A program made the translations under genes and the position numbers. A stretch of 54,223 bases of DNA from Sulfobacillus sp. (GTDB lineage Bacteria > Bacillota > Sulfobacillia > Sulfobacillales > Sulfobacillaceae): NCBI GenBank assembly GCA_027309085.1, contig DAIDDL010000028.1, positions 1-54,223 on the forward strand, in the 5' to 3' direction. This document shows, piece after piece, positions 1-54,223 of the stretch. The first letter of the stretch is position 1. Each line of letters starts with the position of its first letter. Below the pieces are notes generated by a model. It saw only the letters and a program-made list of their open reading frames with translations, made no database searches and was not told where the DNA came from.

Positions 1-106
1 CGGCCCAAATGGCCGCCACCCGCTTGACCCCCTCCCGGCTTCGCCTGGGAAGGGGAATGCGCGGGCTTTATGTTCAACAAAAATAGATTACCAGCATTTC
101 GTTATT

Positions 107-136
107 GCCAGCGCGGGCTCATGAGCCTGCGCTGGC
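107..136. repeat. Near-perfect palindrome in a gene-free start region
   Basis: A 14-base arm at 107-120 is followed after two bases by its reverse complement at 123-136 with one mismatch. Neither side carries a T tract, so a rho-independent terminator is unlikely; it may be a remnant element end or a dispersed palindrome. The rest of 1-424 shows no convincing gene. Confidence 0.5.
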
Positions 137-424
137 ATAGTGCTGTCAGTCCCTGGTATGAACGCCATGGGTCCCTATAGCTTCCAACTGGTTGCGGCCA
201 GATGGAACGATCTCCCCCCACCGGATTTTTCAGGTCCGCAAACCGGTCTTCCGTGACAGGGCAAGCTGCAAGGCTGCCTGATTGCTTCCTGTCTGGCGCT
301 CTTCGGCACCCGACTCGTGGTGCACCCCTGAATCCCCCCTTCCCTTTTACAGTGCTGGCGGTAGGAATTGTGTGGCCTATCCGTTACACTGAAATCATTC
401 GCTCAGAACAGGAGACAACACCCG

Positions 425-1675
425 GTGGGCACTTTCTGGTTTTGGAAGGACCCTAGCCAGCGTCGGCTATTGGGAGCTGTAGGCCTCTATTACCTTGCTG
501 AAAACATGTGGCAGGTATTATTGCTGTGGCGCATTCTCACTCTGACCCACTCCGCGTTGTGGATGGGTGCGGCTGTCGCTGCCTACACCATAGCCACACT
601 AGCCGTTGGGATCGCGGGTCCCCACTGGGGAGGAGGGCAGCGCATCTCCACGCTGGCCGTGGCGCAGGCCTTCTTGATGGCTGCCGGTCTTGGCTTTGCT
701 CTGCATTCCGCCCTCTCATTGATCATTCTCGCCGTCGCCAATGGGTGGCTTGCCGCCCGCATTGTGCCGTCACTGCAGGCTTTTCTCATGCGCAGCAGCC
801 CTGTGGCCGAACTAAGCCGGGCTTCAGCAGCCTATGAATTCACTTCCCGAACCGGAATGCTGCTCGGCCCCTTAATAGCAGGTGCGGCGCTAGCCGCCCT
901 TCCTCTTGTGTGGCTGTTTGCTGCCATCATGGGCCTTTTTATCACGGCGGCGTTTCTGATTTACCCGTTGGGTGGAGACCAGCTTGTTGAACCGCACCTG
1001 GCTGAGGCGACACATGCCTCTGGGTTTGCGGACACCCTGCGCATAGTGAGAGCCGACCCGTTCCTCACATTGGCTCTGACCATCCGCGGTCTCAACAACT
1101 TTCTGTGGCCGGCCTTTACGCTCGCCATTCCCTTCCTTGCCCTTCATACGTGGCATGCCGGGGCATTCGGATACGGGACCATCCGCTCGGTTTGGGGATT
1201 CAGCACAGTATTGGGCACCGTATGGCTGGTCCCCCGCTTGACCCGCCATTTGCACCGATTTTATTTTCTGTCGTGGGCCCTCACGGGTATGGGATTTCTG
1301 GCCTTAGCTCTCTCGGCCCATTTCACGGAAGCTGTCATTGTCGCTCTTGTGGGCGCCTTGGGCAGTCCCGTTGTGCACATTGCTCTCGACACCCATATTG
1401 GCCGCCACGTTGATGCCGCCCTGCAAGGACGGCTGTTTGCCTTGCAGCAGTTTATTATGTCGGCTCTGGCACTGGTTGGTTTAGGCGCAACTACCCTTGC
1501 TCTCAGCATCACCAGTCCTCAACGTGTGCTGGCAGCCTCAGGATCGGTAATGGTCATTGCCGCTCTGACGGGCCTCGCGTTGTGGTCACGCCAGCGGGAG
1601 CCGGGATCCAAAAGCGCCCCAGGCTTTGGAAAGCGGTGGCCCCCCGCCAAATCCCAAAAGCCCGTGGACCATTAA
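425..1675 (+). CDS. MFS-type transporter
   Basis: A 416-residue polytopic membrane protein, most likely a major facilitator superfamily efflux or uptake permease in the cytoplasmic membrane; the substrate is not evident. Hydrophobic helices alternate with short charged loops along the whole length. A mid-protein segment (RTGMLLGPLIAGAAL) resembles the helix 5 motif of drug/proton antiporters. The reading frame is open upstream, but a GTG at 425 with an AGGAGA eight bases before it is the best start. The C-terminal tail is basic and cytoplasmic. It stands alone, with the next gene convergent. Family assignment is good; function is unknown. Confidence 0.75.
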   Translation: MGTFWFWKDPSQRRLLGAVGLYYLAENMWQVLLLWRILTLTHSALWMGAAVAAYTIATLAVGIAGPHWGGGQRISTLAVAQAFLMAAGLGFALHSALSLIILAVANGWLAARIVPSLQAFLMRSSPVAELSRASAAYEFTSRTGMLLGPLIAGAALAALPLVWLFAAIMGLFITAAFLIYPLGGDQLVEPHLAEATHASGFADTLRIVRADPFLTLALTIRGLNNFLWPAFTLAIPFLALHTWHAGAFGYGTIRSVWGFSTVLGTVWLVPRLTRHLHRFYFLSWALTGMGFLALALSAHFTEAVIVALVGALGSPVVHIALDTHIGRHVDAALQGRLFALQQFIMSALALVGLGATTLALSITSPQRVLAASGSVMVIAALTGLALWSRQREPGSKSAPGFGKRWPPAKSQKPVDH

Positions 1676-1785
1676 CCGTGAACACCAAATTCATGACGAC
1701 AGACACAGCGTGCCCTGCCGACCACTTAGACAGGACGGGAAACCATGCCGACACAAAGAGAGGAAGAGGATCGCCGCTGCAGAAA

Positions 1786-2353
1786 TCATAGCGGCGTCAG
1801 AGGCAAGATGCCGTATTCATAGAATCCATCCAGAGATTTAATCTCCGCAGCCAACTGGTCAATGAAGATCCATGACGGATATTCCCATAGAACCATTAAG
1901 TAGAGCGCTTTGAGAAAATGGCCTGCGTTGACCTTGCGCAGCGCGTCCCCCTCTTTATCGGCAACCCTTTCTTCAAAACTGTGAAGCCACTGAGCCCAGT
2001 TTAGCGGCTCTGTGGAGTTGCGTACGATCACTTGCAGCCCGTAGGCCAGTCTGGCGTCCTCCCCATGCGCCAGCGGGCAGGGCAGCATCGCCATGTGGCG
2101 GATGGCGCCGAGAATTTTCTGCTGAGTGTTACTGGTGGCATAAGGGTGCTGCGCCCCCGCTGCGAGAGCATCAGCGGTATGAGCTACCGAATGGGCCCAT
2201 CCCCTGCCGCAATATGTGCATAATACGATTGCGCATGTGGAATCCCCCCAGCACGGGCGGTACCTGATCAATGGCCTCGGCACCGAGGCCGTTTTGCGCC
2301 TCCTGATTGCTTTTCTTCTCCACCATCAGATGCTCTCGGATTATTACGTGCAA
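1786..2353 (-). pseudogene. Unknown gene, apparently frameshifted
   Basis: Two overlapping minus-strand frames together look like one protein. The 5' part (2353 to about 2175, TTG start at 2353 or ATG at 2326) encodes a charged start (MVEKKSNQEAQ) and runs to a stop soon after GPFGSS. The 3' frame continues smoothly with AHTADALAAGAQ and a well-behaved helical sequence ending GILPLTPL at 1786. The later frame has no good start or ribosome site of its own, so a one-base indel around 2175-2195 is the simplest reading. I do not recognise the family. It could be a sequencing error in a live gene or a decaying gene. Confidence 0.45.
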
Positions 2354-2454
2354 TTCTTCGTCGATGGGGCCCGGACGTTACATGCGGTGATTCTCCATCG
2401 GGGTTCACCGGGCTACACAATAGCCCGCCTCCGAAGAGACGGGCTATAATGGAC

Positions 2455-2600
2455 GTGAGGGCATGCCCTTCGGCAACCTCCTAGATAGGTGGTGAAGGGC
2501 GCATGCACATCGTCATTACAGTGTCGGTGTCACTACCCGGCGCAAGCGTCGGTAGACCCTCACTCCACCGCTCCTGCTCTCCACAGGAGCGGTTCTTAGT
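2455..2600 (+). ncRNA. Candidate structured RNA (multi-hairpin, terminator-ended)
   Basis: A consensus TATAAT at 2445-2450 (no clear -35) precedes a compact set of pairings. A closing stem joins GTGAGGG (2455-2461) to CCCTCAC (2557-2563). A long imperfect hairpin pairs GCATGC/CCCTTC (2461-2471) with GAAGGG/GCATGC (2494-2506). Two short hairpins lie at about 2519-2534 and 2535-2554. A perfect 9-bp stem (2568-2576 with 2584-2592) followed by a weak U-rich tail could end the transcript. Upstream, CGGGCTA/TAGCCCG at 2409-2427 can pair alternatively with a third copy at 2440-2446. No reliable ORF covers it and no known riboswitch class is recognised. The function is unknown. Confidence 0.4.
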
Positions 2601-2711
2601 TACAATATACCGAAGGTCTTGGTATTATGCAAATGCCCCTAATGATGAACACCGACATGCATGCACCCAGAGTAGCCCTCTTCTTTCGCGCGACAAATAT
2701 TCTGCGAATCC

Positions 2712-2957
2712 TTGCCAATCCCTTTCCAAATGGGTTACTATGATTCCAAAGTTTGGAGACAAGCCTTCACGGCATGACGCTTGTCGACACGATCCGGATC
2801 AGCGCGGGAGAACGAGCGGATTCGCACCCACTCGTTCTCCCGCTTACGCGCCAACCGTTAACCCCGAACGGTTTAGCTGTCATTTACTATTGTACCCTAT
2901 GTAGGTGATAACACAAGGCTAACCCTCGCAGACAACGCTCTGGCGAGGGATTTTTTA
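2712..2957 (+). ncRNA. Second candidate hairpin RNA with promoter and terminator
   Basis: TTGCCA (2712-2717) and TACTAT (2736-2741), 18 bases apart, give a plausible sigma-A promoter with a start near 2748. The transcript would hold a 7-bp stem GACAAGC/GCTTGTC (2758-2764 with 2779-2785) and a 13-bp perfect stem (2804-2816 with 2831-2843). Both have 14-base loops. A 7-bp stem AACCGTT/AACGGTT (near 2853-2873) follows, and then the terminator at 2923-2956. The palindrome GATCCGGATC lies at 2791-2800. No convincing ORF or ribosome site is present. It might be a small RNA or a relic of an element end. Confidence 0.4.
2923..2956 (+). terminator. Rho-independent terminator
   Basis: CCCTCGC (2923-2929) pairs with GCGAGGG (2943-2949) and is followed by A and six T (2951-2956). 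It would end the candidate RNA upstream. Confidence 0.7.
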
Positions 2958-2981
2958 GGCCCGGCGTCTCCAAACAAAAAA

Positions 2982-3003
2982 CACGGCTAAGAAATTAGCC
3001 GTG
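2982..3003 (-). terminator. Rho-independent terminator, minus strand
   Basis: CACGGCTAA (2982-2990), loop GAAA, TTAGCCGTG (2995-3003). On the minus strand the stem is followed by a run of T (2975-2981 on the complement). It would stop transcription arriving from 3.0-3.5 kb. Between here and 3230 nothing else is recognisable. Confidence 0.6.
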
Positions 3004-3229
3004 CCAGTAAAGGTAATGGAAAGGTTTCGAACCTATTTGCCCCCATCTCCCCAGATGCGCAAATAAGTTCTCAATAGAGTGAATCACCGAAAGGAGTGAC
3101 TGAGCGTTTTTTGAATCATCCCGGCGATTGTTGCCCGGGCTACTCTCCCCCAATACAGAAAGGAGACCCGCCATGCCCCTCGCGGATTAAAAATGGGGCG
3201 GATCGCGCTATGATTGTCGTAACCTCCGA

Positions 3230-3510
3230 CCGAGATCGTGTTCACTCTGATGCTTCGAGCTCGTAGAGGAGACGGATTCCAACCACGTCGAGCACACTTG
3301 CCTGTTGCGGTCCTGTGTGGGCGTCCGCCCGCGCCGGGCTAGCACGTAGAGGAGATTTCTGAGACCTTCCGTGGCTGTCGGAGGATTACTCTCGTGAGGT
3401 GATCATCATGGAGACGCTGAAGGTGGTCGTGACCCATGGGGCGGGGCTGGATATTCATAAGAAGGTCATATGGCCGCTGCAACTGCGGCCCAGACACTAA
3501 AAGGCAAAGC
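3230..3510 (+). mobile_element. IS110-family remnant, left end plus start of transposase
   Basis: The non-coding stretch before a truncated IS110-type transposase start is kept. It carries two copies of the 11-mer CGTAGAGGAGA (3262-3272 and 3345-3355). IS110-family elements encode a bridge RNA in the non-coding left end, so this interval is where its relic would sit; this is inference. The element breaks off where the ogt gene ends, near 3500. A third copy of the 11-mer lies at 5084-5094, and a possible C-terminal piece of the same family at 5280-5400. Confidence 0.45.
3408..3500 (+). pseudogene. IS110-type transposase, N-terminal fragment
   Basis: A 30-codon frame starts at ATG 3408 after GAGGTGATCATC. 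It contains GAGLDIHKKVI, the hallmark N-terminal GLDxHK motif that carries the first catalytic Asp of DEDD transposases. After HKKVI the family-like sequence continues in another frame (MAAATAAQTLKGK, from 3470), so there is a frameshift at about 3468, and the gene ends a few codons later against ogt. It cannot encode an active enzyme. Confidence 0.6.
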
Positions 3511-4039
3511 GGGCATGTCCGAGGGGCTTGATGGTTTCAACACCTTCAAGGCGCAACAGATACTCCTTGAGATGAAGGCCTCCGGCGAACCCGGTGAGAG
3601 TCCCGTTGGATCCAACCACACGGTGACAGGGAATTACCAGAGGAATGGGGTTGTCACCGACTGCTTTTCCTACTGCACGGGCAGCCCGTGGGTGGCCGAT
3701 ATCCACGGCAATCTCTCCATACGTGACGGTTTTGCCATAAGAAATCTCCTTCACCCGGTTCCACACGGCCAATTGAAATGCCGTGCCGGTGAGATCAAGA
3801 CTGCCAGGCCACTCGGGCACAGCTCCATGGAAATATCGGTCCAGTTCCCGAAGCAAAGGCGATAATGCGGTCTCGCTATAGATCATCACGGCATGGGGAT
3901 GGCCGCGCAGATAGACTTCCGGAATCGACTCCTTCTGATTCTGATGGGGCAACAGCACCTCGCTCAATCCCCGGTCGGTGCTGACAAGCCCAAAGGTCAT
4001 TTCCTGGTGCCGGTACTCGCTCCAGTACACCGTATCCAA
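3497..4039 (-). CDS. ogt: Methylated-DNA--protein-cysteine methyltransferase
   Basis: Suicide repair protein that moves the alkyl group from O6-alkylguanine in DNA to its own cysteine. The active-site motif IPCHRVV lies at about residues 137-143, preceded by the helix-turn-helix recognition region (TGTAFQLAVWNRV...YGKTVTYGEIA...ARAVGKAVGDNP) and followed by GFAGGLHLKEYLL, all standard for the family. The 180-residue length is normal for Ogt/AdaB. The start is a TTG at 4039 with AAGGA in good position. The last codons run into the IS110 remnant, so the C-terminus (IKPLGHARFAF) may have been altered by the insertion. Monocistronic, downstream of sigK on the same strand. Confidence 0.9.
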   Translation of the reverse strand: MDTVYWSEYRHQEMTFGLVSTDRGLSEVLLPHQNQKESIPEVYLRGHPHAVMIYSETALSPLLRELDRYFHGAVPEWPGSLDLTGTAFQLAVWNRVKEISYGKTVTYGEIAVDIGHPRAARAVGKAVGDNPIPLVIPCHRVVGSNGTLTGFAGGLHLKEYLLRLEGVETIKPLGHARFAF

Positions 4040-4249
4040 TCATTATCCTTCTTTCCCCACCGCTTCTTATGGATTTCCGGCAGTAAAAAATCATCCCGTT
4101 CTGACAAGGACCGGGCCGCAGCAGCTTGCGGGCCGTGACCCACAATGCTTGGCTACTCTCTCGAGGATACCTTTTCAGTCAAATAAATTCCAGTGCGGGA
4201 CCAGTACTTCGAGGAATTGTCCCGATACTGGCATCCCCTTCGCACCGGC

Positions 4250-4957
4250 TTATTCGGGCAGACTTAAGGCGCTGAGGATCTTTTCCACGGCTCGCTTCTC
4301 TATCCGGGATACGTAGCTGCGAGAGATGCCCAGACGTTCAGCAATTTCTCTTTGCGTCAAGCGTTGTGATTTTCCATTCAGCGCAAAACGGAGATTTAAC
4401 ACGAGACGCTCTTTGCGCGTGAGGCTCTCCACAAACTCTGTCACCCATTCCATAATCATGCTGACCTCCACCGTGTCCGGCACTTCCTCCCCGCTCGAGA
4501 GCACATCCATCAGGAGAATCTCATTGCCATCCCGGTCAATGCCAATTGGACTGTATATGCTGACCTCATTCTTGACCTTTTTCTGATTCCGCAGATACAT
4601 TAGGACCTCATTGTCAATGCAGCGCGCGCAATACGTGGCCAATCTCGTTCCCTTGCCCTGATTGAAGGTGTCAATGCCCTTAATAAGACCGATGGCCCCG
4701 ATACCGATTAAATCGTCTGCCTCTGTGCCTTTATTGGTATATTTCTTCACGACGTGCACAACCAATCGCAAGTTATGCTCAATGAGGCGTTGCCGGGCTT
4801 CAAGATCCCCTTGCTGCATCGCGTCGAGAGCCTGTTTTTCCTCCGCATCCGTCAGAGGCTGGGGAAAGGCATTGCCGCCAATATAGCCGGACAGCCAGAT
4901 CGCACCCTGTACCGCCGCAGCAGCGATCAGGGCCAGTAATCCTAAACCCATTTCCAT
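4250..4957 (-). CDS. sigK: RNA polymerase sporulation sigma factor sigma-K precursor
   Basis: Late mother-cell sigma factor of endospore formation. The first 20 or so residues are hydrophobic (MEMGLGLLALIAAAAV), the pro-sequence that tethers pro-sigma-K to the membrane until SpoIVFB cleavage. NAFPQPLTDAEE follows, a typical sigma-K segment. Region 2 (IEHNLRLVVHVVKKY...DLIGIGAIGLIKGIDTF...CIDNEVLMYLR) and region 4 (TQREIAERLGISRSYVSRIEKRAVEKIL) are complete. The 235-residue length fits. ATG at 4957 with GAGGGAG six bases upstream is the start; the open frame upstream to 5068 is dismissed. The gene is uninterrupted, unlike skin-disrupted sigK of Bacillus subtilis. It implies the organism sporulates. 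Confidence 0.93.
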   Translation of the reverse strand: MEMGLGLLALIAAAAVQGAIWLSGYIGGNAFPQPLTDAEEKQALDAMQQGDLEARQRLIEHNLRLVVHVVKKYTNKGTEADDLIGIGAIGLIKGIDTFNQGKGTRLATYCARCIDNEVLMYLRNQKKVKNEVSIYSPIGIDRDGNEILLMDVLSSGEEVPDTVEVSMIMEWVTEFVESLTRKERLVLNLRFALNGKSQRLTQREIAERLGISRSYVSRIEKRAVEKILSALSLPE

Positions 4958-5279
4958 CACGCTCCCTCGCGTGTTAACGCGCGAATTCGTTGCCCCACCA
5001 TAATATGAACGCGCGCTCAAAGGTGTGCATGACCACAACAAAAGAAGAACGGCTTGTTCACGGCCCAATCGGGAGGAGTGCGACGTAGAGGAGAATCCAG
5101 AGAAAAAACTTGGGAGACTCGCTTAGCATTAAGGGTGCGCACCGCCTGTCCCGGGTAGGCATGGCTAACAGCGCAATCCGGTATTTGCCGCCACCAGCCC
5201 TTTTGCACAACTGTGCGCCATGTTTAACAATCGTAATATAATTGCTAAGAAAGCACGTCAATCTGGGTCGAAACCGTAA

Positions 5280-5400
5280 AAATCGTCGCGATTCCCTGCG
5301 GCTCCCCGGGTTGGAACGATCGGCGGGGCACCGGAATCAAGAAGCTGGGCAGCACATGGGCCGAAGGCCCCGCACGAAAGACAGCGTCTTCGCCGCCACT
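5280..5400 (+). mobile_element. Possible IS110 transposase C-terminal relic
   Basis: Around 5290-5350 the plus strand reads as a decayed version of the conserved IS110/IS116/IS902 block (PGxxESAGxR...). The stretch ERSAGHRNQEAGQ appears in one frame with indel-like drift. There is no open frame. Together with the N-terminal remnant near 3.4 kb it suggests that one or more IS110 copies once flanked ogt-sigK. From 4958 to 5280 I see only the sigK leader and one further copy of the 11-mer CGTAGAGGAGA (5084-5094). Confidence 0.3.
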
Positions 5401-5412
5401 TTCATGGTTTCT

Positions 5413-5457
5413 CACTATTGAGAGGGTGACGGCCCGACCGTCACCCTCTCAATAGTG
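5413..5457. repeat. 20-bp perfect inverted repeat
   Basis: Arms 5413-5432 and 5438-5457 are exactly complementary around a 5-base loop (CCCGA). There is no T tract on either side, so if it terminates the minus-strand mutY-like transcript it is not a classic terminator. Base composition and perfection suggest a recent element end or a protein-binding/cruciform site. 5458-5607 holds nothing else I can identify. Confidence 0.7.
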
Positions 5458-5607
5458 CGCGATCAGCCCGCCAACAAACGAATCTTGGGAGATTCACGCT
5501 GTCACAACACAGTGACCTCTAATCACGGAGAACCAGTTTTTAACCAGTTAGACGATGAGCGGCCACTGCGTGCCCGCACAGGGAAAGGATCTAGAGCGGA
5601 GGAAAAG

Positions 5608-6375
5608 TCATTCCGTCAAGCTGCATTCTGTCTGCTTGGGCACTTTTGGAGCACGTTCCCGAAGCTGATACTGAACACGATCCTCCGCCGCTTGAGACGG
5701 ATAATCCTTGAGTACCATACATCCCCGGGCGACTGGGCACAGCAGGCATTTAGGTTTGCGGGCGGTGCAGACAAGCGCGCCCATATCCATGACCGCATTG
5801 TTGAATTCGCGGGCTTGTCCACCGGGAACCACCGCTTCCGCCACCGCCCAAAGCTGATGCTGAACGTCTGCCCCAGACTTCTTATAATCGATTCCAAAAT
5901 ATCTTCCCACCAAGCGGTTGACATTTGTATCCAAGACTGGCGCATCATCCCCAAATGCAAACGACAGAATAGCTCCGGCGGTATATCGCCCTACCCCTGG
6001 CAGTCCCATAAGATCCTCCAGAGTGCGCGGAAAACTGCCTCGGTAGCGGTCGACTACCGTCTGTGCAATCGTGTGCAGCCACTCTCCCCGCACTTTATAG
6101 CCCAAGGGATCTGTAATCTCCTTGACATCTTCAAGAGAGGCCCGCGCCAAGCGGTCAATCGTGGGGAACACCTCGAGAAATCTTAGATAAACGGGCTGGA
6201 CCGTTTTCACCGTCGTCTGGTGCAACATAATTTCAGATACCATAATATGGTATGGGTCAGTTGTTTTTCGCCACGGAAGGTCCCGGCCTTCTTTGCGGTA
6301 CCACACGAGAATTTCGGATTGAAAGAGTTCGAGATCCTCAGCGGCCAAATCCGCCCTGTATTTGATCCGTTTCAT
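5608..6375 (-). CDS. MutY-like base-excision DNA glycosylase lacking the C-terminal domain
   Basis: HhH-GPD superfamily glycosylase, likely excising A opposite 8-oxoG, or T from mismatches. Visible are the N-terminal LPWRKTTDPYHIMVSEIML block, the helix-hairpin-helix LPGVGRYTAGAI, the catalytic Asp in VLDTNVNR, and an iron-sulfur loop C-x6-C-x2-C-x5-C (CTARKPKCLLCPVARGC). After the cluster only about 30 residues remain, so the NUDIX-like 8-oxoG recognition domain of normal MutY (about 350 residues) is absent. The block VPGGQAREFNNAVMDMGALVC also resembles archaeal thymine-DNA glycosylases. The frame is open to 6492; the start at 6375 (MKRIKYRADL) fits the family length best. Substrate specificity is uncertain. 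Confidence 0.8.
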   Translation of the reverse strand: MKRIKYRADLAAEDLELFQSEILVWYRKEGRDLPWRKTTDPYHIMVSEIMLHQTTVKTVQPVYLRFLEVFPTIDRLARASLEDVKEITDPLGYKVRGEWLHTIAQTVVDRYRGSFPRTLEDLMGLPGVGRYTAGAILSFAFGDDAPVLDTNVNRLVGRYFGIDYKKSGADVQHQLWAVAEAVVPGGQAREFNNAVMDMGALVCTARKPKCLLCPVARGCMVLKDYPSQAAEDRVQYQLRERAPKVPKQTECSLTE

Positions 6376-6745
6376 GAACCCACTGTAGCCGAGACCCCAT
6401 AAGTTTTCAAGTGTTCGGTTCATCCTGCCAGCATGGAAAAGTCGGGCCTTGGCCCGAACCGACTCCATTTTCCGCCATGCGTTCCGCGACAAGCCAGGGG
6501 GAATCCTTTCAGCGACGAGTTGGTGCGTTATAGAGGAACTGGCCAGCGAGTATTCCCGTCAACGACTGCCCGGCCACACGCGGTATAATAAACAGAGATC
6601 TGCCCGCCCCAAGAGACACTGTCCGCGGGTAGCCTAGCGCGCTTGTGGCAACAGTGCCAGCCACCCGATTACCGATCTCTACAAATGAATCCGGCTTCCG
6701 GAGCGGCTTGCCATATAATGGCCATGACTAAAGGAGACTGAGAAA

Positions 6746-7585
6746 TTGACCTATCACGATGCCCACGTGCACTTTTTCCCCACCCCGTTAAAAAACGCTA
6801 TAGACCAATGGTTTGCCGCCGCTGGATGGCGCCTGCACTACCGCGGGATACAATCCGAATCGCTTCTGGAGAACCTCAGGGCGGATGGAGCTGACCACTT
6901 GGCGGTGCTGGTCTATGCGCACAAACCCAAAATCGCCGCATCTCTCAATTCCTGGCTGTACCAGTTTGGCTTGCAGCATGATGGTTTGCACTTGTTTGGC
7001 ACGGTCCACCCGGGCGACAGCGACATGGCCAGTGAAGTCGCGCGGTGCCTCGATGAGTGGAATTTTACGGGATTTAAACTGCACGCCAATGTTCAGCAAG
7101 TTTCCGTGGATGATCCCCGTCTCACACCGTTGATGGAAGGTGTTCTGGCACGCCGCCGCGGCCTGGTGATACACGCCGGCCGGGAGCCCCACACCAATTC
7201 CTATGTGGGCTGGCAGGCATTTTCGCGTCTGATGGCACGCTATCCCCAACTGAAAGTTCAAGTAGCCCACCTGGGGTATGACGAGATCGGTGAGTTTATT
7301 GCGATGAGCCGGGACTATCCCCATTTGTATTTCGATACCGCTGCCGTCCCCAGCCCCCGTTTCCCGTTAGACGATGCCCGGTTCCTAGACATCGTGAAGT
7401 CCGTCCCCAACCGCATTATTTACGGCAGTGACATGCCTGTAATGGAAGAATCCGTGACCCAATACCGCCACCGCATCAGTAAAATCCTTGGGGACTCCGC
7501 CGCGCTCCAGCACAAAGTGTTTGTGGCCAATGCTGAGAGGTTTTGGGGTGTGGAGGAACACTCTTCACAGTGCGGGACTTATTAA
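6746..7585 (+). CDS. Amidohydrolase-family metal-dependent hydrolase
   Basis: TIM-barrel hydrolase of the amidohydrolase 2 type. It shows the first-strand HVHF metal motif (residues 7-10), the strand-5 and strand-6 histidines in VIHAGREPH and VQVAHLGY, and the late Asp in YGSDMPVM, which coordinates metal and activates water. About 279 residues is usual. Relatives act as decarboxylases or lactone/amide hydrolases; the substrate cannot be told. It starts at TTG 6746 after AAAGGAGA. A TATAAT at 6714-6719 is a likely -10 element. The gene is monocistronic and converges with the gene at 7601, 15 bases away. Confidence 0.8.
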   Translation: MTYHDAHVHFFPTPLKNAIDQWFAAAGWRLHYRGIQSESLLENLRADGADHLAVLVYAHKPKIAASLNSWLYQFGLQHDGLHLFGTVHPGDSDMASEVARCLDEWNFTGFKLHANVQQVSVDDPRLTPLMEGVLARRRGLVIHAGREPHTNSYVGWQAFSRLMARYPQLKVQVAHLGYDEIGEFIAMSRDYPHLYFDTAAVPSPRFPLDDARFLDIVKSVPNRIIYGSDMPVMEESVTQYRHRISKILGDSAALQHKVFVANAERFWGVEEHSSQCGTY

Positions 7586-7600
7586 GGGCGGGGGCTCGGC

Positions 7601-8818
7601 TCAGGGGTGCGCCAGCCACACGGCCGCCCGCTGTACAGCAGTCAGTGTCTCCGCAGTGGCAGGCCCTTCCAGAACCAGCACCATCCCCTGGTGAAACGAC
7701 GTGCATGCCACGGCAAAGTTGGAATCAGGCCGCCATACGTGAAACACTATCCCCCCTACCACCTCCGATGGAACGACGGCATCAATCTGGCGGACAGTGC
7801 CGGGCTGGGTGACGGGAGGATAATGTCCTGAAGTCCCATGCACGGGAGTTGCCAGCCAGTGGATCGGCAGCACTCTGCCTCCGGTGATAAAAGGCAGGTA
7901 GGCCCGCGCCACCTCGTCCCCGGTACCCCACAGGTCACGGCCTTGTGCCATCACCGCCGTACTAATTCGGGGTAGCGATGGGTTGCCTACCGGCTGCCCG
8001 GGAACAGTCTCCTGCGCGTCCCATCCCAGCTTTTTCAGCGCGCCAGCAATTCCGGCGGTGTGCCAGCGCGATCCCAACTCCTCAAGGAGGCGGCTGCCTC
8101 CCGTGGCTGGCAGTCCCTGGTAGAGATGAGGGTCATTCAGCGCCATGGCCAGCATCACCGGCGTTAGCGCCTGGCCTACGGGATGGGGCTGCCAGCTGAT
8201 TTGCCGCCCAAGGGGACTACCCGTCTGGGCAAGCAGTCCCCCGCTCCCATTCACCGCCACCAGGCTTCCCCCCGCTGGCAGCAGAGAAGCGAGCTGCACC
8301 ATCAACGTGTCGCTCACAGTAGTGTGAATAGAACCCTTGGGCCCCGCAAATCCCCGTCCGTCCCACTGTAAGGGCCGGGAGTCTTTCCGGCCTTCCGTGA
8401 TGGCCGCAAGCATAGTGTCCGAAACACCAGAACGTGCAGTGGCCTCCTGCACCTTCGTGAGGTAGAGCCCCGGGATATTCCACTGCAAGGCTGCGTGAAA
8501 CAAGGACGACCGGCCATTCCAGATCACCTGCTCCAGACTGTGCCCGTGCGGCGCATAACGGCTCGCGAGCTCCTTGTGCGCCCATGACGGCAGCCGGGAA
8601 GGAACGATAACGAGAGCGGAGATCCAGTGCCTTTGCGTGAGCCGCACACCACCGGCCCCGAACACCATAACATCAGTGACTGGGTGGACAGTGGCAGTCG
8701 GGCCCTGCGCAAATGGCAAGGGGGCCGCCGGACGCAGGAACATCCACCACGACAGAGCCAAGATTCCCACAAATACAGCTGCTGATGTTCCTGCCCACGC
8801 ACGACGCGTCCAGTACAT
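7601..8818 (-). CDS. Membrane-anchored, degenerate penicillin-binding-protein-like protein
   Basis: 405 residues with an N-terminal signal anchor (about residues 9-29) and an extracytoplasmic domain. The segment QPHPVGQALTPVMLAMAL closely resembles the GQG...TPLQLA block that precedes the KTG motif of class A/B PBP transpeptidase domains, and the C-terminal strand pattern (GGIVFHVWRP..FAVACTSF) fits the same fold. I cannot find a convincing SxxK or KTG; HGTSG stands where KTG would be. It is therefore probably a catalytically dead transpeptidase homologue. It follows mltG on the same strand, so a scaffolding or regulatory role in cell-wall synthesis is plausible but unproven. Its ribosome site lies inside the hairpin at 8822-8862. 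Confidence 0.6.
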   Translation of the reverse strand: MYWTRRAWAGTSAAVFVGILALSWWMFLRPAAPLPFAQGPTATVHPVTDVMVFGAGGVRLTQRHWISALVIVPSRLPSWAHKELASRYAPHGHSLEQVIWNGRSSLFHAALQWNIPGLYLTKVQEATARSGVSDTMLAAITEGRKDSRPLQWDGRGFAGPKGSIHTTVSDTLMVQLASLLPAGGSLVAVNGSGGLLAQTGSPLGRQISWQPHPVGQALTPVMLAMALNDPHLYQGLPATGGSRLLEELGSRWHTAGIAGALKKLGWDAQETVPGQPVGNPSLPRISTAVMAQGRDLWGTGDEVARAYLPFITGGRVLPIHWLATPVHGTSGHYPPVTQPGTVRQIDAVVPSEVVGGIVFHVWRPDSNFAVACTSFHQGMVLVLEGPATAETLTAVQRAAVWLAHP

Positions 8819-8821
8819 ATA

Positions 8822-8862
8822 GAAAAACTCCCTTCAATTCTTCTTCTACTAGGGAGTTTTTC
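8822..8862 (-). terminator. Terminator-like hairpin that also covers the next ribosome site
   Basis: On the minus strand GAAAAACTCCCT is followed after 17 bases by its exact complement AGGGAGTTTTTC. It sits between the mltG stop (8889) and the ATG at 8818. The 3' arm provides both the T tract of a rho-independent terminator and the GAAGGGAG ribosome site of the following gene. Read-through RNA would therefore have its ribosome site masked. Confidence 0.65.
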
Positions 8863-8888
8863 CATATTTTACAATTTAATACATTTGC

Positions 8889-9932
8889 CTAAGGATGCTG
8901 GTTTGCATAGGCGATATTCGCCAATTGCTGGGCATACGTCGCCGCGTATAAGACTTTTCCACTAGGCAAGGACAAAAAGTATAAGTACGGCTCCGGAGCC
9001 GGTGTCAGAGCGGCTCTGAATGCCGTCATGCCAGGATTGGCTATGGGCCCCGGGGGCAAGCCTTGATGCTGGTAGGTATTGAATGGCGACGGCACAGTCA
9101 AATTCGTATAATTCAGAGGGCCTTTGACAGCATGGCCCAGGGCATAGCGCACAGTGGCATCACTTTGCAAGGGCATTCCCACTTTAAGCCTGTTGACAAA
9201 TACTCCGGCGATGCCGCGGGCATCGGGTGGCTCTTTATCTTCTTGCTGAACCATGGAGGCCAGAGTCACCCACTGCGTCAGGCTGAGAGAGGAATGGCTT
9301 GCCCGGTACACCGGCAAAGCCCGCCGCTCAAAAGTCTGCCACATCATAGTGAAAGCTTGGGCAGGGGTTGTCCCATACGGAAATTTATAGGTTGCAGGAA
9401 AGAGATAGCCTTCATCAGGATCCCGCACTCCAACCGCGGGAGCTGGCATGCCCGGCAAGGGATGGTCCAGCAGTTTCCGGTACTCTTGCCGACTTCCGAT
9501 ATGAGACGCGACCAGCCGGGATATGATCTGCTGCACCGTGAAGCCTTCTGGAATCGCAACGCGTATCGTCACCACTTGGCCTGTCCTCATCATGGCCATG
9601 ATTTGCTGTGGACTCTGATTCGGGCGGATCCGGTACACGCCGCTTTCTAGAGACCGCGACAGGTGGTACACCCGGCTCAAAACCCGAAACGCCAGAGCCG
9701 AGCGTATAAGCCTTCTCTGTTGAAGGGTGCGCGCGATGACATCGGCAGACTGACCAGATTTCACCGTAACATACGACGGATGCGAGTCCCTTGAGTCCAC
9801 GGGCTGAAATTGCAGCCACCCCCAGAACCCAGACAAAAGGACGGCCAATAAAAGAGCCGTCCCCCCTATCCTTGCCCAGGTCCGCTGCCATCGCGGCCGC
9901 CTCACCTTATGCAGCTTACGGGATGGCAACAA
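8889..9932 (-). CDS. mltG: Endolytic murein transglycosylase MltG
   Basis: Membrane-anchored lytic transglycosylase (YceG/YrrL) that cuts nascent glycan strands in the periplasm-facing space. It has a basic cytoplasmic head, one transmembrane helix (about residues 23-42), a LysM-like segment (YVTVKSGQSADVIARTL), and the catalytic domain with EGYLFPATYKF, LASMVQQEDKE, GVFVNRLKVGMPLQSD and PFNTYQHQGLPPGPIANPG. The usual EKE catalytic stretch reads QQE here: the first Glu is Gln and the second is kept. 347 residues is standard. The start is TTG 9932 after GGAGGG at a rather long spacing. It is the last member of the alaS-ireB-ruvX-yrzB-mltG cluster known from other Firmicutes. Confidence 0.92.
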   Translation of the reverse strand: MLPSRKLHKVRRPRWQRTWARIGGTALLLAVLLSGFWGWLQFQPVDSRDSHPSYVTVKSGQSADVIARTLQQRRLIRSALAFRVLSRVYHLSRSLESGVYRIRPNQSPQQIMAMMRTGQVVTIRVAIPEGFTVQQIISRLVASHIGSRQEYRKLLDHPLPGMPAPAVGVRDPDEGYLFPATYKFPYGTTPAQAFTMMWQTFERRALPVYRASHSSLSLTQWVTLASMVQQEDKEPPDARGIAGVFVNRLKVGMPLQSDATVRYALGHAVKGPLNYTNLTVPSPFNTYQHQGLPPGPIANPGMTAFRAALTPAPEPYLYFLSLPSGKVLYAATYAQQLANIAYANQHP

Positions 9933-9961
9933 TAAAACATCCCTCCAAGCTCCGCAGGAGA

Positions 9962-10261
9962 CTACTCATCTTCGTCCAAAAGCTCTTCGTAGGCCTGAGC
10001 CACTTTTTCCCATTCTTCTTCGGATTCGATGTCAACCAACACATCGTCCCCGTCATCATCTTTCTCAAGCCGCAGGATGACCGCTTCCGCTTCTTCATCT
10101 TCTTCTGTATCGATGGGCAGCAAAATGGCGTAATCCTGTTCTTCCACCTCGATTACATCCACAACCACAAATTCGTGCTCATGTCCGTCCTCGTCTGTCA
10201 GGGTAATAATTTCGTCTTCTTCCTCAGGTCCCTGCCCTATCAAATCTTTGTCATCAGCCAT
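9962..10261 (-). CDS. yrzB: DUF1292 (YrzB-like) acidic protein, internal start
   Basis: 99 residues, strongly acidic (DEEDEE-type runs), matching the DUF1292 family that follows ruvX in Firmicutes; function unknown. Although it lies in frame with ruvX, it keeps its own ribosome site, GGGAGG eight bases before ATG 10261. It is thus probably also made as a free protein even if the fusion is translated. [20 protein letters not shown] and the IDIES-type strands are the conserved part. mltG follows 29 bases downstream. Confidence 0.7.
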   Translation of the reverse strand: MADDKDLIGQGPEEEDEIITLTDEDGHEHEFVVVDVIEVEEQDYAILLPIDTEEDEEAEAVILRLEKDDDGDDVLVDIESEEEWEKVAQAYEELLDEDE

Positions 10262-10702
10262 TGTGATGTCCTCCCTTAATTTGGTGTTTTTTTTATGGTC
10301 AAGATACCCCTGGAGAATTAATGCGGCAGCCAGACCATCCACCAGTTTTTTTCTGTTTTCGCGCCGCACGTCGCGCTCTATGAGCAACCGCTCGGCCAGC
10401 CGCGTGGTGAGCCGTTCGTCCCATGTCACCACCTCGCAGGAAGCCTGCGCTCGAAGTGTGGTGACGAACTTCAAAGTTTTCTGGGCCTGGGGACCGACGC
10501 TTGCATTCATGTTCAATGGTAAGCCTACCACAATTTCCTTGATATTCCAGACGGCGACCAAATCCAGAATGAGCTGAAGATCATGGGAATGTGAGCTCCG
10601 CTTGATAGGAGGCTTAGTTGACGCAAGAACTGCCATTTCATCGCTGATAGCGACCCCAATCCATTTATCCCCCACGTCCAACGCCATTATGCGTTCAGCC
10701 AT
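9962..10702 (-). CDS. ruvX: RuvX (YqgF) fused in frame to a DUF1292 protein
   Basis: Residues 1-137 form the RNase H-like Holliday-junction resolvase/pre-16S rRNA nuclease family: [17 protein letters not shown] with the first Asp, [18 protein letters not shown] and [14 protein letters not shown], where RuvX normally ends. The frame does not stop but continues through a linker ([12 protein letters not shown]) into a full DUF1292 protein from Met148. The linker contains eight A in the mRNA (10287-10294). A one-base gain or loss there would end RuvX within about 14 codons. In Bacillus these are two adjacent genes, ruvX (yrrK) and yrzB. Fusion, slippage-controlled expression or a sequence error are the alternatives. 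The ireB stop overlaps this start by 8 bases. Confidence 0.8.
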
Positions 10703-10970
10703 TGGGCGAGGTCGTTTCTACATGGGCCACGTACTGCCGGAGCAGTTCCTCCAGCAGCTCATCCCGTTCAACACGGCGTATCAGGTTACGCGCCCCCTGG
10801 TGACTCGTGATGTAGGCAGGATCGCCGGATAGCAAATACCCGACAAGCTGGCTAATGGGATTATACCCTTTATCCTTCAGGGCACTATAGACTTCGCGCA
10901 AAACCGCATCGGCCTGGTTGGCCGCTTCTTGATGGCCCCATAGCCTGCGAGTCTCATCTGTCGGCCCCAT
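10695..10970 (-). CDS. ireB: IreB family regulatory phosphoprotein
   Basis: UPF0297 (YrzL) family, about 91 residues from the second ATG at 10970. In Enterococcus the homologue is a substrate of the Ser/Thr kinase IreK and affects cephalosporin tolerance. The signatures [34 protein letters not shown] and [17 protein letters not shown] span nearly the whole family consensus, and the Thr near the N-terminus (PTDET) is where phosphorylation occurs in relatives. GGGAGG abuts the upstream ATG at 10979 but is nine bases from the one at 10970, hence the choice. It lies between alaS and ruvX, as in other Firmicutes. Confidence 0.92.
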
Positions 10971-10998
10971 CGTCCACATCCTCCCTTATGGTTGTTGG

Positions 10999-13617
10999 TT
11001 ATCCGGCTGCCACCAGCTTCTCAGACACCTGCCGCCGGGCTTCCGCCAGCAAGAGCGGGATTCCCTGCGGATTTTTACCGCCGGCCTGCGCAAGGTCCGC
11101 CCGTCCGCCGCCGCCCCCGTCAATATAAGCCGCGAGGCTCTTCACCAATATGCGGGCATCAAGACCCCGAGCTACCAAGTCTTTCCCTAAATATACAACT
11201 AATGAAGCCCGCTCACCATGGTTAGCCGCTAAAATCACCCCTTGCGCCCGAGACTTAGCGCCGTCCAGCACTTCACGCAATGCGTCCAGCGACTCGGTAG
11301 TGGCCTCCGCCACGACCAAACGCAACCCGTCATAGGTGATGGCCTGCTCGGCCAGGTCCACACCCTGTTCGAAGCGGATCTGACGTTCGAGATCCAGCAG
11401 GCGGCCCTCAAGGGTTTTGCTGTTCTGCAAAATTTCCCCGATTTTCGCCGACAAATTTTGAGGCGCTACATGCAATTGGTCCCCAATATCCTCAACCGAC
11501 CGCCGCAGCAGGCGGGCCCAGCCGACCGCATTGCGTCCGGTGACGGCTTCAATCCGGCGGGAGCCCGTGCCTACCGAGCTCTCCTCCGTAATGGCAAATA
11601 GACCCAGTTGCCCAGTAGCAGAACAGTGAGTGCCGCCGCACAATTCTTGGCTGGCTCCCAGTACCGTCACCACCCGCACAACCTCTCCATACTTATCCCC
11701 GAAAAAGGCTAAGGCGCCTTCTTGCAGAGCTTCCTCCTTGGCCATAACCCGCGTTTGCACGGGAATGTTCTTCAGAATCCAACCGTTGACCAAGTCCTCA
11801 ATCTGTTCGACCTGATCAGCAGATAAGGGCTGCGGATACGAAAAATCAAAGCGCAGCCTGTCTGGCGCCACCAGCGAACCTGTCTGGTGGACCCCCGTGC
11901 CAAGGACCGCGCGGAGGGCCGCATGGAGGAGGTGGGTCCCGGTGTGATTGCGGCGGGCATCATCTCTGGCCTCCCTATCCACAGCCAAAGACACAGCGTC
12001 ACCCTTGGTCACGGTTCCTTGGGTTACCGTTCCGTAATGCCAGACAGCCCCATGAACTTTCACCACATCTTCCACCCGGAAAATTCCCTCCGGACCTGTA
12101 ATGGTTCCGCAGTCTCCCACTTGCCCGCCGCCCTCGGGGTAAAACGGCGTTGAGGGAACCCACAGCCATCCAGATTCTCCCGACATCAGACGGGTTACAG
12201 GATCGTTTCCGATATATAGGCTGTCAATAGGCTGGCTTTCAAGCTCTGTGCGCTCATAACCCACAAATTCTGTCAGGCCATGCTGCGGGAGGTTTTGAGC
12301 GTCCTGGTGCCGGCTGCGGGCGTTGCGCGCACGCTCCTTTTGAGCCGCCATAGCCTGGTCGAATCCCGCCTGGTCTACCCGGATATTTCTCTCTTCGGCG
12401 GCATCCAGCGTCAGATCCAATGGAAATCCAAACGTATCGTACAGGAGGAACGCTTCTTCCCCGCGCAGCTCTTCTCCTGGCGCTATCGCATCGAGCTTGT
12501 CGCCCAGAACTTTCATCCCGGATTCCAGCGTCAGGCGAAATCTTTTTTCTTCTTCATGAATAGATTGCTGGATCAGAGCGGAACCCACCAGCACTTCCGG
12601 ATATGCTGATCCCATGACGTCTTCCACAACTGGAACGAGTTTATGCAAAAATGGTTCCTGAAAATTCAACAGCCGCCCAAACCGCACGGCGCGCCGCAAA
12701 ATTCTGCGCATGACATAACCACGGTCTGAGTTGCTGAAAGAAACTCCTTCTGCCAGCAGAAACGTAATGGCGCGAATATGATCTGCGATCACACGAAATG
12801 GCATACCGCGGGGACCGGGGTCATAGACGATTCCCGACAGCGCTTCTATGGCCGAAATCAGTGGCCGCAGAAGGTCCGTTTCAAAATTGGACTCCACGCC
12901 TTGAAGGTACGCGGCAATCCGTTCAAGTCCCATGCCGGTGTCGATGCTCGGGCGCGGCAGCGGCGTCAGAGTTCCCGTGCTGTCCCGGTCATACTGCATG
13001 AAGACAAGATTCCAGATTTCCTGAATGCGGTCGCATTCACACAGCCCCAGGCCGCACTGATCGCCACAAGCATATTGGGCGCCACGGTCCACAAAAATTT
13101 CCGAGCTGGGGCCGCACGGCCCGGTATCGCCCATGCTCCAGAAGTTGTCTTTCTCGCCCATGCGCACAATGCGCTCAGGGGATACCCCAGCCACTTCCTG
13201 CCATAATTGATATGCTTCCTCGTCGGTCTCGAACACCGTGATCCACAGAACCTGCGGGTCAATCCGCAAAACCTCCGTAAGAAAAGTCCACGCAAATCCT
13301 ATAGCATCACGCTTGAAATAGTCGCCAAAAGAAAAGTTTCCGAGCATTTCAAAGAAGGTTTGGTGACGGGCCGTCTTACCTACTTGATCGAGGTCGTTGT
13401 GCTTGCCTCCGGCCCGCATGCATTTTTGTACAGTGACAGCGCGGCGGTAGGAGCGCGCTTCTTTGCCGAGAAACACATCCTTAAACTGCACCATGCCCGC
13501 ATTCGTAAATAACAGCGTGGGATCCTGGGCGGGCACTAAGGGTGAACTGGGCACTTTATGATGCCCCTGAGACTCAAAAAAATCAAGAAATTTTTGCCGA
13601 ATTTCGGCAGAACGCAT
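10999..13617 (-). CDS. alaS: Alanine--tRNA ligase
   Basis: Class II aminoacyl-tRNA synthetase charging tRNA-Ala, with editing of Ser/Gly mischarging. In order: catalytic core (FFESQGHHKVPSSPLVP, LLFTNAGMVQFKDVFLG, RRAVTVQKCMR, GMGLERIA), tRNA-binding helices, the editing domain with the HxxxH and CxxxH zinc/editing motifs (NHTGTHLLHAAL and CGGTHC), and the C-terminal DHHA1-like domain with a Gly-rich GGGGGRADLAQAGG. 872 residues is normal. The frame is open to 13665, but ATG 13617 with AAGGAGG at ideal spacing is the start. The 78-base leader is too short for a T-box. It heads the ireB-ruvX-yrzB-mltG series. Confidence 0.97.
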   Translation of the reverse strand: MRSAEIRQKFLDFFESQGHHKVPSSPLVPAQDPTLLFTNAGMVQFKDVFLGKEARSYRRAVTVQKCMRAGGKHNDLDQVGKTARHQTFFEMLGNFSFGDYFKRDAIGFAWTFLTEVLRIDPQVLWITVFETDEEAYQLWQEVAGVSPERIVRMGEKDNFWSMGDTGPCGPSSEIFVDRGAQYACGDQCGLGLCECDRIQEIWNLVFMQYDRDSTGTLTPLPRPSIDTGMGLERIAAYLQGVESNFETDLLRPLISAIEALSGIVYDPGPRGMPFRVIADHIRAITFLLAEGVSFSNSDRGYVMRRILRRAVRFGRLLNFQEPFLHKLVPVVEDVMGSAYPEVLVGSALIQQSIHEEEKRFRLTLESGMKVLGDKLDAIAPGEELRGEEAFLLYDTFGFPLDLTLDAAEERNIRVDQAGFDQAMAAQKERARNARSRHQDAQNLPQHGLTEFVGYERTELESQPIDSLYIGNDPVTRLMSGESGWLWVPSTPFYPEGGGQVGDCGTITGPEGIFRVEDVVKVHGAVWHYGTVTQGTVTKGDAVSLAVDREARDDARRNHTGTHLLHAALRAVLGTGVHQTGSLVAPDRLRFDFSYPQPLSADQVEQIEDLVNGWILKNIPVQTRVMAKEEALQEGALAFFGDKYGEVVRVVTVLGASQELCGGTHCSATGQLGLFAITEESSVGTGSRRIEAVTGRNAVGWARLLRRSVEDIGDQLHVAPQNLSAKIGEILQNSKTLEGRLLDLERQIRFEQGVDLAEQAITYDGLRLVVAEATTESLDALREVLDGAKSRAQGVILAANHGERASLVVYLGKDLVARGLDARILVKSLAAYIDGGGGGRADLAQAGGKNPQGIPLLLAEARRQVSEKLVAAG

Positions 13618-13694
13618 AGAAAATCCTCCTTGCCGCAATACAAAGGCATTGCTAATCTTTCTCATTGTACTTGGCTCCTTCTGCCACGGTCAAG

Positions 13695-14831
13695 TCAGAT
13701 TGTCAGGCGCCGATATAAATGAGCTAACAGAACCTTAATGACTGCCGCAGTAGGAACCGCCAGAAGAAGCCCTGCGACCCCGGCAATTTCGCCTCCCGCC
13801 AAAATAGCGAAGATGACAACCAGTGGATGCAGCCCGACCGAATCTCCCATTACCTTGGGGCCGATGACTGTCCCTTCAAGCTGGTGAATCGCCACGAAAC
13901 CCATGATGGCATAGACGGCCGTCCATGGCGACCGGTCCATGCCCAAGATCACAGCGGGAAGGGCCCCCGCAATAGGACCGACATACGGAATAATGTCGGT
14001 CACTCCGGCAATAGCCCCAATGAGGAGGGCCAAGGGAATTCCCAGTATCCCGACCCACAGCCCGGACAGAACTCCTACGACCAGCGCGACCAGCAGCTGG
14101 CCGCGGATGAACCCATTGAGAGCCCGGTCTATATCCAGGCCCAAAACATACACCTGCGCGTGCCAGGCCACGGGAACAACCTGCCAGAACCGCGCCCTGA
14201 TGCGGCCCATGTCCTTAAGCAGGTAGAACGCCAAAATGGGGGATATAATCAGGCTCAGGATCCCGGGCAGCACTCCAAATACCGTTGACAGCACGGTTTT
14301 GGACAACCCAAACAATTTGCCTTCCCACCGCACACCCATTTCATCTATAGCCATGCGGACCGACCGCGGCATGGGGGCCTGGTGGAAGCGCAGCAGCCAA
14401 TAACTCCACGTGCGCTGCACTTGCCTTGTCAGCGCCGGAATCAGGTGGATCATCTTGACCGTTTCTTGGACCCACAGAGGAACCATGTAGACAATGACCC
14501 CTGCCATCACAATCCCGACTAGGGCGTAAACAATCAGAATCGCAAGGACCCGGTGAATGCGGTGTTTGACAAACCATTCGACCGGGGGAGCGAGAAGATA
14601 GGCTATCACAATAGCAAAAACAAACGGCAACAGCACGACACGCGCGGCCCACAGGACAAATACCGCACCACTGCAAAAGATGGCCAGCAACCCCCAGCGG
14701 TAATACTTCAGGGGCCGCCTGGCCACCGTCAGCCCTTTCACGGAATCTGCCTTCACGGCCGCACCGTCTATCCCAGGCGCCTCTTCGCCAGGTGAATCAA
14801 TCCCCGCCCGCTCGCGCGTGCAGCTTTCCAT
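13695..14831 (-). CDS. AI-2E family transporter (YrrI-like)
   Basis: Polytopic membrane permease of the AI-2E/PerM family, a group of exporters whose members include the AI-2 exporter and Na+/H+ antiporters; the substrate here is unknown. About seven to eight hydrophobic helices are present, with the family hallmark IAGVTDIIPYVGPIAGALPA in the second half and HPLVVIFAILAGGEIAGVAGLLLAVP near the end. The position just upstream of alaS matches yrrI of Bacillus. The frame opens at 14831, which overlaps the preceding gene by 64 bases. A GTG at 14726 preceded by AAAGGG may be the true start, giving about 343 residues. Confidence 0.85.
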   Translation of the reverse strand: MESCTRERAGIDSPGEEAPGIDGAAVKADSVKGLTVARRPLKYYRWGLLAIFCSGAVFVLWAARVVLLPFVFAIVIAYLLAPPVEWFVKHRIHRVLAILIVYALVGIVMAGVIVYMVPLWVQETVKMIHLIPALTRQVQRTWSYWLLRFHQAPMPRSVRMAIDEMGVRWEGKLFGLSKTVLSTVFGVLPGILSLIISPILAFYLLKDMGRIRARFWQVVPVAWHAQVYVLGLDIDRALNGFIRGQLLVALVVGVLSGLWVGILGIPLALLIGAIAGVTDIIPYVGPIAGALPAVILGMDRSPWTAVYAIMGFVAIHQLEGTVIGPKVMGDSVGLHPLVVIFAILAGGEIAGVAGLLLAVPTAAVIKVLLAHLYRRLTI

Positions 14832-14968
14832 GCTTTAGGAGCAGCATGCGAAGCCCCCCGCCAAGCTTTCCGGTAGGCGCCAGCTCCCGGCCTGCGTAAA
14901 ATCCAGACTCCCGCCATTACCGCTCCCACCAAGGCTCCGGTCACCACACCAGACACATACTTTCTCAT
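14768..14968 (-). CDS. Small membrane protein with basic tail
   Basis: 66 residues. One glycine-rich transmembrane helix (VSGVVTGALVGAVMAGVWIL) is followed by a strongly basic, Ala/Arg-rich cytoplasmic tail ending KRRLG, reminiscent of YtxH-like proteins. ATG 14968 has AAGGAG eight bases upstream and overlaps the stop of the zinc-ribbon gene as ATGA, so the two are translationally coupled. Function unknown; I infer co-expression with the yrrI-like transporter immediately downstream. Confidence 0.65.
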   Translation of the reverse strand: MRKYVSGVVTGALVGAVMAGVWILRRPGAGAYRKAWRGASHAAPKAWKAARASGRGLIHLAKRRLG

Positions 14969-15153
14969 GAGATCACTCCTTCCGGACCGCAGTCCTCAAT
15001 GCGGGACAATTCGCCGTCGGCCTCCACGCGAAACATGCGGAGACCCCGGGAGCTCAGTGAAAACTCAATGAAACACTCCCAGCAATAGTATTGTCCGGTA
15101 CCTACACGGCCCACGTTGCGTCCTTGGCATGCTGGGCACAAAGGGTCTGTCAT
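14965..15153 (-). CDS. Small zinc-ribbon protein
   Basis: 62 residues with two Cys pairs, CPAC and CWEC, 19 residues apart from first to last pair, a rubredoxin-like zinc knuckle. After it come a short beta-rich region and an acidic tail. It likely binds one Zn ion; role unknown. AAAGGAGAG lies well placed before ATG 15153. Its stop overlaps the start of the next gene (ATGA at 14965-14968). It lies in the mnmA-yrrD operon. Confidence 0.7.
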   Translation of the reverse strand: MTDPLCPACQGRNVGRVGTGQYYCWECFIEFSLSSRGLRMFRVEADGELSRIEDCGPEGVIS

Positions 15154-15183
15154 GGCAACTCTCTCCTTTTTCGCGTGATACCT

Positions 15184-15654
15184 CTATATTGCCCCGGTCG
15201 CAGCGATCTTAATCCGTCCCTCGTTGTCTAGCTGGAGTTGATGTGCGGGAATCAGCAAAGAGCCCTGCATCAGGTCTTCCAACAACCCTCTGCTCACAAC
15301 AATGTGGTGAACCGCCAAGCTGTTTTCATCAATCACAAAATCCTTGATCCGTCCTAACAGATGGCCCTCAGAATCGCAGACAGCCTGATTGACCAACAGC
15401 CCATGGCCATGGTGCAATCCCCACCATTGTCTGGGTTTTTTTTGAGCAATGCCGGTTTCGCCAATCATCAGCGCCATCGGGGATACCTGCAGGTCTTTGG
15501 CGGCAATGAAACGGCGGCTGACTGCTGTGCGCACGCTGATGCCTTCGATCACCGCATCTGGCCAGCGAATGAAAATATCATCTACCCAGGCCCATGGCCC
15601 TGTTCTCCCTTGAACTTTCACCGGCAAATGCAACAAATGCCAGCGTGTCACCAT
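15184..15654 (-). CDS. yrrD: PRC-barrel domain protein (YrrD-like)
   Basis: 156 residues with two PRC-barrel-like halves: GPWAWVDDIFIRWPDAVIEGISVR and GHLLGRIKDFVIDENSLAVHHIVVSRGLLEDLMQG. The LG(R)IKDFVID...V..I.VS pattern is the PRC-barrel signature found in RimM and in photosynthetic reaction-centre H subunits. In Bacillus subtilis yrrD sits in this same neighbourhood near mnmA. A direct function is not known. It starts 4 bases after the mnmA stop, so it is probably coupled to it. Confidence 0.8.
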   Translation of the reverse strand: MVTRWHLLHLPVKVQGRTGPWAWVDDIFIRWPDAVIEGISVRTAVSRRFIAAKDLQVSPMALMIGETGIAQKKPRQWWGLHHGHGLLVNQAVCDSEGHLLGRIKDFVIDENSLAVHHIVVSRGLLEDLMQGSLLIPAHQLQLDNEGRIKIAATGAI

Positions 15655-15657
15655 ACT

Positions 15658-16716
15658 CTACTTCCTGTTCGCATCAATCTTCCCTCCGGCTACCAGAATG
15701 TCATTCTGATACAGCACGGCAATTTGGCCGGGTGAAACCGCCCACTGCGGCTCGGCAAACACTAAGTCGGCATGGCTTTCCTTGCCAATCCAGCGGGCTG
15801 CCTGCGGCTCCATGTTATAGCGGATTTTCGCCTCTCCAGACAAGTCCCTGGGAGTAATTGGCAGAACATAATTCACTTCACGGACATGCACCACCGACTC
15901 GGCTGCCTCATCCTTAAGCCCGACGACAACCTGGTTGGCTTGCGCATCCAGACGGACCACGTACCGGGGCTCCGCAGCAGTGATTCCCAGACCGCGCCTT
16001 TGCCCTACAGTGTAAAAAGCCACACCCTGGTGCTGGCCCACCACATGCCCCTCGGTGTCAACAATGTCGCCCGGCTTGCGCGCCTCTGGGCGGTGCTCTT
16101 CCAGATAGCCCTGATAGTCGTTCTTAGGCACAAAACACAGTTCCTGACTTTCCGCCTTATGCGCTGTGGCCAGCCCATACCGGGAGGCGATCGCCCGGCT
16201 GTCTTCTTTATAGTATTCCCCAAGCGGAAACAGAAGATGCGCTAGATCTGCCTGGGTCATCGTATACAGAAGATAGCTCTGATCCTTGGCGTGGTCGGTC
16301 CCCCGCCCCAGGTAGTGCACACCATCTTGGGAATGCAGCCGCACATAATGCCCAGTTGCTAGAAAGTCCGCACCACGCGCGGCCGCCCAATCCCACATAG
16401 CCCCAAACTTGATATAGCGGTTGCACATCGCGCATGGATTCGGAGTGATGCCAGCCAGGTAGCCTTCTTCAAAAGGCTGGATGACCCGCTCAAAAAATTT
16501 CTGCTCCACATCCACCACATAGTGGGGTATCTTTAATTTTTTAGCCACCCGCCTGGCATCAACCAAAGCTTCCAGCGAACAGCAACTGTTAGTGGTTTCA
16601 GCTGGCAAGTGCCGCATTGTCACCCCCACGACATCGTAACCCTGCTCCAACAGCAAAGCGGCAGCCGTCGAAGAATCGACGCCGCCGCTTAATCCCACCA
16701 CAACGGTTCTCGCCAT
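15658..16716 (-). CDS. mnmA: tRNA-specific 2-thiouridylase MnmA
   Basis: Adds sulfur at position 2 of the wobble uridine in tRNA Lys, Glu and Gln, using ATP and persulfide sulfur. The PP-loop GLSGGVDSS lies at residues 8-16. The first catalytic Cys is in NPCAMCNRYIKF and the second in AESQELCFVP, and TVGQRRGLGI marks the C-terminal barrel. 352 residues is standard. ATG 16716 uses a GGAGGAGG that lies inside the last codons of the rrf2 gene, whose stop is one base away. No cysteine desulfurase gene lies between them, unlike many Firmicutes. Confidence 0.96.
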   Translation of the reverse strand: MARTVVVGLSGGVDSSTAAALLLEQGYDVVGVTMRHLPAETTNSCCSLEALVDARRVAKKLKIPHYVVDVEQKFFERVIQPFEEGYLAGITPNPCAMCNRYIKFGAMWDWAAARGADFLATGHYVRLHSQDGVHYLGRGTDHAKDQSYLLYTMTQADLAHLLFPLGEYYKEDSRAIASRYGLATAHKAESQELCFVPKNDYQGYLEEHRPEARKPGDIVDTEGHVVGQHQGVAFYTVGQRRGLGITAAEPRYVVRLDAQANQVVVGLKDEAAESVVHVREVNYVLPITPRDLSGEAKIRYNMEPQAARWIGKESHADLVFAEPQWAVSPGQIAVLYQNDILVAGGKIDANRK

Positions 16717-16717
16717 T

Positions 16718-17173
16718 CTATCCTCCTCCTAATAAGGTAGCAATATTTCGCTTGAAATGATCCTTCTGCACCTCCATCAGAAGCTGGAAACTCATGGAGG
16801 ACATTGTATCAATCAGCGCTTCCTGCACCCGGCTCCATACATCCGGCCCCACACAGTGTTCCATGTCTGGACACCCCTGGGCATCATCTGAACTGCAATC
16901 GGTCAGAGAAATCGGTCCCTCCACAGCATCCACCACGTCACTGACGGAAATTTCCGAAGGCGGTTTCGCCAAAGTATACCCGCCTTGTGCGCCGCGCATC
17001 CCCAGCACCAGTCCCGCCCGTTTCAATGGCGCCATGAGTTGTTCTAAATATTGTTCGGAAATATTTTGAGATTTGGCGATCCAGCTTACGGCAACGGGAC
17101 CCTGGCCGTAATGCAAAGCGAGCTCATAGACAGCCTTCACACCGTACCGGCCCTTGCTCGAAACTTTTATCAT
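16718..17173 (-). CDS. Rrf2 family transcriptional regulator, IscR-like
   Basis: Winged-helix regulator of about 151 residues: MIKVSSKGRYGVKAVYELAL start, recognition helix region ISEQYLEQLMAPLKRAGLV, wing GMRGAQGGYTLAKPP. It keeps three cysteines (DCSSDDAQGCPDMEHC, spaced C-x7-C-x5-C) at the place where IscR binds [2Fe-2S]; CymR of Bacillus lacks these. A role in Fe-S or sulfur homeostasis is therefore likely. The 12-base dyad overlapping its own promoter (17215-17226) suggests autoregulation. The frame opens at 17185; ATG 17173 is chosen because family members start M(I)KVS. Operon with mnmA. Confidence 0.88.
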   Translation of the reverse strand: MIKVSSKGRYGVKAVYELALHYGQGPVAVSWIAKSQNISEQYLEQLMAPLKRAGLVLGMRGAQGGYTLAKPPSEISVSDVVDAVEGPISLTDCSSDDAQGCPDMEHCVGPDVWSRVQEALIDTMSSMSFQLLMEVQKDHFKRNIATLLGGG

Positions 17174-17209
17174 TACCCCCACCATCCTCTTGCCTCTTAA
17201 TCTCCCTTC

Positions 17210-17239
17210 AAAGTATCACCTGTGATCCTCTGAGGTCAA
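17210..17239 (-). promoter_or_regulatory. Promoter of rrf2-mnmA with an overlapping dyad
   Basis: On the minus strand TTGACC (17239-17234) and TACTTT (17215-17210) are 18 bases apart. The dyad ATCACAGGTGAT (17226-17215) lies at the -10 side of the spacer, a good place for repressor binding by the Rrf2 protein itself. Between 17240 and 17537 nothing else is evident apart from the leader of the divergent transporter gene. Confidence 0.45.
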
Positions 17240-17537
17240 TGCCGCATCCCATCATTTTTACAGTAGAATTTGATTATCCCCGGCACAAAGATTAATACCC
17301 CTAGTTCAAACTAGCCACAGACAATACCCCGACCCGAAGCGTTACTCCCGAACGCAACCACAGCGCCGCAACCAATTCTCTCTTTTTATTTTACCACGGT
17401 CCGTCAAATCCATGGTCGTCCGCCGTAAACATTCGTGATATAATTCACATTCGATAATACAGAAGTCTGGTATAGTTACATTTTAAGGCCGCACTCCCAC
17501 TTGGGCGCACGCGCGCGGGAAGGACGATGAAAATCTT

Positions 17538-18812
17538 GTGAAGCGTTCCACGTCATGGGTAATCTTTTTAACGGTGTCCATTATGTACTGTCTCATCTTC
17601 ATGCAGCGAACAGCCCCAGGGCTCATTTCGCAAAAATTGATGGCGCAGTATGCCATCACTCCTACCACACTGTCCCTGATGACGGTTGCGCAATATCTCA
17701 CTTATGCGGCTCTACAGATTCCTGTCGGTCTGTTCGCCAGCAGGATCCACCCCGAGCGGCTGCTGGTGCTGGGATCTCTTTTTGATGGTTTAGGCACCAT
17801 CATGTTTGGCACCAGCGCCAGTTTTCACGCCGTGATACTGTCCCGCATTATCGTTGGAATTGGAGATGCCATGGTCTGGCTCAACATTGTTTTGGTGTTA
17901 GGCAAGTGGTATGACGCTGGAGTCTTCGGAAGAGTTCTGGGATTTGTGGGGATGGCTGGCAATATCGGGGCGATACTCTCGACGTTCCCTTTGGCTTGGT
18001 GGATTGCCGGCGTGGGCTACCACGTGCCATTCGTGGTTCTGGGAAGCGTTCTGATTGCCATCGCTGGATTGAGCGCAATTTTATTTGAACGCACCACGCC
18101 CCGGCGTTCCCGGCTCGACTCAGGCGCCCCGCACAAATACCCGGCCTTTCGCACAATATTCCGCCATCCCTGGGATATCATTGCTCCCATGCTCGCGCAT
18201 TGGGGCTTTATGGGCCCATTCTTGGGATTTGCCAGCCTTTTTGCCATTCCCATGCTGCACAGCCTGTACGGCATGACGGCCGTAGAAGGCGGATATTATC
18301 TTGCTCTCGCGCTATTCGGCTCCCTGGTCGCCGGCCCCATTGTGGGTCCTTTGTCGGATCGCTTGGGCCGAAAAACTCCCTATATATTGGTGGGACTTAC
18401 CGATGTGGCAGCATGGGCCGTGTTTGCGGCGTTTGCACCGGTATTGGCCCCAGCCGTCCTGGCTGTGGTTTTCCTCATCTTGGGCTTTGCCAATGGCGCG
18501 AGCGTCCTCACCTTTGCGGTTCTTCGTGACAACTTTCAGAACAAGGAAGTGGGTTTGGCCTCGGGTATTGCCAACACGGCGGGCTTTCTCTCCGCGGTAC
18601 TCGTACCCTGGGGAATCGGTTTTGTCCTGTCAGGCTTCGCCGGAAGTTCCGCGGCGGCGCGGGACCAGTTGGCGCTGGCCTATGTCACGATTTTTGCGGT
18701 AATGGGCACCATTGGCGCTTTTAAGATCTCCCGAGCGAACAACCCCCGCCAGCAATCCCCCACCGGAACCCTCCAGGGGCCTCGAGATAATCGAGTCGGG
18801 GCAGGCCACTAA
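17538..18812 (+). CDS. MFS-type transporter
   Basis: 424-residue permease with twelve predicted helices and the classical MFS loop motif in the second half (GPLSDRLGRKTPYI) plus RIIVGIGDAMVWLNIVLVLGKWY in the first, resembling sugar-phosphate/nitrate-type or cyanate-type permeases. Substrate not identifiable. GTG 17538 starts the protein; GGAAGGA is 13 bases upstream, rather far. A four-codon mini-ORF (ATG 17527 ending TGA) sits in between and could affect translation. Divergent from rrf2, monocistronic. Confidence 0.8.
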   Translation: MKRSTSWVIFLTVSIMYCLIFMQRTAPGLISQKLMAQYAITPTTLSLMTVAQYLTYAALQIPVGLFASRIHPERLLVLGSLFDGLGTIMFGTSASFHAVILSRIIVGIGDAMVWLNIVLVLGKWYDAGVFGRVLGFVGMAGNIGAILSTFPLAWWIAGVGYHVPFVVLGSVLIAIAGLSAILFERTTPRRSRLDSGAPHKYPAFRTIFRHPWDIIAPMLAHWGFMGPFLGFASLFAIPMLHSLYGMTAVEGGYYLALALFGSLVAGPIVGPLSDRLGRKTPYILVGLTDVAAWAVFAAFAPVLAPAVLAVVFLILGFANGASVLTFAVLRDNFQNKEVGLASGIANTAGFLSAVLVPWGIGFVLSGFAGSSAAARDQLALAYVTIFAVMGTIGAFKISRANNPRQQSPTGTLQGPRDNRVGAGH

Positions 18813-19098
18813 CCCGGCTCCGGCTCACACACCATCCATTAATACGTGTCCATGAGATGAGGCAGGTGCTGTGGCATTCCTCTCTTGGGTCAGCGCGTTC
18901 TTCAGAGGCTCAGGCTATTGCCGAGGGCGTCTCCCCGCGCCACGCCTTACAGTTTTTCCCGTCGTGTTAGGCGCTCCCAACCGTCTTGACCCCGTACCCC
19001 TATTGACCTGCATCACTGTCGGATAACCCCAGGCCAGAGCCTCCGTGGAAATGACAGCGGGAACTGCTGTCCCCATCAGTCGCATAGCCGGGTGCGCA

Positions 19099-19130
19099 CA
19101 AAGCACGGCAGCAGTTGCTGCCGTGCTTTG
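19099..19130. terminator. Hairpin after the complex II operon
   Basis: A 13-bp perfect stem (19099-19111 with 19118-19130) lies 20 bases past the sdhB stop on its downstream side. There is only a TTTG on either flank, so termination efficiency is uncertain. The remainder of 18813-19098 shows no gene. Confidence 0.5.
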
Positions 19131-19150
19131 AATAGGTACCCCGCCCTAAT

Positions 19151-19912
19151 TTAAGTGGGGGTCTCCTGTTTGGCATTTTCATCCTTCCCGCCCAGCTTGC
19201 GGAAGAAGTTGCGGATGGGGTCATAATACCGGTCCGCCACCCGTTCTTTCAACGGAATAATAGCGTTGTCAGTGATATGAATATGCTGCGGGCACACAGT
19301 CGTGCAACATTTTGTCACATTGCACAGACCAATTCCGCCCTCATTTTTTATCTGGGGAATCCGGTCCGCCCGGTCCATCGGGTGCATTTCAAATTCAGCC
19401 ATCTTCACCATGAAGCGGGGACCGTAATATTCATCTTGCTCATGGTGATCCCGGAGCACATGGCACACATCCTGGCAGAGGAAGCACTCAATGCAGTGGT
19501 GAAATTCTTGGATGCGGTCCACGTCCCACTGCTGCATGTGAAATGGAGCAGCTACACCGGGATTGAATGCCGGGATTTTTTTGGCGACTTCATAGTTCCA
19601 CGAGACATCCGTCACCAAGTCTTTAATGATGGGAAATGTCCGCATAGGCTGAATGTGGACTGTTTCCCCCTGATATTCGTCCAAACGGGTTTTACACATC
19701 AGTTTCGGCATGCCATTGATCTCAGCGGAACATGATCCGCAGTGTGCCGCCTTGCAGTTCCAACGCACGGCCAAATCCTGTGCGTCATGGGCCTGCACAT
19801 GATGCACGGCGTCGAGCACCACCATGCCTTCAATACGGGGCACATGGTACTCGACCTCTTCGCCGCCCTCGGCGTCGCCCCGGAAGATACTTAGAACAAA
19901 CTCTTCAGCCAT
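19151..19912 (-). CDS. sdhB: Succinate dehydrogenase/fumarate reductase iron-sulfur subunit
   Basis: Electron-transfer subunit of complex II carrying three clusters. The [2Fe-2S] ferredoxin domain shows WNCKAAHCGSCSAEI and a later MC. The [4Fe-4S] loop is CIECFLCQDVC, and the [3Fe-4S]/[4Fe-4S] ligands are in LCNVTKCCTTVCPQ. 253 residues. It follows sdhA by five bases in a C-A-B order. The C-terminal tail (DRYYDPIRNFF...) is the usual membrane-facing end. The sequence looks closer to the actinobacterial Sdh1-type subunit than to Bacillus SdhB; that is an impression from motifs only. Confidence 0.93.
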   Translation of the reverse strand: MAEEFVLSIFRGDAEGGEEVEYHVPRIEGMVVLDAVHHVQAHDAQDLAVRWNCKAAHCGSCSAEINGMPKLMCKTRLDEYQGETVHIQPMRTFPIIKDLVTDVSWNYEVAKKIPAFNPGVAAPFHMQQWDVDRIQEFHHCIECFLCQDVCHVLRDHHEQDEYYGPRFMVKMAEFEMHPMDRADRIPQIKNEGGIGLCNVTKCCTTVCPQHIHITDNAIIPLKERVADRYYDPIRNFFRKLGGKDENAKQETPT

Positions 19913-19917
19913 GCCGA

Positions 19918-21699
19918 CTACCCCTTTCTTGGTGGGACTTGAGACGTGCCTGCCGCGCTTTCACGCCCCGGAGCGACTGGTCTCGCACAAATCTCCGCCA
20001 GCACTGGCGGCATCTCGGGTACAGGCACCCGCTGGACCCGGTCTCCGTCTGCGGAATATTGGTGGACAAAGTTCCACTTGCCCATCTCAGGCAGTTCGTC
20101 CGGAAAGTCTGACCGCCAATGCCCGCCCCGGCTTTCTTTGCGCTCAAGAGCGCCCCGAATAATGAGCTCGCTGAGCATGAGCATGTTCTCGACATCGAAT
20201 ACGGCGTGCCATCCAGGATTGTAAACCCGGGACCCGCTGGTGCCCATCCGGCGCCCGCGCTCTTGCAGAGCGAGGACCTTGCCCAGGCCCACTTTCAGGT
20301 CGTCCTCTGAGCGCACAATGGCAGCATGGGCCGACATGACAGCCTGGAGTTCTTCATGAATCGCATAAGGATTCTCACCATCGGGACGGTTGAATGGCTC
20401 CAGCACCCGTGCCACTTCCGCTTCTACCACGGACTCGTCAATCGTGACATCGCTCTTCAGGGCGCCAGCATAATCCCGCGCGGCGATCCCCGCCCGGCGT
20501 CCAAAGACCAGGATGTCCGCCAAGGAATTTCCTCCCAGACGGTTTGCTCCATGCAGTCCGCATGCCACTTCCCCAGCCGCAAACAGGCCGGGAATGGTGG
20601 TCGCGCAGGTTTCTGCCTGAGCCTGGACCCCCCCCATCTGGTAGTGGCAGGTCGGCGCCACTTCAAAGGGTTGCTTGGTAATGTCGATGTCTCCTAAGGT
20701 AAGGAACTGTTCATACATCCCCGGTAGCTTCTGCTTGATAAAATCCGCCTTTTTATGGCTGATATCAAGCCATGCGCCGCCGTGCGGAGTACCCCGCCCA
20801 GCCTGCACTTCCTTAAATATTGACCGGGCCACCACATCCCGAGTTGACAGTTCCTGGCGCTCAGGGTCGTAGCGGACCATAAACCGCTCTTTTTCCGAAT
20901 TGTACAGGAGCCCGCCTTCACCGCGCACGCCCTCGGTCACCAAGAGTCCCGCCACACCCGGCGGCCATACCATGCCGGTGGGATGAAACTGAACCATTTC
21001 CATATCTTTCAGATCTGCGCCGATACGGTAAGCCATCGCCGCGCCGTCGCCGGTGCTCTCCCATGAGTTGGAGGTGACTTTGTACAGTTTGCCCCACCCG
21101 CCCGTAGCCAGCACGATAGCTTTGGCTTTAAACAGCACAAAATGTCCGTCCGACCGGTAATAACCCATAGCCCCAGCAATCCGGCTCCCATCCATCAGAA
21201 GTCGGGTAACCGTAACTTCTTGGAAAACCTTGATATCCATGGAAATGGCCTTGTACTGCAAAGTGCGCAGCAATTCCATCCCGGTTCTGTCCCCAATGTG
21301 GGCCAGCCTGCGAAAACTGTGCCCGCCAAATGCCCTTTGCATAATCAGGCCTTCAGGCGTCCGGTCGAATACCGCGCCCCACTGCTCGAGCTCCAGAACC
21401 CGCGATGGCGCTTCCTTGGCGAATACTTCGACAGTACGGTAGTTGTTGATGTAATGCCCGCTTTTCATGGTGTCATAGAAGTGCGTCTGCCAGCTGTCGG
21501 GAGCGTCAAGGTTCCCAATGGATGCTGCGGCGCCTCCTTCAGCCATGACGGTATGGGCTTTACCCAATAGCGATTTGCCGATAACGGCCACCGATACCCC
21601 GCCTTCGGAAGCCGCCTCGACAGCAGCGCGCAATCCCGCTCCGCCGGAGCCCAGAACTAAAACGTCAAATGAATGGGTTTCCATCGTCTCGATATTCAT
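19918..21699 (-). CDS. sdhA: Succinate dehydrogenase/fumarate reductase flavoprotein subunit
   Basis: FAD-containing catalytic subunit oxidising succinate to fumarate, or the reverse. It shows an N-terminal dinucleotide fold (VLVLGSGGAGLRAAVEA) and the FAD-linking region KSLLGKAHTVMAEGG, with the His that bonds FAD covalently in the family. The active-site block is FHPTGMVWPPGVAGLLVTEGVRGEGGLL, then TCHYQMGG, and the helical C-terminal domain. 593 residues. The TGA of sdhC overlaps the ATG at 21699 by one base; a second Met five codons in is an alternative start. Confidence 0.95.
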   Translation of the reverse strand: MNIETMETHSFDVLVLGSGGAGLRAAVEAASEGGVSVAVIGKSLLGKAHTVMAEGGAAASIGNLDAPDSWQTHFYDTMKSGHYINNYRTVEVFAKEAPSRVLELEQWGAVFDRTPEGLIMQRAFGGHSFRRLAHIGDRTGMELLRTLQYKAISMDIKVFQEVTVTRLLMDGSRIAGAMGYYRSDGHFVLFKAKAIVLATGGWGKLYKVTSNSWESTGDGAAMAYRIGADLKDMEMVQFHPTGMVWPPGVAGLLVTEGVRGEGGLLYNSEKERFMVRYDPERQELSTRDVVARSIFKEVQAGRGTPHGGAWLDISHKKADFIKQKLPGMYEQFLTLGDIDITKQPFEVAPTCHYQMGGVQAQAETCATTIPGLFAAGEVACGLHGANRLGGNSLADILVFGRRAGIAARDYAGALKSDVTIDESVVEAEVARVLEPFNRPDGENPYAIHEELQAVMSAHAAIVRSEDDLKVGLGKVLALQERGRRMGTSGSRVYNPGWHAVFDVENMLMLSELIIRGALERKESRGGHWRSDFPDELPEMGKWNFVHQYSADGDRVQRVPVPEMPPVLAEICARPVAPGRESAAGTSQVPPRKG

Positions 21700-22463
21700 C
21701 AGAATAACCTCACATCATGAATTACGCCCATCATCAGAAGGCGGACATACAAATCGGCAATCCACACCGAAAACATCGATGCCCAAGCCCACCAGCCATG
21801 AAACACGTTCAGCGCGGACACACGCTGCCAAATTCCGTAACTGGCTGGCTTCTGCTTCGGTCCATGCGTGGTAGTGCATGAGAAGCAATCCTTGCGGCCG
21901 CCGATCATATTGCGCCAGGCATGGCAGGAAAAAGTGTACCCTGTCAGCAGAATCGCATTGATTAGCAGAATCAAAGAGCCGATTCCGACACCAAATCCAT
22001 TGGAGAATATGAAGCCCTGCACAACATCCTTCCACAAAAATATCAGCACAAACACGGCCAGAAACCATGTGTAGCGATGCAGGTTGTTAATTTTCCATTC
22101 GCCATTATAGTGGCGCGTCTGGTGGGATTTCGGCTCGGTCACAGCACAGCCGAAGGGGTGAAACGAAAAAGCCCGGTAGTACTCCTTGCGGTAGTAATAA
22201 CACGAAAACCGAAAAATCAGCGGCATCCATGCCACATACAGCGCCGTCAATATGTGAAGGCCAAACCACCCTGCGATGTCCGGGGAGAAAAACGGCGACA
22301 CATAGTTATGATAAGTTCCCATGTTATGGAACAGCACTTCCCATAAAGCATAAATCACAAATCCGCTAAATGCGATAATAGTGAATACCGGCTCTACCCA
22401 GTAAGGCATCTTGCCCGCCTGGGTTTTTGGACGATTTAGGCCGGGCTGGCTCGCCTGTGCCAT
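21699..22463 (-). CDS. sdhC: Complex II membrane anchor subunit, single-polypeptide type
   Basis: 254 residues with five hydrophobic helices (roughly 28-48, 66-88, 132-150, 160-180, 222-244, counted with two extra N-terminal residues). It is one long anchor rather than the SdhC/SdhD pair or the Bacillus cytochrome b558. Conserved-looking Cys and His sit near membrane borders: C90 (before YYYRKEYYR), C108, C182-H183 and C195/C198 (DCFSC). This layout recalls the mycobacterial Sdh1 anchor, reported to hold a Rieske-type cluster instead of haem; ligands here are not assigned. ATG 22463 follows GGAGG by six bases. First gene of the C-A-B operon. Confidence 0.8.
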   Translation of the reverse strand: MAQASQPGLNRPKTQAGKMPYWVEPVFTIIAFSGFVIYALWEVLFHNMGTYHNYVSPFFSPDIAGWFGLHILTALYVAWMPLIFRFSCYYYRKEYYRAFSFHPFGCAVTEPKSHQTRHYNGEWKINNLHRYTWFLAVFVLIFLWKDVVQGFIFSNGFGVGIGSLILLINAILLTGYTFSCHAWRNMIGGRKDCFSCTTTHGPKQKPASYGIWQRVSALNVFHGWWAWASMFSVWIADLYVRLLMMGVIHDVRLF

Positions 22464-22583
22464 GGACAACCTCCTCTTGACAGCGTTTTGTCACTGCCGA
22501 CCTATTGGTTTGGCAGTCTCAATACGGTTAAAGTATAACCTAAGCCTAATCGACGCGATTCGCTGCCTTCTTAGGCAAAAGAT

Positions 22584-23909
22584 TCAGACATCACGGTGGT
22601 TCACCCGGCGCAAATCGGCCAGTCTCCGGGCTCGTTCCTGTTCCAGACCTTGGTCCGAGGGAATATACAGAATCGTTCCCTGCAAGTCGTCTGGGAGGTA
22701 GGCCTGCTCCACAAAGTGTTGCGGGAAATTATGCGGATACCGATAGGGCACCGCACTCTTCTCGCCAGAGGAATAGTGCTTGTCCCGCAGATAGTCGGGA
22801 ACGCTGCTCTGTGGCCAACGTTCGAGCGCATCATCCAAGCGGGCCAGAGACGACACCACCGTATTGGATTTTGGCGCGGTTGCAATGTAGAGCACGGCCT
22901 CGGCCATGGGGATCCTGGCCTCCGGCAATCCCACCGCTTCCAGCGCCGTCCATGCGGCCTGCGCCATCACCAGCGCCATGGGGTCTGCCAGACCCACATC
23001 CTCGGCAGCGTGAACGAGAATCCTGCGCATGACGTAGCGCGGGTCAGTCCCGCCAATCAAGAGCCTTCCAAACCAGTACAGCGCAGCATCCGGGTCGGAT
23101 CCCCGCATCGCCTTGATGAATGCAGACGTCACATCATAATGCGAGTCGCCTGCCCTGTCGTGGTAATGAGCGCTCGAGGCCATCACCGCATCGAGGAGAG
23201 TCTCGTCCAGCAGAGCGGTGCCGCGGGCATCGGCGATCAATGTCATCTGCTCCAGTGTTCCCAGAGCCAGACGGGCATCGCCGCCCACGCGCTCGCCAAT
23301 GCGGGAAAACAGATCTTCCGCGACTTCACCCTCATGCCACCAGTTGAGGCGCATTCCCCAAGCCCGTGACAATATGTTCAGCAGAGCTTCCGGAGTCAAT
23401 GCCTTGAGCTCCACCAACAGACAGCGGGATAGGAGAGCACGGTTGATAGACACCCAGGGATTCTCTGTTGTGGCGCCAAACAGCACCATGGTTCCATCCT
23501 CCACAAAGGGAAGCAGGACATCTTGCTGGGACCGGTTGAACCGGTGAATCTCGTCAATGAAAATCAGGGTGCCCGTGGCGTTCATCTTCCACCGCTCCCG
23601 GGCACGCTCTGCTTCTTGACGCACTTCCTTTACGCCGCTGTCAATAGCAGACAGCGGCACAAAGACAAAGTGCGCACTCTCTGCCAAGATCCTGGCCAAA
23701 GTCGTCTTGCCCGTCCCCGCCGGCCCGTGGAAAATCACGGACCGCATCTGTGAGGCCGCCATGGCGCGCAAGATTCCCCCAGGGCCGGTTACGTGCTCCT
23801 GTCCTGCCACTTCATCGAGTGTGCGGGGTCGTAACTTCCAGGCCAGCGGGGCCTGCTCTTCGCGGCTCGACTCACCAGCCTGTGTGAACAGATCATGAGA
23901 CACAGCCAT
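22584..23909 (-). CDS. rarA: Replication-associated recombination protein RarA (MgsA)
   Basis: Clamp-loader-related AAA+ ATPase acting at stalled replication forks. Walker A is FHGPAGTGKTT (about residues 60-70), Walker B LIFIDEIHRFN, sensor 1 GATTENP, then SRC, the RarA-specific central and C-terminal tetramerisation domain (DAALYWFGRLLIGGTDPRYVMRRI and VPDYLRDKHY...YPHNFPQHFVEQAYLP). 441 residues is typical. Start and the ltaA stop share one base (TGATG). rarA, aspS, mnmA and an Rrf2 gene are near neighbours in many Firmicutes. Confidence 0.96.
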   Translation of the reverse strand: MAVSHDLFTQAGESSREEQAPLAWKLRPRTLDEVAGQEHVTGPGGILRAMAASQMRSVIFHGPAGTGKTTLARILAESAHFVFVPLSAIDSGVKEVRQEAERARERWKMNATGTLIFIDEIHRFNRSQQDVLLPFVEDGTMVLFGATTENPWVSINRALLSRCLLVELKALTPEALLNILSRAWGMRLNWWHEGEVAEDLFSRIGERVGGDARLALGTLEQMTLIADARGTALLDETLLDAVMASSAHYHDRAGDSHYDVTSAFIKAMRGSDPDAALYWFGRLLIGGTDPRYVMRRILVHAAEDVGLADPMALVMAQAAWTALEAVGLPEARIPMAEAVLYIATAPKSNTVVSSLARLDDALERWPQSSVPDYLRDKHYSSGEKSAVPYRYPHNFPQHFVEQAYLPDDLQGTILYIPSDQGLEQERARRLADLRRVNHRDV

Positions 23910-24931
23910 CAGCCTTTCAGTTGTGAGAATTCCAGCAGTGTCCTGTCGATATCTGCGTCCGTAACGTCAAGATGCGTGACCAGGCGCAGGCGCCTAGGTC
24001 CCATCGCGCTGACGAGCACGCCTTGCGCTGCCAGGTGCTGAATGACCTCCGTGGCATCTCTGTCCAGATTGACCATCACCATATTGGTCGGAACGGAAGG
24101 CTGGTCCACCTGGTAGCCAGCCCGCCGCAACTGCTCCGCCAGACGGGCGGCCCGGACATGGTCTTCTTCCAGTCTGTCAATATGGTGTTCGATGGCATAC
24201 AATCCTGCCGCCGCTAGTATGCCCGCCTGGCGCATTCCCCCGCCCAGCCACTTCCGGTACACGCGGGCTTGGTCGATATAGTCCTTGGGGCCCGCAAGAA
24301 CAGACCCTACGGGAGCGCCCAGTCCTTTGGAAAAGCACATGGAGACGGAATCCATGTCTGCTGTCAAACTGGCAATGGACACGTGCAGGGCCACGGCGGC
24401 ATTGGCAATCCTCGCGCCGTCCAAGTGCACAGCCAGCCCGTGCTCCCGAGCCACCTCAACCAAGGGCATCAAGCGGGAGCGGGACAGCGCGGCGCCGCCC
24501 GCACGGTTATGGGTGTTTTCCAAGGATAGCAGCCGCGGCCGGGGATGGTGGATGTTCCGGGGCCGGATCCGGTCTGAAAGCTCCTCAGGAGTCATCAGTC
24601 CTTCGTCCCCCGCCAATTCCGTAAAAGTGGCCTGTGACCACATGGCCGCGCCGCCACCCTCATAAAAATAAATGTGATTGTCGCGGTGGATGAAAACTTC
24701 ATCCCCGCGCTGAGTATGGGTGAGCAGAGCGATTTGGTTGGCCATGGTTCCCGACGGCACAAACACGCTCGCCTCTTTGCCCAGCAGTTCGGCAGCCACC
24801 CGTTCCAAACGGTTTACTGTAGGGTCTTCGCCATACACGTCATCTCCCACTTCGGCCTGGCACATGGCATCCCGCATAGCGGCTGTAGGCTTGGTAACCG
24901 TGTCTGAACGCAAATCAACCATGTTTCCCAT
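23909..24931 (-). CDS. ltaA: Low-specificity L-threonine aldolase
   Basis: PLP enzyme splitting threonine or allo-threonine to glycine and acetaldehyde. It has the family start [31 protein letters not shown], the [11 protein letters not shown] Asp that holds the pyridine nitrogen, and the Schiff-base Lys in [13 protein letters not shown]. 340 residues is normal. It overlaps trxA upstream (TAATG) and rarA downstream (TGATG), so the three are translationally linked. Confidence 0.93.
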
Positions 24932-25251
24932 TAGAGGCCTAATTTCTTGAGAAGCTGCGCCTTAGGCAGAGCACCGACTACTCGAGAAGTTTCTTGCCCA
25001 CCGTGGAATTTAATCAACGTGGGGATGCTCATCACGCCATATTCCGCAGCGATCGTAGGATTTTCGTCTACATTGAGCTTTGCCACGGTCACCGTTCCCT
25101 GCCGTTCCCCCGCCACTTCTTCCAGAATCGGGCTGATCATGCGGCAGGGCACACACCACGCCGCCCAGAAATCCACAATCACGGGAACCGGAGACTGATC
25201 AATAACGGAATGAAAATTCGATTGATTCACCACTACAACATTATCTGCCAC
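24931..25251 (-). CDS. trxA: Thioredoxin with WCVPC active site
   Basis: About 106 residues; dithiol reductase. The active site reads [12 protein letters not shown], so the Gly of the usual WCGPC is Val, which should shift its redox potential. The cis-proline block [14 protein letters not shown] and the end ([10 protein letters not shown]) are standard. An open frame extends to 25353, but GGAGG lies 5-8 bases before tandem GTG codons at 25254 and 25251, giving normal thioredoxin length. Head of trxA-ltaA-rarA. The 6S RNA candidate and its terminator lie just upstream. Confidence 0.9.
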
Positions 25252-25289
25252 CACATTCGCCTCCAATTTCACCCTCGATAATACCAGGG

Positions 25290-25514
25290 AAAAGCAAGAA
25301 AGAGAAGATAGCATGCTATCTTCTCTTCTATGCCCCGCCATGCCGTGGAACACCGACGTTTTGAACCTGCTACTAGCAGGTGGGCACCTCCCGTTAACTT
25401 TCGCAGTCCCCTATATTCAGGGCCGGACGGCCATTAACTGCGGATCAGGTTCCCTATGTTCTGATGTTGGCTCAAAACATATCGGTCGTCTTCACGTACA
25501 CAGCCGGATTTGTA
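25290..25514 (-). ncRNA. ssrS: Candidate 6S RNA
   Basis: A promoter (25521-25549) and a terminator palindrome (25300-25327) bound a transcript of about 200-225 bases with no ORF. It folds as a long rod. Outer stems pair 25499-25504 with 25337-25342, and 25472-25478/25482-25486 with 25358-25364/25352-25356. An inner stem pairs 25447-25454 with 25382-25389. Between outer and inner stems lies an open region whose 3' side carries its own hairpin (25365-25381), as in the 6S central bubble. In Bacillus the 6S-1 gene also lies between aspS and the rarA homologue, as here. Such RNAs bind sigma-A RNA polymerase. Identification rests on structure and synteny, not a database match. Confidence 0.62.
25300..25327 (-). 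terminator. 28-base perfect palindrome ending the 6S candidate
   Basis: Arms 25300-25313 and 25314-25327 are exactly complementary. On the minus strand they are followed by the T-rich CTTGCTTTTCCC, so this is likely a terminator, and it separates the RNA from trxA. Confidence 0.6.
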
Positions 25515-25520
25515 ACCCTT

Positions 25521-25549
25521 ATTATAATGACCCCAGTGCGCGAATGCAA
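25521..25549 (-). promoter_or_regulatory. Sigma-A promoter of the 6S candidate
   Basis: On the minus strand TTGCAT (25549-25544) and a perfect TATAAT (25526-25521) are separated by exactly 17 bases. The start would fall near 25513-25515. From 25550 to 25720 no gene or other element is seen. Confidence 0.65.
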
Positions 25550-25721
25550 CCGCTGGTTCTGGCCTTCTTCTTTACCTGGAGTCTGCTAAATCGCGCGGCG
25601 CCTGGAAGCCTGAGCCGGTCTCATCGGCACTGGCCGCCACTATGCCGCGATGCTCGCCCGTCCCAATTTGCCCAATTCTTCAAATATAACTTCCACAAAA
25701 TGCCGTTAGCCACAAAAAGAG

Positions 25722-25748
25722 GGGATGCCTGCCAAAGGCAGGCATCCC
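25722..25748 (-). terminator. Terminator of the DUF3243 gene
   Basis: A 12-bp perfect stem GGGATGCCTGCC/GGCAGGCATCCC with loop AAA (TTT on the minus strand) is followed on the minus strand by CTCTTTTTG. It lies just past the stop at 25755. Confidence 0.85.
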
Positions 25749-25754
25749 AAGATA

Positions 25755-26009
25755 TTAGGAGAGGTCGTCGTCGTCCTTCGCCATACGGGTGACCATATTT
25801 GCAAGCATCTCTTTCTGTTTCGGTCCGCTTGCCTGCCACATCCGCTTTGCTACGCGGTCTTGCGCATTCTTCGGCTCAACCCCGGCTTGCAGCATCGCGT
25901 CACCCATGTCCACAACGTCGCTTTGCACGTTGTGTTCACCGCCGTTGTGAAGTTTCTCAGCTACACGGGACTTTAACTCATGAAATGACTGCGGCACACC
26001 CTTTGCCAA
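25755..26009 (-). CDS. DUF3243 family protein
   Basis: The C-terminal half (GVEPKNAQDRVAKRMWQ...EMLANMVTRMAK) matches the DUF3243 pattern of Bacillus YmfJ (VDPKNxxERLLKELW...ANMxVKL). Function unknown; small, helical and cytosolic. The frame is open to 26078, but GGAGG seven bases before TTG 26009 gives 84 residues, the usual family length. It is monocistronic with a strong terminator. Confidence 0.7.
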   Translation of the reverse strand: MAKGVPQSFHELKSRVAEKLHNGGEHNVQSDVVDMGDAMLQAGVEPKNAQDRVAKRMWQASGPKQKEMLANMVTRMAKDDDDLS

Positions 26010-26152
26010 AGGAATCCCTCCCTCAATCAGTTGGATTAGAGCCAGTTCTGTGGGCTCCAATGCTATTGTGCGCCGCACCGCTCCAAACTATGAGAGGAAT
26101 AATTCACAGCTCGCGCGCCAGACTAGAACCGACAATGAAAGGAGGAGAACCA

Positions 26153-26485
26153 ATGAGCTGGGTAGGAACCGTGGTGCGATTTGTCGTAGCCGCACTGGTG
26201 TTGATGTTCATGGGTTATGTCGTGCCGGGATTTTCGCATCTGGGATTTTGGTCAGCAATGTTGGCGGCATTAGTGATTGCGCTGGCTGGATACCTGATTG
26301 AAGCCATGTTCGGCAAATCCGCATCGCCGTACGGGCGCGGACTCGTCGGATTTCTAGTTTCCGCAGTGGTCATTTATTTCGCGCAATTTGTAGTGCCGAC
26401 TATGCATGTTTCAGTCTTGGCGGCGCTTATCGCGGCCTTTATTATCGGGTTAGTGGATCTATTTATTCCCACGGCAGTCCGGTAG
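26153..26485 (+). CDS. YvlD-like phage holin family 4 membrane protein
   Basis: 110 residues, four hydrophobic helices with small loops. VVPGFSHLGFWSAMLAALVIALAGYLIE and SPYGRGLVGFLVSAVVIYFAQFVVP fit the YvlD/holin-4 superfamily, widespread chromosomal proteins without known lytic function. ATG 26153 follows AAAGGAGGAG. Because the frame is open far upstream, the ribosome site decides the start. Its stop codon lies inside the terminator hairpin. Confidence 0.8.
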   Translation: MSWVGTVVRFVVAALVLMFMGYVVPGFSHLGFWSAMLAALVIALAGYLIEAMFGKSASPYGRGLVGFLVSAVVIYFAQFVVPTMHVSVLAALIAAFIIGLVDLFIPTAVR

Positions 26486-26514
26486 AAGAGAGGAGAAAAT
26501 CTCCTCTCTTCTAC
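26482..26514. terminator. Bidirectional hairpin between yvlD-like gene and aspS
   Basis: 15-bp perfect stem (26482-26496 with 26500-26514), loop AAA. It contains the stop of the plus-strand gene and lies 8 bases past the aspS stop, serving both convergent genes. T tracts are weak. Confidence 0.65.
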
Positions 26515-26521
26515 TGGGCTC

Positions 26522-28261
26522 TCATTTTTTAATCTGAATGCCTACGTCATCGAGTTGCCGCGTGTCCACCAAGCTGGGAGAGTTCATCAGGGGATCGAAC
26601 CCACGCGCCGTTTTGGGAAATGCAATGACTTCCCGCAAACTCTTCGCTCCCGCCATCAGCATGACCAGCCGGTCCAGCCCGAAGGCGATTCCACCGTGCG
26701 GCGGGGCTCCATACTGAAATGCATTGATGAGAAAGCCAAACTTTTCTTCCGTCTCCTCAGGATCCAACCCCAACGCCGCAAATATTCGCGACTGCAGTTC
26801 GGGCTGATAGATGCGCAGACTGCCGGAAGCCAGCTCTGTGCCGTTCAAGACCACGTCATAGGCTTGCGACCGGACGCTTAAGGGATCCGTCGCAATCAGG
26901 TCCACATCCTCCGGGTGGGGCATGGTGAATGGGTGGTGCGCCGACACCAGTCTCTTCTCCTCATCGCTCCATTCGAACAGCGGGAACTCCGTCACCCACA
27001 AAAACCGCCACCCATCCTCAACCCGCTGCTCCTGCCGGGCAAACTCCAACCGCAGTTGGCCGAGCGCTGCCAAACTGGGCCATTTCTCTCCCGCCACCAC
27101 CAGCAAGGTGTCATCCGGCCCCAGCTGGGCCGCTTCTGCCAGGTGCAGCAGATCCTCTTCAGACAGCCACTTGCCCGCCGACGTTCGGAGCCCTTCCCCG
27201 GTTTTCACAATCCAGATCAGCCCGCTGGCTCCGTGGGTTTTGGCGGCCTCCGCCCAGGCATCCAGTTGCCGGCGCGATGGCTGGTAGTGTCTGAGAACGA
27301 CACCTCCGACGAATGTGGCCTCGCGCAAAACAGGCCAGCCTATATGCGCCTTTACCTGGGCAGTCAGGTCGCATAGCGGTTCGCCTGCCCGTAAGTCTGG
27401 CTTGTCGGAGCCGTACCCTTCCATAGCCTGCCGCCAAGTCATGCGGACAAAAGGCGCCAGATCCACCTCCATGCTGTCACGGAAAACCTGGCGGAGCATA
27501 GCTTCCATCATGTCCAAAATCTCACCTTGCGACATAAAAGACATCTCCACGTCGATTTGCGTGAACTCTGGCTGCCGGTCGGCACGCAGATCCTCATCAC
27601 GGAAGACCTTGGCGATCTGATAATAGCGGTCAAACCCAGCCACCATCAGCAACTGTTTAAAAATCTGCGGGCTTTGGGGAAGCGCGTAAAACTCCCCGGG
27701 GGCCAGCCGGCTGGGAACCAGAAAATCGCGGGCCCCCTCAGGGGTGGACCGCGCCAGAGACGGGGTTTCCACATCTAAAAATCCATGGGCATGAAAGAAG
27801 TTGCGCACCGCAATCAGCACCTTGTCGCGCAGCACAAAGTTGCGCAGCAGCGAAGGGCGCCTCAGGTCGATGTACCGGTATTTGAGGCGCAATCCCTCAT
27901 CCACGGTGTCGGCGTCCACCGGCATAAACGGAGGGGTTTTGGCCTCGGATAGGATAGCCACCCGCGAAGGTTCAATTTCTATGCGTCCAGATGTCAGCTC
28001 TGGATTTTCCATGCCGGCAGGACGCGCCCGCACTTTGCCCGTGACCGCCACCACAAATTCCGCGCGGACACGGTCAAGTTCCGAAAAGCTTTCCGCATGA
28101 ACAGGCTCGGCCACAATCTGGACCAGTCCGGTGCGGTCCCGCAAATCAATAAAAATCAGCCCGCCGTGATCGCGCCGCCTGTGAACCCACCCCGCCACAG
28201 AGACCGTTTCCCCAATCATCTGTTCCGTGATGTCCGCAGCGTAATGTGTGCGCCCTTCCAT
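26522..28261 (-). CDS. aspS: Aspartate--tRNA ligase
   Basis: Class II synthetase. OB-fold anticodon domain at the N-terminus (VAGWVHRRRDHGGLIFIDLRDRTG), catalytic motifs TPEGARDFLVPSR, QSPQIFKQLLM, FRDEDLRADRQPEFTQID, the bacterial GAD insertion in the middle, and motif 3 HGGIAFGLDRLVML. 579 residues is the bacterial long form. Whether it is discriminating or non-discriminating for tRNA-Asn cannot be settled by eye. GGGAGG precedes ATG 28261; hisS ends 27 bases upstream, so one operon. Confidence 0.96.
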   Translation of the reverse strand: MEGRTHYAADITEQMIGETVSVAGWVHRRRDHGGLIFIDLRDRTGLVQIVAEPVHAESFSELDRVRAEFVVAVTGKVRARPAGMENPELTSGRIEIEPSRVAILSEAKTPPFMPVDADTVDEGLRLKYRYIDLRRPSLLRNFVLRDKVLIAVRNFFHAHGFLDVETPSLARSTPEGARDFLVPSRLAPGEFYALPQSPQIFKQLLMVAGFDRYYQIAKVFRDEDLRADRQPEFTQIDVEMSFMSQGEILDMMEAMLRQVFRDSMEVDLAPFVRMTWRQAMEGYGSDKPDLRAGEPLCDLTAQVKAHIGWPVLREATFVGGVVLRHYQPSRRQLDAWAEAAKTHGASGLIWIVKTGEGLRTSAGKWLSEEDLLHLAEAAQLGPDDTLLVVAGEKWPSLAALGQLRLEFARQEQRVEDGWRFLWVTEFPLFEWSDEEKRLVSAHHPFTMPHPEDVDLIATDPLSVRSQAYDVVLNGTELASGSLRIYQPELQSRIFAALGLDPEETEEKFGFLINAFQYGAPPHGGIAFGLDRLVMLMAGAKSLREVIAFPKTARGFDPLMNSPSLVDTRQLDDVGIQIKK

Positions 28262-28288
28262 AAATCCGTCCTCCCCAATGTCGGTTAC

Positions 28289-29533
28289 TTAATCTCTGCG
28301 GCGAAAATAATCGAGAAGCTCATCCACTGGCACGGTTTTTTGCTCATTGCGCCTCAAATCCTTCACAGCGGCACTGCCCTCCGCCCATTCCTGCCCACCC
28401 ACAATCACCACATAGTGGCTGCGGCGGCTGGCATCACGCAGCTGCGCCTTCAGGCTCCGGTCCATCAGGTCAGCTTCCGCTGCAATCTGTCCTTGGCGCA
28501 GTCCTTCCGAAATAATGAAGGCCTGGGTGTTGTACCCCGGCAAATGCGCCACATACACGCTCAGGGTGCGGTCAAGGCCAAAATCTTTGTCGGCAGCCGA
28601 GAGCATGCGTTCAATTCCCATACCGAATCCAACGGCCGGGGTCGCAGCCGGACCATCGAGGGTGGTAGCGAGCCCGTCATACCGGCCACCGCCAAATAGT
28701 GCGGTCTGGTCTCCCAAACTGGGATGACCTATCTCAAACACTGTGCGGGTATAATAATCCAGTCCGCGCACAAGGTACGGATCGCGCACGACCTCGCGCC
28801 CCGCTTCTGACAGCAGTTCAGCAAGCCGGCCGTAGTGCCTGCGGCAATCCTCGCACCAATAGTCCTTGATGTCTGGGGCCAGGCTGCGGATGCCTACATC
28901 GATTTTGCAGTCCAGCAGCCGCAGCGGGTTGGTCTGCAGGCGGATTTGGCAGTCCTCGCACAGATCGGAACGGCGCCCTTCATAGTAGGCGATGAGGCTC
29001 TCCCGGTACCGCGGCCGGCATTCGGAGCAGCCAATGGAGTTCAGCCGCACGACCGGGCTGTGCAATCCCACCTTCTCCACCACCGAGCAGGCGAGGAGGA
29101 TAATTTCAGCGTCGGCTTCGGGCTCCACCGACCCGTAAATCTCCGCGCCAAATTGCGTGTGCTGCCGGTACCGCAAGGCCTGGGGCTTTTCACGCCGGAA
29201 CATGGGCCCGTAATAGCACATCCGCACTGGCTGCGGCTTGTTGTAGAGCCCATTCTCCACGTATGCCCGGGCGATAGCGGCAGTGCCCTCGGGGCGCAGG
29301 GTCAGGTCCACCCCGCCGACATCGGTAAAGGAATAGCGTTCATGCTGCACGATATCGGTTGATTCTCCCACCCGGAGAAACACTGGTGTCTGCTCAAACA
29401 CCGGTGTTTCGACTAGCTGGTAGCCGTAGGCCTGAGCCGTGTCAATGGCGGTCCTTCGCATCTTCTCCATGCGGCCCGACTCGGGGGGCAGTATGTCCTG
29501 AGTGCCGCGCGGCCTTTGCAATTCTGGACGCAT
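28289..29533 (-). CDS. hisS: Histidine--tRNA ligase
   Basis: Class II synthetase of 414 residues: PRGTQDILPPES start, LRPEGTAAIARA (motif 2 region), RREKPQALRYRQHTQFG, the histidine-A motif LVRGLDYYTRTVFE, GGRYDGLATTL, motif 3 GFGMGIERML, then the anticodon-binding domain. A four-Cys group (CSECRPRYRES..CEDCQ...CEDC) sits in the insertion and may bind Zn. ATG 29533 with AAGGAGGAG is well supported, so its first 92 bases overlap the 3' end of dtd. Confidence 0.95.
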   Translation of the reverse strand: MRPELQRPRGTQDILPPESGRMEKMRRTAIDTAQAYGYQLVETPVFEQTPVFLRVGESTDIVQHERYSFTDVGGVDLTLRPEGTAAIARAYVENGLYNKPQPVRMCYYGPMFRREKPQALRYRQHTQFGAEIYGSVEPEADAEIILLACSVVEKVGLHSPVVRLNSIGCSECRPRYRESLIAYYEGRRSDLCEDCQIRLQTNPLRLLDCKIDVGIRSLAPDIKDYWCEDCRRHYGRLAELLSEAGREVVRDPYLVRGLDYYTRTVFEIGHPSLGDQTALFGGGRYDGLATTLDGPAATPAVGFGMGIERMLSAADKDFGLDRTLSVYVAHLPGYNTQAFIISEGLRQGQIAAEADLMDRSLKAQLRDASRRSHYVVIVGGQEWAEGSAAVKDLRRNEQKTVPVDELLDYFRRRD

Positions 29534-30008
29534 TGGTGACGTCTCCTCCTTGTTCCCGATCTCTCTTCCGGTCGGCGCTGTCGATCCACACCGTCACCGG
29601 ACCCCAATTCACGAGCGACACTTCCATAGGGGCACCAAAACGCCCCGTCACCACCTTGTCCGACTTGACCCGGCACAGGTCCACAAAATATTCATAGAGC
29701 GGCTCCGCCACTTCTCTAGAGGCCGCTGGAGAAAAATTGGGACGGCGGCCGCTGGCCGCCTCGGCATAGAGGGTAAACTGTGAAACCACCATGATCCCGC
29801 CTTCAATATCCAGGACGCTGCGGTTCATCTTTCCACGCTCATCAAATATCCTGAGATTCAGGGCCTTATCAGAAAGCCAGCGGACAGTCTGCCGGTCGTC
29901 GCGGGGGTGTATCCCGAGAAATACCAGCAATCCCGTCTCAATAGCCGCCACGCTCTCATCTCCGACCACTACGGATGCGCGTCTTACGCGCTGCAGCAGG
30001 GCACGCAT
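29442..30008 (-). CDS. dtd: D-aminoacyl-tRNA deacylase with C-terminal extension
   Basis: Hydrolyses D-amino acids from mischarged tRNA. The catalytic SQFTLYA (with Thr) and the cross-subunit Gly-Pro motif in VNWGPVTVWID are present; the residue before Gly is Trp where Asp is usual. The normal protein ends near residue 150; this one has about 40 extra polar, His/Arg-rich residues overlapping hisS by 92 bases, and the extra part looks unconserved. The start shares one base with the rel stop (TGATG). rel-dtd-hisS-aspS is a common Firmicute order. Confidence 0.9.
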   Translation of the reverse strand: MRALLQRVRRASVVVGDESVAAIETGLLVFLGIHPRDDRQTVRWLSDKALNLRIFDERGKMNRSVLDIEGGIMVVSQFTLYAEAASGRRPNFSPAASREVAEPLYEYFVDLCRVKSDKVVTGRFGAPMEVSLVNWGPVTVWIDSADRKRDREQGGDVTNASRIAKAARHSGHTAPRVGPHGEDAKDRH

Positions 30009-32161
30009 CAGAGTTTTTCGTGGCTGACGCGCTCAACCCGTTCAACATAGGGCAACGCCTCAAGACGCCTGATAATGCGCGTCAGCTGTGTTAGATTTTT
30101 CACTTCCAGCCTCACATTCACGACCGCTGTGCGGTCTTTAAATCCCCGTGCCTTGGCAGAGATGATGTTGGCGTCAGCCACCACATTTGCCACGTCTGCC
30201 AAGAGTCCCGCGCGGTCCCACGCGAACACGGCCAGTTCAACAGGATGGGGCGCCAGTTCCGCTTCTTGCGTATCCCAGCTGACTTCAATAAGCCGTTCAG
30301 GATCCCGGCTCAATTCCTTCTCATTGGGGCAGTCAAGGCGGTGCACGGACACCCCGCGGCCCCGGGTCAGGTACCCGATAATAGGGTCCCCCGGCACAGG
30401 CTGGCAACACCGTGCCAACCGCGTGAGCAACCGCGTTTGGCCGCGGACAAGGATTTGTTCCCCACTGGCCGGCACTGCGGTTTTTTCCCGTTTGACCGGC
30501 ACAACCGGGGCCAGGACTGGTTCAAGACTCCGGCCCAATTCCTCCTTGAGGCGCGCCACTGCCTGAACGGGATTAATCATACCGTCACTAATCCCAATGG
30601 CCAGCTCATCTACTGTACCATAGCCCACCTTCTTCACCAATTCCTGGAGGCGGTCGTGCTGCAGGGTCAGACTGGCCCGCCTGAGTTCCCGCTCAAATAT
30701 TTCCTGGCCGCGGGCCAGGTGCTCCTGGCGGCGCTCCCGGCGGATCCACTGCCTTATCCGGTTCTTCGCTTGCGATGTCTGGACAATGTTGAGCCAGTCC
30801 ACACTGGGACCGGGAGATTTCCGGTTGACCAGGACCTCGACGATATCCCCATTCTCGAGCGATGTGGTCAGGGGCACGATACGTCCGTTGACCTTGGCGC
30901 CGACACAGTGATTGCCCACATCTGTGTGGATGCGGTACGCGAAGTCGATCGGAGTGGCTCCCGCCGGCAAGTCCAGCACGTCCCCCTTGGGGGTGAATAC
31001 AAACACTTCCTCACTGAAAAGGTCCACCTTCAGGGTGTCCATAAACTCGCGCGCATCGCGCATATCACGCTGCCATTCCAATAACTGCCTCAGCCATGAC
31101 AGTTTCTGCTCGAACTCGCGGTCCTCTTTGCCGCCGTCTTTATAGCGCCAGTGCGCGGCAATTCCGTATTCAGCCGTGTGATGCATCTCAAAGGTGCGGA
31201 TCTGCACCTCCAGCGGCTCGCCTTCCGGGCCCATCACCGTGGTATGCAGACTCTGGTACAAGTTGGACTTAGGCATGGCGATATAGTCCTTAAAACGGCC
31301 TGGCACCGGCTTCCACAAAGAGTGCACCAGCCCTAAGACGGCATAACAGTCTTTGACAGTCTCCACCATGACGCGCACGGCTACCAGATCATAAATCTGA
31401 GAAAAGTCCTTGCCCTGTTTGTACATCTTCTGGTAGATGCTGTACAAGTGCTTGGCCCGGCCCGACAGTTCCGCCACCATTCCCATGGAATCGAGCCGGC
31501 TCGTCAATTCGGCGGTGACCGACTCCACCGCCGCCTCCCGCTCCAATCTCTTCTTGGCCACCAGTTCCTTCATCAATTGGAACTCTTCTGGCTGCAAGTG
31601 TTGAAAAGCCAAATCTTCGAGCTCCCACTTAATCCGGAAAATACCCAGGCGGTGCGCCAGAGGCGCATAAATTTCCATTGTTTCCCGGGCGATCCGCTGA
31701 ACCCGGTCAGCCGTCAAGTGCTTGAGGGTGCGCATATTGTGCAGGCGGTCTGCGAGCTTGATGAGAATCACCCGGATGTCCTTGGCCATCGCCAACAGCA
31801 TCTTGCGCAGATTTTCCGCCTGCTCCTCTTCGCGCGTCCTCACCTCGAGGCGGTCCAGTTTTGTCACGCCGTCTACAAGTTGAGCGATCTCCGGACCAAA
31901 TCGTTCCTCGATATCCTTCAGCGTATAACTGGTATCCTCTACCACATCATGCAGAAGGGCGGCGATAATGGTGGGGACATCCATCCGCAGGTCAGCCAGA
32001 ATAGACGCCACCGCAAGCGGGTGCTCTATGTAAGGAGCACCCGAAGCACGGCTTTGGCCTTCGTGGGCCCTGCGCGAAAAGTCGATAGCTTCGGCGATTT
32101 GTTCCGCTTCCGGAGAGTCTGCCGTAAATCCGAGTTTTTCCGCCATGCTGACCTGCTCCAT
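30008..32161 (-). CDS. relA: Bifunctional (p)ppGpp synthetase/hydrolase Rel
   Basis: Stringent-response enzyme. In order: HD hydrolase domain (AHEGQSRASGAPYIEHP, LLHDVVEDT, LADRLHNMRTL), synthetase domain (GRFKDYIAMPKSNLYQSLHTTV, YGIAAHWRYK), TGS domain (VFVFTPKGDVLDLPAGATPIDFAYRIH), a zinc-finger/CC region (TRLARCCQPVPGDPIIGYLTRGRGVSVHR) and a C-terminal ACT domain. With an intact HD motif it should be bifunctional. GGGGGGAG precedes ATG 32161; the frame extends slightly upstream to 32176. Lies between apt and dtd. Confidence 0.97.
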   Translation of the reverse strand: MEQVSMAEKLGFTADSPEAEQIAEAIDFSRRAHEGQSRASGAPYIEHPLAVASILADLRMDVPTIIAALLHDVVEDTSYTLKDIEERFGPEIAQLVDGVTKLDRLEVRTREEEQAENLRKMLLAMAKDIRVILIKLADRLHNMRTLKHLTADRVQRIARETMEIYAPLAHRLGIFRIKWELEDLAFQHLQPEEFQLMKELVAKKRLEREAAVESVTAELTSRLDSMGMVAELSGRAKHLYSIYQKMYKQGKDFSQIYDLVAVRVMVETVKDCYAVLGLVHSLWKPVPGRFKDYIAMPKSNLYQSLHTTVMGPEGEPLEVQIRTFEMHHTAEYGIAAHWRYKDGGKEDREFEQKLSWLRQLLEWQRDMRDAREFMDTLKVDLFSEEVFVFTPKGDVLDLPAGATPIDFAYRIHTDVGNHCVGAKVNGRIVPLTTSLENGDIVEVLVNRKSPGPSVDWLNIVQTSQAKNRIRQWIRRERRQEHLARGQEIFERELRRASLTLQHDRLQELVKKVGYGTVDELAIGISDGMINPVQAVARLKEELGRSLEPVLAPVVPVKREKTAVPASGEQILVRGQTRLLTRLARCCQPVPGDPIIGYLTRGRGVSVHRLDCPNEKELSRDPERLIEVSWDTQEAELAPHPVELAVFAWDRAGLLADVANVVADANIISAKARGFKDRTAVVNVRLEVKNLTQLTRIIRRLEALPYVERVERVSHEKL

Positions 32162-32183
32162 GACAGCTCCCCCCATTCTTTGC

Positions 32184-32699
32184 TTACCTCGCCAACAAAC
32201 TTGTCACTGGCGCTTTGGGGTCCAGCTTCTTGCGCCCCCCCAAGGCCTCCAGCTCGATTAAAAAGGCAAAAGCGGCCACCGTCGCGTTCAAGCGGGAAGC
32301 AAGCCGGGCAGTGGCTGCTACCGTCCCGCCGGTAGCCAGCACGTCATCGACAATTATCACGCGCTTACCCGCCAAAGTCCGATCGTTTTCCACTTCCAGG
32401 TGATTTTCACCATATTCTAACGAATATGCTTCCACTAGAACAGGGGCTGGCAGCTTTCCGCTCTTGCGCACCGGGATGAGTCCCGCATGCAAGCGGTCCG
32501 CTAGCGGGGCGGCAATCAAAAAGCCCCGGGCTTCTGGAGCCAAGATCGCGTCCGGATGAAATGGCCGGAGGCGCTCTTCCAACTCGTCCAGCACCTCACG
32601 CCACGCGTCAGGGTTGGCCATCACCGGCAACACGTCCCGGAACAATACCCCTTGCAGAGGAAAATCCGGTATTTCCCTTACCCATTCAGTCCACGCCAC
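32184..32699 (-). CDS. apt: Adenine phosphoribosyltransferase
   Basis: Salvages adenine to AMP with PRPP. 171 residues: IPDFPLQGVLFRD at the start, EARGFL, and the PRPP-binding loop VIIVDDVLATGGTVAAT. It lies between recJ and rel, as in Bacillus, linking purine salvage to ppGpp metabolism by co-transcription. The start at 32699 is 18 bases after the recJ stop. Confidence 0.96.
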   Translation of the reverse strand: MAWTEWVREIPDFPLQGVLFRDVLPVMANPDAWREVLDELEERLRPFHPDAILAPEARGFLIAAPLADRLHAGLIPVRKSGKLPAPVLVEAYSLEYGENHLEVENDRTLAGKRVIIVDDVLATGGTVAATARLASRLNATVAAFAFLIELEALGGRKKLDPKAPVTSLLAR

Positions 32700-32717
32700 T
32701 GCTGACCCTCCTAATAC

Positions 32718-34988
32718 CTAGTACGTACTGTCCCACTCTGCTGCCGGCCGTCTCCAATCCCGCTCCGCAGCCATCAGCCTGTGCCGGGCGCGTTCAAAGG
32801 ACGGACTGTCGGCCAGCTGCCGCCGCGCCGCAGGTTTCTCTCCCCGGCGGAAACCCAATTCGCGAAATACCCGGGCCCCAATGACAAGCGGGGCCTGGGA
32901 AGCCTCCCAGGCGGTCCACAGCCGGGCAAGCGTTTCCCTCGTCGGGGTGAGGCGCCGGGCCTTGGCGAGCACTCCCGCCGGGTCCAATTCGGGGTCTATC
33001 CACATGATTCCGCTGCTCTCCTTGAGTATAGCGGATGCGGCCATCAGCACATCGCGGCTGACAGGCGCCGTCAGCCAGACAATATGGTCCGCCCAGTTGG
33101 CCAGGTGGGGCCACTGGGCCCACTGGTTGATCACAACCGGACTCCCGTCCGCCAGGCTGGATGCCTGCTCAGATCCCGCCCATGACGCGTAGGGCCAATA
33201 GTGATACCATGCACGCCCATGGGTCTTGAGAGCCCACCGCTTTTGCTCGCGCGTGCTGTTCACCACGTAGAGAACACGGCCCGGCAGATCATCTGGCGCT
33301 GGGGAAAACCGGGTTGACCCACGCCACTGCTTCCGGCTGGCAGACACTCCGACAAACTGCTCAACGTGCCACTGCGGGGTTTTCCTCCCCTGAAACTGGT
33401 TAAGGACCAGTTCACCCACAAACTCCACAAACCCATCTTTTTCCATAGATTCCGAGACCGCTGCCTGGCTGAAGGCGACTGCCCGGAACGGGCTACCTGC
33501 CAGCGTCAGGGACAAATGGGTTTTCTCGCTCCCCATCCGGCGCATCTCCCCAATACTTCCGTTAACCGCCAGCCGCGGTCTTTCAAAACCGTGGCCATAC
33601 GGTTCCAGTCCGAGAATCTGGTCAGCGACCTCCGGAGTCAGCGCCGCCGCCCCAACAATGGCATCCACCTCACCGCCGACGAACTGCTGAGCCAAAATTT
33701 CAGGGGGCAAATCCCGGGAAAATTTGCGAGACAATTCCTGAGCGTCCTGGCGCAGGAGGCTGAATCCGCATGCCCCCCGGTGCCCTCCCAACTTAAGAAA
33801 AGCGTCGCGGCTCTTCCCAAGATGCCCAAACAAGTCGAGACCCGGCACAGACCGCGCCGACCCCTTTCCCGATGTCCCATCCCAGCCGATAACGGCGACG
33901 GGACGCTTTAACCGGTCCTTGAGGCGGGATGCGACAATGCCCACTACACCGTGATGCCAGTTGTCTCCCGCCACGACCACAAATCCCGGAACGTTCCCCT
34001 TCTTGTCCATGGGGATATGCTGCAGAGCCTGCTCAACCAGGTCCCGCTCTATTTCGCGCCGCAGGCGATTTCGGGTCCGGAGGTCCTCTGCCCACGGCTT
34101 GGCCTCTTCCAAGCTGCCGGACAGAAGCAGTGAGACGGCTGGCGCAGCATCGCCCATTCTTCCGGACGCGTTGAGATGCGGCCCCACAAAAAATGCCAGA
34201 TCGTCTGCACTGAGCTGCTGCCCAGGCTTCAGGCGGTCGCCCAGCAAAGCCGTAATGCCGGGACACGCCCCATTTTCCAGCGCGGGCAGACCGCGCTGCA
34301 CGATCCGCCGGTTGTCCCCCGTCAGGGGCACAACGTCTGCAACGGTTCCAACGGCCGCAATCCCATAGGCCCAGTCGGGCAGGTCTCCGTGCAAGAGAGC
34401 GCGGACCACTTGCAGGGCGACTCCAGCCCCCGAGAAGCGGTTGGGACGGTTCATCCGCTCTGGATTGACTAGAGCTGGCACATCGGGAATGTCTGGAGGC
34501 AGTCCGTGATGATCGGTCACGATCAGGGTCAGACCGTGTTTTTTTGCCAGCCGGGCTGCGTCGGGCGAACTGGACCCACAATCGACGGTAACCAGAAGAT
34601 CCACCCCGTCCGCGACAGCTTGCTCGACGCCCTCCGGGTGCAACCCGTAACCCTCATCAAATCGGTTGGGAATATAATAGTCAACATTCTCAAACCCCGC
34701 CCAGCGCAGACCCTGGTACATTACAGCGGTAGCAGTCACCCCGTCGGCATCGTAGTCCCCATACACCCGGACGCGCTTTTGGCCCTGCCGGGCCGCCGTC
34801 AGAAGGTCCACCGCCCGGTCCAGATCCGGCAGGTCCCCCGGGCTGCTCAGGGGCTGGTCGACGCGGCGGAGATCTTGCAGGGCGCCAACCGAGCGAATTC
34901 CGCGCACCCACAGGATCCTCGCCACCACAGCTGACAGTCCGCTGCTCGTCTGGAACTCCACATAGGCCTCGTAATCCTCAGGCCCCAA
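32718..34988 (-). CDS. recJ: Single-stranded-DNA-specific exonuclease RecJ
   Basis: 5'-3' ssDNA exonuclease in recombination and mismatch repair. DHH-domain motifs: VYGDYDADGVTATAV, VTVDCGSSS, IVTDHHGLPP, AAVGTVADVVPL; then DHHA1 (GPHLNASGRMGDA, VGIVASRLKDRLKRPV, GGHRGACGFSL) and an OB fold. A C-terminal extension of about 200 residues, longer than in E. coli, resembles Bacillus RecJ. TTG 34988 is the best available start but has only a weak ribosome site; the frame stays open upstream without ATG or GTG. Confidence 0.95.
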   Translation of the reverse strand: MGPEDYEAYVEFQTSSGLSAVVARILWVRGIRSVGALQDLRRVDQPLSSPGDLPDLDRAVDLLTAARQGQKRVRVYGDYDADGVTATAVMYQGLRWAGFENVDYYIPNRFDEGYGLHPEGVEQAVADGVDLLVTVDCGSSSPDAARLAKKHGLTLIVTDHHGLPPDIPDVPALVNPERMNRPNRFSGAGVALQVVRALLHGDLPDWAYGIAAVGTVADVVPLTGDNRRIVQRGLPALENGACPGITALLGDRLKPGQQLSADDLAFFVGPHLNASGRMGDAAPAVSLLLSGSLEEAKPWAEDLRTRNRLRREIERDLVEQALQHIPMDKKGNVPGFVVVAGDNWHHGVVGIVASRLKDRLKRPVAVIGWDGTSGKGSARSVPGLDLFGHLGKSRDAFLKLGGHRGACGFSLLRQDAQELSRKFSRDLPPEILAQQFVGGEVDAIVGAAALTPEVADQILGLEPYGHGFERPRLAVNGSIGEMRRMGSEKTHLSLTLAGSPFRAVAFSQAAVSESMEKDGFVEFVGELVLNQFQGRKTPQWHVEQFVGVSASRKQWRGSTRFSPAPDDLPGRVLYVVNSTREQKRWALKTHGRAWYHYWPYASWAGSEQASSLADGSPVVINQWAQWPHLANWADHIVWLTAPVSRDVLMAASAILKESSGIMWIDPELDPAGVLAKARRLTPTRETLARLWTAWEASQAPLVIGARVFRELGFRRGEKPAARRQLADSPSFERARHRLMAAERDWRRPAAEWDSTY

Positions 34989-35049
34989 AGACTTCAGTAC
35001 ATAATTTTCGTTCCGGTACCGTTTCGTGCTGACCAGTCCAATCCTGACG

Positions 35050-35925
35050 TTAATCGGGATTTACATGAACCATCACATCTTGAATGCGCGGCAGACTCAT
35101 GATGGCTTCTTTCACCCGGTGTGAGATTTGATGAGCTTCCAAAATCGACAGTTGGCGGTTCACAACAATTTTCAAGTCCACCAGAACTTGGGTGCCCGAT
35201 ACCCTCGTCCGTATTTCCGCGATCTTCTTCACCCCAGCCACCTGCAGGCACTGGACCCGTATAGCCTGGACCGTCTCCGGGTCGGCAGCGCGGTCCATCA
35301 GGTCGTTGGCTGCCTGGGAAAAGATCTCAATCCCCAGCCACACAATCAGGGCCGCGACCGCCAGAGCGCCGTAGGCGTCACAGTGGGCAATTCCCCACTG
35401 CGCTCCTAAAATGGCTGCGGTCGTGATGGCCGAGGAGATCACGTCCATACGGTTATCCAGAGCCGAGGCCATGAGAGAGTGGCTGCCTGTGCGGGCTGCC
35501 GTCTTCTTTTGCCGCACATACATGACCCACTTTATGACCATGACACCTGCCGCCACCACCAGGGTCACCGCGGTAGGATGCTGGCTAGGGCGGCTCAACG
35601 CTGCAATGGAGCCATTGGCCACTTCAAATCCGGCCAAAATCAGCAGGAGCGCAACAACCTTCTGGGCTACGGCTTCAGCCTTGGCATGCCCGTAATTATG
35701 TCCCTCATCGGGCGGGATGCGGGCCACACGCAATCCGATAATCACGGCAATGGATGATCCCAGGTCTGCCCCGGAATGAATTCCATCCGCAATCAGAGCC
35801 CGGGAGTTTCCAACAATACCCACAGTGATTTTCAGTGCCATCAGAATAAAGTTTCCTACGGCCCCCCATGCCGCACTGCGGGTACTGGTTCGCAGTTCTC
35901 CGTCGACATCAATCATGCGTCTCAC
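35050..35925 (-). CDS. Cation diffusion facilitator transporter
   Basis: Metal (Zn/Fe/Mn)/proton antiporter exporting divalent cations. 291 residues, six helices: the metal site in helix II is ALIADGIHSGADL (HxxxD), the paired site in helix V SALDNRMDV (D/N), and a C-terminal ferredoxin-like domain (VAGVKKIAEIRTRVSG...LVDLKIVV...DVMVHVNPD). PPDEGHNYGHAKAE is the cytoplasmic loop typical of bacterial CDFs. Substrate is uncertain. It sits between a small membrane gene and recJ. Confidence 0.92.
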   Translation of the reverse strand: MRRMIDVDGELRTSTRSAAWGAVGNFILMALKITVGIVGNSRALIADGIHSGADLGSSIAVIIGLRVARIPPDEGHNYGHAKAEAVAQKVVALLLILAGFEVANGSIAALSRPSQHPTAVTLVVAAGVMVIKWVMYVRQKKTAARTGSHSLMASALDNRMDVISSAITTAAILGAQWGIAHCDAYGALAVAALIVWLGIEIFSQAANDLMDRAADPETVQAIRVQCLQVAGVKKIAEIRTRVSGTQVLVDLKIVVNRQLSILEAHQISHRVKEAIMSLPRIQDVMVHVNPD

Positions 35926-35972
35926 CTGTTTCCAGATTACTCGCTCCCGCTATTATTGTAACATGGCTGAAA

Positions 35973-36392
35973 CTACGGTCGGAGACGCGCGATAATAATG
36001 ACTAGCAGCACCACGGAAATGGACTTAACCGCCCTCACGACCACAATCTGGCGGACATCCCGACCGAATCCCTGCATTCTCTTAGCTGCGTCAAACCCCA
36101 CGGTGCCCTGCCATGCCACGATGCCCAAAATCGGGCTAAGCAGCAAGGCCAGCCATAGCAGCACCCATGATTCCCGGAGCAGGCGGGACGGGCTGCGGGC
36201 CGCGGGCGGCTCCGGCAGCCACAGGTGAAAGGCCCAGTCGCCAGCGGCGGCGACGCCCCATTCTCCGACAAGCGCCCACCCCCACCAGTACGGGTATCCC
36301 AGCCGGAGCACCATCTGCAGCGCAACCGTGATGACAAGCCACGGCCCGTCCCATAACCAAGCCCCTGCGGCTGATACCAGAAGCCACCCCAT
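35973..36392 (-). CDS. Hypothetical membrane protein
   Basis: 139 residues, Trp-rich, with about four hydrophobic helices (residues 2-20, 22-50, 72-96, 114-135). The basic PPAARSPSRLLRES segment lies in a loop. No family recognised. Same strand and probably same transcript as secDF and the cation transporter; 131 bases separate it from secF, and that gap holds no further gene. Confidence 0.55.
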   Translation of the reverse strand: MGWLLVSAAGAWLWDGPWLVITVALQMVLRLGYPYWWGWALVGEWGVAAAGDWAFHLWLPEPPAARSPSRLLRESWVLLWLALLLSPILGIVAWQGTVGFDAAKRMQGFGRDVRQIVVVRAVKSISVVLLVIIIARLRP

Positions 36393-36523
36393 GATCCCAC
36401 CCCCCTGCTTGGTTCCGCTTTCCTATCCTCCTATCATGCCCCAATTCAGGAAAAATCCCGCAAAGCAGGAAACGCCCGGATAGCACCGGACGCTTCTCAC
36501 ACCTTCGCAGGCCGCACTCCCCA

Positions 36524-37420
36524 TCAGGCGGAAGCCGGTTTGGCCTTCTTCTTGCCCTGCTCTTTTTTTGTCCATAAAAGCCAAATAGGACTGGCGATAA
36601 AAATCGAAGAGTACGTGCCAAAAATCACCCCGAAAAGCATCGTCAAGGCAAAGTCGCGAATGCTGCTGCCAGCGAAGATCAAGAGGGCCAACAGGGCGAT
36701 AATCACCGTGGTGGATGTGTTGATGGAGCGCACCAACACCTGATTCAAACTCTTATTCACCAGGTCGTCCAACGGGTCGTTCTTCTTCCGGACCGCTAGA
36801 TTCTCCCGAATACGGTCGAACACAATGATTTTGTCCGTAATCGAGTAGCCAAAAATCGTCAGCACGGCCATAATGAAATACTCCGTAATCTGAATGTGGA
36901 TCAGGGCAATCAATCCGATAGTAATGATGACATCGTGCAGCATGGCGATAATCCCCGATAGAGCAAACCGCCACTCAAAGCGGATAGTGATGTACAAAAT
37001 GATGGCGACAACGGCGAGGCCTACCGCAATCAGAGCCCTCTGCTCTGTTTGCTGTCCGATAATCGACGAAACCCGGCTCGTGGAGATTTCCTTGAACGCC
37101 CCCACGTCGCGTCCGAGCTGCGACAGCAGCGCATTCCGCTCGTGCTCGGAAATAGTGGGGGTCGTAATCATCACGTTGTCATGCCCGCTGCCGAGAAAAA
37201 CCACCGTGCTGCCGCTGAGTCGGTCGCGGTCCAGCACCGTGTTGATCTTCGTGGCCGTGACACCCTGGTGAAATCGAAGGTTCATCTGCGTCCCGCCAGT
37301 AAAATCGATGCCGTAATTGAGACCCCGGATAAAAAATGCCCCGAGAGCCAGAATGACCAGCAGCCCCGACACCACAAACCATGTTTTCCATGGCCGGACA
37401 AATTCAAAATGGTACCGCAT
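36524..37420 (-). CDS. secF: Protein translocase subunit SecF
   Basis: RND-type helper of the Sec translocon that uses proton motive force to pull exported proteins. The N-terminal helix is followed by GIDFTGGTQMNLRF, the SecF hallmark, an extracytoplasmic domain, then five helices with GYSITDKIIVFDRIREN and NQVLVRSINTSTTV. 298 residues from ATG 37420, 13 bases after secD; the frame continues up to 37474 inside secD. The Lys-rich C-terminus is cytoplasmic. Confidence 0.95.
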   Translation of the reverse strand: MRYHFEFVRPWKTWFVVSGLLVILALGAFFIRGLNYGIDFTGGTQMNLRFHQGVTATKINTVLDRDRLSGSTVVFLGSGHDNVMITTPTISEHERNALLSQLGRDVGAFKEISTSRVSSIIGQQTEQRALIAVGLAVVAIILYITIRFEWRFALSGIIAMLHDVIITIGLIALIHIQITEYFIMAVLTIFGYSITDKIIVFDRIRENLAVRKKNDPLDDLVNKSLNQVLVRSINTSTTVIIALLALLIFAGSSIRDFALTMLFGVIFGTYSSIFIASPIWLLWTKKEQGKKKAKPASA

Positions 37421-37433
37421 CTTGAGAATCCCC

Positions 37434-38645
37434 CTACCCCACAAATATGGTGCGCACTTTAGCCCACCCGGCATCTGCCACCCACCGGATGACCACTCCT
37501 GTCACCGATACCGCCGTGAGCAGGGAGACGGCCGTGCCAATCATGAGCGTCAACGCAAATCCTTTGACTTCTCCGGTCCCCAGGAAAAACAGAATGAGAG
37601 AGGAGACAAAAGTCGTCACATGCGAATCCAAAATTGCGCGGATGGCGTGCCGGAACCCCGCCGCAACTGCAGCGCCGGGCTTCTTGCCATTGATCATCTC
37701 TTCACGGATCCGGGAGAAAATAATGACGTTGGCATCCACGGCCATACCTACCGACAGTATCAGTCCGGCGATGCCCGGAACGGTGATCACCGCGTGGATG
37801 CTCCACAGTCCCCCGACCACCAGCAGCAGGTAAATCAGCAGAGCCATATCAGCCACCAAGCCGGCCAAGCGGTACCAGAAAATCATGACAATCCCGATGA
37901 GGGCTATCGCAATCATTGCCGCCATTTTGCTGGCCTGCACCGAGGCATGTCCCAGAGTCGCGCTCACCGTGCGCACGTCAAGCACCTTAAGGTTCACGGG
38001 CAGAGCGCCTGACTGCAAAAGCAAGGCCACTTGCTGCGCTTTCTTCAAGGTGGGAAAGTTGCCGCTCATCTGCGCCTGCCCATTGGGAATCACGCTTTGG
38101 ACCACCGGAGCTTCGACAAGTTTGCCATTGAGATAGATCGGCAACTCCTTGCCCAGATACTGCTTGGTCGCCGCCGCAAACAGCGCGGTGCCCTTGTGAT
38201 TGAATGTGAGGTTAACCACATACTGGCCATTGGCTTCCGCCGCTGCAGCCGAGGACAGGTCTCCGCCGGTCACCAGAACCTTGCCGGTAGGACTTTTGAT
38301 TTCGAGCACAGCGGTTTGTCCCAAAAATTTCAGTGCTTGCTCCGGGTCCTTCACACCCGGCAAGTCGATGGTGATACGGTTGGATCCCACCTGTTCGATG
38401 ACAGGCTCCGATACCCCTAAAGAGTTCACCCGAAAGTTCATAATTTCCATTGCACGCGCCATTGTCTGGACATTGACGGGCTGGCCCGGAGAGGGCTCTG
38501 CCTGATAAGTGGCAGTAACTCCGCCTTTTAAGTCCAGTCCATAGCGCAAATGGCTGGCGACGGGATTAATCTGCAAAAAGTAAAAAAGGGCTGCGATGAT
38601 CACCGCAACCAGGGCAAAAAACTTGATTCTGCTCTTTCGACGCAT
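37434..38645 (-). CDS. secD: Protein translocase subunit SecD
   Basis: Partner of SecF. 403 residues: one N-terminal helix, YGLDLKGGVTATYQ (the SecD DLxGG motif), RVNSLGVSEPVIEQVGSNRITIDLPGV, extracytoplasmic P1 base and head, then five helices with LSVGMAVDANVIIFSRIREE, where the Asp is the proton-relay residue. It is shorter than E. coli SecD, as usual in Firmicutes. secD and secF are separate genes here, not fused as in Bacillus subtilis. Confidence 0.95.
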   Translation of the reverse strand: MRRKSRIKFFALVAVIIAALFYFLQINPVASHLRYGLDLKGGVTATYQAEPSPGQPVNVQTMARAMEIMNFRVNSLGVSEPVIEQVGSNRITIDLPGVKDPEQALKFLGQTAVLEIKSPTGKVLVTGGDLSSAAAAEANGQYVVNLTFNHKGTALFAAATKQYLGKELPIYLNGKLVEAPVVQSVIPNGQAQMSGNFPTLKKAQQVALLLQSGALPVNLKVLDVRTVSATLGHASVQASKMAAMIAIALIGIVMIFWYRLAGLVADMALLIYLLLVVGGLWSIHAVITVPGIAGLILSVGMAVDANVIIFSRIREEMINGKKPGAAVAAGFRHAIRAILDSHVTTFVSSLILFFLGTGEVKGFALTLMIGTAVSLLTAVSVTGVVIRWVADAGWAKVRTIFVG

Positions 38646-38711
38646 TGCAAAGCCCCCCGGTTCAAAATCGTTTCATTATAGTCCGCGTCGTCAGGCAGTG
38701 TCAATTCGCGG

Positions 38712-39269
38712 CTATTTAGGCAGAGGCTCCGGTGAAAATGCCGCAAACTGCCTGCGGGCCTGTTGCAGGTCCGCAATGTCCGGTATTTGGAGCGGAGCCG
38801 GCCCACCGCAACAGATCCGGTAGCGCAGCGCGGCCCGGTCTTGCTCTGTGCAAAAGCAGGCGGGGGACGCCCATAATTTGTCGAGTCCAGCACGCTGGTC
38901 AAACCACTGCACAATCACGCCAGCCACCCTCGCAGGGCTCAACGGGTCGGTGCGCACGACCAGGCTGGCAGCCTCGCGCGCCGCCCGCAGGCTGAGCCAT
39001 TGCTGGATATAGTGTTGGCGCGTCCAGCTAACGCGCCGCCGGCGCCGGACCGTAGCAAAATCTGCTGCCAGCAAAATTACGGGATGGTTTCCCTTTCGGC
39101 GAAAGAGTGTCGGCACTGCTGAATGCTCCTGCGCCACCGACTGCGCCACTATCCCGTAATCCGCCAAAACCTGTGATACGGTCGATTTGCCCGCTGCGCA
39201 CACCCCGACCAACACCACCCCATTAATAGGGAATGCTCGCGGAGAGTGTCCGAATGGCATTGTCTTCAC
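38712..39269 (-). CDS. P-loop NTPase of unknown role
   Basis: Up to 185 residues with a Walker A motif GVCAAGKSTV near the start, resembling nucleotide/shikimate-kinase-like or AAA_18 folds. Later parts show HSAVPTLF and VILLAADFATVRRRR, with Arg-rich lid-like stretches. The frame opens at 39269 and overlaps the SpoIIE-like gene by 47 bases. A GTG just after that gene's stop (about 39215) would put the P-loop at the very N-terminus and may be the real start. It is paired with the phosphatase gene; function not known. Confidence 0.6.
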   Translation of the reverse strand: MKTMPFGHSPRAFPINGVVLVGVCAAGKSTVSQVLADYGIVAQSVAQEHSAVPTLFRRKGNHPVILLAADFATVRRRRRVSWTRQHYIQQWLSLRAAREAASLVVRTDPLSPARVAGVIVQWFDQRAGLDKLWASPACFCTEQDRAALRYRICCGGPAPLQIPDIADLQQARRQFAAFSPEPLPK

Positions 39270-39924
39270 CGCCCCTAACCGCCAATGCGACTATGCTGAC
39301 ATCATCTCCGGGACGGTCCTTATCCAAGAGCAGCGTTTGCAGCATCAGCTCATTGACCCATGCCTGCAGGTCATGGATCTCCAGCGTATTCATTTCATCT
39401 TGAATCTTCTCCCACGGCAGTGTTTTCCCGTACCGCTTGCCGGCATTGGTCACCCCGTCGGAAAATGTCAGGAGGACCGTGCCCTCCACGAGGGGCAGTT
39501 CCGTTATGGCCGGCCGGGTCTTCCGGTATGTCCCGATCACTTCAGCCCCTCCCTCCAAGCGAAAGACCACATTTTCCTGGCGAACGAGGACAGGCACGGG
39601 GGTGTTGCGGGCAATTACCATTGTTTTGGTGTGCATGTCACAGGACAAAACCGCCAGGGTCGCCGTGACGCGCCCTTCACGAGCCGTATAGAGCATGTCT
39701 TGAACAGCCCGGGCGACAGCTCCGTCCCGGGAACCGTCTGCAATCAAACTCACAGCCTTCATGGCCACCAGACGGCTGATGCGTTTGGCTGCTATCCCAG
39801 AGCCCTGACCGTCCGCCAAAATCACCGAGACGCCTCCGAGAGGCCGCTCCACCAGTTCGATGGTGTCTCCACTCTCGCCAAATCCCCCTTTAGGGACTTT
39901 CGACCACGCTACATCAATTCTCAT
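39223..39924 (-). CDS. SpoIIE-type PP2C protein phosphatase
   Basis: 233 residues of a bare PP2C/SpoIIE catalytic domain (RsbX-like): SVILADGQGSGIAAKRIS with metal-binding Asp, VLSCDMHTKTMVIARNT, LLTFSDGVTNAGKRYG and PGDDVSIVALAV carrying the last metal Asp residues. No sensor or transmembrane part. Such enzymes dephosphorylate anti-anti-sigma factors; no partner gene is visible nearby. Starts 11 bases after the selB stop and overlaps the P-loop gene downstream. Confidence 0.85.
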   Translation of the reverse strand: MRIDVAWSKVPKGGFGESGDTIELVERPLGGVSVILADGQGSGIAAKRISRLVAMKAVSLIADGSRDGAVARAVQDMLYTAREGRVTATLAVLSCDMHTKTMVIARNTPVPVLVRQENVVFRLEGGAEVIGTYRKTRPAITELPLVEGTVLLTFSDGVTNAGKRYGKTLPWEKIQDEMNTLEIHDLQAWVNELMLQTLLLDKDRPGDDVSIVALAVRGGEDNAIRTLSASIPY

Positions 39925-39935
39925 TGAGTGTCACC

Positions 39936-41825
39936 CTAACTTGCCAGTGTGCGGCTTTCGCCAACCCGGCGGGTAATATGCATAACATCAAGCAGTTCCA
40001 GAAAAAGGACAGCGAATCGGCGGTTGGCCCCCAGGACCTCTTTCAATTCGCTGGTGGTGAGAGACGTTTGGTCCGCCAGCGCCTGGACCACCCGGCCGCG
40101 TCCCTCACCGAAAACAGTGTCAGAAATATAGAGCCCCTCATCCAGTCGGACGATTCTCTGCTGCTGCAGCAGGTGCTCGAGAATATCGAAAAAGTGGTCT
40201 GCGGCAATTCCAGTCTGCGCCATGAGCTGTTCTGCACCCACAGGCTTGAGTCCTGACGTGTGGATGGCCTGGTATAGCGAGTCAATCTCCTGGCTCCACG
40301 GGCCGCTGACGCGGGGCACAAAGTCGTCCATGCGGACCCATTCACGGTCCAGCACGGCCCCGTCAACGCGGTTCACCACAAAGAGTGTGCTCTTCAAGGT
40401 CCACTGTGGCCAGAGTCTTTCCCGCAATCGTTCGCGTTCGATTCCGGGGCGGAGCGGGTGGGCTTGGTGATATTCCTTCAAAAACTGGAGCAACAAATCC
40501 GCAAGCGGAACGAGAAAGGTCCTCAGCAACACCTGCCGTTCGGGCCCGTACAGAACCTCCGGGTTGGTCTGGCAGAGGTGCTCCACCTCTGCCAGAGGAT
40601 ATCCCGTCCGCTCAGCCAGTGTGTCAATGAGGCAGGGATCTGGGCAAGCACGCAGTTGCGCTTGAACCACATCCTGGACGGAGCCATGCGCGAGCAGGTC
40701 CAGACGGCTAATCAATTCTGGTTCCTTGCGTTTATGATGGACTCCGACTTCGACGACACGGCCGCCTCCCACCGTTATCACCGGGCTGTAGGACCGGATG
40801 AGAAAGCGGTCGTGGCGGCTGGCCGGCACCGGAGACTCCAATCGAAGTTCTGCAAATGCCCGTTCCCCAGGGGCGAGCCTATCGCGGTCGTACCAGTACA
40901 GGCGGCCGATAGCCTCGGCGGTTCCCAGATGCACATGCACCCGGCTGCGCTGGTCAAGTTCGGGACTGGTGCCGAGGAGGGACACGTCCACCGCTAAAAT
41001 GTCCACCGCTTTCACCGTGCCAGGGGTGGCCAGCATTTTCCCCCGGTGCACATGGTCCTTGTCAATCCCCGCGAGGTTGACGGCCACCCTCTGTCCGGCC
41101 ACCGCGTACTCCACTTTCCGGCTGTGCACCTCAAGCCCCCGAACCCTCACGGGATAGGGGCCCGGCACCACCTCTAGGGAATCCTCCGGGCGGATGGTGC
41201 CGCTGACCAGGGTGCCCGTAACCACCGTCCCGAATCCGCGTACAGAAAATACCCGGTCTACCGGGAGCTGGACCAGGCCGGAGGCGCTGCGCACAGGGAC
41301 CTGCTGAATCAGGGTGTCCAGCGCCTCCAGCAGTTCAGGGATCCCCCGTCCGGAAACCGAGTCAACCACCAGCACCGGAGATTGCTGAAGAAATGAACCC
41401 GTTAGGGCCTCGCTGACGGCCTCCTCAACAATGGGGAGCCATTCGCTTTCCACGGTGTCGGCCTTGGTAATGACCGTCAAACCCATTTCCACCCCCAGCA
41501 GAGTCAAAATATCCAAGTGTTCGCGGGTTTGGGGCATGATGCCCTCATCTGCCGCCACCACCAGCATAACTGCATCCATGCCGTGCACTCCGGCTACCAT
41601 ATTGCGTATAAACCGCTCGTGGCCCGGCACATCGATAAGAGCGGCGTGCTGGCCGCTCGGAAGTGTAAAATCTGCAAAACCCAAGTCGATGGAAATGCCC
41701 CGGGTACGCTCTTCGGGGAGGCGGTCGGTGTTCACTCCCGTCAGTCTTTGGGTCAAAGTGGTCTTGCCATGATCTATATGCCCGGCGGTGCCGATGATGA
41801 TGGGTCTATGGTAGATGTCGGCCAT
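39936..41825 (-). CDS. selB: Selenocysteine-specific elongation factor SelB
   Basis: GTPase that brings Sec-tRNA to UGA codons followed by a SECIS hairpin. G1 is GTAGHIDHGKTTL, then RGISIDLGFA, the G3 DVPGHERFIRNMVAG and the G4 TKAD. Domains 2-3 include GFGTVVTGTLVSG. About 240 further residues form winged helices that read mRNA structure. 629 residues is usual. No selA, selD, tRNA-Sec or in-frame UGA selenoprotein is visible in the window. It lies between murT and the phosphatase gene. Confidence 0.95.
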   Translation of the reverse strand: MADIYHRPIIIGTAGHIDHGKTTLTQRLTGVNTDRLPEERTRGISIDLGFADFTLPSGQHAALIDVPGHERFIRNMVAGVHGMDAVMLVVAADEGIMPQTREHLDILTLLGVEMGLTVITKADTVESEWLPIVEEAVSEALTGSFLQQSPVLVVDSVSGRGIPELLEALDTLIQQVPVRSASGLVQLPVDRVFSVRGFGTVVTGTLVSGTIRPEDSLEVVPGPYPVRVRGLEVHSRKVEYAVAGQRVAVNLAGIDKDHVHRGKMLATPGTVKAVDILAVDVSLLGTSPELDQRSRVHVHLGTAEAIGRLYWYDRDRLAPGERAFAELRLESPVPASRHDRFLIRSYSPVITVGGGRVVEVGVHHKRKEPELISRLDLLAHGSVQDVVQAQLRACPDPCLIDTLAERTGYPLAEVEHLCQTNPEVLYGPERQVLLRTFLVPLADLLLQFLKEYHQAHPLRPGIERERLRERLWPQWTLKSTLFVVNRVDGAVLDREWVRMDDFVPRVSGPWSQEIDSLYQAIHTSGLKPVGAEQLMAQTGIAADHFFDILEHLLQQQRIVRLDEGLYISDTVFGEGRGRVVQALADQTSLTTSELKEVLGANRRFAVLFLELLDVMHITRRVGESRTLAS

Positions 41826-41839
41826 TTTGGACCGCCCTC

Positions 41840-43222
41840 CTAACCTTCCCGAAAATGTTTGGTGTATCCCTTCGCAGTGAGATACTGGCGCACCTCCAAC
41901 AGCGCGGTGTAGGTCGGGGTGATGTAGGTCACCTGTCCCACAGCGGTCTTGGTCAGCAAATCATCCAATGCATCGGAAGGCTTCTCGATCACCGTGATGC
42001 TGTCCGGATCCACGCCAGCATACTGAAGGCGCAGCGCCATATCCTGCGCCCGTATCCCACTGGCCCAGAATTTGCCGGCTGGATGGGATTTGAGCCACGT
42101 CTCAAAGTCTACGTCCCACAGCCATGAGACATCCTGGCCGTCGGCATAATGGTCATTGATAATCAGCAGCATGTTTTTGTCGGGATGGGGGTCTTGTTGA
42201 ATCGTCTCCAGCACTTGATTGAATCCCACCGGATTTTTCACGAGCGCCATCCACACGAGACGGTCCTGAATGCTGACAGCCTCCATCCGGCCAAACGCTG
42301 GCCGGAATTCTTCCAGTCCCTCACTGATTTCTGCGAGCGTCACATCATACAACAAGGCGAGACTGATGGCAGCCATCACGTTATACGCATTGTAAAGGCC
42401 GGGAAGCCGGTTGGGCACGGCAAACTGCTCGCCCCTAAAATCTATCCGCAAAGGGTAGGACGCCCCCCCTTGCCAGTCCACCAGAAGCAAATCCGGCACG
42501 GGTCGCCGAAAATGGCATTGCGGACATTCATAGTCTCCGATGTGGGCATAGTACTGGCGCCGGTAGTGCAAAGGGCTGGCGCACCGCGGGCAGAACCGCG
42601 CATCAGCCACATCGTACCCTCCCGGGCTGCTCGCATAAGCGGACAGGTCCGCGCCATAGTAGAACACCCGCGGGTGATTTTCGCCCAAATATGCCACTTG
42701 CGGGTCATCCGCATTTAAAATCAGCCAGCCCTGGTCTGCCAGCGACTCAATGCCGCGGCGAACAAAATTCACGGTAGTGGACAGTTCCCCATAACGGTCG
42801 AGCTGGTCCCGAAAAAAGTTCGTGACGACAATTGCCCGCGGGCGGCTTTCCTGAGACGCTTTGGGCATTGTGGCCTCGTCCGTCTCCAGCAAAGCCAGAT
42901 CTCCCTGGGGCATCAGGCGAAAGCGGCTCGCCTGCAGCAATGTCGCCGTAAGACCCAGGATCAAATTGGCGCCCGTCCGGTTGTGAATCACCTTGAGCCC
43001 ACTCGCGCGCAACAGGTGGCTGGCCACTGCCGCCGTCGTGGTCTTGCCATTCGTGCCGGTTAAGAGGATCACTCCTTGCGGCAGATGAGAGCTCAACCGG
43101 ATAAAGACCTGCGGGTCAATGCGCCGCGCCACTAGTCCCGGAAGCGAGCTGCCCCCTCTCCCGGTCAAGCGGCTTACCCATCCCGCCACACGCCCCAGCC
43201 ATACCGCCAGTGCAAATCTCAT
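41840..43222 (-). CDS. murT: Lipid II isoglutaminyl synthase, MurT-type Mur ligase subunit
   Basis: Mur-ligase-like protein that, with GatD, amidates the D-Glu of lipid II. ATP loop LLTGTNGKTTTAAV (about residues 62-75 of the ORF from 43222), ETDEATMP, VTNFFRDQLDRYGE, then an inserted four-Cys zinc ribbon (CPRC..CPQC) that separates MurT from MurC-F, and a C-terminal DUF1727 domain. 460 residues. ATG 43222 overlaps the rfbB stop (ATGA). No gatD lies next to it, which is unusual since murT-gatD are normally paired. Confidence 0.93.
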   Translation of the reverse strand: MRFALAVWLGRVAGWVSRLTGRGGSSLPGLVARRIDPQVFIRLSSHLPQGVILLTGTNGKTTTAAVASHLLRASGLKVIHNRTGANLILGLTATLLQASRFRLMPQGDLALLETDEATMPKASQESRPRAIVVTNFFRDQLDRYGELSTTVNFVRRGIESLADQGWLILNADDPQVAYLGENHPRVFYYGADLSAYASSPGGYDVADARFCPRCASPLHYRRQYYAHIGDYECPQCHFRRPVPDLLLVDWQGGASYPLRIDFRGEQFAVPNRLPGLYNAYNVMAAISLALLYDVTLAEISEGLEEFRPAFGRMEAVSIQDRLVWMALVKNPVGFNQVLETIQQDPHPDKNMLLIINDHYADGQDVSWLWDVDFETWLKSHPAGKFWASGIRAQDMALRLQYAGVDPDSITVIEKPSDALDDLLTKTAVGQVTYITPTYTALLEVRQYLTAKGYTKHFREG

Positions 43223-44256
43223 GAATTGCGCACTCCAGAATCGGGGTTCCCCTCCCCATATTGCTGGCGGTAATACTCCCGGTAGGCCCCACTCTTGACC
43301 GGGCGCCACCAATCCTCGTGGTTTTGATACCAGGCTACGGTGTCCCGAATGCCCTGCTGCCAAGGAATGCGGGGCTCCCATCCGAGTTCCTTGGTGATTT
43401 TCTGCGCATCCATCGCGTACCGCCGATCATGTCCCAACCGGTCGCTGACCATAGTCACCACCGACGCTGGCAATCCCAGAATAGCCCGCAAGTCTTCCGC
43501 GATCTCCCAATTCGACTTTTCCGTATGTCCGCCAATATTGTAAATCTGGCCGCTCTTGCCGCGGGTGAGCACATCCCAAATGGCCCGGACATGATCCGAG
43601 ACATGCAGCCAGTCGCGCACATTGCGCCCATCCCCGTATAAAGGCCATGGCCTCCCTTCCAGGCCGTTGGTCACAAACAGCGGAATAAGCTTTTCAGGAA
43701 ACTGGTACGGACCGTAATTGTTGGAGCAGCGCGTAATGACGACATCTTGCTGGTAAGTCCGCGAAGCGGCGAGCACGACCATGTCGGCGGCCGCCTTGCT
43801 GGCCGCGTAAGGGCTGTTTGGCTCAAGGGGCGAGGTTTCCCGAAATTGCCCCGTGGGGCCTAAGCTGCCGTAGACCTCGTCTGTAGACACGTGCAGGAAC
43901 CTTGGCACGTGGTACTGGCGAGCCAGCTCTAATAAAACCTGGGTTCCCAGGACATTGGTCACCACAAAAGGAGCCCCAGACTGAATGCTGCGGTCGACAT
44001 GCGACTCCGCCGCAAAATTAATCACCGCATCCACCGCCTGGTCCGCAAACCACGGCTCCAACTGCGCTCTGTCGGCAATGGAAGCCTGCACCCACCGGTA
44101 GCGGGCATCATGCGCATATTCCTCCACATTGGCGGGATTGCCCGCATAAGTCAGCGCATCCACATTCAGAATGTCCACATCCGGCACCTGCTCTAAAATC
44201 CAGCGGACCATTTGGGACCCAATAAACCCCAGGCCCCCCGTCACCATGATTCTCAC
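43219..44256 (-). CDS. rfbB: dTDP-glucose 4,6-dehydratase
   Basis: Extended SDR enzyme making dTDP-4-keto-6-deoxyglucose. NAD-binding VTGGLGFIGSQMV, the family signature AESHVDRSI, active-site STDEVYGS and YAASKAAADM (Tyr-Lys), SNNYGPYQFPEKLIP, and YGDGRNVRDWLHVSDH. 345 residues from GTG 44256, which follows AAGGAGAG; the frame opens further upstream, and ATG 44247 is another option. Third gene of the rfbA-C-B cluster. Confidence 0.95.
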   Translation of the reverse strand: MRIMVTGGLGFIGSQMVRWILEQVPDVDILNVDALTYAGNPANVEEYAHDARYRWVQASIADRAQLEPWFADQAVDAVINFAAESHVDRSIQSGAPFVVTNVLGTQVLLELARQYHVPRFLHVSTDEVYGSLGPTGQFRETSPLEPNSPYAASKAAADMVVLAASRTYQQDVVITRCSNNYGPYQFPEKLIPLFVTNGLEGRPWPLYGDGRNVRDWLHVSDHVRAIWDVLTRGKSGQIYNIGGHTEKSNWEIAEDLRAILGLPASVVTMVSDRLGHDRRYAMDAQKITKELGWEPRIPWQQGIRDTVAWYQNHEDWWRPVKSGAYREYYRQQYGEGNPDSGVRNS

Positions 44257-44269
44257 GTATCGTCTCTCC

Positions 44270-44740
44270 TTATCGGTTCTGGGTCCGCCAGTCAAAGTCA
44301 ATGTCCGGATCATTCCAAGCCAGGCGCTTTTCATCCGGGTCTGCTGGCCGGTACGACTCGGTGGTGAAATACACAATCATCGCCGGGGTATTGCCGAGTA
44401 CCCGGTATCCGTGAACCACACCCACAGGGATGACAATCAGGATGGGATTCATTTCACTGGGATAAAGCACCTGCGTCACCTGGTAGGTCGGCGAGTTCCG
44501 CCGCTGGTCATAGAGGACGACCTGGGCGGAGCCCACGGGGAAAAACCACAGGTCATCCTGCCGCTCATGATAATGGAATGCCTTAATCACGCCAGGGTAG
44601 CTCATCGACAGCGAGGCCTGCCCGAAGTTTCTCAAAAGCTGGTCATCATCACGTAAAATTTCTTGAAAAAACCCCCGGTCATCTGGATGCCTTACCAGTT
44701 TCTTGACCACTACGCCGTCAATGGCTCCGAACTCACTCAT
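44270..44740 (-). CDS. rfbC: dTDP-4-dehydrorhamnose 3,5-epimerase-like cupin
   Basis: RmlC-type cupin of 156 residues: HPDDRGFFQEI, the catalytic His region IKAFHYHERQDDLWFFPVG, YDQRRNSPTY and IPVGVVHGYRVLG. It deviates from classic RmlC (RGLHYQ becomes KAFHYH), so it may be a variant epimerase or a 3- or 5-only epimerase. Lies 19 bases after rfbA and 13 bases before rfbB. Confidence 0.85.
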   Translation of the reverse strand: MSEFGAIDGVVVKKLVRHPDDRGFFQEILRDDDQLLRNFGQASLSMSYPGVIKAFHYHERQDDLWFFPVGSAQVVLYDQRRNSPTYQVTQVLYPSEMNPILIVIPVGVVHGYRVLGNTPAMIVYFTTESYRPADPDEKRLAWNDPDIDFDWRTQNR

Positions 44741-44759
44741 TCTCCAATTCCTTCCCCTC

Positions 44760-45827
44760 TTATAAATCTACCCGGCTCTGGTCACCCAATACCAGGCGCA
44801 CCGCGCGGGGCCGCTTGTGGCCACCCTGCACGACGGCGCCACGGCCAATGAGGGACTGGTCAATGCGCTCCGGCACCTTGCTAATCCGGCTCTCAGGCAG
44901 GATCACACTATTCTCCAGTTCCGTTTCTTCAATGATGACGCCATCTCCGATGGCTGTATAGGGCCCGATGTAGCTGTGGAGTATATGGACATTCTCGCCA
45001 ATAACGACTGGGCCCCGGATAGTGCTGTGCTCGACACGGGAGCCGCGTCCCAACTGCACCCTCCCAACAATCTCGCTAGCTTGGTCCACCGTACCTTGCA
45101 TGCTCATTGGGACATCCTCCAGCATGAGGCGGTTGGCTTCAATCACGTCTTGGGGCCGTCCTGTATCCTTCCACCATCCCTGCACAAAAGTCGCATCTAC
45201 GACCCGCTCACGGTCAATCAGCGTCTGGATAGCGTCCGTGATTTCATATTCGCCCCGTCCAGAGGGCTGCAAAGTGGCCACGACCTCGTGAATTTCCGGC
45301 CCAAAACAGTACGCCCCCACCAAAGCCCAGTGCGACGGCGGATCTGCTGGTTTCTCCACCAGCCTGACGACCCGGCCGCCTTCCACCACAGCTACCCCGA
45401 ACTGACGGGGATCGTCCACCTCTGTCAAGAGAATGGACGCTGCATACTGCCCGCTGGCAAATCGGTCCACCAGGGGTTTCAATCCGCTGCGCAGCAAATT
45501 GTCTCCCAAAAACATCAAAAATGGGTCTTGGCCCAAATACGTTCCCGCGATTTTGACGGCGTGCGCCAGCCCTAGTGGGGCGGGTTGCGGAATGTAGGTA
45601 AATCGGCAGCCAAATGCGTTGCCGCTGCCGAGCTTGGCCCGGATCTCTTCTCCCGTCTCCCCGGTGATGACGCCAATATCCTCAATTCCCGCTTCCACCA
45701 TAGCGTCCACTGCATAAAATAAAATAGGGCGATTAGCCACTGGGATCAACTGTTTGGCCCCAGTATATGTTAAAGGACGGAGGCGGCTTCCCGTGCCTCC
45801 CGCAAGGAGCAATCCCTTTAATGTCAT
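44760..45827 (-). CDS. rfbA: Glucose-1-phosphate thymidylyltransferase, long type
   Basis: Makes dTDP-glucose from dTTP and glucose-1-phosphate. LLLAGGTGSRLRPLT with the nucleotide-binding signature, FLMFLGDNLL with metal Asp, FVQGWWKDTGRPQDVIEAN. It is about 60 residues longer than classical RmlA; the C-terminus has left-handed beta-helix hexapeptides (SRVEHSTIRGPVVIGENV...), as in StrD-type enzymes. ATG 45827 or the Met one codon upstream starts it. First gene of the sugar cluster; the region upstream holds the divergent tRNA promoter. Confidence 0.93.
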   Translation of the reverse strand: MTLKGLLLAGGTGSRLRPLTYTGAKQLIPVANRPILFYAVDAMVEAGIEDIGVITGETGEEIRAKLGSGNAFGCRFTYIPQPAPLGLAHAVKIAGTYLGQDPFLMFLGDNLLRSGLKPLVDRFASGQYAASILLTEVDDPRQFGVAVVEGGRVVRLVEKPADPPSHWALVGAYCFGPEIHEVVATLQPSGRGEYEITDAIQTLIDRERVVDATFVQGWWKDTGRPQDVIEANRLMLEDVPMSMQGTVDQASEIVGRVQLGRGSRVEHSTIRGPVVIGENVHILHSYIGPYTAIGDGVIIEETELENSVILPESRISKVPERIDQSLIGRGAVVQGGHKRPRAVRLVLGDQSRVDL

Positions 45828-45924
45828 CAAGTGACTCCCTTATCATTGTCTTTGACAAAAATATTGTAGCTATCCCTGCCAGTTTTGGCCATTATCTCCC
45901 AGCCATCCACAGGTCACGCCCATC

Positions 45925-45954
45925 TTGACAGGTTACATCACAAAAGGGTAAAAT
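45925..45954 (+). promoter_or_regulatory. Promoter of tRNA-Pro
   Basis: TTGACA (45925-45930) and TAAAAT (45949-45954) are 18 bases apart, about 14 bases before the mature tRNA 5' end. Confidence 0.7.
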
Positions 45955-45967
45955 GCATTACGGGCGT

Positions 45968-46044
45968 CGGGGAGTAGCGCAGCTTGGTAGCGCGCCTGCT
46001 TCGGGAGCAGGAGGTCGCAGGTTCAAATCCTGTCTCTCCGACCA
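45968..46044 (+). tRNA. tRNA-Pro (anticodon CGG)
   Basis: A complete cloverleaf: acceptor CGGGGAG pairs with CTCTCCG (one G-U), D arm around GCGCAGCTTGGTAGCGC, anticodon stem CCTGC/GCAGG with loop TTCGGGA (anticodon CGG, reads CCG), T arm with GTTCAAATC. CCA is encoded at 46042-46044. Common antisense ORFs over it (RQDLNLRPPAPEAG...) are artefacts. Confidence 0.97.
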
Positions 46045-46121
46045 CAAAATTTGAGGCAGGGCAAAGGTTCCTAGCTTCGGCACAACGAAACAAAGGCTAA
46101 AACGGCCCATGGTTGCCCTCT

Positions 46122-46157
46122 CCAAAAGAGATCGGAGGCTTTGGTTAATTTTTTTTT
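46122..46157 (+). terminator. Probable terminator after tRNA-Pro
   Basis: CCAAAAG (46122-46128) can pair with CTTTGG (46139-46144), followed by TTAA and nine T. Weak stem but strong T tract. Confidence 0.45.
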
Positions 46158-46404
46158 GCGAGGTGGATCCCAAGAAACCTTCCCCCAAAATTCTTTGCTA
46201 TAACTCGGTACAGACCTGGATAACCGCCAAGGGATCGAATACGTCCTTTCGGTGGGAGTTTTCTGCCAATCCGTCAATTTCCAGCCGTTCCCGCGTCATG
46301 GTGTCCTGTTTGCATAGGTATTTTAGTACGGCCGATTTGATGTGAATCTCATAGGCCGTAGTGTGCAGATATCTATTCGCACCTGCCAATCGGCTGGCGG
46401 CGTG

Positions 46405-46496
46405 GCCAACTCGCCGTGTACCTCGACGCCCGCGTCACAGGCCATGCCCCTAGAAAAGGGGCTAAATCGATTTACACAAAACTCTTGACGCTCCCC
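46405..46496 (+). mobile_element. Possible IS256-like remnant
   Basis: One frame reads QLAVYLDARV, similar to the conserved LDAxY block with the catalytic Asp of IS256 transposases. Shortly after comes TTTACACAAAACTCTTGACG, similar to the terminal repeat of that family. The middle is missing. Low confidence. 46158-46404 holds a short minus-strand frame (46198-46389) without recognisable homology. Confidence 0.3.
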
Positions 46497-46520
46497 AAAA
46501 GGCTCAAAAAATAATCACCC

Positions 46521-46541
46521 CCAGCCGCGGCTTTAGCCGGG
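46521..46541. repeat. Hairpin resembling a TnpB-element end
   Basis: CCAGCCGCGGCTTTAGCCGGG contains CGGCTTTAGCCG, the same core as the hairpin at the window end (54150-54178). Such GGCTTTAGCC stems are typical of right ends of IS200/IS605-type elements. No tnpB is present, so it is a relic. Confidence 0.35.
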
Positions 46542-46675
46542 AGTCTATGGCACGTCGTCGTTCCTTTTCTACGATTTGTCGATCTGCCCGTTGTTGATAG
46601 CAAGCCTGATATGCAGGACCAATCCTGATCCACCCTGAGCCACCGTGAAGCAAGCGGACGCGGCATGTCAACACA

Positions 46676-46705
46676 TGCCTCTTGTTTAAGTTTAACAAGG
46701 TGGCA
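46676..46705. repeat. Imperfect inverted repeat upstream of a small gene
   Basis: TGCC-T-CTTGTT (46676-46686) faces AACAAG-G-TGGCA (46694-46705). It lies 80 bases before the start at 46786 and could be an operator or an old element end. Confidence 0.35.
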
Positions 46706-46785
46706 CTTCAGCTTGCGGAGCGTTGAGCCGGCGGCCCATAATCGGCTGAGAGATTCTAGTACTTAAAACGACGGGAGTGATTTGG

Positions 46786-47142
46786 ATGGCCGAATTGGTA
46801 CGGGAAGAGCAGGAATTGGTTGTGAAACTGAGTGCCCTAGAAAGAGTGGAAGCCGTGCATGGAGAAATTCGGGTGCCGTGGTCGGCGGTGCAATCAGTGA
46901 CAGTATTGGACGATGCGATCCATGCAGTGCACGGGTTGAAACTCCCAGGGAGTCGAATACCGGGAGTTTTCGCCATGGGGACGTTTCAATCCGCCACGGG
47001 CAAGGTCTTTGCGGTTGTACATCACCAAACCCGTCGCGGCGTAATGGTCACCTTAACAGGCACTACATATGATGCCATTATCATCGGCATGGAAGACCCC
47101 GAGGCCGTCGTGGCCACATTGACGCCGAGGCAGACCGAATAG
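46786..47142 (+). CDS. Conserved-looking small protein, possibly PH-like
   Basis: 118 residues starting MAELVREEQELVVKL at ATG 46786, with GGGAG nine bases upstream; a GTG at 46777 is an alternative. The strand-rich pattern (HGEIRVPWSAVQSVTVLDD..., VFAVVHHQTRRGVMVTL, YDAIIIGMEDP) resembles bacterial PH-like barrels that usually sit in membrane-edge proteins. No catalytic motif is visible. It lies alone among mobile-element debris; coding quality is good. Function unknown. Confidence 0.65.
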   Translation: MAELVREEQELVVKLSALERVEAVHGEIRVPWSAVQSVTVLDDAIHAVHGLKLPGSRIPGVFAMGTFQSATGKVFAVVHHQTRRGVMVTLTGTTYDAIIIGMEDPEAVVATLTPRQTE

Positions 47143-47253
47143 TATACGGAGCCCTATCCTCATGGGGTCGCTGTACGGGACCACCTCGAGACTTGGTCCC
47201 CAATCCGATAGCACCGACCCCTGCTGGATGCGATACAGATAACCATGAATCAG

Positions 47254-47770
47254 GTTATCCAAACCTAATTAAAATCCTAACCTTGCTCACCAAGTGCAGT
47301 GATAGCCGCAATGCAAGCCAGCAAAGGTTGGGATTTTATCTTTACGTTTTTAGGGATTTCACTCCACAAAATTCCGCTAGTCCTCTGCCGCCTTTTGTCC
47401 ATTTCTTTGATACGTGTCTGTCTTCCTCATCTTCCATGGCTTCTCCCGGAGATAATCGGGGGACCGCGATGTTTTTGTATAGTCCCGATATACATCCGTA
47501 TAACCAGACCAGCCCGCGGAATTCGCCCGGGCCAAGATGCTTTTAAGCGCCCGCGTGAACCGGGCCACGTAGGTTTTGGAGTAGCCATGGTCGTCCATAG
47601 CTGAGGATAATGATCCCGTAGGTCTTGTACGTTCATGGGTATGCACTCCGTGGTGTTCCACAAGAAGAACATAACCATGAAAGAAAACAATCCCCACCTT
47701 TTCTGGCGGCAATGGCGGCGATTCCAACGTTTTGTGAAACAGGCTGGGATTTTATTTAGGTTTGGATAAC
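47254..47770. mobile_element. Degenerate 517-bp unit with 24-bp terminal inverted repeats
   Basis: Ends 47254-47277 and 47747-47770 are inverted copies, matching at 23 of 24 positions. A third, related copy (GGTTGGGATTTTATC, from 47326) lies inside near the left end, and a palindrome of the same family (47776-47795) sits just outside the right end. The interior holds a broken integrase-like frame. It could be a decayed transposon or an integration module whose repeats were recombinase sites. Confidence 0.55.
47377..47700 (-). pseudogene. Integrase-like N-terminal fragment, frameshifted
   Basis: Two minus-strand frames join into one sensible sequence: MNVQDLRDHYPQL in one frame, then MDDHGYSKTYVARFTRALK and GWSGYTDVYRDYTKT...SPDYLREK in the next, with about one base missing at the join near 47605. 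The pattern resembles the SAM-like N-terminal domain of tyrosine recombinases. The catalytic domain is absent and the sequence degrades after LREK. It lies between the inverted repeats at 47254 and 47770. Confidence 0.45.
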
Positions 47771-47775
47771 GGAGA

Positions 47776-47795
47776 AAATCCAAACGTTTGGATTT
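47776..47795. repeat. 20-base perfect palindrome
   Basis: AAATCCAAAC joined to its exact complement. The half-site TCCAAAC recurs in the inverted ends of the neighbouring unit. 47796-48156 shows no gene. Confidence 0.6.
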
Positions 47796-48156
47796 CGTGA
47801 GGCTCAACTTGCCACCCACGTCTTGATACGACGTTTTTGCGAAAGACAATGTCCTTGCCTGTCGGGTAGATTAAAAAAGAAAGAGCCCGGGAATACGTAC
47901 GCATTACCCAGACTCTTGACAGACAACATGGTGAACAGGACCAAAAAACCCTCAGGAGTCCGTCGGAGTAATATCAGAGCCGACTAATAAATAACGGGAA
48001 TTATTACGGCTAATGGCCGCTCCTGTAAAAATCCTTGGCTAGTGCGTTCTCGTGGATGCCAATCAGGAGACGTCACCCCCACCGCCGTCCGAATTCAACT
48101 CAAATCAAACGATTGAGCCGTGCCGCCTTGGCCACGACAAGTTCTATGCTCAGGTT

Positions 48157-48223
48157 TCCGCTATCCGATAGCGGACGATCACCGCCCCGAGTGAAAAAAA
48201 CCAACTTCGGCCGCCGCCGAAGT
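48157..48223 (+). promoter_or_regulatory. Two dyads upstream of alkA, candidate operators
   Basis: A 19-base perfect dyad (TCCGCTATC, one base, GATAGCGGA; 48157-48175) and an 8-bp dyad ACTTCGGC/GCCGAAGT (48204-48223) precede a TATACT (48234-48239) that may be a -10 box. They are candidates for binding by the ArsR-type protein encoded at the end of the operon. Confidence 0.4.
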
Positions 48224-48287
48224 ATTTCGCTCCTATACTGCAAGAGGTGACAAGAAAGCGCACATTTGAAGGAGGACCACAGCCCTT

Positions 48288-49256
48288 ATGATGACCACGC
48301 CCCACACGACATTCTCTCTCACTCCACAGGGATCCTATGCCTTTGGCCTCACCCTCGCCTATCTCCGGACCTCCCCCTCAGCAATCGTGGAACGCGTCAC
48401 CAGCCACGGATTTCAGCGCGCTTTGGACATTGGTCCGGGGATCGTCGTTGCGGTGGAAAGGGCAACCCTCTCCTCTTCTCCTGAACCCTTGCATGTGACT
48501 CTCTGGGGGGAAGACTTATCTCCAGAGGTGGTAGGTCAAACGGTCCGCCACCTGACGCAGATGCTCACGCTGGCCGTCGACGGCCAGCCAGCTGAATCGC
48601 ATTTGATGACAAAGGACTCAGTCCTCGCACCACTGGTTCAATCCTATTCCGGGTTCCGCCCCGTCTTGCTGGGCTCCCCCTGGGAAGCTTTGCTATGGGC
48701 AGTCAGCGGCCAACTGATCGGGGTGCAGCAAGCCCGTACTATCCGCACCCGCATTGCCCTATTGGGTGGCAGGTCTCTGTCCGCCGAAGGGCAGGTATTC
48801 CAGTTGCTGCCCTCTCCGGAATGGATTGCTACCCATGGTGTGGAACCTTTGCGGGCCGCTGGCCTCAGCATGGCCAAAGCCCGGGCTATCGTCAAATGCG
48901 CGGCGGGAATTACCGCTGGCAGCCTGCCCTGGACGGACAGGCCCGATGCGGACCGTGACGATATTCCCCGGGCGTTGCAGACCGTAACGGGCATCGGCCC
49001 GTGGACTGCTGCTCTTGTGGGACTCCGCGGCTTAGGCCAGCTCGACACGCTTCCCGAAGGAGATGCGGCCCTGCAAGCCATAGTCGGGCAGCAATCTTCT
49101 CCGCAAAGCCGCCTCCCGGCGTCTGCGCTGGCTGCTCACGGAGCCGTTTGGGCTCCTTACCGCGGCTGGGCCACGTACCTCTTGTGGTTGCAGCGTCAGG
49201 CCCAAGACACTGCGAGCCGCGCCATGTCCCACAGCAAGGAAAGGAGCATGCCATGA
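48288..49256 (+). CDS. alkA: AlkA-type DNA-3-methyladenine glycosylase
   Basis: Removes alkylated bases from DNA. The first about 115 residues form the AlkA N-terminal domain. Then come the HhH-GPD core with LLWAVSGQLIGVQQA, the hairpin VTGIGPWTAALVGLRGL, and the catalytic Asp region LDTLPEGDAAL (residue about 260). WAPYRGWATYLLW ends the fold, as in E. coli AlkA. 322 residues. AAGGAGG is about 12 bases before the ATG pair at 48288/48291. The stop overlaps the next start (ATGA), so repair and efflux genes are translationally coupled. Confidence 0.88.
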   Translation: MMTTPHTTFSLTPQGSYAFGLTLAYLRTSPSAIVERVTSHGFQRALDIGPGIVVAVERATLSSSPEPLHVTLWGEDLSPEVVGQTVRHLTQMLTLAVDGQPAESHLMTKDSVLAPLVQSYSGFRPVLLGSPWEALLWAVSGQLIGVQQARTIRTRIALLGGRSLSAEGQVFQLLPSPEWIATHGVEPLRAAGLSMAKARAIVKCAAGITAGSLPWTDRPDADRDDIPRALQTVTGIGPWTAALVGLRGLGQLDTLPEGDAALQAIVGQQSSPQSRLPASALAAHGAVWAPYRGWATYLLWLQRQAQDTASRAMSHSKERSMP

Positions 49257-50428
49257 ACACCAGACCAGGATTTTGGCGGGTGGGATTTCTCTTAGGGATG
49301 ATTATGGTAGCCGCCAACGTCCCGACGCCCTTGTACGCGCTCTATTCCGCCCGGTTTCATTTCGGGCCCGCTGTGCTCACTGCCATCTTCGCCACCTATG
49401 TTGTCTTCCTGATTCCCTCCCTGCTGTTTTGGGGCCAGTGGTCTGACCAGCGCGGGCGCAAACCGGCCCTTTTGATAGGATTGGCGTTCGCGGTGCTAGG
49501 CAGCTTGAGTTTTCTCTTCGCACACCAAGTGCTATGGCTGTTTGCGGGCCGCGCGGCCCAAGGTCTGGGCGCAGGAATGTTGTCGGGACCAGCGACCGCC
49601 CAACTCGCCGAACTGGATCCATCCCGGCGGCGGGCTCCGTTGGTAGCTGGACTGGCCACAGCCGGGGGCACAGCCATAGGGCCGCTCGCAGGTGGCCTGC
49701 TGGCCCAATACGGGCCGGAACCCTTGCGTCTGGCCTATGGCGTCTCTCTAGCCGGTCTTGCCCTCGCCGGTTTGTTGCTGGCCGGGGTGGCGGATACGCG
49801 GCTACATTCGCACGCCCCGCTGCAGTGGCAGCCCCCCCGCATTCCGCGCGCCATGCGCCGGACGTTTTGGCTCGCCAGCGGGTCCGCGTTTGTGGTCTGG
49901 TCTGTGACAGCGTTCTTCATGTCTCTTGCTCCCACCTATGTGATGACGCTCTTGCATGTTTCCAATGTCGCGCTCGCAGGCGGGGTCGTATTTTTGATGC
50001 TGGCCTGCGCCTCCGTTACCCAATTGCTCACCCGTACTCTGTCTCCCGCGCAGTCCATGCCTGCCGGACTTCTGGTCATCTTCCTAGGAGTCGCCGGACT
50101 GCTTGTCTCCGTTCCCGATCATTCCCTGACGCTGCTCCTGGCTAGTACGGTCATCGCCGGAATTGGTCAGGGCATGGCCTTTCTGGGCAGCATGACAGCC
50201 GTGACCCAGGCAGCACCCGCCTCTCTAAAAGCGCAGGTCGTCTCGAGTTTCTATGTGGTGATTTACTGTGGGGTTGGCCTGCCCGTCGTTGGAATCGGAC
50301 TGCTAGCTCAGCATGTGGGCCTCTACGACGCCATGTTGTCCTACACCATTTTGATTGGCATACTGACCCTAGGACTTGTGTCCGGTCTGCGGCTCCGCCG
50401 TTTCGGAGCACAGGCTGCCGATTCCTGA
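49253..50428 (+). CDS. MFS efflux transporter
   Basis: 391 residues, twelve helices. Motif A WGQWSDQRGRKPALL lies between helices 2 and 3, the R-rich loop RAAQGLGAGMLSGPATAQLAELDP follows, and the antiporter motif is in GTAIGPLAGGLLAQYG, typical of drug/proton antiporters. The frame opens upstream, but AAAGGAG before ATG 49253 and the 4-base overlap with alkA define the start. Because it is coupled to a DNA-alkylation repair gene and followed by an ArsR regulator, export of a DNA-damaging compound is a reasonable inference. Confidence 0.88.
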   Translation: MNTRPGFWRVGFLLGMIMVAANVPTPLYALYSARFHFGPAVLTAIFATYVVFLIPSLLFWGQWSDQRGRKPALLIGLAFAVLGSLSFLFAHQVLWLFAGRAAQGLGAGMLSGPATAQLAELDPSRRRAPLVAGLATAGGTAIGPLAGGLLAQYGPEPLRLAYGVSLAGLALAGLLLAGVADTRLHSHAPLQWQPPRIPRAMRRTFWLASGSAFVVWSVTAFFMSLAPTYVMTLLHVSNVALAGGVVFLMLACASVTQLLTRTLSPAQSMPAGLLVIFLGVAGLLVSVPDHSLTLLLASTVIAGIGQGMAFLGSMTAVTQAAPASLKAQVVSSFYVVIYCGVGLPVVGIGLLAQHVGLYDAMLSYTILIGILTLGLVSGLRLRRFGAQAADS

Positions 50429-50467
50429 AGAAAGACAGGTGCCAAGAAGAGAAAGGAGGACACACCC

Positions 50468-51220
50468 ATGAGTGACCATGACCCGCAGTTGCAAACCGTT
50501 GCCGCACTCATCGGCGACGCCTCACGCGCCACCATCCTATTAAGCTTGATGGGCGGCCGGCAGCTGCCCGCGTCGGATCTAGCCCGGCGGGCGCACATTG
50601 CCCCGGCGACCTGCAGCGAACATTTAACCAAGCTGGTCGCTGGAGGCTTGGTAACGGGACGCGCGCAAGGGCGCTCCCGCTACTACCGCCTCGCCAGTGC
50701 CGAGGTAGCTGAAGTGCTGGAGGGACTGCTTCAGATTGCGCCTCCAGCGTCCGTCCGGTCCTTGCACGAGTCAACCCTGACCCAGCAGCTGCACGCAGCC
50801 CGCACCTGCTATGACCATCTAGCAGGCAAGTTGGGCATCGCCGTCACCGGAGCCATGCAACAGGCGCAATGGCTCAGCGCGGATCCCGACACCGGTCTGT
50901 TGTCGATCACCGCAGACGGCGCACAGCAATTTGCGCAGTGGGGCCTGGTCCTTGCACCCCGCAGCACCCGCCCGCTTATCCGCTCGTGTCTCGACTGGAG
51001 TGAGCGCCGGTATCATATCGCGGGCCAGTTGGGGGCAGCCGTTGCACAGTGGTTTTTTCACGAGGAATGGATCGAGCGCGGCGGCAGTGGGCGGATCATA
51101 CGGGTGACCGCACGCGGAGCGTCTGCCTTGAACGAGATGCTGGGCCTGGTATGGCCGCCACTGCCAACACAGAATCACCCTACCGCATCGCTGCTTCATG
51201 ACAGGCATCAAGGAAGATGA
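50468..51220 (+). CDS. ArsR-type winged-helix regulator
   Basis: 250 residues. The N-terminal ArsR domain (LIGDASRATILLSLMGGRQLPASDLARRAHIAPATCSEHLTKLVAGGLV...GRSRYYRL) is followed by a long C-terminal domain with a second helix-rich part (ITADGAQQFAQWGL) found in ArsR regulators paired with transporters. The classical metal-binding CxCxxC is absent, so the ligand is probably organic. GAAAGGAGG precedes ATG 50468, 40 bases after the transporter stop. Third gene of the cassette and its likely autoregulator. Confidence 0.87.
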   Translation: MSDHDPQLQTVAALIGDASRATILLSLMGGRQLPASDLARRAHIAPATCSEHLTKLVAGGLVTGRAQGRSRYYRLASAEVAEVLEGLLQIAPPASVRSLHESTLTQQLHAARTCYDHLAGKLGIAVTGAMQQAQWLSADPDTGLLSITADGAQQFAQWGLVLAPRSTRPLIRSCLDWSERRYHIAGQLGAAVAQWFFHEEWIERGGSGRIIRVTARGASALNEMLGLVWPPLPTQNHPTASLLHDRHQGR

Positions 51221-51559
51221 GATGTTTCGCTACATCGAATCTGGTGGCATGGAGATCATGGCGATTTTACTTTTTTTGACCTCACCGGAACAAGCTTGTG
51301 ACCGCTCTTTGTCCGAATCCTTCATGGGACCATGGCTCTAGACTCAGCGGGTTCGTAGAAACAAGGCCGTGGCCAACTGCCGCGTAAAAGACGCCCCCCG
51401 CCACAGGCTCACGTGCCTCACCTCGGGAAAAGGCGCAATCTTTTGCACTATGCCTGAGGACCTTAATGCGCCCTTACTCCGCCCATATGGCCCATTCTCC
51501 TTCAAAACTCTCCCCAAACTCGAAACGATCCCTGATAATCGTAGCGGAGGGATGTTCGG
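51221..51559 (+). other. Intergenic stretch with one possible tiny ORF
   Basis: A 39-codon frame (51232-51351) with AAGGAAG upstream follows the ArsR gene directly. Its middle is hydrophobic (MAILLFLTS). There is no further support. The remaining bases serve as the leader of the sigma-factor gene; no clear promoter is seen. Confidence 0.2.
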
Positions 51560-52180
51560 ATGATGATGAGCGAAACATGCACGCAGCCTATCCCGGCGGA
51601 TGAGGCCCTGGTGCGGCAGTTCCAAGGAGGAGAACACACCGCCTTTGAAGCATTGCTCAGCCGTTATGATTCGTGGATTCGGCGGCTGATTGCCCGCTAT
51701 TTTCTTGTCGGTGGCGACCGGGATGACCTGTTGCAAATAGGACGGATAGCATTGTGGCAAGCAGCTTTGCACTATCAAGAGTCCAAGGGACTCCCCTTCC
51801 GCGAATGGACCAGGGTCGTCATCCGGCGGCATATGACGGATGTTATTAAGCACAGTGCAAGGCATAGTACGTCTGTGCTCGACCACGCATTGTCGCTAGA
51901 TGCTCCCGCCAGATCGCACAGCGACCCCGTGGTTTCCTTAGGTGAAACCCTCCAGGACCCCGCCTCGTTGACACCACTGTGTCTCGATCCCGCCACCCCT
52001 TCATCGAAACTACTCGCATACCTAGCGGTTAAACTGACCGAATTTGAGTGGCTGGTTCTCAGTGACCTCCTCTTGCGGCGCTCTCTAGAGGACTCCGCCC
52101 GACATTTGCACTGCAACGCCAAAGCCATCGACAATGCCCGCAGCCGTATTCGCCGCAAGGCCCGCAAGAGCGGAACATGA
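51560..52180 (+). CDS. SigH-like (sigma-70 family) alternative sigma factor
   Basis: 206 residues. Region 2 (FEALLSRYDSWIRRLIARYFLVGGDRDDLLQIGRIALWQAALHY) and region 4 (EWLVLSDLLLRRSLEDSARHLHCNAKAIDNARSRIRRKARK) match the sigma-30/SigH pattern, especially the KAIDNAxxRIRRK end. The linker is long and there is no region 3. GGAGGG precedes ATG 51560. No anti-sigma gene lies beside it. Compared with classic SigH it is diverged, so it is perhaps a second, lineage-specific copy. Confidence 0.8.
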   Translation: MMMSETCTQPIPADEALVRQFQGGEHTAFEALLSRYDSWIRRLIARYFLVGGDRDDLLQIGRIALWQAALHYQESKGLPFREWTRVVIRRHMTDVIKHSARHSTSVLDHALSLDAPARSHSDPVVSLGETLQDPASLTPLCLDPATPSSKLLAYLAVKLTEFEWLVLSDLLLRRSLEDSARHLHCNAKAIDNARSRIRRKARKSGT

Positions 52181-52201
52181 TCTTGATTAAAGTTTGCGCA
52201 T

Positions 52202-53140
52202 TTAGTGAGAGTCTGCCTTCACGGCCGGATACGCCTGCCACGACACCGCCATCTGACAAGCTCGAAGCGCATTGTGTGCCCCAACCGTATCGTTATTTAT
52301 GTGATATAACCTGTGCTGCGCCACCCAGTCTATCCGCGTAAAGACTCCATGGACTCCTGTGGCAATCTCGACCAAACCCGGATACGGTGGGAGCGACGCC
52401 TTGTGCAAATACGCTGCGACAGGCCGTGACATCCCCAAGGCACTGGATTCACCACCCTTAACGGCTAGGGTCCAGTCTCCTTCATGCCAAATCAATGTGC
52501 CATTTTCCGCGTTGGCTCGGTACCATGTCCCCACGATCTGATCCCCTAAATTTACCGATTCTGTTTGCGCGTCAGGGGGAATGAGCGGGCCCATCGCATT
52601 GCGCTGCAGCCCACTGGATATTAAGCCCTCCTGCCATAAAAAGTTTGTCCACTGTGCCGTTCCTACCGCTGGTGCTGACCCATGCAGAGACATGATCCCA
52701 AAGCTGGCAACGGCGGCTGCATAGGATTGAGGGCCATCGACGAGATGCTGTGGGATTTTCACACTGTTTACCTGGTACGGCTCAGTCGTCTCCATTAAAT
52801 GCACGGTCCATGCCACACTGCTTGCCTGGACTTGCCCTGCCCAATACCCTGACGGCGAAGGCAACCGTGGCAAAACGGTCGGCGCACCCAAAGGCAGGGA
52901 CGTGCGGGACGCGACATATTGCAATGCCTGGATCTCTACCGAATTACCGGTAGGGTGTGCAGTGGAATGCAAAGAAGATGAGGAAGGCAGAGCCTGGGAA
53001 CGAGTGGAAGGCGGAGATTTCCCTGACTTGTGCTGAGAAGCCCCGTCCCCGGCAGGGGCGCTGACATGGCTCACGGTCCCGCAGCCTGCGACCATTATGG
53101 CCCCGGCGATGCTCAACGCCAATATCTTGCCAGCCGCCAT
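52202..53140 (-). CDS. Hypothetical lipoprotein
   Basis: About 312 residues from ATG 53140 (AGGAGG eight bases upstream). The N-terminus is a lipoprotein signal: ILALSIAGAIMVAGC with lipobox VAGC, Cys 20. A Ser/Thr/Pro-rich linker of about 50 residues follows, then a globular domain with no family I recognise (PSGYWAGQVQASSVAWTVHLMETTEPY, GTWYRANAENGTLIWHEGDW). Likely anchored on the outer face of the membrane. Convergent with the sigma factor gene, with 21 bases between stops. Confidence 0.75.
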   Translation of the reverse strand: MAAGKILALSIAGAIMVAGCGTVSHVSAPAGDGASQHKSGKSPPSTRSQALPSSSSLHSTAHPTGNSVEIQALQYVASRTSLPLGAPTVLPRLPSPSGYWAGQVQASSVAWTVHLMETTEPYQVNSVKIPQHLVDGPQSYAAAVASFGIMSLHGSAPAVGTAQWTNFLWQEGLISSGLQRNAMGPLIPPDAQTESVNLGDQIVGTWYRANAENGTLIWHEGDWTLAVKGGESSALGMSRPVAAYLHKASLPPYPGLVEIATGVHGVFTRIDWVAQHRLYHINNDTVGAHNALRACQMAVSWQAYPAVKADSH

Positions 53141-53319
53141 AGTAACAAAACCTCCTGGAGGTGATTCCATGTGTAGAACGATGCTGCGGGGCAAAAGGTT
53201 ACCGCTTGACGAGCTCCCGAATGATGCGTCTTGGCTTGCTCCGCACTCGAATTGTTGTTAAGATTTTCCTGGACAATAATGTATCAAGCTCCGACCGCTG
53301 TGTAAATTGAGGTGTGCCC

Positions 53320-54048
53320 ATGAACATTTTTCCGGTCTGTTTTTCATCTGGCGGGCAATTGGTACGCGGATTAGGTTACGGGCCCTCTTCCGGGGCACCC
53401 GAACCCATTCGCGCCATTTTGATTCACGGCTACAGTTCGTCAAAACACGCTATGGACCCCATCGCGACCGCAGTGTCCAAGGCAGGTTATCCTGTTCTAT
53501 CTATTGATCTGCCAGGCCATAAGTTAGGGAGCAGCGGTGGCGCCTTAATCAGCTTTGATATGGTTGTTCAAGCAGCCTTGGATGCAAACCGGCTTCTCCC
53601 CTCGCCCTGCCGTCCCGTTTATATTGGCCACAGTATGGGGTCAGCTGCAGCGTTGGTGGCCGCTAGCCAGGATGGCACGGCCCTCGGAGCAGCCAGTCTC
53701 GGATTAGGATATCCCGTAACGGTGATGCGGCCTGAAGCCAGCGTCATCAATTATTATTTGGAACGGTGGGAATGGGTCGATGGCGCCAGTCCCATTGAGG
53801 TGGGGTTGGAGATGGACCAAGCGATTCCGCCGGCTCTCGAAGAGTTGGCTGGCCGACCCTTTCTTCTAGTGAGCGGGACATACGACCAAGAACTCCCGCC
53901 CTTCAGTGCGCAGAAACTGTTTGGGCTGGCTCATGCACCAAAAACTCACAAAACGGTGGAGACTGACCATTCCGGGATTCCTGGCAAAGCTGCGCCGATT
54001 GTGGTCGAGTGGCTTAACGAGTTGCAAGATAGCATTGGTGGCCATTAG
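53320..54048 (+). CDS. Alpha/beta hydrolase
   Basis: About 242 residues: ILIHGYSSSK oxyanion strand, the nucleophile elbow YIGHSMGSAA with Ser, an acidic residue in LLVSGTYDQELPP, and the catalytic His in ETDHSGIP. The triad is complete. Similar to serine aminopeptidase-S33/lysophospholipase-like enzymes; substrate unknown. ATG 53320 has GAGG seven bases upstream. GTG 53314 is possible but too close to it. Confidence 0.8.
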   Translation: MNIFPVCFSSGGQLVRGLGYGPSSGAPEPIRAILIHGYSSSKHAMDPIATAVSKAGYPVLSIDLPGHKLGSSGGALISFDMVVQAALDANRLLPSPCRPVYIGHSMGSAAALVAASQDGTALGAASLGLGYPVTVMRPEASVINYYLERWEWVDGASPIEVGLEMDQAIPPALEELAGRPFLLVSGTYDQELPPFSAQKLFGLAHAPKTHKTVETDHSGIPGKAAPIVVEWLNELQDSIGGH

Positions 54049-54149
54049 AGCCATATATGCTTGGTCGGCCATCTCGATTTCACAAGACTTCTCTCCGGCC
54101 ACCACCGCCAGAAGCATTTGTGAGAGCTTTCGTTGCATTGTGATGTCTG

Positions 54150-54178
54150 AACCTCCCCACGGCTAAAGCCGGGGGGTT
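54150..54178 (-). mobile_element. Right-end hairpin of a TnpB-type (IS200/IS605) element
   Basis: On the minus strand the sequence reads AACCCCCCGGCTTTAGCC GTGGGGAGGTT, a stem typical of the 3' end of tnpB elements, where the omega RNA scaffold ends. The element body, if present, lies beyond the window on the minus strand. From 54049 to 54149 nothing certain is seen. Confidence 0.45.
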
Positions 54179-54223
54179 CTAAAAACCTCTACCGTCACAC
54201 TCTCATCGGCTCTCGCTCCCACT

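Follow-up and report, generated by a model that had tools for sequence, protein, structure and literature searches.

Does the DNA at positions 25,290 to 25,514 of a 54,223-nucleotide stretch from a Sulfobacillus (hereafter the window, meaning that whole stretch), which had been proposed from its letters alone to carry a 6S RNA gene, in fact encode such an RNA, and is the RNA built like those already described? 6S RNA is a small bacterial RNA that inhibits RNA polymerase when nutrients are scarce, and its distribution has reportedly been surveyed by Wehner et al. in 2014.

A single 6S RNA gene in Sulfobacillus

An Rfam covariance-model search of the window, the check put forward with the original prediction, matched the 6S/SsrS family (RF00013) at 25512..25328 of the minus strand with a score of 67.2 bits (E 3.6e-11), above the curated cut-off for that family (gathering score, 46.4 bits). 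The match covered the full length of the model (positions 1-187), and elsewhere in the window the only Rfam match was one tRNA. The source genome is that of a Sulfobacillus close to S. thermotolerans, its AspS being 86% identical to that of strain Kr1. A genome-wide search of the 4.5 Mb draft with RF00013 gave one match and no second copy of the kind present in B. subtilis; unlike that species, this Sulfobacillus has a single-copy 6S RNA. Among relatives ranging from the same genus to the same class, 59 of 61 genomes contained a match (58 of 61 above the cut-off), as did 192 of the 199 genomes in a phylum-wide sample (189 above the cut-off), where most scores exceeded the 67 bits of the Sulfobacillus RNA. 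One class-level relative (L005, from genome G053) yielded two matches on separate contigs, at 103.2 and 71 bits, which may be compared with the two copies of B. subtilis.

The gene and its flanking signals comprise the following features:

25544..25549, minus strand: -35 element TTGCAT, read from the sequence (TTGNNN in 34/34 genomes of the order)
25521..25526, minus strand: -10 element TATAAT, read from the sequence (TATAAT in 34/34 genomes of the order)
25328..25512, minus strand: 6S RNA body, the full-length RF00013 match
25300..25327, minus strand: terminator-like palindrome of perfect 14+14 bases, followed by a weak T-tract

The two promoter elements are 17 nucleotides apart on the minus strand, and the arrangement TTGNNN-17/18-TATAAT precedes the 6S RNA in all 34 order-level genomes, with a spacer of 17 in 33 of them and 18 in one. 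The elements and spacing that had been called a textbook promoter are therefore present and conserved, but that description is too strong: three of the six bases in the -35 element depart from the consensus, so that a generic consensus promoter scan missed the 6S promoter altogether. Transcription probably starts at about 25514-25512, and a primary-sigma promoter at this position would produce an RNA of ~190 nt, or ~220 nt if the terminator hairpin is included. The predicted 28-base palindrome was recovered at 25327..25300 and scored terminator-like, although the T-tract that follows it (TCTTGCTTTTCC) is weak. A terminator-like stem stands immediately 3' of the 6S RNA in 34/34 genomes of the order and takes 31 distinct forms, so its pairing has been kept while its letters have changed. 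These signals point to a free-standing gene with its own promoter and terminator. Upstream of the 6S promoter, on the same strand, a 12-bp perfect GC-rich hairpin followed by CTCTTTTTGT (25722-25748) is the probable terminator of the preceding DUF3243 gene.

The conserved gene order in most of the order is hisS-aspS-(PF04020, opposite strand)-DUF3243-6S-trxA-threonine aldolase-rarA, and S. thermotolerans Kr1 shares it. The placement of the RNA between aspS and rarA, likened originally to the 6S-1 locus, is thus right in substance and reflects conserved synteny, but neither gene adjoins it: DUF3243 and a convergent PF04020 gene separate it from aspS, and trxA and a threonine-aldolase-like gene separate it from rarA. 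Downstream of the 6S RNA and on the same strand, rarA occurs in 36/36 order genomes that have both on one contig, with its C-terminal domain mostly ~2.2 kb from the RNA, and in 47/48 genomes class-wide. 6S RNA and rarA are also near neighbours across the lactic acid bacteria and at the 6S-1 locus of B. subtilis (PMC8414754). The Sulfobacillus arrangement differs from that of B. subtilis in having rarA on the 6S strand, separated from the RNA by trxA and the aldolase gene. The DUF3243 gene (25755-26078, minus strand) is directly upstream of the 6S RNA in nearly all order genomes. The PF04020 gene (26207-26485, plus strand) encodes a small membrane protein, is opposed to its neighbours, and throughout the order keeps its place between aspS and DUF3243, with 67-92% identity.

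Because trxA begins only ~80 bases downstream of the 6S RNA on the same strand, and the two are kept together in most of the order, the conserved RNA might instead be read as a structured 5' untranslated region of trxA through which thioredoxin is regulated. We consider this extremely unlikely and reject it, because a terminator-like hairpin intervenes between the RNA and trxA in all 34 order genomes and because the RNA persists where no trxA match adjoins it (genomes G036, G037 and G041, and several members of the class). The full-length match to the 6S model likewise tells against a thioredoxin leader. Between the 6S terminator and trxA there is, moreover, an extended -10-like sequence on the minus strand (TGGTATTAT, 25286..25278); the equivalent position in many relatives carries TGGTAAGAT/TGGTAATAT, so trxA probably has a promoter of its own.

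The full-length match, its recurrence among relatives, the promoter, terminator and gene order, and the covariation and template conservation described below all bear out the original interpretation, and as judged from sequence and predicted structure this is an ordinary, well-conserved 6S RNA that adds one to a known family. It is practically certain, in our view, that this Sulfobacillus has its only 6S RNA gene (ssrS / bsrA-type) at this locus. The RNA had also been said to lack coding capacity; no ORF within it is supported as a gene, although mechanically called ORFs do overlap it. Apart from one coincidence in a reference list, our literature search retrieved no paper naming both 6S RNA and Sulfobacillus, and the gene call adds a single-copy 6S RNA and a predicted product RNA (pRNA) to this acidophilic, moderately thermophilic genus.

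Fold, covariation and the predicted pRNA template

The structural elements considered below are located as follows:

25469..25478, minus strand: helix P2, 5' strand GUUUUGAGCC (RF00013 alignment; 51 sequences)
25358..25367, minus strand: helix P2, 3' strand GGUUCAAAAC (RF00013 alignment; 51 sequences)
25466..25479, minus strand: predicted pRNA template UGUUUUGAGCCAAC (alignment with the B. subtilis 6S-1 pRNA; near-invariant in relatives)
25365..25381, minus strand: 3' central-bubble hairpin ACCUGCU-AGU-AGCAGGU (predicted fold; covariation analysis; counterpart in B. subtilis 6S-1, PMC8876501)
25455..25481, minus strand: 5' central-bubble hairpin UAUGUUUUG ... CAGAACAUA (predicted fold; alternative to P2; overlaps the pRNA template)

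The RNA is predicted to fold at -90.2 kcal/mol (z -5.33), a value equalled by none of 200 dinucleotide shuffles, into a rod that is open at its centre and has a 7-bp hairpin on the 3' side (25381..25365); a shape of this kind had been anticipated from the sequence. The predicted fold has the closing stem, open centre and terminal stem of the 6S architecture. RNAalifold, applied to 51 aligned sequences, returned 31 consensus pairs, of which 12 have at least one double-sided change, so the covariation on which the original prediction had staked itself is present in relatives. For helix P2, covariation says little because the helix is almost invariant (96.3% of its cells are paired over the 51 sequences).

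Alignment with the pRNA measured for B. subtilis 6S-1, 5'-GUUCGGUCAAAACU (PMC12005410), places the Sulfobacillus template at 25479..25466, at the 5' central bubble, and predicts a similar pRNA, 5'-GUUGGCUCAAAACA, which begins GUUGGCUC; the template UUUUGAGCCAACA is nearly invariant across the 51 sequences. The Sulfobacillus RNA resembles B. subtilis 6S-1 (bsrA) in its rod shape, its 3' central-bubble hairpin and the proximity of rarA (PMC12005410, PMC8876501, PMC8414754). From the neighbouring rarA, the predicted pRNA of GUU..GUCAAAAC type, and the 3'-bubble hairpin predicted in the free RNA, we infer that it belongs to the Bacillota 6S-1 type. With E. coli 6S RNA (ssrS) it has the family and the overall architecture in common, but in E. 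coli a 9-bp 3'-bubble hairpin forms only after P2 opens (PMC8876501), whereas Sulfobacillus follows Bacillus in that its 7-bp hairpin is predicted to form already in the free RNA.

By analogy with other members of the family, the rod with its open centre would resemble a melted promoter, and in stationary phase the RNA would bind RNA polymerase carrying the housekeeping sigma factor and block promoters. When NTPs return, the polymerase would copy the pRNA, 5'-GUUGGCUCAAAACA..., starting at the C of CCAAC, and this synthesis would open helix P2 and release the enzyme. Polymerase binding, a stationary-phase role and pRNA synthesis are thus carried over to Sulfobacillus from the 6S family.

A predicted alternative hairpin in the 5' central bubble

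The minimum-energy fold lacks helix P2 (GUUUUGAGCC/GGUUCAAAAC). Instead, the 5' strand of P2 and the far side of the 5' central bubble pair to form a 9-bp hairpin inside the bubble, with arms UAUGUUUUG and CAGAACAUA (far arm, 25463..25455), and because the hairpin captures the P2 5' strand it also captures the pRNA template. The family consensus of RF00013, to which the RNA otherwise matches at full length, has no such hairpin, and the 5' bubble is likewise left open in a consensus of 14 Firmicutes RNAs (PMC8876501). In B. subtilis 6S-1, which has a 3'-bubble hairpin, the far 5' bubble forms a collapse helix with the P2 3' strand (PMC8876501); in Sulfobacillus the same region complements the P2 5' strand. 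Of the 34 sequences of the order, 29 can form all nine hairpin pairs and five can form eight, and one genus shows a compensatory change (UAGGUUUUG/CAAGACCUA; G036, G037). Across the order, the median difference between the computed energies of the two conformers is 0.2 kcal/mol at 37 C and 1.0 kcal/mol at 50 C, values that are only a rough guide because pairs were forced, which handicaps lineages lacking the full hairpin. In this order, pairing of the P2 5' strand inside the 5' bubble is thus about as favourable as pairing in P2. The RNA therefore probably alternates between two conformers in balance, and in one of them the pRNA template is hidden.

The complementarity could, on the other hand, have no structural role and be a by-product of constraint on the primary sequence, in which a U-rich template faces an A-rich bubble. 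The near-invariance of both arms within the Sulfobacillales carries little information and suits this explanation, as does the weak 5'-bubble pairing predicted for B. subtilis 6S-1, which probing did not confirm (PMC8876501). The alignment of 51 sequences gave covariation in the hairpin that was suggestive but weak, most lineages outside the order lacking the hairpin, and we therefore turned to a phylum-wide arm-swap test, set outside the order because the arms hardly vary within it. With the register fixed beforehand from the Sulfobacillales, the test took 127 RNAs, representing 82 Bacillota families outside the order, and compared their own arms with arms exchanged between families; 20 of 181 sequences were omitted for want of the anchor motif, and families were counted as independent although they are only partly so. 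With their own arms, about 10 of the 82 families reached 8 or more Watson-Crick pairs; with swapped arms the figure was 1.3 +/- 1.1 (maximum 6 in 5000 draws). Neighbouring registers yielded 0-3 families as against 12 at the hairpin register (G-U allowed), and twelve distinct pairs of matching arms were seen outside the order, for example UUUGUAAUG/CAUUACAAA and UUAGUAUUG/CAAUACUAA, some with changes in the core of the stem. These results speak against a by-product, but ~70 of the 82 families outside the order have no hairpin, and the pair count averaged over every family hardly exceeds the swapped value (4.60 with own arms, 4.43 with swapped arms, p about 0.09): the hairpin is a feature of a subset of lineages and not of the family. 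On balance we lean against the by-product explanation, which nevertheless keeps a substantial chance of being correct.

The reading we prefer, unproven and with not quite an even chance of being right, is that 6S RNA acts as a two-state switch in the Sulfobacillales and in several further lineages of Bacillota, with the hairpin competing with P2 and with the pRNA. The template would pair either with the P2 3' strand, giving the polymerase-competent rod, or with a copy-like segment of the 5' bubble, and the selected, template-hiding hairpin would set the threshold for release or else strip the pRNA and lock the released RNA. It is equally possible that the hairpin is a co-transcriptional folding intermediate. 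A covarying 5'-bubble hairpin that overlaps the pRNA template may be a new feature: among the papers accessible to our search, none describes one that captures the P2 5' strand, which is no proof of novelty. Polymerase release from 6S RNA differs between E. coli and Bacillus, and competition of such a hairpin with P2 and the pRNA, if true, would constitute a third arrangement beside these two. In several of the hairpin-bearing lineages outside the order, P2 itself is imperfect.
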